A DNA stretch of 38,638 nt, taken from IMG/VR virus record IMGVR_UViG_3300003890_000037, positions 1 to 38,638 of that record; one strand, 5' to 3'. Below are positions 1 to 38,638 of the stretch, piece after piece (the first letter of the stretch is position 1; every line of letters begins with the position of its first letter). Under the pieces are notes generated by a model. It did no database searches. It was not told the DNA's origin and worked only from the letters and a program-made list of their open reading frames with translations. The stretch is from a virus. The position numbers and the translations under genes were made by a program.

Positions 1-62
1 GCGGCAGGCGGCAGGCGGCAGGCGGCAGGCGGCAGGCGGCAGGCGGCAGGCGGCAGGCGGCA
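1..62. repeat. Heptamer tandem array (GCGGCAG x8 plus a partial copy)
   Basis: Eight perfect head-to-tail copies of GCGGCAG followed by a ninth cut short at GCGGCA. The final four bases of the window (GCAG) would continue the array in phase if the two ends were joined. T7-like phages carry short heptamer arrays next to their terminal redundancy that take part in concatemer processing; a similar role here is inference. An assembly break inside a longer array is equally possible. Confidence 0.85.
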
Positions 63-70
63 AAAACTAC

Positions 71-99
71 TTGACAAGTAAGCAAGACTAGGCTAGGAT
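71..99 (+). promoter_or_regulatory. Sigma70-type promoter, TTGACA-17-TAGGAT
   Basis: A perfect -35 box (71-76), a 17-bp spacer and TAGGAT (94-99). The expected start, near 105-107, coincides with the first base of the first hairpin in the array that follows. The same hexamer pair with the same spacing, ending in a shared GCTAGGAT, occurs at 29135-29163, which supports both calls. Confidence 0.6.
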
Positions 100-105
100 T
101 AAAGT

Positions 106-311
106 ATGATGGGAAGCGTATTCCCTTCATCTACTCCCCTCGCTAGGCTTCAATCTAGCGCTTACGCGTCACCTGCGTGCGGTCTCCGAGAAGATCCGGA
201 GCCTGATCTTCACCGGAAGTGGTGAGCGAGGCTCGGCGGCTACCGAGTCAGCATTGACAGGACAGGCTGCTTCGCAGCCAGCAAGAGTACCTAGACAAGC
301 CCGGGGGGGCT
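106..311. ncRNA. Array of eight consecutive hairpins; candidate structured RNA
   Basis: Eight stem-loops follow one another with short linkers. H1 is 106-115/121-130 (9 of 10 pairs). H2 is 141-146/155-160. H3 is 164-168/174-178 with one GU pair. H4 is 184-188/197-201. H5 is 210-214/221-225. H6 is 230-236/243-249 with one GU pair. H7 is 265-270/274-279 with a 3-nt loop. H8 is 298-302/307-311 with a GGGG loop. No convincing reading frame spans the region. It could be a free-standing RNA, a structured leader of the virion operon, or a DNA-level signal. The transcribed strand is unknown because predicted promoters face it from both sides. Confidence 0.45.
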
Positions 312-317
312 AAGTAC

Positions 318-346
318 ACAATATCACACTTTTCAGTTTTTGTCAA
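318..346 (-). promoter_or_regulatory. Leftward sigma70-type promoter, TTGACA-17-TATTGT
   Basis: On the minus strand a perfect TTGACA (346-341), a 17-bp spacer and TATTGT (323-318). The predicted start near 311 is the outer edge of hairpin H8. The transcript would be antisense to the one from 71-99 and, if the genome is circular, would continue across the ends into the leftward cluster starting at 38291. Confidence 0.5.
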
Positions 347-362
347 GTCTAAATAATATTTC

Positions 363-391
363 TTGCAATATAGCACATTCTGTGTTATAGT
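363..391 (+). promoter_or_regulatory. Promoter of the virion operon, TTGCAA-17-TATAGT
   Basis: TTGCAA (363-368), a 17-bp spacer and TATAGT (386-391) lie 20 bases before the first tail-appendage gene. The surroundings are AT-rich, unlike the hairpin array upstream. This is the nearest good promoter for the long rightward operon. Confidence 0.55.
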
Positions 392-411
392 GCAATAATA
401 GGGGTTAGAGA

Positions 412-1368
412 ATGGGTTTTTTCATTTCTGGTGGGGGTTCTGTGGCAGCCTCCCCAATTTCCGACGTTAAAGACTCAGTCAGAGTCGCTACTACAGCCAA
501 CATTACGCTTTCCGGTCTTCAGACCATCGACGGCGTCGCGCTTAACGCGAACGATCGTGTGCTAGTAAAGAACCAAACAGCCGGGCAGGACAATGGCATT
601 TACCTTGCTAGTTCTGGTGCTTGGTCTCGTTCCCCCGACGCTGACTCCAACAGCGAAGTGACCTCTGGCATGATTGTAGCCGTTACTGAAGGCGCGACCT
701 TCGGCGACAAAATCTTCATTCTCACCACAAACGACCCAATTTCCTTGGGCGTTACTTCCCTCGTATTCCAACCTTATGGCGTAGAGATCGATCCGTTATC
801 GCTTCACACAAACGGCGACAACTCAATGTCGGGGAATATTAATTTCTCAGCTGGGGACACCTACAGCATTGGCTCTGATGATGGCGTGAATCGTAAGGCT
901 GTTCGGGATATTTATTTGGACAGAACCTTGAACATCAATAGCGAAACAGGTAGTGGGCGCATCCGGTGGGGCACCTTCCCCACACTGTATGCAGAAATCC
1001 GTGGTGACTCGAGTTTTGGTATGCGGCTTACATCCGATGCTGTTCGTTTTCGGTTTGGAAGTTCTATCGGTCCGCAGTATGCATATTTTGATCCGGGCTT
1101 AGTAGAATGGTACCAGAACCACACATGGGTTACTGACAACCTCTATGACGTTGGGAGTGCTAACGGCGGTACCACGTTGCGCAGGCCGCGCGATATTTAT
1201 GTGGGACGAGACGTTAAGGTAGGACAAAATGTGAGAATTACGGGGAACTTGGGTGTTGGGAATTCTACAGCTGCCACTACTCTTGGTACGGTAACTAAGA
1301 AGATTGAGATCTTTGATGCAGCTGGAAATAGTCTCGGATTCATTCCCGTCTATGACAGTATTACCTAA
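412..1368 (+). CDS. Tail appendage/fibre protein with a shared fibre module
   Basis: 318 residues. Residues 23-123 form a module common in phage fibres; visible landmarks are VATTANITLSG, DRVLVKNQT, NGIYLASSGAW and DADS. The same module recurs near the C-terminus of the nozzle gene (14135-14430). The rest is Gly/Asn/Thr-rich, with two copies of an RDIY motif (DIYLDR, DIYVGR), as in beta-structured phage appendage proteins. First gene of the rightward operon, ahead of four or five related structural genes. A receptor-contact or appendage role is inferred; no enzymatic domain is visible. Confidence 0.75.
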   Translation: MGFFISGGGSVAASPISDVKDSVRVATTANITLSGLQTIDGVALNANDRVLVKNQTAGQDNGIYLASSGAWSRSPDADSNSEVTSGMIVAVTEGATFGDKIFILTTNDPISLGVTSLVFQPYGVEIDPLSLHTNGDNSMSGNINFSAGDTYSIGSDDGVNRKAVRDIYLDRTLNINSETGSGRIRWGTFPTLYAEIRGDSSFGMRLTSDAVRFRFGSSIGPQYAYFDPGLVEWYQNHTWVTDNLYDVGSANGGTTLRRPRDIYVGRDVKVGQNVRITGNLGVGNSTAATTLGTVTKKIEIFDAAGNSLGFIPVYDSIT

Positions 1369-1376
1369 GGATGTTG

Positions 1377-1397
1377 GAGGTTTCTCCAAACCTCTTT
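1377..1397 (+). terminator. Hairpin with a short T-run after the first appendage gene
   Basis: GAGGTTT (1377-1383) pairs perfectly with AAACCTC (1388-1394) around a CTCC loop and is followed by TTT. The short T-run suggests a weak terminator or an mRNA-end hairpin that lowers expression of the genes downstream. Confidence 0.4.
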
Positions 1398-1467
1398 AAT
1401 GGGAAGTGCGATGTTTGGATGGCGAGAGGCGGTCAGCGTTAAAGACGATGAGGGGATTATCTAATTC

Positions 1468-2043
1468 ATGGCTCGTGGTAGCAATAGCAATGATCCACGT
1501 CAAACGTTCTTTATTGAGACAGTTCGTATGCGCAATCTGGGGGCTGTTCCTCCGGCTCCGCAACGAAATACTCTTGAACTATACTTTAGAGAGAAAGTAC
1601 TCTATAGGCTGGACGATAACGGCGTTGAGACACCTATCGGTGGCTTTGGTTCTTCAGCCTCTCCTGGTTTTACCTGGGGCCGTTGGGATACGGTGACTGC
1701 AAGTCTTGCAACCGCCGATGCAGAAGCAGGTGAGTACCTACTTAATGATGGCGTTCCATCAAATCGGTCTGGTCGGCTAGTTCCATTTAATCGTCCAACT
1801 ATTAAGCGCATCTTACTAGTTGTGACTGAAGATATTACTGGAGTACCGGCTTCCTTTAATGTCCAGGAACATAACGGAGTCACATTTACTGATTTAGTTA
1901 CTGTAAGTATTCCTGTAGGGCAGAAAGTAGCAACGCACAGTGTAAACGTAGCAGTTACAAGTGGACGGCAGTTAGCAGTTAGACTGGTTGCAGGAGTAGC
2001 GATTAATCCCGTAGTTGGAATTATCCTCGACGGATTATACTAA
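1468..2043 (+). CDS. Tail appendage/structural protein
   Basis: 191 residues, no enzymatic motif. Residues 28-60 (from PPAPQRNTLELYF to the following TPIGG) match the short adaptor found near the N-termini of the genes at 2856 and 3859: a Pro/Ser/Gly turn, a hydrophobic strand ending in Tyr, then Lys-rich and Pro-Gly ends. Such adaptors in phage fibres typically precede variable tips. The C-terminal half alternates hydrophobic and polar residues, consistent with a beta-sandwich. ATG preceded by a GAGGGG stretch at some distance. Role as a minor tail protein is inferred from fold-like features and neighbours. Confidence 0.6.
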   Translation: MARGSNSNDPRQTFFIETVRMRNLGAVPPAPQRNTLELYFREKVLYRLDDNGVETPIGGFGSSASPGFTWGRWDTVTASLATADAEAGEYLLNDGVPSNRSGRLVPFNRPTIKRILLVVTEDITGVPASFNVQEHNGVTFTDLVTVSIPVGQKVATHSVNVAVTSGRQLAVRLVAGVAINPVVGIILDGLY

Positions 2044-2081
2044 AACGTTTTGGGGCCTCGGCCCATCTCGCTCTGATTGGG

Positions 2082-2105
2082 GGATTACTAAAAAGGTAAT
2101 CCTTG
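2082..2105 (+). promoter_or_regulatory. Hairpin carrying the ribosome site and touching a TTG start
   Basis: GGATTAC (2082-2088) pairs perfectly with GTAATCC (2096-2102). The loop holds AAAAAG, so the AAAAAGG ribosome site is half in the loop and half in the stem, and the TTG start (2103) directly follows the stem. This arrangement could lower initiation of the 232-residue protein. Confidence 0.4.
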
Positions 2106-2801
2106 GCGAAAGTAATAAAAAATACGACTGGCAGCCCGATTACGCTGTCTTCTGCTGGCGTCACACTTCTTGCGTCAAGCTCTCGTACGCTATCACCGCA
2201 AGAGTATCTGCTTTGGGCATCGGCAGCTGTTCTTGCTGAGATCACGCCTTATATTCAGGCAGGTTCCATTGTTATAAATGATGGGACTTATGATTTATCA
2301 GGAACTAGCCCAACGTTAGCAGATTCGTATGCTCTTTTGCATCTCAGGTATACCGATGCAGCATTTAATATTCGGTTTTTATCTGATCCCGAGCGGGTTA
2401 ACGGGTTCGTCTCGAAGACGGTTCAAGAGGCGATTGAAGAGGCTGCTGGTGGAGCTGTAACCGGCATTGCTCCTACGATTACTGTCGGGGCAGTGACCGC
2501 TATAGCGTACAGCGAAACGCTTGCTGATAATACAGCTTATCAATTTGAAGTGACAGTCGTGGCTCGGCGTACGGACGCAAGTGGAACGGATGCAGATTTC
2601 ATGCTCTTAGCAAAAGTAAAGCGGGAGAGTGCTGGTGTTGCAGTAATTGGCGATGTATTCCAAGTTAAAAAAAATAGCACTGACCCAGCTCTAAGAGTCG
2701 ATTTATTGGTTAGTGGAAATGATTTTCAAGTTCAAGTGACTGGATCTGCTGGAAAGACAATTAAATGGCAGCCACAGATTGAACGAAATGACGTATCTTA
2801 G
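2103..2801 (+). CDS. Tail appendage/structural protein (TTG start)
   Basis: 232 residues starting at TTG with AAAAAGG upstream. The N-terminal part contains a VINDGTYDLS motif followed by aromatic-rich sequence, seen in many phage structural proteins. The last 110 residues share a domain with the protein encoded at 2856-3737: LADNT, then Y, RR(T/S)D, A-G and VSGN stretches, and a hydrophobic QV(T/K)G end. The two genes therefore share a C-terminal beta domain while their N-termini differ. Likely part of a tail fibre or head-fibre set; target unknown. Confidence 0.65.
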   Translation: MAKVIKNTTGSPITLSSAGVTLLASSSRTLSPQEYLLWASAAVLAEITPYIQAGSIVINDGTYDLSGTSPTLADSYALLHLRYTDAAFNIRFLSDPERVNGFVSKTVQEAIEEAAGGAVTGIAPTITVGAVTAIAYSETLADNTAYQFEVTVVARRTDASGTDADFMLLAKVKRESAGVAVIGDVFQVKKNSTDPALRVDLLVSGNDFQVQVTGSAGKTIKWQPQIERNDVS

Positions 2802-2804
2802 CTC

Positions 2805-2825
2805 GAGATAGCATGGGGCTGTCTC
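2805..2825 (+). other. Intergenic hairpin between appendage genes
   Basis: GAGATAGC (2805-2812) pairs with GCTGTCTC (2818-2825), eight pairs with one GU and a 5-nt loop. There is no T-run, so it is more likely an mRNA-stability or attenuation element than a terminator. Confidence 0.4.
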
Positions 2826-2855
2826 AGGCTCTCTGCATAGAAAAGGAATATAAAA

Positions 2856-3737
2856 ATGGCTAAATTCGGATGGGATGAGCGTCGCTTATTTAACGTAAGC
2901 GAGCAGGCTTTTGAAAATCTGGTTTCGACGCCTTCAGATGCTGATTCAGGGCAGATGTTGCTCTATTTCAAGAGTAACCATCTGTATTTGAAACAGCCTT
3001 CTGTTTCTGAAGTTATCTTGCCTGAAAATGCAAGTAATCTCGGAACTGGAACAGGCATTTTCGCACAAAAGAATGCGACTACTGGTGTTTTAGAATTTAA
3101 ATCAATAAAATCGGCTGATGGACGACTAGATATTACTTCTGATGCAAATAGCATCACGTTAGCAGTTGACATTTCAGACATCAACGATGATCTAGATCAC
3201 GGCCTATTGGTTGGGCTGTCGGATGACGATCATCTTCAGTATCTTTTACTGGCTGGTCGGGCTAGCGGACAGATTGCAAATGGCGGCGTAGCTGCTAGTG
3301 AAAATCTAGAACTGCGTTCAACTGCACATGCTACCAAAGGATCTGTTAAGATCGTTGATGGCAGCAAGTTTGAATTCGGATCAATGGTTCACGCGGAAGC
3401 GGAAGTGCAGACTGTTGATGCTACCACGACTACTATTGCAACGATTGCATTGGCTGATAATACAGTCTATCTGATTCGTGCAGAAATCATCGGACGTCGA
3501 TCTGATGGTGGTGGACAAGGTCGCGGGGTGTACGTACTGGAAGGTGCATTCTATCGCGCGGCTGCTGGCTCAGCAACTCAGCAAGGGAATACACAACAGC
3601 AGTTTAAGAGCGAATCCAACGTCGCCTTGGACGCGGACTTCGCAGTGTCTGGCAACAACCTGCTTATTCAAGTAAAAGGTCTTGCTGCTCAGACTTTTGA
3701 TTGGAAAGTTCAGTATCATATCTTAGCTCAGAACTAA
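2856..3737 (+). CDS. Tail fibre protein with N-terminal adaptor and DDDH motif
   Basis: 293 residues. The N-terminus (K-GWDE..L..VS, then LVS-P and SGQ) is clearly related to that of the 3859-4365 product. A central DHGLLVGLSDDDHLQYL segment is a well-known phage fibre motif. The C-terminal domain (LADNT, RRSDGGG, RGVYVL, VSGN, QVKG) matches the end of the 2103-2801 product. The three parts read as a mosaic of virion adaptor, fibre shaft and tip or trimerisation domain. ATG follows an AAAAGGAA ribosome site. Confidence 0.75.
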   Translation: MAKFGWDERRLFNVSEQAFENLVSTPSDADSGQMLLYFKSNHLYLKQPSVSEVILPENASNLGTGTGIFAQKNATTGVLEFKSIKSADGRLDITSDANSITLAVDISDINDDLDHGLLVGLSDDDHLQYLLLAGRASGQIANGGVAASENLELRSTAHATKGSVKIVDGSKFEFGSMVHAEAEVQTVDATTTTIATIALADNTVYLIRAEIIGRRSDGGGQGRGVYVLEGAFYRAAAGSATQQGNTQQQFKSESNVALDADFAVSGNNLLIQVKGLAAQTFDWKVQYHILAQN

Positions 3738-3763
3738 GTCGAGTGACTTAGATTGAGCACTTG

Positions 3764-3792
3764 GGGGAGCAGGGGCGGCTAGCCTGCTCCCC
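3764..3792 (+). other. Strong intergenic hairpin (10 bp perfect stem)
   Basis: GGGGAGCAGG (3764-3773) pairs perfectly with CCTGCTCCCC (3783-3792) around a 9-nt loop. The next bases are TGGGGGGCTTT, so there is no immediate T-run. It sits in the longest gap (121 bp) within the appendage cluster and may act as an attenuator or processing site. Confidence 0.5.
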
Positions 3793-3858
3793 TGGGGGGC
3801 TTTAGGAGGCGGCTGGTGCTCTCTTCCGAGGGGCGTATGTCTCGCAAAGGATTATATC

Positions 3859-4365
3859 GTGGGTAAAGCTGGTTGGGATGAAGATTCACTTACCGAGGTT
3901 TCGCGTGTTGAATACGATGACCTGGTTTCTGCACCAGCAGCCCCTCCTTCAGGGCAACTTTCCCACTACGCAAAAAATGGAAGATTCTTTCAAAAGACTT
4001 CCGCTGACGTAGAAAAAGTAGTTGGACCTCAAGTTGCTGCTGAAGTTGAGTTGTCGTCAATTGGTAACACAATCCTTGGACCTACAATTCAGGACTGGAT
4101 AAATCAGCTTTACAAATCTACGAATTCACAAAAGGTTACTTATCTAGAGTCGGGTGAAATTGACTACACCGAGATTTTCAATTCTTCATCCCAGGTTACA
4201 GAGAATCGGAGAGCCAAAATTCAACTCAATTATACGAATGACAATGTAACCAGTGAAGTGATTACACTCTACGATACGAATGGTACGTCAGCTCTAAAGA
4301 CTATCACTCTCACGCATAGCTACACAGGCGACGAATATAATAAGACAACAACGGTAGTAAGTTAG
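3859..4365 (+). CDS. Tail fibre/appendage protein (GTG start)
   Basis: 168 residues from GTG, with AAAGG eight bases upstream. The N-terminus repeats the adaptor of the 2856 gene (GK-GWDE..L..VS..., LVSAP, SGQLS-Y-K), so it probably docks at the same place on the virion. The C-terminal part is Thr/Ser/Asn-rich with alternating strands and has no recognised catalytic residues. Paralogue with a divergent tip; likely generated by duplication within the cluster. Confidence 0.65.
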   Translation: MGKAGWDEDSLTEVSRVEYDDLVSAPAAPPSGQLSHYAKNGRFFQKTSADVEKVVGPQVAAEVELSSIGNTILGPTIQDWINQLYKSTNSQKVTYLESGEIDYTEIFNSSSQVTENRRAKIQLNYTNDNVTSEVITLYDTNGTSALKTITLTHSYTGDEYNKTTTVVS

Positions 4366-4387
4366 TCTTACTTGGGGCGTAGCGACA

Positions 4388-4945
4388 ATGTATCAAGGAC
4401 TTTTACGAGTAATTAGGGGCTTAGTAAAGCTGAAAGGTAATACTGATGGAACTCTAATTGGAAATGTCGGAGACAGACTTAAGGTTGATGCTATTTTTAA
4501 TTCAGCTACAACAACGACGCCTTCTTGGTCTAAGAAGTTACGATATGACGATATGTCCGCAGTTGCAAGAAACACAAGCATTGCACCCTCAACTAATTGG
4601 ACAACTATTTATTCGTATTCAGGTTCAGGCTTTATAGCAGGTATGCTAATAAATGTGGAGACTTTTAATGGTTGGGAATTTCGGTTGCGGGTTGATGCCA
4701 ATACTATCTTTTCCTTGTCAGATCATGAAATCACTAGTGATACGATTTATGACTTAGATGATATTACGGATATGAATCAAAGTATGTTAGGACTTTCTAA
4801 AAGTTCACATGACCGTCTAGTATGGCATGCACCTCTGAATATTCCTCTATATTATGCTCAATCTGTTGAAGTTCAGATTCGTAGACTCGCTTCTGGAGCT
4901 AAAAAATTTCAATCTGGACTTATAATTTTAAGTAAAGAAAGCTAA
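4388..4945 (+). CDS. Probable structural/appendage protein
   Basis: 185 residues. Near residues 15-35 a KLKGNTDGTLIGNVGDRLKV segment occurs; similar D-G-T-x-I-G-N-V-D/G stretches start many phage appendage proteins. The remainder looks like a beta-sandwich with several Trp and Tyr residues. No enzymatic motif. Placed just before the terminase in the appendage cluster. Codon use is more AT-rich than in the downstream head genes. Confidence 0.55.
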   Translation: MYQGLLRVIRGLVKLKGNTDGTLIGNVGDRLKVDAIFNSATTTTPSWSKKLRYDDMSAVARNTSIAPSTNWTTIYSYSGSGFIAGMLINVETFNGWEFRLRVDANTIFSLSDHEITSDTIYDLDDITDMNQSMLGLSKSSHDRLVWHAPLNIPLYYAQSVEVQIRRLASGAKKFQSGLIILSKES

Positions 4946-4947
4946 AA

Positions 4948-5133
4948 ATGACTATTTCATGGGCGGATTTTAAAAGTAAAATAGATACCGGTTGTTATTG
5001 GTATCAACTTGAAACTCCTAGTTTCTATTTTCTTAAGATTCTAGAGGGCCCTTTTTGTTTAGATTGTTCAATTGCAAAAACTGACCCGATTTCTGAAGAA
5101 CAAAGGGATTTTGAAGAAAACTATAAAAAATAA
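4948..5133 (+). CDS. Small protein of unknown function
   Basis: 61 residues starting two bases after the previous stop and ending five bases before the terminase ATG, which favours a real gene in the operon. Aromatic-rich N-terminal half with three Cys residues and an acidic/basic C-terminus. I do not recognise a family. It could be a minor virion protein or a small partner of the terminase. Confidence 0.5.
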   Translation: MTISWADFKSKIDTGCYWYQLETPSFYFLKILEGPFCLDCSIAKTDPISEEQRDFEENYKK

Positions 5134-5138
5134 GTTTT

Positions 5139-6851
5139 ATGCATTATACACCCAAATTCCAAATAGCTTTTGAAGAAGTCAAAAAGATAGCGGAAGAAAA
5201 GGGTATAGCGGCTGGTAGGGTAGCTTTCCGTGATGCAATGCTTGCTCTTGGACATGAAGAGCGTATTAAGAACTTATATCGCGTTCAGGATAAACTGTCT
5301 AAGAAAGCGATATTCTTTAAACCAAACGGTCCCCAACAACAATATCTTAAAACGAAGGGCTCGCGGAACACGGTCCTTAAATGTCGTCAGGTTGGTTTTA
5401 CTACGCTTAATTGCATTCGTGGTCTTGATTATGCCATTTGGGAGCCTAATAGTCGTTCTGGCATTCTTTGTCATAAGCTCGGAACGGTTAAGACAATTTT
5501 TAATGATATCACCAAATTCTCCTATAATTGGTTTATTCGCGATTGGGGACGCTTTTATAAGCCGGAGCAAAAGGCGGATTCGGCAACTGCTCTCTCGTTT
5601 TCACATGATGGACTAGGCCGACCTCTTGAGTCTTCAATCCTAGTGATGCACGATTTCCGTGGAAAGACGTTACACTTCTTGCACGTATCTGAAGCTGCTC
5701 GTGTTGATGACGATCGCCTCATAGGTTCTGTAAATGGCGTGCCTGATAATGGCGAGGTAACACTCGAGTCTACTGCTGCTGGTCAAGCTGGCGAGTTCTA
5801 CCGGCTTTGGCAAATGTGGAAGAGTAAGGGGAAATTGGCCCCTTATAGAGGTTTCTTTGTTCCTTGGTATCAGCACTATCCGGAAGATATTGATAAGTGG
5901 GATATGCCCGAAGCTGCAAACTGGACTGCGCGTGAATACGAGCTTCTTGAAAGCTATAAAGGAAAGATTACACCTGCTCATCTTCTGTGGCGTCGCTGGT
6001 GCATTGATGCCAAGTGTAATGGTGATGAAGAAAAATTTGAGAATGAGTATCCGACGAATGATCAAGATTGCTTTCTAGCAAATGCTGCATCGGTCTTTCC
6101 TCATTCCATTCTGCGCATGCAACAACGAAATGTGCGAGATCCGGCTTTCGTTGGTCATACTTCGGTAAATGGTACGAGTATAGATGTAGTTGAGGATCCT
6201 AAAGGTATTCTTGCGATTTGGGAAGAAAGTGATCCTTCGCATCAGTATGTGATTGGTGCCGATCCAGCTGGGGGACTTGGGAAGGATCGCAGTGCTGCTT
6301 ATGTCAAAGACGTAAAGACTAATAAGCTCGTTGCCCGACTTTGGGGACAGATTCTGCCCTCTGACTTTGCTAAGGAGCTTTACAAGCTAGCGAAGTTTTA
6401 TAACAACGCCTGGCTTTGTGTGGAAGCGAATAACCACGGGCATGTGGTGATTGAAGTTTTAAAACAGATGGGCTATCGCAATATGTATAAGCGATCAGCG
6501 ATCGATGAGCTGACGGCGAAGCCTACGAAGAAAGTTGGCTTTTTGACCACGAGTCAGACCAAAATTATGATTACTGAGCGCCTTAAGACCTCGATTAAGG
6601 ATAATAAGATTATTATTCTTGATCAGGCGTTGATTTCAGAAATGACAACCTTTGTCCAGCTTTCGACGAAGAACGGAAACTCCTTAAGACGAGAGGCTGC
6701 TGATGGCGCGCATGATGATCTAGTGATGGCCGCAGCGCTGACAGAAGAGATGGCCTGTTCTCGGACTTTTGGGGACGGGGATGAATACAATCGTGAGCAA
6801 CTGCCCGATTCTGTGGTAGTAGACTCAGAAACCGGATTTATACTGGGGTAG
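5139..6851 (+). CDS. terL: Terminase large subunit (packaging ATPase-nuclease)
   Basis: 570 residues, usual TerL length. The N-terminal ATPase has a Walker A-like KCRQVGFTT (residues 81-89) and a Walker B strand ending LHVSE (about 186-190). The C-terminal RNase H-fold nuclease shows GADPAGG (about 374), VEANNHG (about 428) and DGAHDDL (about 522), which supply its metal-binding acidic residues. It cuts concatemeric DNA and pumps it into the prohead through the portal encoded next door. The small subunit is not adjacent; it lies at 31044-31427. Confidence 0.95.
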   Translation: MHYTPKFQIAFEEVKKIAEEKGIAAGRVAFRDAMLALGHEERIKNLYRVQDKLSKKAIFFKPNGPQQQYLKTKGSRNTVLKCRQVGFTTLNCIRGLDYAIWEPNSRSGILCHKLGTVKTIFNDITKFSYNWFIRDWGRFYKPEQKADSATALSFSHDGLGRPLESSILVMHDFRGKTLHFLHVSEAARVDDDRLIGSVNGVPDNGEVTLESTAAGQAGEFYRLWQMWKSKGKLAPYRGFFVPWYQHYPEDIDKWDMPEAANWTAREYELLESYKGKITPAHLLWRRWCIDAKCNGDEEKFENEYPTNDQDCFLANAASVFPHSILRMQQRNVRDPAFVGHTSVNGTSIDVVEDPKGILAIWEESDPSHQYVIGADPAGGLGKDRSAAYVKDVKTNKLVARLWGQILPSDFAKELYKLAKFYNNAWLCVEANNHGHVVIEVLKQMGYRNMYKRSAIDELTAKPTKKVGFLTTSQTKIMITERLKTSIKDNKIIILDQALISEMTTFVQLSTKNGNSLRREAADGAHDDLVMAAALTEEMACSRTFGDGDEYNREQLPDSVVVDSETGFILG

Positions 6852-6854
6852 TGA

Positions 6855-8753
6855 ATGCCAATGCACTATAGTGGCGACGAGCCCTTTGAAAGATCAAAAG
6901 AGCAGATTCAAGAGTCTCTGCGAGAGCAGCGGATTGTTGAGATGGTTCGTGCTTTCATGGAACGCTCGCAAGCCTATCGCGAGCCTTTCTTAGAGCTAGC
7001 TCGAAAAAGTCGTGAGATGTATGAAACGTGGCAGTCGCCCTCGACTTCGCAGATCCAACGCGCCAACTTAAAGCTGCCGTTTGGGTTTACGGTGATTGAG
7101 ACGCAGCTGCCTCAGATCATGGATATCTTTTTTCAGAGTGGTAGCTCCCCTGTCCGTTTTATCGGACGGGGTCCAGATGATGCAAAATGGGAGAATTTAC
7201 TTACGGACTTTCATCAGTATCAGCTTGAGGAAATGTCCTTTGAGACGAAAACAGCCGCCTTTATTAAGAGCTTGCTTCTTGATGGGACGGCGATCTGTAA
7301 AGTTCCCTATCGATTTAAGGAACTCGAGGTTATTCGTAGACTTTCTATTATAAACCCACAAAGTGGTGAGGTCGAGACGCGGAAATTCCCGGTTGTGGAA
7401 GAAATCTTCGATCAGCCAGATCTTGAGCCTGTCGCTATTTATGATTTCTTTCCTGATTGGTCTGTTAAGATACCGGGCGATATTACTTCGATGCGCGGCT
7501 GCGTGCATCGCTCATATCGTACTCTTGCTTCGCTTCGCTCTGATCGGAAGTATAAGAATTTAGATAAATTGGAGCAGAGTCTTACGATTAAAGGGACTTC
7601 AGCGTGGGCTCCTCCTTACTACGATAATGATGGCTTTAAACGAGACTTTGAGCGTCTTCAGGATCAAGCAGAGACTGGGATCAAGGATGGTCGGATTGAG
7701 ATTTGGGAATACTGGGGTCTATATGATCCTCAGCAGAATGGGAATTTCAAAGAATATTTGATTGTTATTGCCAATGGTGATGTAGTTATTCGTGCTGAAG
7801 AGAACTTCTATGACTATAAATTTAAGCCCTTTGTTGCTTCAGTAAACTATATCCGCGAAAACGAATTCTACGGAATTCCCGAATTGTTGGCAATTCGTCC
7901 TCTAATTAAGGAAGCAAATACGCTGCGTAATGCCCGTTTAGACGTCGTGAACCTTTCTGTTAATCCAATGATGTTGGTAGATAGGGCTGGTGGAATTGTT
8001 GCAAAGAGTCTCTTTAGTCGGCCTGGGGGCGTGGTCTGGACTAATGATATGAATGCAGTTAAGCCATTGGAAGTGCGAGATCCTTCGGCTGGTTCACTGA
8101 ACGAGTTTTCGCTGATCCAGCAGGATATTCAGAATGCGACTGCTCTTGTGAATGCCGCTCCAACAGTAAGCCAACTTGGGAAGCAGTTTGGGCGATCTGC
8201 TACCGGCGTCAATTTTATCCAAGGGTTAAGTTCTTCGCGAGTAGGGTTGAAGGCTCGTTTACTGGCTGATCTCTATTTTAAGCGAGTTGCTTGGATTATG
8301 CTAATGACGAATCGGCAGTTTGTGACCGACGAGAAGTGGGTTCGAGTGTCTGATCCAAATGCCCCAAACCCCTTCCAAGTATTGCCCCCAGATGCCTTTT
8401 TTCAAAAGTTTGATTTTGCAGTTAGTACCAACTTGGATTCGGGGGGCGTTGAGGGGCAGTTTCAAAAGATGCAGTCCGTTAGCCAGATTCTTCAAGCAGC
8501 GGAACAGAGTCAGCCAGGAACGGCTAAGATGGATGTTCTTTTAGAAGCGCTTCTACGCCCGATTTTGGGACGCCAAACCAAACGTTTTGTTCGATCTGAC
8601 GAAGAGCGTCAGCAAATGCAACAGCAGCAGCTTGCAGCTACGCAGATGCTTAACGCCCAAATTGGTAAGGCAGCCCCGCAACCGAATGCCGGAGCTGTTG
8701 CCTCTGTGTCGCCCACAGAGCAGGTACTCTCAAATCTAGGTCTGCGTACCTAG
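6855..8753 (+). CDS. Portal (head-tail connector) protein
   Basis: 632 residues directly after TerL and before scaffold and capsid, the usual place for the portal. It has the long mixed helical/beta composition of podovirus portals: a charged N-terminal helix, a central region with NPMMLVDR and GGVVWTND, and a Gln-rich C-terminal tail (EERQQMQQQQ) like a barrel end. It would form the dodecameric ring through which DNA enters and leaves. No catalytic motif. Identification rests on size, order and general similarity, not on one signature. Confidence 0.85.
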   Translation: MPMHYSGDEPFERSKEQIQESLREQRIVEMVRAFMERSQAYREPFLELARKSREMYETWQSPSTSQIQRANLKLPFGFTVIETQLPQIMDIFFQSGSSPVRFIGRGPDDAKWENLLTDFHQYQLEEMSFETKTAAFIKSLLLDGTAICKVPYRFKELEVIRRLSIINPQSGEVETRKFPVVEEIFDQPDLEPVAIYDFFPDWSVKIPGDITSMRGCVHRSYRTLASLRSDRKYKNLDKLEQSLTIKGTSAWAPPYYDNDGFKRDFERLQDQAETGIKDGRIEIWEYWGLYDPQQNGNFKEYLIVIANGDVVIRAEENFYDYKFKPFVASVNYIRENEFYGIPELLAIRPLIKEANTLRNARLDVVNLSVNPMMLVDRAGGIVAKSLFSRPGGVVWTNDMNAVKPLEVRDPSAGSLNEFSLIQQDIQNATALVNAAPTVSQLGKQFGRSATGVNFIQGLSSSRVGLKARLLADLYFKRVAWIMLMTNRQFVTDEKWVRVSDPNAPNPFQVLPPDAFFQKFDFAVSTNLDSGGVEGQFQKMQSVSQILQAAEQSQPGTAKMDVLLEALLRPILGRQTKRFVRSDEERQQMQQQQLAATQMLNAQIGKAAPQPNAGAVASVSPTEQVLSNLGLRT

Positions 8754-8765
8754 TTAGGAGAGAAT

Positions 8766-9122
8766 ATGTTGTATAAAAACGAAGTGATTCGCCCATATGA
8801 CCCTGAGACGGGGACAGAGCTTAGTGATCTAGCCGCCCAATTGTCCGATGAAGAGACACGGGAAGCTATCGCAGCCGGTTTAGCGCTGGAAGAGATGACG
8901 CGTTCTAAAGGCTGGGAGATCTGCGATAACTTTTTAAAGAGCATGATTGAGCGGTATCGCGATGTACTCACAACCGAAACAGATTTTGAAAAGCTTAAAC
9001 GTATCCAGGAAGCCATTAAATGTTATCAGAGTCTTCTGAATTACATTGAATGGCGAATCCATGATGCGAAACGTCTTCAACTAACCCCGGACCCGGCATT
9101 TGCCGGTCAATCCAAGGAGTAA
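8766..9122 (+). CDS. Hypothetical head-region protein
   Basis: 118 residues, ATG preceded by TTAGGAGA. Acidic, mostly helical, no Cys residue except one in each half. It sits between the portal and scaffold genes, with a 3-bp gap to the scaffold. Small helical proteins in this position often help head assembly, but nothing in the sequence proves a function. Confidence 0.65.
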   Translation: MLYKNEVIRPYDPETGTELSDLAAQLSDEETREAIAAGLALEEMTRSKGWEICDNFLKSMIERYRDVLTTETDFEKLKRIQEAIKCYQSLLNYIEWRIHDAKRLQLTPDPAFAGQSKE

Positions 9123-9125
9123 CCA

Positions 9126-9935
9126 ATGGAAGACAAAAAACAAGACGAGCAAACCGAACAGATGTCGGCCTCGGAACAGGGCCTTGAGGGACAGGGCCAG
9201 CAGACCCCCAATGAGGGACAATCTGCTTCATCTGATGAGTTAAACTCAATCCCACAGAAGTTCGTAGGTAAGAGCGCTGCAGAAATTCTGCAAGCTTACC
9301 AAGCTCTTGAAAAAGAGAGTGGTCGCCTACGGTCTGAACTGGGTTCAACTCGAAAAGAGCGCGAGGATCTTGAACGTCGCTATCGTGAGATAGAGAAGCA
9401 GCGGCTTCAGCCGATGCCAACTCAAGCCCCTCCGCCTCAGCATAATCCACAGCCGGATCTTGACCCTTTTTCGGCTCTTGAGAGCAAGTTCGACGAAGAT
9501 CCTAAGATGGCCATAAAGGAAGCTTTACGGCGTCAGCAGGAAATTTTTCAACGAACGACTCAAGAACAGAGTATTCAGCAGCGTGCTTATGAAGCGCAGC
9601 AATACTACTGGCAGCAGAAACAGGCTAATCAGGATTTTGCTCGACGAGAAACGCTGATGCAGCAAGCTGTGCAGCAGTATGGTGATCTTATTCGACCTGA
9701 AATGCTTAATAGCGTGAAGACTCTTCAGCTACTTGATGCGTTATCGCGTGGAATGGATATTCCGTACTATGAGCGGCAGGCTGTAGAGCGAGCTAAGAAA
9801 GATGGGCTTTCTTCTCGCGAAGAGAAACGCCGAGCCCAAAGTGAATCCTCATTTTCTGACGGTGATCGAACTGTCGATATTGACAAGCTATCAACCGCTG
9901 AGATTGAGAAACTCTACGGGTTCGCTAATAAATAG
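9126..9935 (+). CDS. Scaffolding protein
   Basis: 269 residues, highly charged and Gln/Glu-rich, with a disordered acidic N-terminus (QDEQTEQ), a coiled-coil stretch near residues 55-95, a Pro-rich linker near 98-112 and another Gln-rich helix. The end (STAEIEKLYGFANK) is a short basic/hydrophobic helix that may bind capsid. This composition and its position directly before the major capsid gene are typical of podovirus scaffolds. SD AAGGAG precedes ATG. Confidence 0.85.
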   Translation: MEDKKQDEQTEQMSASEQGLEGQGQQTPNEGQSASSDELNSIPQKFVGKSAAEILQAYQALEKESGRLRSELGSTRKEREDLERRYREIEKQRLQPMPTQAPPPQHNPQPDLDPFSALESKFDEDPKMAIKEALRRQQEIFQRTTQEQSIQQRAYEAQQYYWQQKQANQDFARRETLMQQAVQQYGDLIRPEMLNSVKTLQLLDALSRGMDIPYYERQAVERAKKDGLSSREEKRRAQSESSFSDGDRTVDIDKLSTAEIEKLYGFANK

Positions 9936-9945
9936 GTAATATACA

Positions 9946-10947
9946 ATGGCAGCCTTAACAACGACTGGGACAAATCCTTCCGGTCTTAGTAAGAACCTAC
10001 ATTCGTATTACGAGCGGAAACTTCTCGAAACACTTGAGCCTCGTCTTGTGCTCTATCCTCTTGGAATGAAACAGAGAATGCCAAAGGGTATGGGAAAAGA
10101 CATTAAGTGGTTGAGATATGGATCTGTTTCTGAAAGCACTACCCCGCTTTCGGAAGCGGTTGTTCCCTCGGAAATCGATGTGGAATCCAATACCTTCACG
10201 TCGCAGATTAAACAATATGGTCAGTATTCGAAAGTTTCTGATCTGTTGGTTGATACCGCGATTGATCCTGTGCTGAAATCGCTCTCTGAGCGTTTCGGTT
10301 TAGCTGCTTCGAAAACTATCGAAGCGTTGATTATCGCGGAACTTGACGCTAGCGCCGCAATTCGGCGTGTGAATGGTCAGGCGAACGATGCTGCGATGAC
10401 CTCTGCGGATGTTCTGAATCATAAAGAACTTATCCGAGCGATGGTCGCGCAGAAAAAAGAGTTCGTCGGTCCTCACGAGTCAGGCTCCTATGTGGCCGTT
10501 CTCCATCCGTTTATGGAATACGATCTTAAATCGGATTCACAAGCCGGATCATGGCTCGATGTTAGCAAGTATAACAATGAGCAGCAGATTCTGCGTGGAG
10601 AATTTGGACGCATGTATGGCATGAAGCTCCTTGTCTCTGACAAGATGTCTTCTATTGCTGCTGGTGTCGATGATCCGAATGAGTCTGGAACCTCGCTGGC
10701 AGGCGTTAGCCTCTATAACAACTATGTTATCGGGGAAGAAGCTTTCGGCGTTGTTGAACTCGAGCGCGAAAGCGTGCGAATGATCATAAAGCCTCACGGC
10801 TCTGCGGGCGTTAATGACCCGTTGGATCAGATCGCAACGGTCGGCTATAAGATTCATGGTTTCGCCGTGAAGTACTTTGGTTCGACTGACAGCGGAAACT
10901 CTGCAAAACGAGTGATTCGCATTAAAGCAGCTTCGGCACTGTCCTAA
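9946..10947 (+). CDS. Major capsid protein, N4-gp56 family
   Basis: 333 residues. Landmarks of the N4-gp56-type HK97-fold capsid protein are visible: YYERKLLETLEPRLV near the N-terminus, an SE--TPLSEAVVP stretch, an IKQYGQYSKVSDL strand, the VAVLHPFMEYDLK segment and a C-terminal IATVGYKIHGFAVK. No separate decoration or protease gene is seen next to it. An 8-bp hairpin follows, suggesting strong expression and partial termination after the gene. Confidence 0.92.
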   Translation: MAALTTTGTNPSGLSKNLHSYYERKLLETLEPRLVLYPLGMKQRMPKGMGKDIKWLRYGSVSESTTPLSEAVVPSEIDVESNTFTSQIKQYGQYSKVSDLLVDTAIDPVLKSLSERFGLAASKTIEALIIAELDASAAIRRVNGQANDAAMTSADVLNHKELIRAMVAQKKEFVGPHESGSYVAVLHPFMEYDLKSDSQAGSWLDVSKYNNEQQILRGEFGRMYGMKLLVSDKMSSIAAGVDDPNESGTSLAGVSLYNNYVIGEEAFGVVELERESVRMIIKPHGSAGVNDPLDQIATVGYKIHGFAVKYFGSTDSGNSAKRVIRIKAASALS

Positions 10948-10959
10948 GCTAATTAGAGG

Positions 10960-10984
10960 GAGGGGAGGGCTTGACTCTCCCCTC
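10960..10984 (+). terminator. Hairpin after the capsid gene
   Basis: GAGGGGAG (10960-10967) pairs with CTCCCCTC (10977-10984) around a 9-nt loop. No T-run follows. Hairpins after capsid genes commonly stabilise the upstream mRNA or attenuate downstream transcription. Confidence 0.45.
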
Positions 10985-10990
10985 TATCTG

Positions 10991-11479
10991 ATGAGATCAC
11001 CCATCATAAATAGTATGTATATACATGATTTCCAATCGAAACTTCAGAAGTTAAATCCGAGGCTCTATGTGAATACGGAATCTAAGTCTCGTATTCATCG
11101 GGAGATCTATAGTCATGGTATTTACTACAAAGCGGAAAAACGACAGAGTCCAACTTTAGGGACGGAGCACTTGCATAGTAGTCAGGCAAAGTATCTAGAA
11201 GGTCTTGAGAGTGGCCAACTCGATACATTTATCTGTGGAATTCCAGCTGGGGAAGTTCCTGAATATGAAGTATTTGACTTTGAGCAAACTCGCATCCTGA
11301 TGACGGGCTGGCGAAGTATTATAATGGCGCTGGTAAAACAGAAGTTAGTTGACTTAGATAAAGCTCGTAACCTGTTTAATTGCCAATCGCTTGGCGAGAG
11401 TGATTACGATAAAATGGATTTTTTCAAGAAATTTGAATTTGCTAAGAAGCTGGCTAAGAAGGAAGGTTCGAATGCCTAG
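10991..11479 (+). CDS. Hypothetical protein between capsid and adaptor genes
   Basis: 162 residues, mixed charge, no family recognised. The N-terminal 60 residues are basic with HREIYSHGIYYK; the C-terminal 50 are Lys-rich and helical. Two starts are possible, 10991 and 11012, and neither has a good ribosome site, so initiation may depend on coupling. It overlaps the adaptor ATG by 8 bp. Position suggests a head-completion or capsid-associated role. Confidence 0.6.
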   Translation: MRSPIINSMYIHDFQSKLQKLNPRLYVNTESKSRIHREIYSHGIYYKAEKRQSPTLGTEHLHSSQAKYLEGLESGQLDTFICGIPAGEVPEYEVFDFEQTRILMTGWRSIIMALVKQKLVDLDKARNLFNCQSLGESDYDKMDFFKKFEFAKKLAKKEGSNA

Positions 11480-12218
11480 TTTAACGCAAGGTTTTTCGAC
11501 TGCAGAGATTGTCGAGCGCGTAGTGAAATACGTAGGTAATACCAGTGTGGATTTTGAGAATTACATTAATAACTCCTTAAGTCTAGCCGAATTTCGATTC
11601 TGCAAGTTGCATGATTGGCGCTTTCTTAGGAAGGTCGGCCTGGAATTACCCGTTACCAGCGGAACCGCTGAGTACGAGCTTAGCCCTTCGACTATCGGCT
11701 TTTATATGTCAGCCGAGGATGTTGAGTCGATCTTCGATGAGACGAATGGCGTCTACTTAAAGAAGGTGCAGCTAAACCAGATTCGTCGTCTCGATCCTGA
11801 GACTGATGATGGTTCTGCAACTGATTCTGCGGCTCTTTGGGCTCCGATCGGTGATAACAAAATACGCCTATGGCCCCCGATGTTTGAGAGCGGTACCTTA
11901 AAGATTGATGGAAAGATTACGCCGCCGATGATTACGGCGGTGAGTAACTCGATTTTTCCCACTATTATTCCTCGCTACCAAGAGTCCTTTATTGAGTACG
12001 TGATAGCGATGGCTTTAGATCGAGAGAATGATGATCGCGCCCAGCTGAAGAAAGCTGAAGCGTTAGCTCTCATCCGAGCCGACATTCAAGATGACTTACG
12101 CGGAGCCGCAAATGGCTCTGAGGATCGAATCAGGCATATGAATGAAGCGCGCGGTGACGGCGCGTCGGGAACGATGAATCTTGATGCAGCACTCTGGGCC
12201 GCTTTCTGGAATGATTAA
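11472..12218 (+). CDS. Head-tail adaptor, tail tubular protein A-like
   Basis: 248 residues. An upstream TTG frame start exists, but ATG at 11472 follows a strong AAGGAAGG site and overlaps the previous gene by only 8 bp. Visible family-like features are LHDWRFLR near residue 45, GTAEYELS, the D-x-I-R-L-W-P-P strand and a helical C-terminus with FIEYVIAMALDREN. T7 gp11-type adaptors bind the portal and form the upper tail ring. The downstream gene starts in a TAATG overlap, as expected for the tubular A/B pair. Confidence 0.75.
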   Translation: MPSLTQGFSTAEIVERVVKYVGNTSVDFENYINNSLSLAEFRFCKLHDWRFLRKVGLELPVTSGTAEYELSPSTIGFYMSAEDVESIFDETNGVYLKKVQLNQIRRLDPETDDGSATDSAALWAPIGDNKIRLWPPMFESGTLKIDGKITPPMITAVSNSIFPTIIPRYQESFIEYVIAMALDRENDDRAQLKKAEALALIRADIQDDLRGAANGSEDRIRHMNEARGDGASGTMNLDAALWAAFWND

Positions 12219-14602
12219 TGAGTACCCGTAACTTCGTACAAGATGTTGAATATGGAGAATCAAGCGGTGTGGATAGCACTACGCCGATTTCTCAGTTAAC
12301 GCCTGGCTTTCTTAGAGATGCTAAGAATGCGAACTTGGGGACATCGGGGGGCTATGAAAAGCGCGCTGGTTATGTGCCTGTACTCGAGACGCCCTGGAGC
12401 ACATTCGAGATTCGATCGGCGGTTGAATTTAAGACCTCAGATGGGTTAATCTCCCAACGTCTCTTTTATGGTGTTTCAGGAGCAGATGGTCGGATTGGTA
12501 AAGAGAGCGGCAATACGATTGTAGATCTTCCAACATTCCTCCCTGCTGGGCCGAGCTTCTCTGGGATATCAGCTGCCGCAGCAAATCGTATGGCATTTGT
12601 ACAGCTCGAAGATCGTCTATTCATGTTTAATGGCGATTCGACTAAATTACCGGCGCTCTATGATGGGTCAGCCGTTCGAGACTTAGGATTAGGGGCTCAT
12701 CCGGATACAGCTGCAACGGCAAGTACACCAACGTCGGGCGGGAGTCTCTCGGAAGGTCAATATATCTATACGTATACATGGGCAATACGACAGAATGCTA
12801 CGAGCCGGATTCTATATCAAACGAACCCAGCCCCCCTTACCACAGTTGCTATTACCGCCGCCGGACAGAAGGTGACCCTCGAAATTCCACGCAGTCTTGC
12901 TGTGCTTAACAATACAGGCCTCTCATTGATTATACGGATTTTTAGAACCGTCGTGAACGGTACCGTGCCATTTCTGGAAGCTGAGATTTCAAACGCGGAT
13001 GATACATTAAACCCCCCGACGACCACTAATACATATGAGTCGTCGATTGCAGATGCTGAGCTTGAAGATGAGCAGCTGGAATATGATAATGATACACTCG
13101 ATGACTTCGCTGCTGAAGGCTATGACAAAGCCCAATTCCCAGTTGTAGCTCGAAATCGGCTCTTCGTCGTCAGTTCCCAGTTAAACGAAGTCCGTTTCTC
13201 AAAGATTAGTCAGCATGGCCCAATGCCTGAGACGTTTCCAGCATTAAATTTCGTCTCAACAAATGGTGAATTTGGGAGTACTGATAAGGTGCTGGGTCTG
13301 GGGCAGGTTAACGGTATTCCGATCGTGTTGAAACAGAAGTCCATAGGGCGGCTGGAGGAGATCGGGTTGCCTGAGGTTACAAAAGCTGAAGATCCGGTGA
13401 CATTTATTTATCGCGAAATGTCAACCACGGTCGGGGCTATCTCGCACTTTGCTCAGACTCAGGTCTATAACGAACTGATCTTTCTTGGTAAAGATAATAT
13501 ATATGCTACCGATGGGCAGCAAATTAGGCCGATCGGGACTCGCATCCAGGATACCATCTCACGCTTAGGGTTTAGTGCGGACAAGAACATTAGATGTTCG
13601 GCAATCAATGATACCAAGTTCCGTCGAATTTACTTCCAAGTCTTTCAAAGCCCATTGAGTTTAAGGCCCGACGTCGTCATAGTGGGGGATTATCAGCGCT
13701 ATCCCGATTTTAGATGGACGTTTTATACTCCCGGCGAGCGGCAACAGACACATCCCGGCATTCAGGCGGCTAGCTTCTTTCAGTTTCAGAACCCACTTGA
13801 TGGGTCTTTTGAAGTATTTTTTGGGAATTCGGGATTAGATCTTAGTGCTTTGAGTGGACCAGATCAGCGTGGGCAATATTTTAAACTGAATACAGGGGGA
13901 AATGACGACGGATTTGCAATTTACTTCAGAATAGTCTCTCGCCCGTACTCGCTAGGACAACCCTTGGTGACGAAGCTCTATAAGAATGTCTATTTACTTG
14001 CGGAATCGACCGTTGGCGTCTCCAACTTCGATCTTGCCGCCAGCTTTAACCTTGACGAAGCTGAAGAATTTGTAAAGAGTTTTAAGATTGCTGCGACCGG
14101 AAGTAACTGGGATAATCATTTCTGGCTTGGGATAGTGAAGTTAGCAACGACGGCGAATATCCCACTTAGCGGGAATCAGATAATTGACGGGGTGTTGACT
14201 ACTACCGGCGATCGTATCTTAGTGAAAAACCAAACTACCAAGACCGAGAATGGGGTTTATGTTGCTAGCTCGGGCGTATGGACGCGTTCAGGTGATGCTG
14301 ATGAGAATGCCGAGTTTGCGACCGGAATGGCTTTCGAAGTTGAGACTGGAACGGTGAATGCTGGTAAGTTCTTTGAATTGATTACCCCGATGCCGATAGT
14401 GCTGGGATCAACCAATATTGAATTTGATGAAACCACGACTCCGAATACCCTAATTTGGTCAACATCGGAGCGTGAGGAGTTGACCCAAAATTTGCATCGA
14501 AAAGCAAAATTCATGCAGCTTGTGATAAAGCAATTAGATTCAGATTCCCCTGTCTCTGTCTTTGGGTGGGGAGTATCTGGGTCAATCATGGGACCAATAT
14601 AA
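12218..14602 (+). CDS. Tail nozzle, tail tubular protein B-like, with inserted fibre module
   Basis: 794 residues, similar in length to T7 gp12-type nozzles. The N-terminus (SQLTPGFLRDAKNANLGTSGGYEKRAGY, read in pieces) and repeated beta-blade stretches (RLFMFNGD, NRLFVVSS, LIFLGKDNIYATDG) fit a beta-propeller nozzle. Residues about 640-738 carry the fibre module of the first appendage gene: VKLATTANIPLSG, DRILVKNQT, NGVYVASSGVW, DADEN. This insertion near the C-terminus is unusual. The start overlaps the adaptor stop by one base. Confident as a tail tube protein; the role of the extra module is unknown. Confidence 0.8.
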   Translation: MSTRNFVQDVEYGESSGVDSTTPISQLTPGFLRDAKNANLGTSGGYEKRAGYVPVLETPWSTFEIRSAVEFKTSDGLISQRLFYGVSGADGRIGKESGNTIVDLPTFLPAGPSFSGISAAAANRMAFVQLEDRLFMFNGDSTKLPALYDGSAVRDLGLGAHPDTAATASTPTSGGSLSEGQYIYTYTWAIRQNATSRILYQTNPAPLTTVAITAAGQKVTLEIPRSLAVLNNTGLSLIIRIFRTVVNGTVPFLEAEISNADDTLNPPTTTNTYESSIADAELEDEQLEYDNDTLDDFAAEGYDKAQFPVVARNRLFVVSSQLNEVRFSKISQHGPMPETFPALNFVSTNGEFGSTDKVLGLGQVNGIPIVLKQKSIGRLEEIGLPEVTKAEDPVTFIYREMSTTVGAISHFAQTQVYNELIFLGKDNIYATDGQQIRPIGTRIQDTISRLGFSADKNIRCSAINDTKFRRIYFQVFQSPLSLRPDVVIVGDYQRYPDFRWTFYTPGERQQTHPGIQAASFFQFQNPLDGSFEVFFGNSGLDLSALSGPDQRGQYFKLNTGGNDDGFAIYFRIVSRPYSLGQPLVTKLYKNVYLLAESTVGVSNFDLAASFNLDEAEEFVKSFKIAATGSNWDNHFWLGIVKLATTANIPLSGNQIIDGVLTTTGDRILVKNQTTKTENGVYVASSGVWTRSGDADENAEFATGMAFEVETGTVNAGKFFELITPMPIVLGSTNIEFDETTTPNTLIWSTSEREELTQNLHRKAKFMQLVIKQLDSDSPVSVFGWGVSGSIMGPI

Positions 14603-14625
14603 ACCTATAAATGAGGTAAACGACA

Positions 14626-15021
14626 ATGCCAGGTGGTTATAATCCGACGCCGAGTGCGTCCCTCAATCCAAAGTTCAAATATGAGCCTTCGATTGATGAA
14701 ACAAAAGTACTTGTGTTTGCAGGACGGGGAAATCTCTACGGTTGGTTGTTAGAAAACAACTCAGCTGGAAGTGATGTGTACGCTAGTTTCTATGACGCTG
14801 CTTCAACTGCGGCGGTGACTGTAGGAACTACCACACCCCTCTTTACGATCAAGATCAACGCAGGGTCGGCCTTTGGTCGAGATACCCAGATACATCCCTA
14901 TCTATTTACGTCAGCAGGGCTTGTGGTTGCAGTTGTTTCGACCCGCAATGGAGCAGGTGCTCCAGCATCGGCTGCAACGGGTCAATTCTGGTTTGAAAAA
15001 GAGACCGGAAATCCGCTGTAA
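14626..15021 (+). CDS. Small phage structural protein
   Basis: 131 residues. The pattern NLYGWLLENNSAGSDVYASF (an LYGW strand, then AxxYASFYD), TTPLFTIKI and an aromatic end occurs in many small beta-sandwich virion proteins. ATG follows GAGG. It lies between nozzle and collar-fibre genes, so a minor tail or decoration protein is most likely. No enzymatic residues. Confidence 0.6.
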   Translation: MPGGYNPTPSASLNPKFKYEPSIDETKVLVFAGRGNLYGWLLENNSAGSDVYASFYDAASTAAVTVGTTTPLFTIKINAGSAFGRDTQIHPYLFTSAGLVVAVVSTRNGAGAPASAATGQFWFEKETGNPL

Positions 15022-15050
15022 GCTAGTCCACTAAAGAAGAAGGAGCGAGA

Positions 15051-16202
15051 ATGCCATTACTAAACTTCAGTCAATTTGTTGCCGGGACACGCGCCAAATC
15101 GAGCGATGTGAACGACAACTTTGCGGCTATCAATGCTTGGCTCCAAGCTGGTTCGATTGAACAGAGCTACCTGGCTGAGTTCACGGGCGCTATTGAGTGG
15201 AATATCTCGTCTCCTGCTAGCAAGGCGATTTCGGTTATCCAGAATTCCAGCGATAATACAATTGATATCTTACAAGGGGTTGCCTTAGCGCCTAATGGGG
15301 CGATCCTAAAAATCACTGATAATGCGAATGAATCATCTGCGATTGCAGCTCTTGCCTATATTAATATGACCAGCGCAAGTGCAAGTGGGCGTGCGGTCCG
15401 AGTTGACTATGGCGGGAATGTTAATTTTACAATTCGTAAAGATGTAATCAGTATCCCGTCACGAACAACTACACAACGAAATAGTGTTTCCAGCCCTATT
15501 GATGGGGAAATGTTATATAACAGTGACCGCAAAGCTGTTGAAGTTTACGATGGAACAAATTGGGTCAACATTGCAATACCTCCGGGTGTTGTAGTTCCCT
15601 ACGCGGGGTCAAGTGCTCCGGCAGGCTGGCTTCTCTGTGATGGGCAGACAGTAACCGCAGCATCACATCCAGCTTTACATGCGATCCTGATTGCAGCTGG
15701 TAGTCCATATGGAACTGATGCCGGGAACCCTAAAGTTCCTGATATGCGTGGGCGCGTAGCCGCAGGTAAAAATACGGGCACCTTTTCACCCCTAGGGCAA
15801 ACCTTAGGAAGTGAACATATACAAGAGCATCAACATTCCCATTCTATTAGTGGTACTTTTCCAAGTCTATCTCATAGACATCATGCTCCAATGGCTATAT
15901 TTGACCTTCCTGGGGCTGTTGGACATTTTGGCGTTGTAAAAAGTGGTAATCAAGTTACAAGCCCATTTGGTACTGGAATCGTAACAGGGTCGCAATTATT
16001 TTTTAACTATGATAATAGCGGTTTTGGTGGTGGGGATGGTGGAAATACTATTGGGTCACCTGTATGGTTGCAAACAAGTGCGCCAGTTAGTGGAATGACT
16101 TCTTCAGTAAGCGGAAGTGTTAACAATGTATCAGGTGTTTCTGTAGGAGCTTCTGGTAATATTCAACCTTCTCTCGTTCTGAATTATATTATAAAGGTGT
16201 AA
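15051..16202 (+). CDS. Tail collar-domain fibre protein
   Basis: 383 residues. Residues about 183-240 match the phage tail collar domain: VPYAGSSAPAGWLLCDG, then SPYG and VPDMRGRVAAG. The middle is Gly/Ser/His-rich (HQHSHSISG), and the protein ends NIQPSLVLNYIIKV, the usual closing strand of this family. The N-terminal 40 residues are a short virion-anchor helix. Function: receptor-binding short tail fibre. SD AAGGAG. Confidence 0.88.
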   Translation: MPLLNFSQFVAGTRAKSSDVNDNFAAINAWLQAGSIEQSYLAEFTGAIEWNISSPASKAISVIQNSSDNTIDILQGVALAPNGAILKITDNANESSAIAALAYINMTSASASGRAVRVDYGGNVNFTIRKDVISIPSRTTTQRNSVSSPIDGEMLYNSDRKAVEVYDGTNWVNIAIPPGVVVPYAGSSAPAGWLLCDGQTVTAASHPALHAILIAAGSPYGTDAGNPKVPDMRGRVAAGKNTGTFSPLGQTLGSEHIQEHQHSHSISGTFPSLSHRHHAPMAIFDLPGAVGHFGVVKSGNQVTSPFGTGIVTGSQLFFNYDNSGFGGGDGGNTIGSPVWLQTSAPVSGMTSSVSGSVNNVSGVSVGASGNIQPSLVLNYIIKV

Positions 16203-16205
16203 TCT

Positions 16206-17039
16206 ATGGCAAATGGACTTTTCGACAGCTTATCCCAAGCAGATCAATTAAAGTTGGGGGCGGGGATTGCACAATCAATCCCCGGCCTTGTTTCAACGTT
16301 TCGGGGAACCCCGATGGAGGTAGGAGGCACGACACAGCGGGTCTTTCGACCAGAAGATGCAGCAGCTCTTCAGGAAGCTTTAGCAGGGGTACGATCGGGA
16401 CAACAGACTTTAGTCAGCCAGCTCGACCAAGCACGAGCCGCCCTTCCTGGGACCCTTGCACTTCAGCAATTTACGCCGCAATTCTCCACTCAACCTGATG
16501 TAATTGCCCAAGGATTTATAGGCCAAGGACAACAGGCTCTGCGTCAGCAAGCCGGAGCCCAGCAACGGTCAATCCAGAGGCAATTGGGTGCGACGTCTCC
16601 CGGCTTAGCTCAAGCGCTTAGCCGTCGAGCGGGACTTGAAGCTGGACTTCAAGCAAATCCTCTACTTCTCCAAGCACTTCAAGAGCAACAGCAGCGTCAG
16701 CTTGCTCAGCAACAGCTCGGGCTACAATCACTTGGACAATTTCAACAAGCCCAGCTTGCTCAGCGAGGACAACAGCTTCAAGAGGCGGGGTTACGTGGAC
16801 AGCTCGCCCAAGCACAACTCAGCCCCCAACTTGCTCTCGCCCAATTGCAGGCACAGCTGGCCGAAGCACAAGCGCAACAGGTACAACAACGAGATATACA
16901 AAACAGAGGAGGCCTTGGACTTGCAGGCCTTCTTGGTGGTGTTCTTGGCGGACTCGGTGGTTTATACCTAGGTGGGCCCGCTGGGGCTTCCATTGGCTTT
17001 GGTTTAGGCTCGTCTCTTGGTGGTTCCTTACAGGGGTAA
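16206..17039 (+). CDS. Internal virion/ejection protein candidate, Gln-rich with Gly-rich end
   Basis: 277 residues, exceptionally rich in Gln, Leu and Ala between residues 50 and 225 (long helix of QLAQ-type repeats), followed by a Gly-rich hydrophobic tail from about 232 (GLGLAGLLGG, LGGLGGLYLGG) that could insert in a membrane. Together with the next two genes it occupies the position of T7 gp14/15/16, whose products leave the head and span the cell envelope during DNA entry. The assignment is by composition and order, not by a detected domain. Confidence 0.65.
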   Translation: MANGLFDSLSQADQLKLGAGIAQSIPGLVSTFRGTPMEVGGTTQRVFRPEDAAALQEALAGVRSGQQTLVSQLDQARAALPGTLALQQFTPQFSTQPDVIAQGFIGQGQQALRQQAGAQQRSIQRQLGATSPGLAQALSRRAGLEAGLQANPLLLQALQEQQQRQLAQQQLGLQSLGQFQQAQLAQRGQQLQEAGLRGQLAQAQLSPQLALAQLQAQLAEAQAQQVQQRDIQNRGGLGLAGLLGGVLGGLGGLYLGGPAGASIGFGLGSSLGGSLQG

Positions 17040-17042
17040 TAT

Positions 17043-18104
17043 ATGGCACTAAATTTACCATTCATGAATCCTGATCCAGTAGCACAAGCTCTAAATCAGT
17101 CTGACGCTCCCGTGCTGCCCACTGGAAGTAGTGACGAGATGCTGCTTACGTCTCTTCAAAATCAAGCTCTTCCAACCCAGGTAAGTCAGCCCACTTCTCC
17201 AGTGAATGCCGACTTAGGCTCCAGTCTTGCAGGCCTCTTTATGGGATTAGGGGGTCAAGCTCCTTTAGCATTTCAGCTTGCAGATGAGCAGCGTAAACGA
17301 CAGGAGCAGCAAGTTCAACGCGAAGCGTTTAGCAAGATCCTTCCTGTAATCGCTCCAGATTTGAAACCTGAGATCCAAGCAGAACTCCAAAAACTAGATC
17401 CCCAACAGGCCATGGAAGTGGGTAAATTCTTTAGTCGTCGGTTAAATCGCGGTGTTCTTGATGTTGCAGGCCTACAAACCGCCTTTAAAAATCAGTTGAT
17501 TGACGCTGGATATGATGAGGAGACTGCGGAGGAGCGTGCGCAGGAACAGGCAGGTCTTGCTCTCGCCCTCGGTAATCCGACGCAGGCAGCCGTTAATATC
17601 CGCAATCTCGTGGGTGTTAGAAGTGGTCTTGTTAAAGGAGAGAAACGCTTTCAACAGCAAGTAAAATTAGGTGAAATACGACAGGAACAGAAGAAAGACT
17701 ATGCTAAATTTAGTACCACGCTGACGAAAGAAGCTAAAGATCTTTTGCCGGATATTGCTGCAATTGCCTCACAAATAGGCCCAGATATAGATGCAGAGAC
17801 TTTGAGGGGGGCTTTAGAGCTTAAGACCGGGAAAGAGATTAAAGCGAGCGTCCTCAATCGCATGCGCGAAGTAGCCATCAAGCAAGGCCTAATTAAGAAG
17901 GATGCCTCGTGGGCAGATACCCTAGGCGCGATCTCCAACTTCTTTCAAGCTCCCACTACCCCCCGAACATCAGCAGCCCCAGCCGCTCCCGCAGCAGTAA
18001 AGCCGCTTCCTGCGAGCCTCCAAAATCAGCCTGATGGGACGATCGTTAAAGATAAGAGCGGGCGCCTTTTTATAAAGCAAGGAAATCAACTTATTCCTAG
18101 GTAG
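17043..18104 (+). CDS. Internal virion protein candidate
   Basis: 353 residues. Pro/Gln-rich N-terminus, then long helices with heptad-like charge patterns (residues 75-130 and 195-285), an Ala/Pro linker near 305-320, and a compact C-terminal NQPDGTIVKDKSGRLFIKQG end. Second of three large genes between collar fibre and lysis genes. No lytic transglycosylase or protease motif visible. Probably part of the ejection complex. Confidence 0.6.
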   Translation: MALNLPFMNPDPVAQALNQSDAPVLPTGSSDEMLLTSLQNQALPTQVSQPTSPVNADLGSSLAGLFMGLGGQAPLAFQLADEQRKRQEQQVQREAFSKILPVIAPDLKPEIQAELQKLDPQQAMEVGKFFSRRLNRGVLDVAGLQTAFKNQLIDAGYDEETAEERAQEQAGLALALGNPTQAAVNIRNLVGVRSGLVKGEKRFQQQVKLGEIRQEQKKDYAKFSTTLTKEAKDLLPDIAAIASQIGPDIDAETLRGALELKTGKEIKASVLNRMREVAIKQGLIKKDASWADTLGAISNFFQAPTTPRTSAAPAAPAAVKPLPASLQNQPDGTIVKDKSGRLFIKQGNQLIPR

Positions 18105-18109
18105 CGTGC

Positions 18110-20947
18110 ATGGCAGAGGAATTTAAAATAGTCTCGACGCCCAATGAGTTTGAAGTCGTCGCTTCTCCTGACGATGAGTTTCAAGTAGTCAGTGCCCCGC
18201 CCCAAGCAGTCCCGGAGGTCTTCGGGCCAGCGAGCACACTCCCACTCGCACCATCGGAAGAGCAACAGATCTTAGCCCCCTTAAAGTTTGCTACTCGCCC
18301 GATTGCACCTGATCGTGGAGCAGCCCTAGCCGCCAAAGGGATCGGTGGAACCGCCCGCCTCGTCGAACAAGCCGCCTTTCCGATTCAACAACAGTTTGCT
18401 GGAACGAAGTTTACTGGCGAGCAGCCGCAGCCGTTGTTTGAGGCAGCTGTCGAAGCCGTCCCTCAATTGAAACCCTTCTTGCGACCTGATATTGAAGCCA
18501 AGAATGCTCGCGAAAAAATCCTAGAACTTATCTCTGATCCTACCATTATTAGCTCTGTTGGGCCTCTTGCGAAGGCAGCAAGTAGTGCAACAAAGGCGTT
18601 AGTCACGCGAGGAGTCGAACGTCTCTTTGCACGTAGGCTTGCTCTTACCATCCCGGAACAGCAAACGATTGCTGAATCTCTAGAAAAGATTTATGGTCCT
18701 GAAAAGATTCTAGCAAAAAAGATCGCAATAGACGATGCAAATCAGCTGCTCGAATGGGCCAAACAACTCCAAAAACTAACCGATGAAAATACTGGATTAA
18801 AAGTAGCCTATAACGCACAGATAGCAAATGCAAATGCATCTGTTCCTGATCTCGAAACTCCCTTTCAGATTAGAACTCTACAACGCCAGATTAGTCAGAA
18901 TGCTTGGGAACGCGCTAAGCTCGCAAGACAGATACAAAATAAACTAGATGGGCCCGGAGTTGAAGCATATCACAAGGCCTTGGAGTATGTGGAAAACCCA
19001 GGGCTAATTGCAGATACAGTAAGTCGCCAAGGGATCGTCTTAACCCCAGAACAAGTTGAGCAGGCTCGCGCCTTAAAACCACTCAGCAATCTGCCTGGGG
19101 TGGCCGGTCAGCTACAAAGTGCCTTTCGCGCTTCTGCATTCTCGTTCGATGATATCGTTCGGCTTGGACACCAAGTTGATGGGGCTCCTCGCGGATTCTT
19201 TTCGCGTAGTGTGGTAGAACCTATCGCTGAGGCCTTGGCAGTCGCCGATGCTGAAACCATCGTTTTAAAACAGCGCGTTCGTGATAAAGCTCAGCAGCTG
19301 GGAATTGATGTCAATTCCAAAGTCGAGCGAGAGTTTTTATTTCGTCTAGCCGATAAAGATCCCGCAGCGTGGACATCTGAAGAAGTTAAACAACTAACTC
19401 CCCGGCAACACGAGTTTATCAATTTCACAAAGAAGATTTATAATGATCTCATTAATGAGATAAACGCCAAGCGGATTGAGTTTGGATTAGAGCCCATCGC
19501 AGTTCGTAAGAACTACGTTACCCATTTACAGGAACTAAGTTCCTTAGATGCCTTAGGAATGGATCCTATCACAGCTAATGTGAGCCCCAAAGTGGGCAAG
19601 GGCATTGCCTTTCAATTTGGTAAGAAACGTCTTGGAACACGAGCCAAACAAGACATACTGGAAGCATTAGACGCTTATATCGGGCCTGCTAGACGGCAAG
19701 TTAATCTAATTCAGCCCGTCGCGCAAGCAGAAGCTCTGCTGCCTCATATGCCGTCAGATATACAGGAAGCAACCTCGTTATGGTTAAACACGGCTATTAA
19801 GAGGGGGGCTCCAGATCCGAAAGACCTCGCAGTGAAAGCCCTAGGACGGATCGGCGAGTTAACACTGGATACAGCCACCACTCTTCAGGCAGCGATCAAC
19901 CGCAGCATCCTTGGCGGTAGCTTCCGCGTTCTTATCCAGCAGCCCTCGCAGCTAACACATACCGCGCTTCAGACTGGTTTGGGTAAAACTCTTGGGGGTT
20001 TAGCAAAAGGGTGGTCCGATGAGGCAATTCCCGAGGCAATTCGGAAGACCTCCACGTTTCTCAGTAACCGCTCGCTGCGTGATGAAATTATCCCGGTTAA
20101 TACCGGCCTCCTAAAGAGTGCCGATAAGTTCGTCGGAACCATGCTTGATTTCGGCGATCGGGCTATGGCCCGCGCCTCTTGGATTGCCGCGTTTGACCAA
20201 GCAAAGAGTTATGGCGTTGCAGATCAAGTTGCCCGCCGCTATGCCGATCATTATGCACAGATGCTGCATGCAATCTATCGTGACGAGTTTAAGCCTGCAA
20301 TTCTCCGGGGACGCCTTGCAAAAGTCGTTCTGCCTATGCAAACCTTTGGTTTCAATCTCTGGAATTTTATTAGTAAAGATCCGACCATGCTCGCCCAACT
20401 TAATAACACGAGCAAGCTACGAGAGTTTATGAAGATTGTCGGGGCTATGTATGCTATGAATCTGGCTTATAATATCGCTGGAGTTGGTGGTGTAGGACCA
20501 TTTCAGCTTGCATTGCCGAAGGAAGCCAGCTACGCAGGCTTTCGTGAAGCTGCTGAGATCACCGCGCTTACCTTCCCTTTAACCGGCGCAGCTCGATTTG
20601 GGTTAGAGCCAGGCCCCGTTAAGCTGTTCAAAGCTATCACAGACATGCAGACGCTTCAAAAGGCCTTCTTGCATGCAGAGCCAGAAAAGCGGGCGGAAGC
20701 TAAAAAAGAATTTTTTAAGCAACAAGTCCTAACCTTTGTACCTTTTGGTCGGCAGGCCAAAGACACTTGGGAAGGGGTTGAAGCAATACGCGACGGCTAC
20801 TACAAGATCGGGCGAGAAGAGATTAATATAAAGGGTTTAGATAAAGCACGAGCCTTGTTTATAGGCCCAAAGGCCCTCTCCAAAGCGAAAGAGGAGAAGA
20901 GTCGCCAACGAGTCGAAAGCTTAAATAAGATACTAGGGCGGGATTAG
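18110..20947 (+). CDS. Large internal virion protein
   Basis: 945 residues, the largest gene. The N-terminus has three imperfect copies of a short motif (FKIVSTP, FEVVASP, FQVVSAP), probably a docking repeat. The middle is helical with a conserved-looking RKNYVTHLQEL stretch. From about 590 to 760 it resembles large helical regions of phage polyvalent or ejection proteins (GGSFRVLIQQPSQLTHTA, DRAMARASWIAAFDQAK), and about 785-805 is hydrophobic. No peptidoglycanase motif is evident. Likely the long ejection-channel protein corresponding in place to T7 gp16. Confidence 0.7.
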   Translation: MAEEFKIVSTPNEFEVVASPDDEFQVVSAPPQAVPEVFGPASTLPLAPSEEQQILAPLKFATRPIAPDRGAALAAKGIGGTARLVEQAAFPIQQQFAGTKFTGEQPQPLFEAAVEAVPQLKPFLRPDIEAKNAREKILELISDPTIISSVGPLAKAASSATKALVTRGVERLFARRLALTIPEQQTIAESLEKIYGPEKILAKKIAIDDANQLLEWAKQLQKLTDENTGLKVAYNAQIANANASVPDLETPFQIRTLQRQISQNAWERAKLARQIQNKLDGPGVEAYHKALEYVENPGLIADTVSRQGIVLTPEQVEQARALKPLSNLPGVAGQLQSAFRASAFSFDDIVRLGHQVDGAPRGFFSRSVVEPIAEALAVADAETIVLKQRVRDKAQQLGIDVNSKVEREFLFRLADKDPAAWTSEEVKQLTPRQHEFINFTKKIYNDLINEINAKRIEFGLEPIAVRKNYVTHLQELSSLDALGMDPITANVSPKVGKGIAFQFGKKRLGTRAKQDILEALDAYIGPARRQVNLIQPVAQAEALLPHMPSDIQEATSLWLNTAIKRGAPDPKDLAVKALGRIGELTLDTATTLQAAINRSILGGSFRVLIQQPSQLTHTALQTGLGKTLGGLAKGWSDEAIPEAIRKTSTFLSNRSLRDEIIPVNTGLLKSADKFVGTMLDFGDRAMARASWIAAFDQAKSYGVADQVARRYADHYAQMLHAIYRDEFKPAILRGRLAKVVLPMQTFGFNLWNFISKDPTMLAQLNNTSKLREFMKIVGAMYAMNLAYNIAGVGGVGPFQLALPKEASYAGFREAAEITALTFPLTGAARFGLEPGPVKLFKAITDMQTLQKAFLHAEPEKRAEAKKEFFKQQVLTFVPFGRQAKDTWEGVEAIRDGYYKIGREEINIKGLDKARALFIGPKALSKAKEEKSRQRVESLNKILGRD

Positions 20948-21423
20948 TGCGCTCGATTCATAAAATCATTCTGCATTGCTCAGCTAGTGACGTACCGAAG
21001 CAGACTGCAGCTTTAATCGACCAGTGGCATCGAGCCAGAGGCTTTCGTAAAATCGGCTATCATTATTTCATCCGGCAGGATGGGACGATTGAACGAGGTC
21101 GAAATGAAGAAGAAATCGGAGCCCACTGTGAAGGAGAGAATTCTTCTAGCATTGGCATCTGTCTTGCTGGCCTGTCTAATTTTTCTAGTAGTCAATTCGC
21201 ATCGCTTAGAACTCTCTTAGCCGATCTACGAAGCCGGTATCCACATGCAACAGTTCACGGACATCGGGAATTTCCCAGTGCAATCAAACAAGGAAAGACG
21301 TGTCCTGTCTATGATGTTGTTCCATTTAAGGACTTCTATGAACATCCAGTTGATTATAAAGGAGGCTCAGTATGGGACTTGATCAAATCCTTACTTTCAT
21401 TACTGAAGATCTTCCGAAGATAG
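20947..21423 (+). CDS. Endolysin: N-acetylmuramoyl-L-alanine amidase (Amidase_2, T7 lysozyme-like)
   Basis: 158 residues, GTG start overlapping the previous TAG by one base. All expected residues are visible: Zn ligands His10 (ILHCSAS), His106 (HGHREF) and Cys119, catalytic Tyr38 (GYHYFI) and Lys117 (GKTCP). It cuts the amide bond between muramic acid and the stem peptide. In T7 the homologue also inhibits the phage RNA polymerase, but no such polymerase is visible here. The C-terminal 20 residues are hydrophobic/basic (LIKSLLSLLKIFRR) beyond the catalytic core and could touch membrane. The next gene overlaps by 52 bp. Confidence 0.93.
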   Translation: MRSIHKIILHCSASDVPKQTAALIDQWHRARGFRKIGYHYFIRQDGTIERGRNEEEIGAHCEGENSSSIGICLAGLSNFSSSQFASLRTLLADLRSRYPHATVHGHREFPSAIKQGKTCPVYDVVPFKDFYEHPVDYKGGSVWDLIKSLLSLLKIFRR

Positions 21424-21584
21424 TACAGGCACTCTTGATGGTATTAGGGGGGCTTAAGGTCATTGCTCGCTATACGCGCTGGGCGTGGGATGATCAGCTA
21501 CTTCAAATGATTGAAAGCCCGCTGCGACTATTCCGAGCAAACCCGAAGCCGGAGGAGAAGGAGGACTCAGATGAATCCCGATAA
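21372..21584 (+). CDS. Small membrane protein, holin candidate
   Basis: 70 residues with one membrane segment (about 15-33: LPKIVQALLMVLGGLKVIA) and a charged C-terminus (KPEEKEDSDESR). ATG follows AAAGGAGG, an excellent site. It overlaps the amidase on one side and the next small gene on the other. Single-span holins and T7-type holins have this size and layout. The neighbour at 21571 is an equally good candidate. Confidence 0.6.
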   Translation: MGLDQILTFITEDLPKIVQALLMVLGGLKVIARYTRWAWDDQLLQMIESPLRLFRANPKPEEKEDSDESR

Positions 21585-21804
21585 GTTGCTCTATGATATA
21601 GATAAACGCTTGGCTGTTCTTGAGGTCTTGACTAACGAGCATTCTAAACTCGCAATTAAAGAATTTGGAGAGATCAAAAAAGAGTTGGTCTCTATGCAGA
21701 CCGATCTCGTTCGCCTGCGGATTCGTGTCGCTGGTATGGCTGCAGTAGTTTCACTATTTGTTACAGGAGTTGTTCAATTCCTGTCGTCACAAGTCTTTCA
21801 TTAG
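21571..21804 (+). CDS. Coiled-coil protein with one C-terminal membrane span, holin-like
   Basis: 77 residues from ATG 21571, chosen because GGAGGAC lies just upstream. An N-terminal amphipathic helix (KRLAVLEVLTNEH) leads to a membrane segment (about 53-73: AGMAAVVSLFVTGVVQFLSS). Similar DUF-type small phage proteins are common in lysis cassettes. It may be holin, antiholin or a lysis accessory. It overlaps the previous gene by 14 bp. Confidence 0.6.
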   Translation: MNPDKLLYDIDKRLAVLEVLTNEHSKLAIKEFGEIKKELVSMQTDLVRLRIRVAGMAAVVSLFVTGVVQFLSSQVFH

Positions 21805-21814
21805 GAGATCTACG

Positions 21815-22348
21815 ATGGGTATCACGGGGCTTTTAATTATATCATTTATATTACTTCCTTTTGCCGATCGGGTTGCACTGATCACATTTGAAGCAACCCC
21901 GCTGCAATTTCTAATCGGGCTCCTTACTCATCAAGTAGGGCACGCTAATATCCATCATCTGCTTGGGAACTTCATTTTTGTGTACCCTTACGCGCTTTAC
22001 GTGGAGCAGCAGCTGGGAGTTAAGCGCTTTCTGCAGCTCTTTTTCTTGACCGGCATCTTCGCCGCTCTGCTGCATATCACAACCTTCGGGCTTCATACGG
22101 GGTTAATTGGCTCATCCGGAGCAGATTTCGGTATAATGGGAGCCGCATGCGCTTTGTTCGGGGGGAAGAAAGAGTGGACTAAGTGGGTCGGCCTGGGGTG
22201 TTTCTTTGCAGCTCTCTATTGGCAGGCTAGTGTACTGCTAGCTAGCACCTTCGCCGGAGTGGCGACTCTAGCACATATCGGGGGCTTAATTTCAGGCTAC
22301 GTGTTGATTAAAAGTCTTCATCGGGATCGTCCAAAAAAGAATCCGTAG
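21815..22348 (+). CDS. Rhomboid-family intramembrane serine protease
   Basis: 177 residues from ATG 21815 (SD TAGGAGA). Several membrane segments are evident. The rhomboid signatures are complete: nucleophile Ser101 in GSSGA, base His154 in AHIGG, and His43/His48/Asn52 with the same spacing as His145/His150/Asn154 of E. coli GlpG. Rhomboids cleave membrane proteins within the bilayer. It is cotranscribed with the amidase and two small membrane proteins, which are possible substrates or partners. Rhomboids are very uncommon in phages; host origin is likely. The 3' end overlaps a gene on the other strand by 41 bp. Confidence 0.88.
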   Translation: MGITGLLIISFILLPFADRVALITFEATPLQFLIGLLTHQVGHANIHHLLGNFIFVYPYALYVEQQLGVKRFLQLFFLTGIFAALLHITTFGLHTGLIGSSGADFGIMGAACALFGGKKEWTKWVGLGCFFAALYWQASVLLASTFAGVATLAHIGGLISGYVLIKSLHRDRPKKNP

Positions 22349-22505
22349 CTGGCATCTCGCCCGTCTCCCAGGCTTCTTCGAGGTCTGCAACCCTCTCATC
22401 AAGCGAGTCACTACACATCTGTAAGTAGCGGACACGTTCATATAAAATCTTAATCTGCTCTTTTAGCCCTGCGACTTGCTTTAGAAGTTCTTCTCTTTCG
22501 CTCAT
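22308..22505 (-). CDS. Small coiled-coil protein
   Basis: 65 residues: residues 1-47 form a heptad-rich coiled coil (EELLKQVAGLKEQIKILYERV), followed by an acidic tail ending DDPDEDF. It is the last gene of the leftward operon. It overlaps the previous gene by 56 bp and the rhomboid tail by 41 bp. The acidic C-terminus ending in Phe resembles SSB-type tails, but this may be chance. Function unknown. Confidence 0.6.
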   Translation of the reverse strand: MSEREELLKQVAGLKEQIKILYERVRYLQMCSDSLDERVADLEEAWETGEMPATDSFLDDPDEDF

Positions 22506-22746
22506 TCGTTCTTCCTTTTCTTGGCTCCAAATATGTGATTTGAATCACTGCTTTCCTGAGGATCGAAAACTGCTCGGTATTCGCATCGAGCGTCTGATCC
22601 GCAATCCAGCTTGCTACGTAATAGGCCCGCCGATCCTTCTTATAAAGAAACCCTAGCACCTCACATTTACAAAGCGCCGCATCTTCACCGGAATTCATCG
22701 CGTGATCCCAAAAGCGAATGTAGACTGGCTGTGCCATAAACATCAT
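22450..22746 (-). CDS. Hypothetical small basic protein
   Basis: 98 residues; the start overlaps the upstream TAA as TAATG, indicating translational coupling. The N-terminal 70 residues look globular (VYIRFWDHAMNS, FLYKKDRRAYYVASWI); the C-terminal 25 are Arg/Lys-rich (RKGRTNERKRRTSKASRRAK) and could bind nucleic acid. A start three codons downstream (MAQP) is also possible. No family recognised. Confidence 0.6.
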   Translation of the reverse strand: MMFMAQPVYIRFWDHAMNSGEDAALCKCEVLGFLYKKDRRAYYVASWIADQTLDANTEQFSILRKAVIQITYLEPRKGRTNERKRRTSKASRRAKRAD

Positions 22747-22874
22747 TAGCCCCCCATTCGATAGAGTGTCAACAAGATGGCTGTTATGATCGCCATACAG
22801 ATTAAGAGCAGCGTATCAAGACGAGCCCCCGGCGGTTTTGGGGGAGGAAAAGATCCGCGTTCAATATGAAGCAT
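22746..22874 (-). CDS. 42-residue membrane protein with Pro-rich N-terminus
   Basis: Short gene supported by an AAGGAG site and a TAATG overlap with the next gene. It starts MLHIERGSF, has PPPKPPG, then one membrane span (LDTLLLICMAIITAILLTLY). Small Pro-rich single-span proteins recur in phage operons with unknown roles. Membrane insertion is predicted from composition only. Confidence 0.6.
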   Translation of the reverse strand: MLHIERGSFPPPKPPGARLDTLLLICMAIITAILLTLYRMGG

Positions 22875-22897
22875 TAGTGTTTTTCTCCTTGATAGGT

Positions 22898-23062
22898 TTA
22901 TTTGCCTTTACGAGGCTCTCGTCGCTTCTTGGTTTGAATCTGTTCAGCGTTTGTAATGAGTTTTGCTTCAGTCTGACGATAAGCGTCGGAGTCCTTTTTC
23001 AGACGGAGGAGAGCCGAGCGTCGTCGCATGTCCCGGCGGCCAGGGAAGTTTTTAACAAACAT
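22898..23062 (-). CDS. 54-residue basic protein
   Basis: ATG preceded by AGGAGG at 11 bases. Strongly basic at both ends (GRRDMRRRSALLRLKK near the N-terminus; KKRREPRKGK at the end) with a helical middle, so RNA or DNA binding is plausible. It lies in line between the 42-residue membrane gene and the reading frame at 23078. No family recognised. Confidence 0.6.
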   Translation of the reverse strand: MFVKNFPGRRDMRRRSALLRLKKDSDAYRQTEAKLITNAEQIQTKKRREPRKGK

Positions 23063-23077
23063 GGTTTACTTTGCCTC

Positions 23078-23215
23078 CTATATGACAACTTGTGGTTGTT
23101 CTCGCAGCTTTAAATTAAACTGAGCTGGCTCCCCGTCCCCTATGCAGACTTCGGAGTTACCCCGCATGGGTTTGCGGACCAGATGAAAAAACTGGCGGCT
23201 GGCACAGACCAGCTC
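23078..23215 (-). CDS. Short reading frame with a KLREQ ending; start uncertain
   Basis: Open for 45 codons after a TAA. Only one ATG is in frame (23167, giving 29 residues, MRGNSEVCIG...), without a clear ribosome site. The end, FNLKLREQPQVVI, resembles the C-terminus of the ATPase encoded at 26938 (FKLREQEVIPI) with different codons for the same residues. It could be a small gene with a non-standard start or the remaining 3' end of a lost gene. The stop overlaps the ribosome site of the 54-residue gene. Confidence 0.35.
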   Translation of the reverse strand, partial: ELVCASRQFFHLVRKPMRGNSEVCIGDGEPAQFNLKLREQPQVVI

Positions 23216-23220
23216 TTACC
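23172..23220 (-). terminator. Possible leftward terminator hairpin
   Basis: On the minus strand GCTGG and CCAGC (around a TCTGTG loop) form a 5-bp stem, followed seven bases later by six T. It lies just below the exonuclease gene and inside the open frame at 23078-23215, so both cannot be optimal. Weak evidence. Confidence 0.25.
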
Positions 23221-23315
23221 TGGGCCATCAGATGTCAGGTCGGGAAACCCGATATTCTTTCGCCATTACTTGTCACATCAGGCAGACCTAGAAACTGCAC
23301 CACGCCTCGACCAGT

Positions 23316-24038
23316 TCATATGCCATTTGAATCCCGTTTTGTTGTATACGAGCAGCCACAGGAATTGCAGCGCCAGCGCTGCTGTAAGCTTTTTGTGGTC
23401 GCTCGGACACCATTCTTGCCGATAGAGTGGCTGCCACAAGCAGGGCAACCTTGCCGCCCTTTTAAAAGCGCCATGTTAGGATGATTATCAATCCAGGGAA
23501 GCATCTTTAGATAGATCCGCTCCAAAAGCCGCACATCCTGCTTGTTGTAGCGCTCCAGCAAAGCCCAGCTCTTGGGGTCACCCTTCAGACAACCTAGCCA
23601 AAGGTCGAAGCCCGTGTGCTTGACTTTTCGCCCAACATTTAATAGTTTTCCAATATCATCAAGTCGATTGCTGTTCAAATGAAAGTGCTTCTTTGCCACC
23701 TTGAGGGTGTCAACGCTAGCAAAGGAAGAGGGGGGCTTGAGTCCATAAAAGAGGAAGCGTGCGCGAGCCTTCCTCTGGTCGAAGCGGTCGCCGTTGTGAG
23801 CGATGACTACGTCGGCAGTGTTGAAAAGCCCCCAAAGCAACTTAACTAGCTGCCGGTCGCTCGGTTGCCCCTGAGCTGTGACACAATGTATCCGCTCCTC
23901 GCCAAGCCACTTCCAGGAGACCGACAGGAGCTGCCACTCTGTTTCGTAGGCGATCACGTCCTGCTTCCATTTTCCCCACACGTAAGCCAGATTGGGGCTG
24001 GTCTCCAGGTCATAGAGTAAAATCCTAGGCTTTTTCAT
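23316..24038 (-). CDS. DnaQ-like 3'-5' exonuclease fused to a C-terminal zinc ribbon
   Basis: 240 residues from ATG 24038, chosen for the AAGGAG site. Exonuclease motifs of the DEDDy type: Asp10 and Glu12 (YDLETSP), the HNGDRFD motif (Asp84/Asp87) and Tyr164..Asp168 (YNKQD). From residue 198 a CPAC...CNSC zinc ribbon follows, like those of transposases and transcription factors, with a K-x-G-x-R-A-T-x-x-x-x-QRW core. The polymerase of this phage has its own exonuclease, so this protein probably works elsewhere, for example in repair or on host nucleic acid. The start overlaps the RuvC-like gene by 14 bp. Confidence 0.8.
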   Translation of the reverse strand: MKKPRILLYDLETSPNLAYVWGKWKQDVIAYETEWQLLSVSWKWLGEERIHCVTAQGQPSDRQLVKLLWGLFNTADVVIAHNGDRFDQRKARARFLFYGLKPPSSFASVDTLKVAKKHFHLNSNRLDDIGKLLNVGRKVKHTGFDLWLGCLKGDPKSWALLERYNKQDVRLLERIYLKMLPWIDNHPNMALLKGRQGCPACGSHSIGKNGVRATTKSLQQRWRCNSCGCSYTTKRDSNGI

Positions 24039-24567
24039 CTGGCTCCTTAGCAAATTGATCCACCCAATAAAGACCCATACCTATCGCTGCGAGTTCGTCC
24101 TCCGATTTGACCCGCCCTTGATAAGATACAAGTGGGGTTCTTTTGCTCTTCCATTCACAGAACTTTTGCCAAGATTGGATAGGAATGTCCGCTCGAATAT
24201 CGCTGCAGATATCAGCAAGAGAACTCCCAATAACACCGACAGACCAATGAGTATAAACATGGCAATTTCGAGGAAGCTGCTCAATGTGAACCTCATCTAA
24301 CTTAATAGTAGCAGTTTGTTTATACTGCCGATAGAGCGCTGATAGCCGCTTAAAGACAGGTAACTCATTATCAATATCAATCGTTCCACTTGCTACAAAC
24401 TTACGCTCGTTAAACAGAGCCCAGCCAGTTGAGATGGAAGCCGGGTCAATAAATAGACGAAGCCTTGGTTTAGCTGGCGGACTGGTCTGCTTTAGCGACA
24501 GCTTGGATTTCCGCGCCGGACGGCGCGCTGACTGGCGCCGGTTGAGAGAGATTGATTTTCGTTTCAT
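24025..24567 (-). CDS. RuvC-like Holliday junction resolvase
   Basis: 180 residues from ATG 24567; GTG at 24588 is an alternative. After a 35-residue basic, disordered N-terminus the RNase H-fold core begins with LFIDPASISTGWALF (Asp41), then VHIEQLP (Glu96) and SEDELAAIGMG (acidic residues near 157), the pattern of RuvC-type nucleases. It would resolve branched replication intermediates before packaging. It overlaps genes on both sides, consistent with a tightly packed operon. Confidence 0.75.
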   Translation of the reverse strand: MKRKSISLNRRQSARRPARKSKLSLKQTSPPAKPRLRLFIDPASISTGWALFNERKFVASGTIDIDNELPVFKRLSALYRQYKQTATIKLDEVHIEQLPRNCHVYTHWSVGVIGSSLADICSDIRADIPIQSWQKFCEWKSKRTPLVSYQGRVKSEDELAAIGMGLYWVDQFAKEPDEKA

Positions 24568-24859
24568 ACTTCTTTTGCACTCCTGCACTTAAACGATCAT
24601 CAATTTCATTTCGAGGAATTACGTTGATTTTTACTTGCACAGGATCATCTTCTTTCAGTTCTCCAAGAGCAGCATGTAGCCTGCGTAGGCGCGTCTTAAG
24701 TTGTTCAACATCAAGCAAATTCTTCGGATTAACAAGTAGCACACTATAAACCAGCGCCGCCTCTTTAATTTCAGGCATTTCATCAAGCTGTTCGATATAC
24801 GAGCGCAGAGCCATCCGAAGATGAGACACCGGTATAAATTCGCTGTTCGGGTTTGACAT
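24470..24859 (-). CDS. Hypothetical protein in the replication operon
   Basis: 129 residues. Mostly helical in the first 70 residues (LRMALRSYIEQLDEMPEIKE), followed by a short beta region (VQVKINVIP) and a disordered Ala/Ser-rich tail. It overlaps the polymerase gene by 77 bp and the resolvase gene by 98 bp. I recognise no family; a replication accessory role is a guess from place. Confidence 0.55.
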   Translation of the reverse strand: MSNPNSEFIPVSHLRMALRSYIEQLDEMPEIKEAALVYSVLLVNPKNLLDVEQLKTRLRRLHAALGELKEDDPVQVKINVIPRNEIDDRLSAGVQKKYETKINLSQPAPVSAPSGAEIQAVAKADQSAS

Positions 24860-26759
24860 GCGTTTTCTCCTCTTTTTTAATCCACTTGTCCGTTTCAGAC
24901 AGTGAGGTTAAAATCTTAACGTCAGCTTTTAACGGAACTGACAACTTGTAAACATTTTCAGCAAGATACTTGATACGAACTGCAAAGTGTTCCGCTGCAT
25001 TTTCGGGAACCTGGACCACAACAGAGTCATGTACCTGCGTTACAATGCGGACTCCGGCTTTGTGTAATTCAATCATTGCTCGCTTTGTAATTGAAGCACC
25101 CAAGCTTTGAATGGGGAAGTTATAACCCTGCTTTATCACATGCTTAAACTCTCGGCTTCGCTCGTTAAATTTTTTGAGTTCCGGCAAGCGGCGGACCCGC
25201 CCCAGCTCTGAAACCACCAGCCCATGTCTGCACATGAAATCCCGCTGTCGCTCCAGGTACGCCTTGTAACCTTGATAAATTGAGTAGAAGCCGTCGATGA
25301 TTTTTGCGCAAACTTCAGGAGGCTTCGTCAAGATCTGTGCCAGCCTATACGGGCTCGCATCATAGATCATCGCGAAGTTAACAGTTTTACCCGTCTGGCG
25401 GTCTTCTCCAATAGTCTTAGCTGTTATCTCATGTAGATCGAGTCCTTCATTGTAAGCCTTCAGAAGCATTGGGTCCTGACTCAAATGGGCCGCTAAGCGC
25501 AGCTCCAACTGTGAGTAATCGAAGTAAATGAAGACATGGCCAGGGTCAGGAATGAAGAAACGTTTAATCTCAGACCCTCGGGGCAAATTCTGCATGTTGG
25601 GGTTGCGTGAGGACAGACGACCAGTAACTGTCCCCCCGCGTGTTCCTTCTTTGCCCCGCCCTGATTGGAGGTACTCTGCATAGATTTGATCGTTTTCAAC
25701 GTGGGAAAGAAGTCCTTTATCTTCACCCGTATATGTCGTGAGCAACTTCAATTGCTTTTTCCAGGTCTGATAGATTTTAAGTATTTGTCCTTCTCGCGTA
25801 TTCTCTGAATAACGGGAAGCCAAAACTTTGATAGCGGATTCTGCAGTCGAAAGAGCCCCCGTAGAAGTAGTCTCAATACCCGTTTGATTAAGAGCAAGCT
25901 TTCCAAAGAGCAACGCACGTAGGTGATCTGCACTCTGCCAATTAAATTTGGTGCCGTGCTTATCGGATTGACGCTTGACGCCTTGTTTGCCACGTTCGCT
26001 CTTACGGAGGCTAATAGCTTCTTGGTAGAGGTCTTCCTCAATTTCTTCAATCTCGGTTTTGCAGAGGTCATATAAACACCCTAACTTATTTTGGATGTCT
26101 TTGTCAAGTGTTTCTCGGTAACGAATAAGCTGCAGAGTATCTATGCGAATTCCTTTAAGTTCCAGATCCATCAAAACAGCTTCAGTTGGCATCCCTTCTT
26201 CGAGGAAGTAATCTCGGATAGTTTTTGAAAACCCCCAGGCGCGCATAGTCATATCAATTTGTTTCATCTTGTCCCTAAATATTTCCCATAAGCGATAAGT
26301 ATTTAGACAATCTTCCTTGCAGTACTTGCCTATTAGACCTAGGTAGGGGCGGCTAGAGTCGGCTAAATCGGCTCGGCAGAGGTCTGCTACGCTCTTGCCT
26401 TTGATCGCAGCAACGGCGCGATCAATCTCCCGCTTCCCCTCAAGTGAGTAGGCGCCGAGCCACTTCTCCGAGAGGGGCTTTAGTCCCAGCTCCTGGTTTT
26501 CATCAAGCAGTTGTGCTAGCAGTTTAGTGTCCCAGATCCGCGCCGCGATCCTGAAGCCCCGCATTCGCAGGAATTTCAGGTCAAAGCGCAAATTATGCCC
26601 TACGATATCCGTAGCCTGGTCAAGAACCGCTTGGATTGTTGCACGATCCTCGATAGGATAATAAGTGGCTTCTGCTGCATTTAGTGCAATCCCCACGCCA
26701 TGTATTTGATCTAGGCGGGGGTTTAGCCCCGTTGTCTCTATGTCAAGAGTTATTAGCAT
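24783..26759 (-). CDS. polA: DNA polymerase, family A, with 3'-5' exonuclease
   Basis: 658 residues. Exonuclease domain: LDIETTG at residues 5-11 and NLRFDLKFL near 57, ending at KYCKEDCLNTYRLW. Polymerase motifs: A (IYFDYSQLELR, about 411), B (RQTGKTVNFAMIYDASPY, about 457) and C (TQVHDSVVVQVP, about 573). In motif B the residue after the conserved Tyr is Asp rather than the common Gly. The size, without a 5'-3' nuclease domain, matches phage replicative enzymes. The start overlaps a small HTH-like gene by 7 bp. Confidence 0.95.
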   Translation of the reverse strand: MLITLDIETTGLNPRLDQIHGVGIALNAAEATYYPIEDRATIQAVLDQATDIVGHNLRFDLKFLRMRGFRIAARIWDTKLLAQLLDENQELGLKPLSEKWLGAYSLEGKREIDRAVAAIKGKSVADLCRADLADSSRPYLGLIGKYCKEDCLNTYRLWEIFRDKMKQIDMTMRAWGFSKTIRDYFLEEGMPTEAVLMDLELKGIRIDTLQLIRYRETLDKDIQNKLGCLYDLCKTEIEEIEEDLYQEAISLRKSERGKQGVKRQSDKHGTKFNWQSADHLRALLFGKLALNQTGIETTSTGALSTAESAIKVLASRYSENTREGQILKIYQTWKKQLKLLTTYTGEDKGLLSHVENDQIYAEYLQSGRGKEGTRGGTVTGRLSSRNPNMQNLPRGSEIKRFFIPDPGHVFIYFDYSQLELRLAAHLSQDPMLLKAYNEGLDLHEITAKTIGEDRQTGKTVNFAMIYDASPYRLAQILTKPPEVCAKIIDGFYSIYQGYKAYLERQRDFMCRHGLVVSELGRVRRLPELKKFNERSREFKHVIKQGYNFPIQSLGASITKRAMIELHKAGVRIVTQVHDSVVVQVPENAAEHFAVRIKYLAENVYKLSVPLKADVKILTSLSETDKWIKKEEKTHVKPEQRIYTGVSSSDGSALVYRTA

Positions 26760-26941
26760 TTTTGTTCCGCATAGTCACGAATTACGGACATGAGAACCGC
26801 ACTTCGAGAAACCTTCAACGCCTTTGCATAGCGCCTGATTCGCTTTCCTTTGTACAGATGCTTAGACATACAATATTCAGCAAGCATCCTACATGCTTGA
26901 TCATGTTTCTGACAGAGTTCTTCTAACGTCGAAATTTTCAT
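26753..26941 (-). CDS. Small HTH-like protein
   Basis: 62 residues. After a helical N-terminus with two Cys residues comes KGKRIRRYAKALKVSRSAVL, which looks like a helix-turn-helix DNA-recognition element. The gene overlaps the ATPase stop by 4 bp (ATGA) and the polymerase start by 7 bp, so it is translationally coupled. It could regulate the operon or assist replication initiation. Confidence 0.55.
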   Translation of the reverse strand: MKISTLEELCQKHDQACRMLAEYCMSKHLYKGKRIRRYAKALKVSRSAVLMSVIRDYAEQKC

Positions 26942-27780
26942 ATTGGGATCACTTCTTGTTCTCGTAGTTTAAAGATAAAGCTACGATCATCCCGGCCACC
27001 CTTGCAGACCTTTTCAAGTATGATGGATTGATCCGCAGGCCCGTGCCGATTGTACATACATTCTAGGATAATTTCCTTCCGTTCGCGATTTATCCGCATA
27101 TCAAACTGCTGCTCGACCGTGTACTCGATTCGTCCCGATTCCTTAGCGGCATCACGCATTGCTTCCCCATAAGCCCCCCGACGCTTTTCACAAGTGATTA
27201 GTATAGTTAACTTGCGATTGAATTTCAACTTAAGGTAGTCTAAAAAAAGAAGCCAACCATCAACGGACGAGCGCATGTTATCAAGCTGCATAGGCAGTTT
27301 GTGTAAGGAATCAATTACTAGGAGCATCTGTTGTGCGTTAGGATTTTCTGCCGCAATACTTGTGAGCACTTCATCAAGGTCTGCCTGCGTGAAATTTTCA
27401 GTACAAAGCTCAAAAGGCAGTGACCCCAAGGCTTGAAAGTTCTTAAGTTTAATCTCATCTGATCTCCGGCAGAATTCTTGCCAAGGCATGTCATAAAAAT
27501 TGGATATTATCCTTTGCTCCATATAATGCCAGCCGTTTTCTCGATCGATGAAAAAAACAGGAACGCCCTGCCGGGCATTATGCAGCGCGATTTGAAGAGC
27601 CAAAGTACTTTTGCAAGCCTTCGGCTCCCCAACTAAGGAAACAATTCCTTGAAGACCCAGCAAGCTGGCGTCAAGAGAAGGCAAGCCAGTTTTTATACCA
27701 TGAACTTTTCGGTTCACGTAGGAGAGAAAACTCTCACAATCTTCTGGCTTGCCCAGCTTGAATTTAGAACGGGAGAGCAT
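26938..27780 (-). CDS. DnaB/RecA-fold ATPase, likely replicative helicase, with altered P-loop
   Basis: 280 residues from ATG 27780 (site AGGAAAGG); ATG 27834 is an upstream alternative. P-loop GEPKACKST (51-59) has Cys at the sixth position, where family members have Gly (GxxxxGKS/T). Walker B is MLLVIDS (152-158), and an ENGW follows strand 2 as in DnaB-like proteins. No primase domain is attached and none is seen elsewhere. It would unwind DNA for the polymerase or act as a RecA-like loader. The Cys substitution might reduce ATP turnover. Confidence 0.75.
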   Translation of the reverse strand: MLSRSKFKLGKPEDCESFLSYVNRKVHGIKTGLPSLDASLLGLQGIVSLVGEPKACKSTLALQIALHNARQGVPVFFIDRENGWHYMEQRIISNFYDMPWQEFCRRSDEIKLKNFQALGSLPFELCTENFTQADLDEVLTSIAAENPNAQQMLLVIDSLHKLPMQLDNMRSSVDGWLLFLDYLKLKFNRKLTILITCEKRRGAYGEAMRDAAKESGRIEYTVEQQFDMRINRERKEIILECMYNRHGPADQSIILEKVCKGGRDDRSFIFKLREQEVIPI

Positions 27781-28075
27781 TCCCCGCAACCTTTCCTGCA
27801 TTGGCAGTCGAAGAGACCCCAGCCGCAGCGCCATTCTTTCGTGACAGTGTTGGCTTCACAACCACGTCGGGCGACTTCGCAGACTTCTTTAAGCCAGTCA
27901 TAGGAAAGATAGACAGTTCAATATAGCCCCGCTGGTTCACATGAAGCTTTGCAAGCTGCTCTGCTTTGATGAGAACCTTAATGTAGACTACGTTTTGGTT
28001 AGTCCGCTTATCAGTATATTCAGACTTGTAGCCAAAGCCCAAGTCATCTTGTCGTTTTTGTCCGTTACCAGTCAT
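27764..28075 (-). CDS. Possible single-stranded DNA-binding protein
   Basis: 103 residues from ATG 28075 (site GAGG); GTG 28084 is possible. A beta-rich N-terminal half (VVYIKVLIKAEQ, GYIELSIFPM) could form an OB fold, then a flexible Ala/Gly-rich stretch and an end GNALPF. Bacterial SSBs end in an acidic -PF peptide; here the -PF is kept but the acidic residues are missing. Position between recombination nuclease and helicase supports a DNA-binding role. Confidence 0.45.
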   Translation of the reverse strand: MTGNGQKRQDDLGFGYKSEYTDKRTNQNVVYIKVLIKAEQLAKLHVNQRGYIELSIFPMTGLKKSAKSPDVVVKPTLSRKNGAAAGVSSTANAGKVAGNALPF

Positions 28076-28095
28076 TAGTATCACCTCAGGTTAGT

Positions 28096-28115
28096 AAGGA
28101 GAGATTACTCCTTTT
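28096..28115. other. Hairpin in the gap between nuclease and SSB-like genes
   Basis: AAGGAG (28096-28101) and CTCCTT (28108-28113) pair around a 6-nt loop. On the plus strand T-rich sequence follows; on the minus (coding) strand it does not. It may block antisense transcription or act as an mRNA processing site in the replication operon. Confidence 0.3.
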
Positions 28116-28151
28116 GTTTATATATTCGGTTACCCGAAAATCCTCGACTTC

Positions 28152-29096
28152 CTAGTATTTAGTGTTAGGGAAACGCCGTCGATATTCAGTCGTTGCTAGT
28201 ACAGCCAAACGATCCATTTCTTTTTCAATCCGTTCTGAAGTCCAGCCATCAGCGGCTAAAGCCTTATCCTTGTAATTCGAGTATTTAATCTGCCAATCAC
28301 CCGGCACGGATTCTTTCTTTATGATCTTACGAAGCTGTGAATCCGAAATATCTCGCATGCTTTCTTGATCCAGCGGATAGATGTATTTGTATTCGCCCTG
28401 TGGGGGAATCCGTTTTGCAATGTGGTAGTCTAAAATTTCCCAACGTTTGAGTGCGTCTTTGATATTAACACTCACGGTCAGAGATCCGGTCCGCCCATTC
28501 GAATCTTCAAAGTCAGTTGCACGTACAGTCTGCGTTTCAGGATCATAACTGCAGTTAATCTGAATCATATCCCCGAAATGGGAATCTGAGAGAAGAAAAT
28601 AGAGCAAGCAACCTTTCTTAATCCCAGCCTTTGAGTAGAGATCATGGAGATATAGGCCAATCTGTGTGAGATGGCCGAGATCTGGTTCCGGCGATTCAAA
28701 CAGCTTATTTGCACCAACGCCACTCTTGGTTTTGATTTCTAAAACAAAGTTATCCCAGGTCGCATTTTCCTTAACACCCAGCACATCATCCACATACCCA
28801 TCCCAGTTCGGGTTAGAGCCGCCGACGGGAACTTGAGAGCCAATCAAATGGATCCCAAGCAGGTGCAGATTGCTGAGAATCATATCGCGTAAACCCTTTT
28901 CGAGAGCTTCGCCAGCAAGCATTTTCATAGCGCCGGTTAGATCTGTCGGATTGGTTATGGGTTCGGCGATCCAAGACCAGTATTGGTCTCTGAGACACTT
29001 AAGATTTTGCGAGGCATAATGGCCCCGACGATCCCGAAAGTGTAGTCGCTGCTGTGACGTTGCATACTGAACTATTTTTTTGATTAGTTGCTTCAT
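28152..29096 (-). CDS. PD-(D/E)XK nuclease, RecB/Cas4-like
   Basis: 314 residues, first gene of the leftward replication operon. The catalytic set is visible: Glu63 (AGEALEKG), Asp103 (GYVDDVL), Glu120-x-Lys122 (LEIKTK) and a QxxxY-type helix with Gln145 (HLTQIGLYL). Such enzymes serve as phage exonucleases in recombination or host DNA breakdown. The Cys residues do not suggest an Fe-S cluster. ATG 29096 is the first base(s) of the predicted transcript from 29131-29103, so the mRNA may be leaderless; otherwise AGGG at 29107 is the ribosome site. Confidence 0.85.
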   Translation of the reverse strand: MKQLIKKIVQYATSQQRLHFRDRRGHYASQNLKCLRDQYWSWIAEPITNPTDLTGAMKMLAGEALEKGLRDMILSNLHLLGIHLIGSQVPVGGSNPNWDGYVDDVLGVKENATWDNFVLEIKTKSGVGANKLFESPEPDLGHLTQIGLYLHDLYSKAGIKKGCLLYFLLSDSHFGDMIQINCSYDPETQTVRATDFEDSNGRTGSLTVSVNIKDALKRWEILDYHIAKRIPPQGEYKYIYPLDQESMRDISDSQLRKIIKKESVPGDWQIKYSNYKDKALAADGWTSERIEKEMDRLAVLATTEYRRRFPNTKY

Positions 29097-29102
29097 GTAT
29101 TA

Positions 29103-29131
29103 ACCCTACCACGATTCAAAAAAGCGGTCAA
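29103..29131 (-). promoter_or_regulatory. Leftward promoter of the replication operon, TTGACC-17-TAGGGT
   Basis: On the minus strand TTGACC (29131-29126), a 17-bp spacer and TAGGGT (29108-29103). Its -35 box lies three bases from the -35 box of the rightward promoter at 29135, so the two would compete for polymerase. The start would fall on or next to the nuclease ATG. Confidence 0.4.
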
Positions 29132-29134
29132 CAC

Positions 29135-29163
29135 TTGACAAATTGTAAAATTCATGCTAGGAT
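29135..29163 (+). promoter_or_regulatory. Rightward early promoter, TTGACA-17-TAGGAT
   Basis: A perfect -35 box (29135-29140), 17-bp spacer and TAGGAT (29158-29163), identical in design to the promoter at 71-99. A second candidate, TTGCAA-17-TAGGGT (29238-29266), lies nearer the first gene. Together they would drive the operon from 29286. The 120-bp leader holds a run of eight C and pyrimidine-rich sequence without a gene. Confidence 0.6.
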
Positions 29164-29285
29164 ATTCCTATATCCCCCCCGGCCTAGTGTCTTGCTTTCC
29201 CTGTCTACTGCCCCCGCCTCGCATCTGCAGCTTCCACTTGCAAAGCTAATTAATATATGTTAGGGTATAAATAGAAGGCTCGATT

Positions 29286-29507
29286 ATGTCTCGTATCGTT
29301 CTACTACACATGTTGGCACAAGCGGTTGACGATGTGTTGCGGTATGAGCTAGGGGAGCCTTTGGTCGGCCTGGTTAAAGAGAGGGAGGATGAGGCTTATG
29401 AAGACGCGTTATCCTTCCTCTCCCAGTACCCCCGGCTAATTCAACGACTTCAGGTAGTTGACAAACAGCAATGGCTTGAGGAGATTACAAATGCCAGAGG
29501 CCACTAA
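29286..29507 (+). CDS. Hypothetical early protein
   Basis: 73 residues, first gene after the early promoters. Helical, acidic middle (VKEREDEAYEDALSFL). ATG follows AGAAGG. Its stop overlaps the next gene by 17 bp. First early genes in phages often encode host-takeover factors, but nothing in the sequence shows a function. Confidence 0.6.
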   Translation: MSRIVLLHMLAQAVDDVLRYELGEPLVGLVKEREDEAYEDALSFLSQYPRLIQRLQVVDKQQWLEEITNARGH

Positions 29508-29961
29508 ATTAATGGTGCAAAAACAGGGAACGCTCTTTACGGTCCACCTCGACTCCCTAGGCCGACCCATTCCTGTGAAGTCTCATGGGGAGAGCCCGGC
29601 AGGGGCATTTCCCTTCACCTGTACCAGTATTAACGAACTGAGGGAAAAGTTTCCTGGCTTTGACTATATCTTTCTTGAAGCCCCGCCGCGAAAGCCGCCG
29701 CCAGTTATTGAGAATGACGAGATCGATGCTTCGGAAGTTGCCCTTACCATGCAGCAAGCAATTCGTGCACCTGAGACAGTCCGGCCCTTACCGTCACAAC
29801 CAAAAGTTGCTCCTGCAAATGACGCGCGCTTACGTCATGCTGAAGAATTTTTAAAGCGGCTTGAGATGGCTCACACGTATGCAAGTAAAAAGAATCGGCG
29901 CACGTTGGATATCCAAATTTCCGTTGTTCGGGAGTTAATTAATGAAGTCTTTCACAAATGA
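29491..29961 (+). CDS. Hypothetical early protein
   Basis: 156 residues from ATG 29491, which has GAGGAG eight bases upstream; an earlier TTG frame start lacks a site. The N-terminal 75 residues look like a small beta domain (GTLFTVHLDSLGRPIPVK); a Pro-rich linker (PPRKPPPVIE) and a basic helical end follow. Overlaps the next gene by 20 bp. No family recognised. Confidence 0.6.
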   Translation: MPEATKLMVQKQGTLFTVHLDSLGRPIPVKSHGESPAGAFPFTCTSINELREKFPGFDYIFLEAPPRKPPPVIENDEIDASEVALTMQQAIRAPETVRPLPSQPKVAPANDARLRHAEEFLKRLEMAHTYASKKNRRTLDIQISVVRELINEVFHK

Positions 29962-30130
29962 TGTTACGCGAGTGGGCGTGCTTTGTGTTCTTCCAGCACG
30001 TGGAAAGAAAAAGGACTATATTATTGGTTGGACATTTAAGCCCCACTACTACACAACGAAACAGGGCGTGCGCTTTCTAGTTACCTTGTGGGAGCTGTCG
30101 GAACAGTATGATTATTTTACGCGAGTCTAA
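29942..30130 (+). CDS. Small hypothetical protein
   Basis: 62 residues, aromatic-rich (IIGWTFKPHYYTTKQG). A decamer TTACGCGAGT occurs near both ends of the gene (29964-29973 and 30117-30126) and seems to have been used in the rearrangement downstream: the same decamer starts the second direct-repeat copy. In the ancestral order this gene probably lay directly before the small terminase gene. Confidence 0.6.
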   Translation: MKSFTNDVTRVGVLCVLPARGKKKDYIIGWTFKPHYYTTKQGVRFLVTLWELSEQYDYFTRV

Positions 30131-30185
30131 AGTATGAGTAATGATTCAAAGAAATTGACGATAAAGCAGGAGCGATTCGTTCGCG
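30117..30185. repeat. 69-bp direct repeat, left copy
   Basis: Identical to 31027-31095, offset 910 bp. It covers the end of the 62-residue gene, the small-terminase ribosome region and its first 17 codons. The two copies bracket the CarD cassette. Confidence 0.95.
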
Positions 30186-30316
30186 TTGGGAGGAAGCACG
30201 CGAAACTTCAATCCGAGTGTTTCCAAAATAGCCGAACGCCTGGGCGATTCAGAAGCGAGGCAAAGCATGGGAAGAGATGGCTGCATTCGGTAGGTATTTC
30301 GCTCCCAGCCGGATAA
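30134..30316 (+). pseudogene. Truncated copy of the small terminase start
   Basis: The first 17 codons (MSNDSKKLTIKQERFVR) equal those of the intact gene at 31044. At base 30186 the sequence changes completely and the frame runs through unrelated DNA to a chance stop at 30316. The 60-residue product would keep only the terminase N-terminus. It marks the left junction of the inserted DNA. Confidence 0.8.
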
Positions 30317-30506
30317 TAAGGGTGGCCCTATCCGGGGTCAAATGCTGTGATGTGTCTTAATGTCGATTTTTGTAAGTTATCGAAATTATTTAATTAAAAA
30401 CTGCAGTTTTTCCTGCTTCGGGTCGCTGAAGTGTCTAAACAGGATGCAAACCAAGGTGAGTTGTGGTATAAGCTGTCATCCGTAACGCAAAGGGGTTCAT
30501 ATCGTT
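30186..30506 (+). promoter_or_regulatory. Foreign DNA upstream of the CarD gene, with palindrome and promoter
   Basis: No convincing gene. A perfect 16-bp palindrome at 30396-30411 (AAAAAC/GTTTTT around TGCA) resembles a bidirectional terminator. A possible promoter follows: ATGCAA-17-TATAAG (30444-30472) with a TGG extended -10. The CarD gene may thus keep its own, probably host-derived, terminator and promoter and be expressed independently of the phage operon. Confidence 0.4.
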
Positions 30507-31004
30507 ATGCATCAATTTAAAGTGGGTGATAACGCGGTATATTTGTCGCATGGGGTAGGGATTGTGAAAGGGATCGAGGAGCGAGAGTGCACCCCCGGCA
30601 AGAAGCATCGTTTCTATATCCTTGAGATCCAGGATAATGGCGCCCCCAAAAAAGTTTTTGTCCCTATCGAAACCTCTGGTCAGCGTTTGCGTCCCATTAT
30701 CAAGCAAAAGGAAGTGGAAGAGGTTTATAAGATTTTGCGTAAGCGTGATGATACGCCCGTCGACCATCAGACCTGGAACCGGCGTTACCGCGATTATATG
30801 GAGAAAATCCATACCGGGCAGGTGCAGGAAATCGCCGAGGTCTTGCGCGCCCTTTTTCTTCTGAAGCATGACAAAGATCTTTCCTTCGGGGAACGAAAGC
30901 TTCTCGATCAGGCCAAGACACTTTTGGTGAAGGAGCTTTCACTTGCGCAAAATATTAAGGAATCCGATGTCGAGCGCGAGCTTGAAGGGATCTTCGGCGC
31001 CTAA
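30507..31004 (+). CDS. cdnL: CarD/CdnL-type RNA polymerase-binding transcription regulator
   Basis: 165 residues, the normal family length. The N-terminal RNA polymerase-interacting domain (1-65) begins FKVGDNAVYLSHGVGIVKGI; the helical DNA-binding domain has the conserved Trp90 in QTWNRRYRDY and the FGERKLLDQA and LLVKEL helices. CdnL proteins bind the beta subunit and stabilise open promoter complexes. The sequence is very close to delta-type CdnL as I recall it, and its codon choice is more GC-ending than in the neighbours. It sits in an 835-bp insert bounded by a phage direct repeat, so it was probably taken from a host. Confidence 0.92.
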   Translation: MHQFKVGDNAVYLSHGVGIVKGIEERECTPGKKHRFYILEIQDNGAPKKVFVPIETSGQRLRPIIKQKEVEEVYKILRKRDDTPVDHQTWNRRYRDYMEKIHTGQVQEIAEVLRALFLLKHDKDLSFGERKLLDQAKTLLVKELSLAQNIKESDVERELEGIFGA

Positions 31005-31026
31005 CCCATGATTACCATTGATGATG

Positions 31027-31095
31027 TTACGCGAGTCTAAAGTATGAGTAATGATTCAAAGAAATTGACGATAAAGCAGGAGCGATTCGTTCGCG
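31027..31095. repeat. 69-bp direct repeat, right copy
   Basis: Identical to 30117-30185. The bases immediately before (31021-31036 in total, 16 bp) match 29958-29973, the start of the 62-residue gene, rather than the sequence before the left copy. The right copy thus derives from a molecule in which that gene had been lost between its two TTACGCGAGT decamers. Confidence 0.95.
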
Positions 31096-31427
31096 AAGTT
31101 TCAACTGGCAAGCCAGCTTCTGAGGCGGTAGTCGCTGCTGGCTATCGTCCGACTACCCCCCATAGTGCAGCCCAGATGGGTCATGAGTTAATGAAGAACC
31201 CCCGCATTCAGAATGCGTTGCAAGCCCAGCTTGAGACAGACTATCCTGGCGTGACGCGAAAGGCGGCTGAAGTATTATACCGCATGCTAGATGATGAGAT
31301 GACCGCTCCTATGCTACGAATCAAAATCATTGAACTACTTATGAAGATCTATGGGTGGCAAGCCCCAACTCGACATGCTCAAGTTAATGTTTCGGTTAAG
31401 GACCAATGGAAGTTACCGGAGGATTAG
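31044..31427 (+). CDS. terS: Terminase small subunit
   Basis: 127 residues. KKLTIKQERFVREVSTGKPASEAVVAAGYRP (read in parts) is the Terminase_2/phage TerS helix-turn-helix opening, followed by oligomerisation helices (HSAAQMGHELMKNPRIQ, ARRLDDEMTAPMLR-like). It recognises the packaging site and stimulates TerL. It is unusually far from terL (5139), in the early operon. This is the intact copy; the start is fixed by SD-like TAAAG and by the duplicated leader. Confidence 0.85.
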   Translation: MSNDSKKLTIKQERFVREVSTGKPASEAVVAAGYRPTTPHSAAQMGHELMKNPRIQNALQAQLETDYPGVTRKAAEVLYRMLDDEMTAPMLRIKIIELLMKIYGWQAPTRHAQVNVSVKDQWKLPED

Positions 31428-31430
31428 TAC

Positions 31431-31631
31431 ATGCCAAAAGCAAGCCTAGAATTTAGTTTACCTGAGGAGAACGACGAATATAAAATGACCATGAAGGCGG
31501 GTGATTACTACTCCGCTCTGTGGGATTTATATCAGTTTCTGCGGGCAGATTCAAAGTATGGCGAAGCCAAACATGCAGAGGTTTATGAGAAGTTCTGGGC
31601 GATCTTAAAAGAACATGACGTGGAGATATAA
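31431..31631 (+). CDS. Conserved small phage protein
   Basis: 66 residues. The opening (A-LEF-LPEE---Y) and ALWDLYQFLRAD-KYG resemble a short protein family common in phages, of unknown function. Acidic, mixed alpha/beta. It starts three bases after the terS stop. Confidence 0.7.
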   Translation: MPKASLEFSLPEENDEYKMTMKAGDYYSALWDLYQFLRADSKYGEAKHAEVYEKFWAILKEHDVEI

Positions 31632-31832
31632 ATGCCATTAAAAAAAGGTCGGTCTCGAAAAGTCATTAGTGCCAATATCTCGGAACTGGTTCGTTCCGGG
31701 TATCCCAAAAAGCAGGCTATTGCAATCTCTCTTTCTAAAGCAAGAGAGGAGGGAGCTTCGGATACGGGACCTAAACCAAGTAGGAGTAGTCATAAAAGGA
31801 TCAGCCTTAGTCGTCGGCGAAAGGGGGACTAG
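31632..31832 (+). CDS. Small basic phage protein
   Basis: 66 residues. The first 40 (MPLKKGRS-KVIS-NISEL, PKKQAIAISLSKA) follow a pattern seen in many phage genomes in this position; the C-terminus is Arg/Ser-rich. Starts directly after the previous TAA. Nucleic-acid binding is plausible from charge; not demonstrated. Confidence 0.7.
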   Translation: MPLKKGRSRKVISANISELVRSGYPKKQAIAISLSKAREEGASDTGPKPSRSSHKRISLSRRRKGD

Positions 31833-31833
31833 C

Positions 31834-32175
31834 ATGCCATCTGGAGGAAAGAAACATGATCAAGAAAAACCACGAATGGAACTCATATCGTCCAAGGCGC
31901 TTATTGAGCTTGCTAAAGTCCTTACATTTGGCGCTAAAAAGTACGAAAGTCACAACTGGCGAAAAGGTATTTCTTATTCAAGGATTATTGGTGCTTGTTA
32001 TCGACACCTTGCCGCTTATAACGATGGCGAAGACAAAGACCCGGAAACGGGGTTGAGTCATATAGCTCATCTTCTTTGTGAAGCCATGTTTCTTTTAGAG
32101 TATGAAGCAACACATCCTGAGATGGATGATCGCTATCGACCAGAGGTCGGAGCTACGGGTAAGGGAGAACAATAA
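31834..32175 (+). CDS. dATP/dGTP diphosphohydrolase-like protein (DUF5664, MazG/MazZ-related)
   Basis: 113 residues from ATG 31834. The family pattern is clear: KHDQEKPRMELIS, ALIELAKVLTFGAKKY, NWRKGI, RHLAAYNDGEDKDPETG and LSHIAHLLCEAMFL, with the acidic and His residues expected to bind Mg-dNTP. Relatives of the MazZ type hydrolyse dGTP/dATP analogues in phages with 2-aminoadenine DNA; others simply adjust dNTP pools. No PurZ homologue is visible here, so a standard pool role is more likely. Confidence 0.75.
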   Translation: MPSGGKKHDQEKPRMELISSKALIELAKVLTFGAKKYESHNWRKGISYSRIIGACYRHLAAYNDGEDKDPETGLSHIAHLLCEAMFLLEYEATHPEMDDRYRPEVGATGKGEQ

Positions 32176-32639
32176 TGAATAAATTGGCTGACAAAGCACT
32201 TTGTGAAAGCTTTCCTATTCTTTATAGACAACGTGACCTCTCGATGCAAGAGACTTGCATGTGTTGGGGGTTTGAGTGTGGTGATGGTTGGTATGACATA
32301 CTTTATGATCTATCCAGCAAGATCGAAGCCTTAAATAAAACACTACCAGACGGTGCAAGAGTTGAGGCCAGCCAGGTAAAAGAGAAGTATGGTACTCTGC
32401 GCTTTTATACAGACGAGTATGGTTTAACTGAAGAACAAAGTAAACAAGTTGCTGTCTGGATTAGGGAAGCTGAGGCTAAGTCTGAGGTTACTTGTGAACA
32501 CTGTGCTGCGCCCGGTGTCTTGCTTAGTGCCGGTTGGTGCATGGTTCGCTGTGCAAAGTGCGCGAAGCCTGAGCGTCTCCTAGCGGAGATCGAGTATTTG
32601 CGTAAGGAACTTAGCAGGGTTGGTGAGGATGAAGAGTAA
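32175..32639 (+). CDS. Phage protein with zinc-binding Cys pairs
   Basis: 154 residues, TAATG overlap with the previous gene. CMCWGFECGDGWYDILYDL and VKEKYGTLRFY recur in uncharacterised phage proteins. A Cys cluster follows (CEHC near residue 107 and CAKC near 126), consistent with a zinc ribbon, then a helical tail. Function unknown; probably nucleic-acid related. Confidence 0.65.
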   Translation: MNKLADKALCESFPILYRQRDLSMQETCMCWGFECGDGWYDILYDLSSKIEALNKTLPDGARVEASQVKEKYGTLRFYTDEYGLTEEQSKQVAVWIREAEAKSEVTCEHCAAPGVLLSAGWCMVRCAKCAKPERLLAEIEYLRKELSRVGEDEE

Positions 32640-33135
32640 GTCACAAAAACGACTCATTATTTGTGACATTGATGGCACAATTGCGGACATTCGTCCGCGC
32701 TTAGCTAAAGCTGGGCCAGAGCCTAAGCGCCGCAACAAGCGCGCCTTTCAGTTCTGGCTAGATAGGATTCAAAATGAAAAAACGCTCGCTCGTGACAATG
32801 TTCTTGAACCTGTGCGACAGATGCTTGAGGGCCTACTTAGTAAATCTGGAACCACTGAAGCTTTCTATCTCACCGGTCGTTCAGAAAGATTTCGAAAAGT
32901 TACGAGTCGCTGGCTTAAAAAGTTTAGGCTACCTAAGTTACCGCTGCTCATGCGTCCCGAAAAAGACTGGAGAGCGGCGGCAGCGTTCAAACAAGAAATC
33001 ATCAGAAAGCTCGTCCAAGAAATCCAGCCCCAAGAAGTCATCTGTTTAGATGACGACGGCGGAGGAGACTGCTCTCGCATGTATCTTAAAAATGGCTGGG
33101 TTCACATTCACATTAAGACTCCGGAGGCTGCATGA
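32629..33135 (+). CDS. HAD-superfamily phosphatase, polynucleotide 3'-phosphatase-like
   Basis: 168 residues from ATG 32629 (site AGCAGGG). HAD motifs: ICDIDGTIAD (nucleophile Asp13, Asp15), YLTGRSERFR (Thr/Arg of motif II) and VICLDDDGGGD (motif IV). This resembles the phosphatase half of phage T4 polynucleotide kinase, without a kinase domain. It could repair 3'-phosphate ends or dephosphorylate nucleotides. It overlaps the next short gene by an ATGA. Confidence 0.75.
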   Translation: MKSKSQKRLIICDIDGTIADIRPRLAKAGPEPKRRNKRAFQFWLDRIQNEKTLARDNVLEPVRQMLEGLLSKSGTTEAFYLTGRSERFRKVTSRWLKKFRLPKLPLLMRPEKDWRAAAAFKQEIIRKLVQEIQPQEVICLDDDGGGDCSRMYLKNGWVHIHIKTPEAA

Positions 33136-33197
33136 CTAAGTTACAAGAACTGTGCGGTGAATTGTTAGCGCGAGTAGCTCTTGAAGCCGTGGAGTAA
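33132..33197 (+). CDS. 21-residue coupled peptide
   Basis: ATGA overlap with the HAD stop and a GGAGG site four to five bases upstream, an arrangement that strongly supports translation. The peptide (MTKLQELCGELL then ARVALEAVE) would be one amphipathic helix. Function unknown; it might be a leader or a small regulator. Confidence 0.45.
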   Translation: MTKLQELCGELLARVALEAVE

Positions 33198-33216
33198 ATT
33201 TTAGGGGAGAAAAGAC

Positions 33217-33477
33217 GTGAAGCTAAAGCTAAAAGATCTTGAGCGCGTGTTCTACAAGATGGTTGAAGAGAAAGCGGACCTCATTGAAGTCTCAATCGAG
33301 GGAGTTGGCGTCAGCGAACTAGTGTTCGCCTTCCGAAACGACAAGATCGACCAGTGCTACATCAAGGTCCGCGACATGCTCAATGAAAAGAATGAGATCA
33401 AATGGGCAAAAGAGGGAAAGCTATTGCTAGAGGACGAGAAGCCAGGTAAGAAATCTGCCGAGGAGAAAAAGCCATGA
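33217..33477 (+). CDS. Small hypothetical protein (GTG start)
   Basis: 86 residues starting GTG after AGGGGAG. Compact alpha/beta composition (LIEVSIEGVGVSELVFAF) with a Lys/Glu-rich tail. The stop overlaps a 12-codon frame by ATGA (33474-33512) that has a GAGGAG site. End of the early operon; the convergent leftward cluster begins three bases further on. Confidence 0.6.
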   Translation: MKLKLKDLERVFYKMVEEKADLIEVSIEGVGVSELVFAFRNDKIDQCYIKVRDMLNEKNEIKWAKEGKLLLEDEKPGKKSAEEKKP

Positions 33478-33514
33478 GCGAGCTTAAAAAGGCGTCCGGG
33501 ATATCCGGGTAGAT

Positions 33515-33796
33515 TCACTTTCTCCTAGTCAATTTTTGCAGAATCTCTTCCGGCGTACCGGCAACGAAATAAACATCAGGAGAGCCCGAGGGCACATCAG
33601 TAATAGAATAAACGTCTTTATCTCGGGCTAATTGGGCTATGTTGTAACCAATGTGTACGGCTTCATAGAGGGTTTCATCTTCGGAAATGTAGTTTAGGCA
33701 GACGTCTGCGAGAGCGTCCGCCATGACTTCCGGGTTTTTCTCAAAAGCTTCACTTACTGCGTCATTGAGTTTCGTGCTGTGTTTTATTTTTTTCAC
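33515..33796 (-). CDS. Hypothetical acidic protein
   Basis: 93 residues, last gene of the leftward accessory cluster. Helical first half (NDAVSEAFEKNPEVMADAL), beta-like second half (SPDVYFVAGTPEEIL). ATG follows AAGGAG. No family recognised. Confidence 0.6.
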   Translation of the reverse strand: MKKIKHSTKLNDAVSEAFEKNPEVMADALADVCLNYISEDETLYEAVHIGYNIAQLARDKDVYSITDVPSGSPDVYFVAGTPEEILQKLTRRK

Positions 33797-33830
33797 TGGG
33801 ATCTCCTTCTTGTTATATATAATATACCTA

Positions 33831-34076
33831 TCAATGCGGTTTGATCAAGTCAAATTCATCGTCGTCCCCGTTCATTACTGCTGCCTCAAGTTCCTCTAGT
33901 TCAGAGATCAGTTGTTCTACTCGCTCAATGGCAACATTTAGTTTTTTATGCTGAAACTTGTTTGGGGCGCTTGCCCGATTCATGTACTGATGCAGGTGGT
34001 TCGCCTTCTCTATGAACTCGCTTACAAGGTTTGGCGAAAGTTCCAGCGATGCGAGCGACACAGGTGTTCTAATCAT
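33831..34076 (-). CDS. Small coiled-coil protein coupled to UDG
   Basis: 81 residues from ATG 34076, which overlaps the UDG stop (TTATGA) and has GGAGG four bases upstream. Mostly helical with a heptad stretch (LNVAIERVEQLISELEELEA) and an acidic end. Function unknown. Confidence 0.55.
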   Translation of the reverse strand: MIRTPVSLASLELSPNLVSEFIEKANHLHQYMNRASAPNKFQHKKLNVAIERVEQLISELEELEAAVMNGDDDEFDLIKPH

Positions 34077-34711
34077 AAGTCCTCCCATTTGATCGGCACT
34101 TGCCCGGACTTCTCAAGAAACTCATTCGCCTTCTTAAAGTGCCCACACCCAAAGAAGCCCCGTCTAGCTGAGAGCGGCGAAGGATGGGCGGCTTCGAGCT
34201 TGCAATGTTGCGACTGAATCAGATCTCCCTTGCGCCGTGCGAAGTTCCCCCATAACATGAAAACCCTAGGCCGACTATCCTTACCTAGCTCATTGATGAT
34301 CTTGTCTGTAAAGGTTTGCCATCCTAAGGCATGATGGGAGAGCGGCAAGTTTGGTGTCACTGTCAGGATTGAATTTAATAGTAGCACTCCTTGTTTGGCC
34401 CAACCTTCAAGATCACCATGCGCGGGCATCCGGACCTTGCAGGACTCTTCTATTTCAGTATAGATGTTAACTAACGAGGGAGACAAGGGCTGGCCGCGCG
34501 GTACCGAGAAGGCCAATCCATTTGCCTGCCCCTGTCTAACATAGGGATCCTGTCCTAGGATGATCACCTTTGCTTTGTCAAGCGGTGTTAGCATGAGAGC
34601 CCTAAAGATGTCAGGACTTGGGGGATAGTGGGGCCAGCGAAGTGCCGCTTGGATATCCGCGAAGTAGTCCTTGCCTGATTCCTCTTTCAATATATCTGAC
34701 CAGGTTTTCAT
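34073..34711 (-). CDS. ung: Uracil-DNA glycosylase, family 1
   Basis: 212 residues, close to bacterial UDGs. Catalytic Asp55 in GQDPYV (53-58; family usually GQDPYH), uracil-binding Asn113 in LLLNSILTV, and His176 in HPSPLS, with the LGW and FMLWG strands. It removes uracil from DNA. The change of His to Val at the end of the water-activating motif is a visible oddity; the main catalytic residues remain. It forms a unit with the small gene downstream. Confidence 0.9.
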   Translation of the reverse strand: MKTWSDILKEESGKDYFADIQAALRWPHYPPSPDIFRALMLTPLDKAKVIILGQDPYVRQGQANGLAFSVPRGQPLSPSLVNIYTEIEESCKVRMPAHGDLEGWAKQGVLLLNSILTVTPNLPLSHHALGWQTFTDKIINELGKDSRPRVFMLWGNFARRKGDLIQSQHCKLEAAHPSPLSARRGFFGCGHFKKANEFLEKSGQVPIKWEDL

Positions 34712-34791
34712 GCCTTCCGCTCGGTACCCTTATATCCTATAAGTTATAACGGAGTGTTGAAGTAATAACTTAAAGGTTGTAACAAGGGGGG

Positions 34792-35073
34792 TTATTGACA
34801 TGCTCCTTTGTAGTCACCATGGGCCAAATGAGCAGCCAGCTTAGCAACTGGGATCTTGAGCGTTCGTTGTTTCGAGCCTGGCTTATGACATACAATTATA
34901 ATAGGCGGCTTCGGGCTCGGACTTGGCTTGGGACTTGGACTTGGCTTGGGACTCGGGCTTGGCTCGACTGTTGGTGTCGGAGTGGGTTTAGTGTAAGGCG
35001 GCGTGGGGCGCGAGGTAGTTTTGCCACATGCATTTATTGTTAGAAGCACGACGACGACGATCATATGAAACAT
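34792..35073 (-). CDS. Proline-rich lipoprotein with C-terminal CH/HLAHGD motif
   Basis: 93 residues. A short signal peptide ends in a lipobox (TINAC, Cys16). Residues 30-57 are tandem PSPKPSPSPK repeats, then a compact tail: Cys62-His63, HLAHGD (82-87) and Cys92. The CH...AHLAHGD..G.C pattern occurs in secreted bacterial proteins; a metal or disulfide-stabilised fold is likely. A rigid Pro-rich stalk from the outer membrane fits superinfection exclusion or a spanin-like role. SD AGGGAG. Confidence 0.7.
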   Translation of the reverse strand: MFHMIVVVVLLTINACGKTTSRPTPPYTKPTPTPTVEPSPSPKPSPSPKPSPSPKPPIIIVCHKPGSKQRTLKIPVAKLAAHLAHGDYKGACQ

Positions 35074-35074
35074 G

Positions 35075-35278
35075 TTAGTCTCCCTTATTCCTTTCTAAAT
35101 GACTGGAAAACCGCCCCGTTGCTCGGGTCCAGCGGTCAAATTTCACTAGCTCCTCTTCCTTCTGAGACTGGAACACGAACTGTCGCTGAACTTTTGGAAA
35201 GCAGCGGTCGCAATAAGTATGCCACGTCAGTTTCCGCGATCTAGTGCAGCCTCGCATCTTGCAGTTTGCATCTGTCAT
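35075..35278 (-). CDS. Small zinc-finger-like protein
   Basis: 67 residues from ATG 35278 (site GGAGGAAT), coupled by ATGA to the upstream gene. Cys6, Cys11, Cys28 and Cys31 (CKMRGC and YCDRC) can form a zinc site; the rest is basic with aromatic residues. Longer frame starts lack ribosome sites. Likely DNA or RNA binding. Confidence 0.55.
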   Translation of the reverse strand: MTDANCKMRGCTRSRKLTWHTYCDRCFPKVQRQFVFQSQKEEELVKFDRWTRATGRFSSHLERNKGD

Positions 35279-35580
35279 CGAATTCCTCCGCTGAAGACGA
35301 CTGCTCCCCCCGCCAACCCGACTGCAAGACCGAGTACCGCATAATGGTACCACGGGATCAGCGGTTGATTCGCGGAAAGGCGGTCAATTTCCTGCGTCTG
35401 GTCTTGGATAACCTGAAAGAGTAGCTTTCGCTCGTCCTCCAGTAGTTTAACATAGCGGTCGCACTTGTCAAGGATGGTCTCGCAGTTAATGAGGATCGGG
35501 CTTTCCGCTCTCAACTGGCCGCCACTGGCGAGGAGTATTATGATAATCATGACCAGCTTGTTTAGTTTTTTCGTGCACAT
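35275..35580 (-). CDS. Exported protein with coiled coil and C-terminal membrane anchor
   Basis: 101 residues. Signal peptide (KLVMIIIILLASGGQLRA, cleavage before ES), a coiled coil with two Cys (CETILDKCDRYVKLLEDER), then a C-terminal membrane span (YHYAVLGLAVGLAGGAVVF). The body would lie in the periplasm. It overlaps the next upstream gene by 95 bp, as overlapping envelope gene pairs do. A role in lysis or exclusion is possible. Confidence 0.6.
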   Translation of the reverse strand: MCTKKLNKLVMIIIILLASGGQLRAESPILINCETILDKCDRYVKLLEDERKLLFQVIQDQTQEIDRLSANQPLIPWYHYAVLGLAVGLAGGAVVFSGGIR

Positions 35581-35719
35581 TTTTGATCCTTTCGTGTATT
35601 AGCTCTATGTTTTTTGCGGAAATAGCGCGCTTCAAACTGGCGAGTTTCCTCCGAATATAGAACTCGCGCAGTGTTACAATGACAATCGCCACGAGAGCAA
35701 CGATATACTCTAATCGCAT
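35486..35719 (-). CDS. N-terminal membrane span plus coiled coil
   Basis: 77 residues: membrane segment at about 5-20 (YIVALVAIVIVTL), then a strongly basic stretch (REFYIRRKLASLKR) and a helical, His-rich tail. The basic residues after the span favour a cytoplasmic C-terminus, which argues against an i-spanin topology. Partner of the overlapping exported gene. Function unknown. Confidence 0.55.
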   Translation of the reverse strand: MRLEYIVALVAIVIVTLREFYIRRKLASLKRAISAKNIELIHERIKNVHEKTKQAGHDYHNTPRQWRPVESGKPDPH

Positions 35720-35728
35720 GTACTTCTC

Positions 35729-35980
35729 CTATGTTAAGTGAATATCCCGCTTATATGCATAGATGATGGCCGAAGCTTCATCCTGAATTTGCTTCAGCTG
35801 CTCTAAGTATATCGCTTCATCTGCTGGGACGTCACGGACGCCGAGATAACATTCGGGATCGATATAGTTGATCAATGCTTCGAGCAATTCTCTTTCGTCC
35901 GGGGGGACGGGGAGGTCTGCTAGTCGATCGGCTAGTGTTTCCCGGATCGCTTTCCTCGTTCTTAAGATAGATGTATTCAT
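35729..35980 (-). CDS. Hypothetical helical protein
   Basis: 83 residues, ATGA overlap with the upstream gene. Basic N-terminus then acidic helices (RELLEALINYIDPE, YLEQLKQIQDEASAI). No family recognised. One of a run of small genes under a common leftward promoter. Confidence 0.6.
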   Translation of the reverse strand: MNTSILRTRKAIRETLADRLADLPVPPDERELLEALINYIDPECYLGVRDVPADEAIYLEQLKQIQDEASAIIYAYKRDIHLT

Positions 35981-36183
35981 AGGCTGTCCTCCTCTGTCGG
36001 TTTGGGGAGTTCTAAGAAGGTCGCTTCAATACGAACCAGTAAAGCATGCAATACGTCCATAACGTTCTCAATATTGTGATGAATCGTGATTCGTGTCGTA
36101 TAACTTGGCTCACTTCGCACTGTGAGTGTAAAACCATTGTCAACCTGCTCGATTAGTATAGTATAACGTGTGTCGTTCTTCAT
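35977..36183 (-). CDS. Small hypothetical protein
   Basis: 68 residues with an alternating beta-strand start (RYTILIEQVDNGFTLTVRSE) and a helical end; shape similar to the products at 36180 and 36350, suggesting a small family of two-strand/one-helix proteins. ATGA overlaps on both sides. Confidence 0.6.
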   Translation of the reverse strand: MKNDTRYTILIEQVDNGFTLTVRSEPSYTTRITIHHNIENVMDVLHALLVRIEATFLELPKPTEEDSL

Positions 36184-36347
36184 GTGGCCTCCGATCCGTC
36201 AAGGTATTGATCGATCGCTTCCCATGCATCGGCTTCGGTATCATAGAATGAAGTGTGATCCGTCGCACCGAAGTGTACGGAAAACACGGTTGATCCGTTC
36301 ACATCAATCTGGTCGATGACTATTCCGCGATAGACTGTTCGATCCAT
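36180..36347 (-). CDS. 55-residue hypothetical protein
   Basis: Short gene with AAGGAG eight bases before ATG and an ATGA overlap with the next gene. Beta-type start (RTVYRGIVIDQIDVNGSTVF), then an acidic helix (TEADAWEAIDQYLDG). Layout resembles its neighbours. Function unknown. Confidence 0.6.
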   Translation of the reverse strand: MDRTVYRGIVIDQIDVNGSTVFSVHFGATDHTSFYDTEADAWEAIDQYLDGSEAT

Positions 36348-36349
36348 TG

Positions 36350-36523
36350 TTAATCTCCTTTGGTGGGATAGGGCGAATTTACTCGATTGTCAATGAAGTC
36401 CTTTGCATCTTCAATGTGAAGAAAGCAAGCCGAGCCCTTTGACCCGGTCTCCACAATATAGAGAGGCTGATCAGTAACGGAAATCTTATAGCCTCGGTAC
36501 TCAATTGAATGTGACGATGACAT
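36350..36523 (-). CDS. 57-residue hypothetical protein
   Basis: Start ATG 36523 chosen for the AAAGGAG site; upstream in-frame ATG 36556 lacks one. SIEYRGYKISVTDQPLYIVE followed by LHIEDAKDFIDN: a compact beta hairpin plus helix, as seen in small phage DUF proteins. Its stop lies within the ribosome site of the 55-residue gene. Confidence 0.6.
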   Translation of the reverse strand: MSSSHSIEYRGYKISVTDQPLYIVETGSKGSACFLHIEDAKDFIDNRVNSPYPTKGD

Positions 36524-36539
36524 TTTAATGTCTCCTTTG

Positions 36540-36716
36540 TTAAGAGTCAAAGGCAATTTTAAATAAAGTAAAGGTTACAACAAAGCCCAGAATTAAGAGA
36601 AGTTTAAGCCATCGAAGCCAACGTGCCCCGGACTTTGCTATAGTTCTTCCTTGTTCAAAGGCTTTGAACGTATGGAAGTGTTCAGGTTGTGATAAGTCAA
36701 CTAGTCTTACTGGCAT
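36540..36716 (-). CDS. 58-residue protein with C-terminal membrane span
   Basis: ATG with AAGGAG at good spacing. A soluble N-terminal 28 residues, a basic/aromatic stretch (ARWLRWLK) and a membrane segment (LLLILGFVVTFTLF). Tail-anchored small proteins can modulate host envelope functions; no family recognised. Confidence 0.55.
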   Translation of the reverse strand: MPVRLVDLSQPEHFHTFKAFEQGRTIAKSGARWLRWLKLLLILGFVVTFTLFKIAFDS

Positions 36717-36761
36717 ATAGACTCCTTTTCTTCAGTGTGACTTGTCTTAATTGACTTTAGA

Positions 36762-37397
36762 TCAGTCTGTATTGGTGTATGACTTTACACCATGGTATAC
36801 GAGCCCGATACGTGGATTGTCTCCCAAAGCCTGCGCATCGTCCTTTGATGCATCAGCATAACCTGCCGCTTGTAAGGCTTCAAGACTTGAGAATACCCAC
36901 GAATGCCTGTCAACGTTGCGGTCAATCAACTTGTCTTCAGTCCCGCCGTATGAGTATATAACAATGAAGTTTGATGGAATGAGACCCTCAGCGTCGTATT
37001 GTTTAAACAAGGAAACCATCTTGGTATACGTATAGAATTGCACTGTCGGATTAGCACGTATAATTGACAGCCATTTAGTTAGATACTCCTCATTGTAGAA
37101 GTCTCCGCTGTCGTGAATACGCAGTCTCTTAACTTTGCGTCGCTTCAGTTCGGCGTTAATAATGAGCGTGAAACGTGGGGAGAGAGACAGCTTCAATCGC
37201 CGCTCGAATGCGGACGCCACGTGACTGAAGCGGTATGCTCCCATGGTGGCATAGCATCCCTTCGCGCATGCTGCAGCATTCGGGCATGTCTTCATTCCAG
37301 TAGTTGAACTGTATGCGGGAATGCTCCAGTTATACGTCTTCACTCCTGTCATTTTTGCAATCTTAGAATTCTGAGTCAACCAGTTATAGCCTTTCAT
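36762..37397 (-). CDS. GP88-like Cys-rich phage protein
   Basis: 211 residues from ATG 37397 (site GGGAG). A CPNAAACAKGCYATMGAY cluster (Cys38, Cys44, Cys48) resembles the phage GP88 family; the spacing could hold a metal or Fe-S centre. RIHDSGDFYNEEYL and FYTYTK are further family-like motifs that suggest a TIM-barrel-like enzyme. The reaction is unknown. An upstream ATG adds 25 residues but has no ribosome site. Confidence 0.75.
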   Translation of the reverse strand: MKGYNWLTQNSKIAKMTGVKTYNWSIPAYSSTTGMKTCPNAAACAKGCYATMGAYRFSHVASAFERRLKLSLSPRFTLIINAELKRRKVKRLRIHDSGDFYNEEYLTKWLSIIRANPTVQFYTYTKMVSLFKQYDAEGLIPSNFIVIYSYGGTEDKLIDRNVDRHSWVFSSLEALQAAGYADASKDDAQALGDNPRIGLVYHGVKSYTNTD

Positions 37398-37554
37398 GCG
37401 AGTAACTCCCTTGTTTCTTTGTCGTATTGAATCTAACCTCTGCTGCTTGAGGAAGCAAGTGTTTTTCTGCAAGATCCCACACGGCGCGGCGTGCCTTGCG
37501 AATTTCGACGGTATTGTTATCCTTCAATCCTGTCTCCGCTCGGAAAGGTCTCAT
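37384..37554 (-). CDS. 56-residue hypothetical protein
   Basis: Reads through a gap otherwise left empty, ending 14 bp inside the GP88-like gene. Helical middle with EIRKARRAVWDLAEKHLLP, basic C-terminus. The ribosome site (AGGCGG) is weak. It also overlaps the end of the broken frame at 37517 by 38 bp. Confidence 0.45.
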   Translation of the reverse strand: MRPFRAETGLKDNNTVEIRKARRAVWDLAEKHLLPQAAEVRFNTTKKQGSYSHERL

Positions 37555-37752
37555 TTAAGCGCCGCCTGTTTTCAATGTCCGCCGCATAACCAACGTGTAA
37601 CAAGCCCGTTCTCACACACGAACCTAATACAGCCTTGCCTTGCACCCATTGATTTCAGGGGTATTAGGCACGTCGAACGTGAGCATATGCTTGCCAAGGC
37701 TTTCAGGGTTGCGTGAACCCTTCACCGTTACAAGCTTGAATTCGTGCTTCAT
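37517..37752 (-). pseudogene. Frame-broken small gene
   Basis: ATG 37752 has GGAGAAGAAG upstream and encodes 42 residues (HEFKLVTVKGSRNPESLGKH near the start) before TAG 37624. From about 37655 the -1 frame is open for 45 more residues (QWVQGKAVLGSCVRTGLLHV, ending RRRLNETFPSGDRIEG). Joined at TPE, the two parts give one plausible protein of about 80 residues. A sequence error, a recent mutation or a programmed -1 shift would all explain it. Confidence 0.45.
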
Positions 37753-37891
37753 ACTTCTTCTCCTCTATTAATTGAAGGATTAGATAGTGCTCGACCATGA
37801 GGATCCACACTTCAGCGTCGCTCAGATCCTCGGACTTCAGCCAGTCTAGCAGAATGTCGGCAGCGACTTCAAGATCTTTAATCGTCTTCAT
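37703..37891 (-). CDS. 62-residue acidic protein
   Basis: ATG 37891 preceded by AAGGAGG. Helical and acidic (DLEVAADILLDWLKSEDLSDAE). It overlaps the start of the frame-broken gene by 50 bp. The longer frame start lacks a ribosome site. No family recognised. Confidence 0.55.
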   Translation of the reverse strand: MKTIKDLEVAADILLDWLKSEDLSDAEVWILMVEHYLILQLIEEKKYEARIQACNGEGFTQP

Positions 37892-37907
37892 GTTATCCTC
37901 CTTGGGG

Positions 37908-38291
37908 TTAGAAGTCCAATGCAATGCTAAGGATCGTGAACGTTGCAATTCCTAGGCCATCGGCGATTAGATCACCGCGCGAATCTGCTAAGGACGCGCC
38001 CCTAGACCGATCCATACCTTCTTTCACTAGTCCGGCCATTGCAGCGGTGAACACGCCGAACACGCGACAGAACGCGGTATGATCCTGAGCAGGCTCGACG
38101 AGTTGAAATTGCTGTGCAAAAGAAGCGCGCTCATTCGAGCCGCGCACTATCACTTGGCAGAGGCCATAGCTTGCAGCATTGATCGCGAAGGACAGGCTAA
38201 AGTGCGCGATCTTGTCATTCTGTATCTCAGCTTTGCTATTTGTGGGCCATAGCGCTGCAGCGATCGCAGCGACGATTAATAGCTTTTTCAT
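37908..38291 (-). CDS. Exported YfiM-like (DUF2279-type) protein
   Basis: 127 residues. Signal peptide KKLLIVAAIAAALWPTNSKA with cleavage before EI. NDKIAHFSLSFAINAASYG and GLVKEGMDRSR, then GDLIADGLGI, follow the pattern of YfiM/DUF2279 periplasmic or membrane-associated proteins. Two hydrophobic stretches suggest membrane contact. First gene of the leftward accessory cluster (SD AAAAGGAG). An envelope-modifying role is inferred. Confidence 0.65.
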   Translation of the reverse strand: MKKLLIVAAIAAALWPTNSKAEIQNDKIAHFSLSFAINAASYGLCQVIVRGSNERASFAQQFQLVEPAQDHTAFCRVFGVFTAAMAGLVKEGMDRSRGASLADSRGDLIADGLGIATFTILSIALDF

Positions 38292-38401
38292 CGTGGATGC
38301 TCCTTTTGAAGTAGGCCGACCTCTTGATCAGCCTTGATTTTAGAGGATGCAATGTGCGTATGTATAACTGTCACGCAGTTACACCTAGTGACGTGACTGT
38401 T

Positions 38402-38430
38402 ATTATACGATGCATGCGGCGTGCCACAGA
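38402..38430 (-). promoter_or_regulatory. Possible leftward promoter with perfect -10
   Basis: On the minus strand TATAAT lies at 38407-38402, about 110 bases before the YfiM-like ATG. The -35 region at 17-bp spacing (TCTGTG) is poor, so an activator may be needed. Confidence 0.3.
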
Positions 38431-38538
38431 GTTACAGGCTGCAACGTCAGGTACCATGATGACAAAGTTATATACAATATTCTGAATTACTTAATAGTTT
38501 CGATGCTGTTATGATTCTATACAATGTTATTAGCTATA

Positions 38539-38620
38539 CACCTAGCGAAAAGAGGGGGGGTCCACCTAGCGAAGGCGGGGGGCACACCTAGCAAAGGAGG
38601 AGGAGGAGAGGGGGGGGGGG
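38539..38620. repeat. Three CACCTAGC(G/A)AA repeats with G-runs
   Basis: CACCTAGCGAA at 38539 and 38563 and CACCTAGCAAA at 38585, spaced 24 and 22 bp, each followed by purines and a run of 6-12 G. A partial CACCTAG occurs at 38378. The regular spacing of about two helix turns recalls iterons for a DNA-binding protein such as terminase or an initiator. Confidence 0.65.
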
Positions 38621-38638
38621 GCTTTGTAATTGATGCAG

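Follow-up and report, generated by a model that had tools for sequence, protein, structure and literature searches.

A rhomboid protease gene in the lysis cassettes of uncultured phages and its candidate substrates

Phages control lysis with holin pores, antiholins, SAR endolysins and spanins, and we know of no intramembrane protease that takes part in this control. A gene for a rhomboid intramembrane protease at the end of a phage lysis cassette therefore raises the question of what such an enzyme does there and which protein it might cut; even for bacterial rhomboids, few substrates are known. The gene lies in the IMG/VR virus record IMGVR_UViG_3300003890_000037, which we analyzed over all of its 38,638 nucleotides (hereafter, the window). 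The window encodes a large terminase, an SU10-type portal, a major capsid protein, a tail collar protein and a family A DNA polymerase and, because it is a virus record full of phage genes, the rhomboid is not host contamination. The rhomboid is the final plus-strand gene of a block that runs from the structural genes through the amidase, and the replication genes, on the opposite strand, converge on it (Table 1). Elsewhere, the window encodes a CarD-family protein with RID and C-terminal domains, probably an RNA polymerase regulator (30507-31004, plus strand; CarD_C E 1.3e-29), a uracil-DNA glycosylase superfamily protein (34073-34711, minus strand) and a Gene product 88 family protein (36762-37472, minus strand; PF17338 E 2.1e-42).

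Table 1. Features of the window that bear on the rhomboid and its candidate substrates (TM, transmembrane segment).
Feature	Coordinates	Strand	Basis
Endolysin, N-acetylmuramoyl-L-alanine amidase (Amidase_2)	20947..21423	+	PF01510, 66 bits; phrog_822, E 1.4e-44
70-aa single-TM protein, holin-like position	21372..21584	+	Conserved family, hydropathy/charge
77-aa XhlA-like protein	21571..21804	+	Family alignment, architecture
Rhomboid intramembrane protease, 177 aa	21815..22348	+	Pfam PF01694, AlphaFold2/Foldseek, profile alignment, family alignment
Proline-rich putative lipoprotein, INAC lipobox	34792..35073	-	Sequence
Type I membrane protein, candidate substrate outside the cassette	35275..35580	-	Homologues, predicted topology
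Rz-like (i-spanin-like) protein, N-terminal TM and charged helix	35486..35719	-	Sequence, hydropathy

The rhomboid reading frame is open, and an AGGAG sits 7 bases 5' of its ATG. In a Pfam search, its product matched PF01694 with 67.8 bits (E 1.5e-18; cut-off 22.6), the only match to this family in the entire record. An AlphaFold2 model of moderate confidence (mean pLDDT 76, pTM 0.76) contains six TM helices (residues 2-20, 46-67, 69-89, 99-115, 120-143 and 148-169) and a short helix in the first loop (residues 29-40). When this model was compared to the PDB with Foldseek, ranks 1-32 were all GlpG or iRhom (probability 1.00), with TM scores of 0.54-0.71 by query length. In addition, a profile built from 11 homologues found GlpG in the PDB (chain 4qnz, E 1.5e-6), and the resulting alignment places S101, H154, H48 and N52 on GlpG S201, H254, H150 and N154. 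S101, in a GSSGA motif, and H154, in an AHIGG motif, correspond to the catalytic dyad, H48 and N52 to the oxyanion residues. A preliminary description of this DNA had recognized a rhomboid from these residues and H43, and had suggested structure prediction and a profile search as checks; both point to GlpG-like rhomboids and all five residues lie where it had put them, H39 being present as well. The rhomboid fold is also adopted by iRhoms, which are inactive; because of this, the fold alone is no proof of activity, and the case for an active phage enzyme rests on the residues instead. As judged from these comparisons, the window gene is confirmed to encode a rhomboid with an intact active site.

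The active site is also retained in relatives. In a family alignment of 11 sequences, in which homologues are 26-37% identical to the window rhomboid, H39, H43, H48, N52, G99, S100, S101, G102 and F105 are invariant. All 11 copies keep the catalytic serine and all ten that cover H154 keep the histidine (the rhomboid of contig L041 is cut by the contig end and thus stands outside the latter count). Homologues with degraded catalytic residues, which the preliminary description had named as evidence against its reading, do not occur among them. Less saturated pairs gave dN/dS values of 0.18 (G013/G015), 0.24, 0.27 and 0.30, and the gene is under purifying selection.

Compared to GlpG (MEROPS S54 bacterial rhomboids), the phage protein has the same six-TM core and fold, the HxxxxHxxxN region, the GxSG serine on TM4 and the histidine on TM6, but it lacks an N-terminal cytoplasmic domain and starts at TM1. 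It further differs from bacterial rhomboids in being phage-encoded, beside lysis genes, and in missing the WR of the first (L1) loop of GlpG, which five relatives have kept. The GlpG model TIGR04239 scored 20.1 bits on the window rhomboid and its cut-off of 250 was not reached.

Rhomboids are rare in phages, as the preliminary description had maintained: with the window rhomboid as a tblastn query, 50,697 phage records yielded four matches, two of them in huge phages of about 635-642 kb and the others in faecal scaffolds that are unverified. GlpG as the query yielded seven, three of them plainly Salmonella, and mainly added host contamination; the rhomboid of contig L020, used likewise against phages and plasmids, yielded none. 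Viral rhomboids as such have already been seen (PHROG 16931, BFVD models), with homologues of the present protein in phrog_16931, in BFVD entries such as Siphoviridae sp. ctLqe90 and in the huge phage LR745206. We viewed the neighborhoods of the LR745206 and MT835518 rhomboids by eye and recognized no lysis gene nearby. In a literature search with most subscription journals outside its range, we came upon no paper that describes a phage lysis module with a rhomboid; one paper brings rhomboid, holin and endolysin together, though by way of its references alone, and a 2025 rhomboid review mentions neither phage nor virus.

Scanning IMG/VR with the window rhomboid as a single protein revealed no relatives. 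Scanning it with the window DNA polymerase, and thus drawing a sample chosen independently of rhomboid content, revealed five contigs whose polymerases are 54-59% identical to it and a sixth at 28%. In the same place as in the window, each of the five encodes a rhomboid that scores above the Pfam cut-off; the sixth encodes no such protein. When 84,980 species genomes were searched for a host with XhlA-like and terminase profiles, no relatives turned up.

The rhomboid gene is preceded in the window by the amidase, which lacks a signal peptide or TM according to hydropathy, and by two small single-TM proteins. An RYT.W.WDD motif is invariant in the family alignment of the 70-residue protein. The 77-residue protein has a coiled coil at its N-terminus and a TM at its C-terminus, and it is called XhlA-like on account of this architecture only; a homologue gave a weak match to the phrog_689 holins (E 0.006). 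In architecture, the arrangement resembles the XhlA/XhlB cassette of PBSX-like phages, where the gene for a protein with a coiled coil and a C-terminal TM adjoins those of a second membrane protein and an endolysin. It differs in that the second membrane protein is the rhomboid and in that the XhlA-like product has no match to Pfam XhlA.

In relatives, the cassette consists of an endolysin, a 46-54-residue one-TM protein, a 73-residue XhlA-like protein and the rhomboid, in this order. The type of endolysin changes between relatives while the rhomboid stays: the window and G004 have Amidase_2, G003 gave a weak match to this family, G005 and G002 have a glucosaminidase, the putative endolysin of G006 lacks a family assignment and that of L022 matches no family. 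Rhomboid and XhlA-like profiles, scanned separately, retrieved the same eight contigs; two extra XhlA-like matches (G025 and G026) are on contigs that end within the XhlA-like gene. Wherever the sequence extends beyond this gene (nine of nine sequences, the window included), the rhomboid follows directly. Moreover, the stop codon of the XhlA-like gene and the start codon of the rhomboid gene can share bases in relatives (TAATG or TAGTG), and there the two genes appear to be translationally linked; in the window, the rhomboid has a separate ribosome site. Opposite the rhomboid cassette, some relatives encode matrixin-like proteins: L022 bears a matrixin-like metalloprotease motif (2221-2727, minus strand; HExGHxxxxxH region, PF00413 E 2.4e-8), similar open reading frames are located in L045 (6908-7363) and L047 (6932-7327), and the L022 and L045 products resemble lipoproteins.

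A second cassette architecture was observed in L046 and L048, where genes for Phage_holin_4_1, a rhomboid and Phage_lysozyme overlap in this order. The L046 holin and lysozyme were matched with E 2.9e-12 and 7.1e-38, respectively, and the L048 genes were read by sequence likeness; the two rhomboids are about 60% identical. The two settings have no recognized cassette gene in common except the rhomboid. A final IMG/VR scan aimed at further phages with this second arrangement returned only L046 and L048. In total, the rhomboid adjoins endolysin and holin-like genes on the same strand in nine sequences with one order and two with another. The lysis-cassette setting claimed in the preliminary description is thus borne out, both by the conserved order in relatives and by the separate holin/rhomboid/lysozyme cassette, and membership of the predicted protease in the lysis module is well supported. 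Family, fold, invariant active site, purifying selection and a conserved place in two kinds of cassette are all read from sequence.

The idea that a rhomboid accompanies every XhlA-like gene was rejected beyond this clade. The phage G001/L002 has an amidase that is 55% identical, an XhlA-like gene that is matched weakly (E 0.002) and no rhomboid; a small TM protein occupies its place. Because of this phage, lysis with such genes can evidently manage without a rhomboid, which on this gene content is an added, clade-specific part of the cassette rather than a universal one. Two protease genes lie in the lysis region of L002: one for a ClpP-like protease right after the amidase (6387-6989) and, on the opposite strand, one for a trypsin-like protease with a membrane anchor (8085-8912).

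Rhomboid substrates usually have type I or type III topology (PMC7232013, PMC2941825). We screened the TM proteins of the window for these topologies, which are our own estimates from hydropathy and charge rather than the output of a trained predictor, and found just two such proteins, the 70-residue cassette protein and the type I protein encoded outside the cassette, both conserved in relatives. The 70-residue protein has no lysine or arginine to the left of its TM and two to the right, and is predicted to be N-out/C-in (type III). The XhlA-like protein has three to the left and none to the right, giving a predicted N-in/C-out orientation unlike that of usual rhomboid substrates, and it was downgraded as the main substrate. 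The preliminary description had proposed both small cassette proteins as substrates: the first fits and the second has the wrong predicted topology. Matching of recognition motifs in the candidates was too loose to discriminate and was dropped.

The type I protein, absent from the preliminary description, combines a signal peptide, a Cys pair, a coiled coil, Pro-x-Tyr, a Gly-rich TM and a basic tail. Homologues of this protein are encoded in G003, G004 and G006, and a similarly built type I protein adjoins the rhomboid cassette in L046/L048; across these proteins, the Gly-rich TM contains an invariant glycine and the basic tail is usual. Its gene is overlapped by that of the Rz-like protein in the window and in G003/L066, and the two genes are neighbors in L046/L048. 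The overlapping pair (35275-35719, minus strand) may represent an unusual spanin pair. Close by, the putative lipoprotein bears SPSPKP repeats and, C-terminally, a VCHKPG...HGDYKGAC segment; its match to a PHROG Rz-like spanin reaches E 0.36 only, and it is tentatively considered a possible o-spanin. The 70-residue protein and the type I protein are the leading substrate candidates, about equally placed.

Based on these results, we tentatively favor a role for the rhomboid as a late-made lysis factor of the inner membrane that probably cuts a phage single-span protein with a periplasmic N-terminus, a reading that we hold to fall slightly short of an even chance. As the last gene of the lysis operon, the rhomboid would be catalytically competent, would be made late and would act in the inner membrane. 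Its substrate would most likely be the type III holin-like protein or the type I protein paired with the Rz-like gene, and cleavage would release or inactivate this substrate, thereby setting the moment of lysis or completing its last step. What we infer beyond the gene itself is that its product is proteolytic and made late, which protein it cuts and how this affects lysis. Several points count against a lysis factor: accessory genes, too, are usual where late operons end, the type I gene of the window is on the strand opposite the cassette and about 13 kb away from it, and G001/L002 has no rhomboid.

The main rival is a host target. The rhomboid might cut a host inner-membrane protein, weakening the envelope or blocking other phages, its phage neighbors then not being substrates. 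Accessory functions are common among membrane genes that end late operons, G001/L002 shows that the cassette does not require a rhomboid, and bacterial rhomboids do act on type I and type III host proteins (PMC7232013). However, the phage gene has been kept across deep divergence and in two architectures, beyond what would be expected of a strain-specific exclusion gene, and conserved type I and type III phage proteins exist. On balance, we consider a host target rather unlikely.

Alternatively, the rhomboid could act in the manner of a rhombosortase (TIGR03902; RssP of Vibrio), cutting the type I protein free of its C-terminal anchor, perhaps with attachment of a lipid, so that a spanin component passes from the inner to the outer membrane. 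The phage enzyme shares the compact core of rhombosortases and the phage encodes a signal-peptide protein with a C-terminal Gly-rich TM, usually followed by a basic tail and overlapping an Rz-like gene. TIGR03902 is matched by 11/11 copies and, among the matches listed, is the best NCBIfam match (four copies). In the case of VesB, cleavage occurs after a Gly and the new C-terminus is apparently modified (PMC11389362). The TIGR03902 scores are 26-32 bits, however (32.1 for the window copy), far under the curated cut-off of 84, and we therefore do not file the phage proteins as rhombosortases. Moreover, no GlyGly-CTERM protein was recognized, the type I proteins match no GlyGly-CTERM model, and an o-spanin may already be provided by the proline-rich lipoprotein. 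Such maturation thus seems improbable.

Capture of a host gene that has no fixed role and was kept by chance would agree with the frequent carriage of host-derived genes by phages and with the few contigs sampled, about a dozen, but conserved position, translational coupling, dN/dS values of 0.2-0.3 and an invariant active site make it very improbable. Finally, the rhomboid directly follows the XhlA-like gene, a position taken by a small TM protein in G001, and no gene of the window cassette is a holin with certainty. A role as a holin or former of membrane lesions in place of XhlB, with only incidental protease activity, is nevertheless hardly to be expected of a protein whose catalytic serine, histidine and oxyanion residues are invariant at only 26-37% identity to the window copy and which in L046 is encoded beside a separate holin.

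In a stronger form of the lysis-factor reading, intramembrane proteolysis would be an obligatory, timed step, the late rhomboid shedding or re-anchoring the spanin-like type I protein or activating the type III protein. We regard this form as doubtful; if true, it would be distinct from the holin, pinholin/SAR and spanin pathways.

Because relatives keep both the rhomboid gene and its active site, our analysis suggests a previously unrecognized protease step in lysis by these uncultured phages. A rhomboid with invariant catalytic residues in two kinds of lysis cassette would bring intramembrane proteolysis into lysis control, and it would offer rhomboid biology a compact system, with the enzyme and its likely substrates encoded within one small genome.
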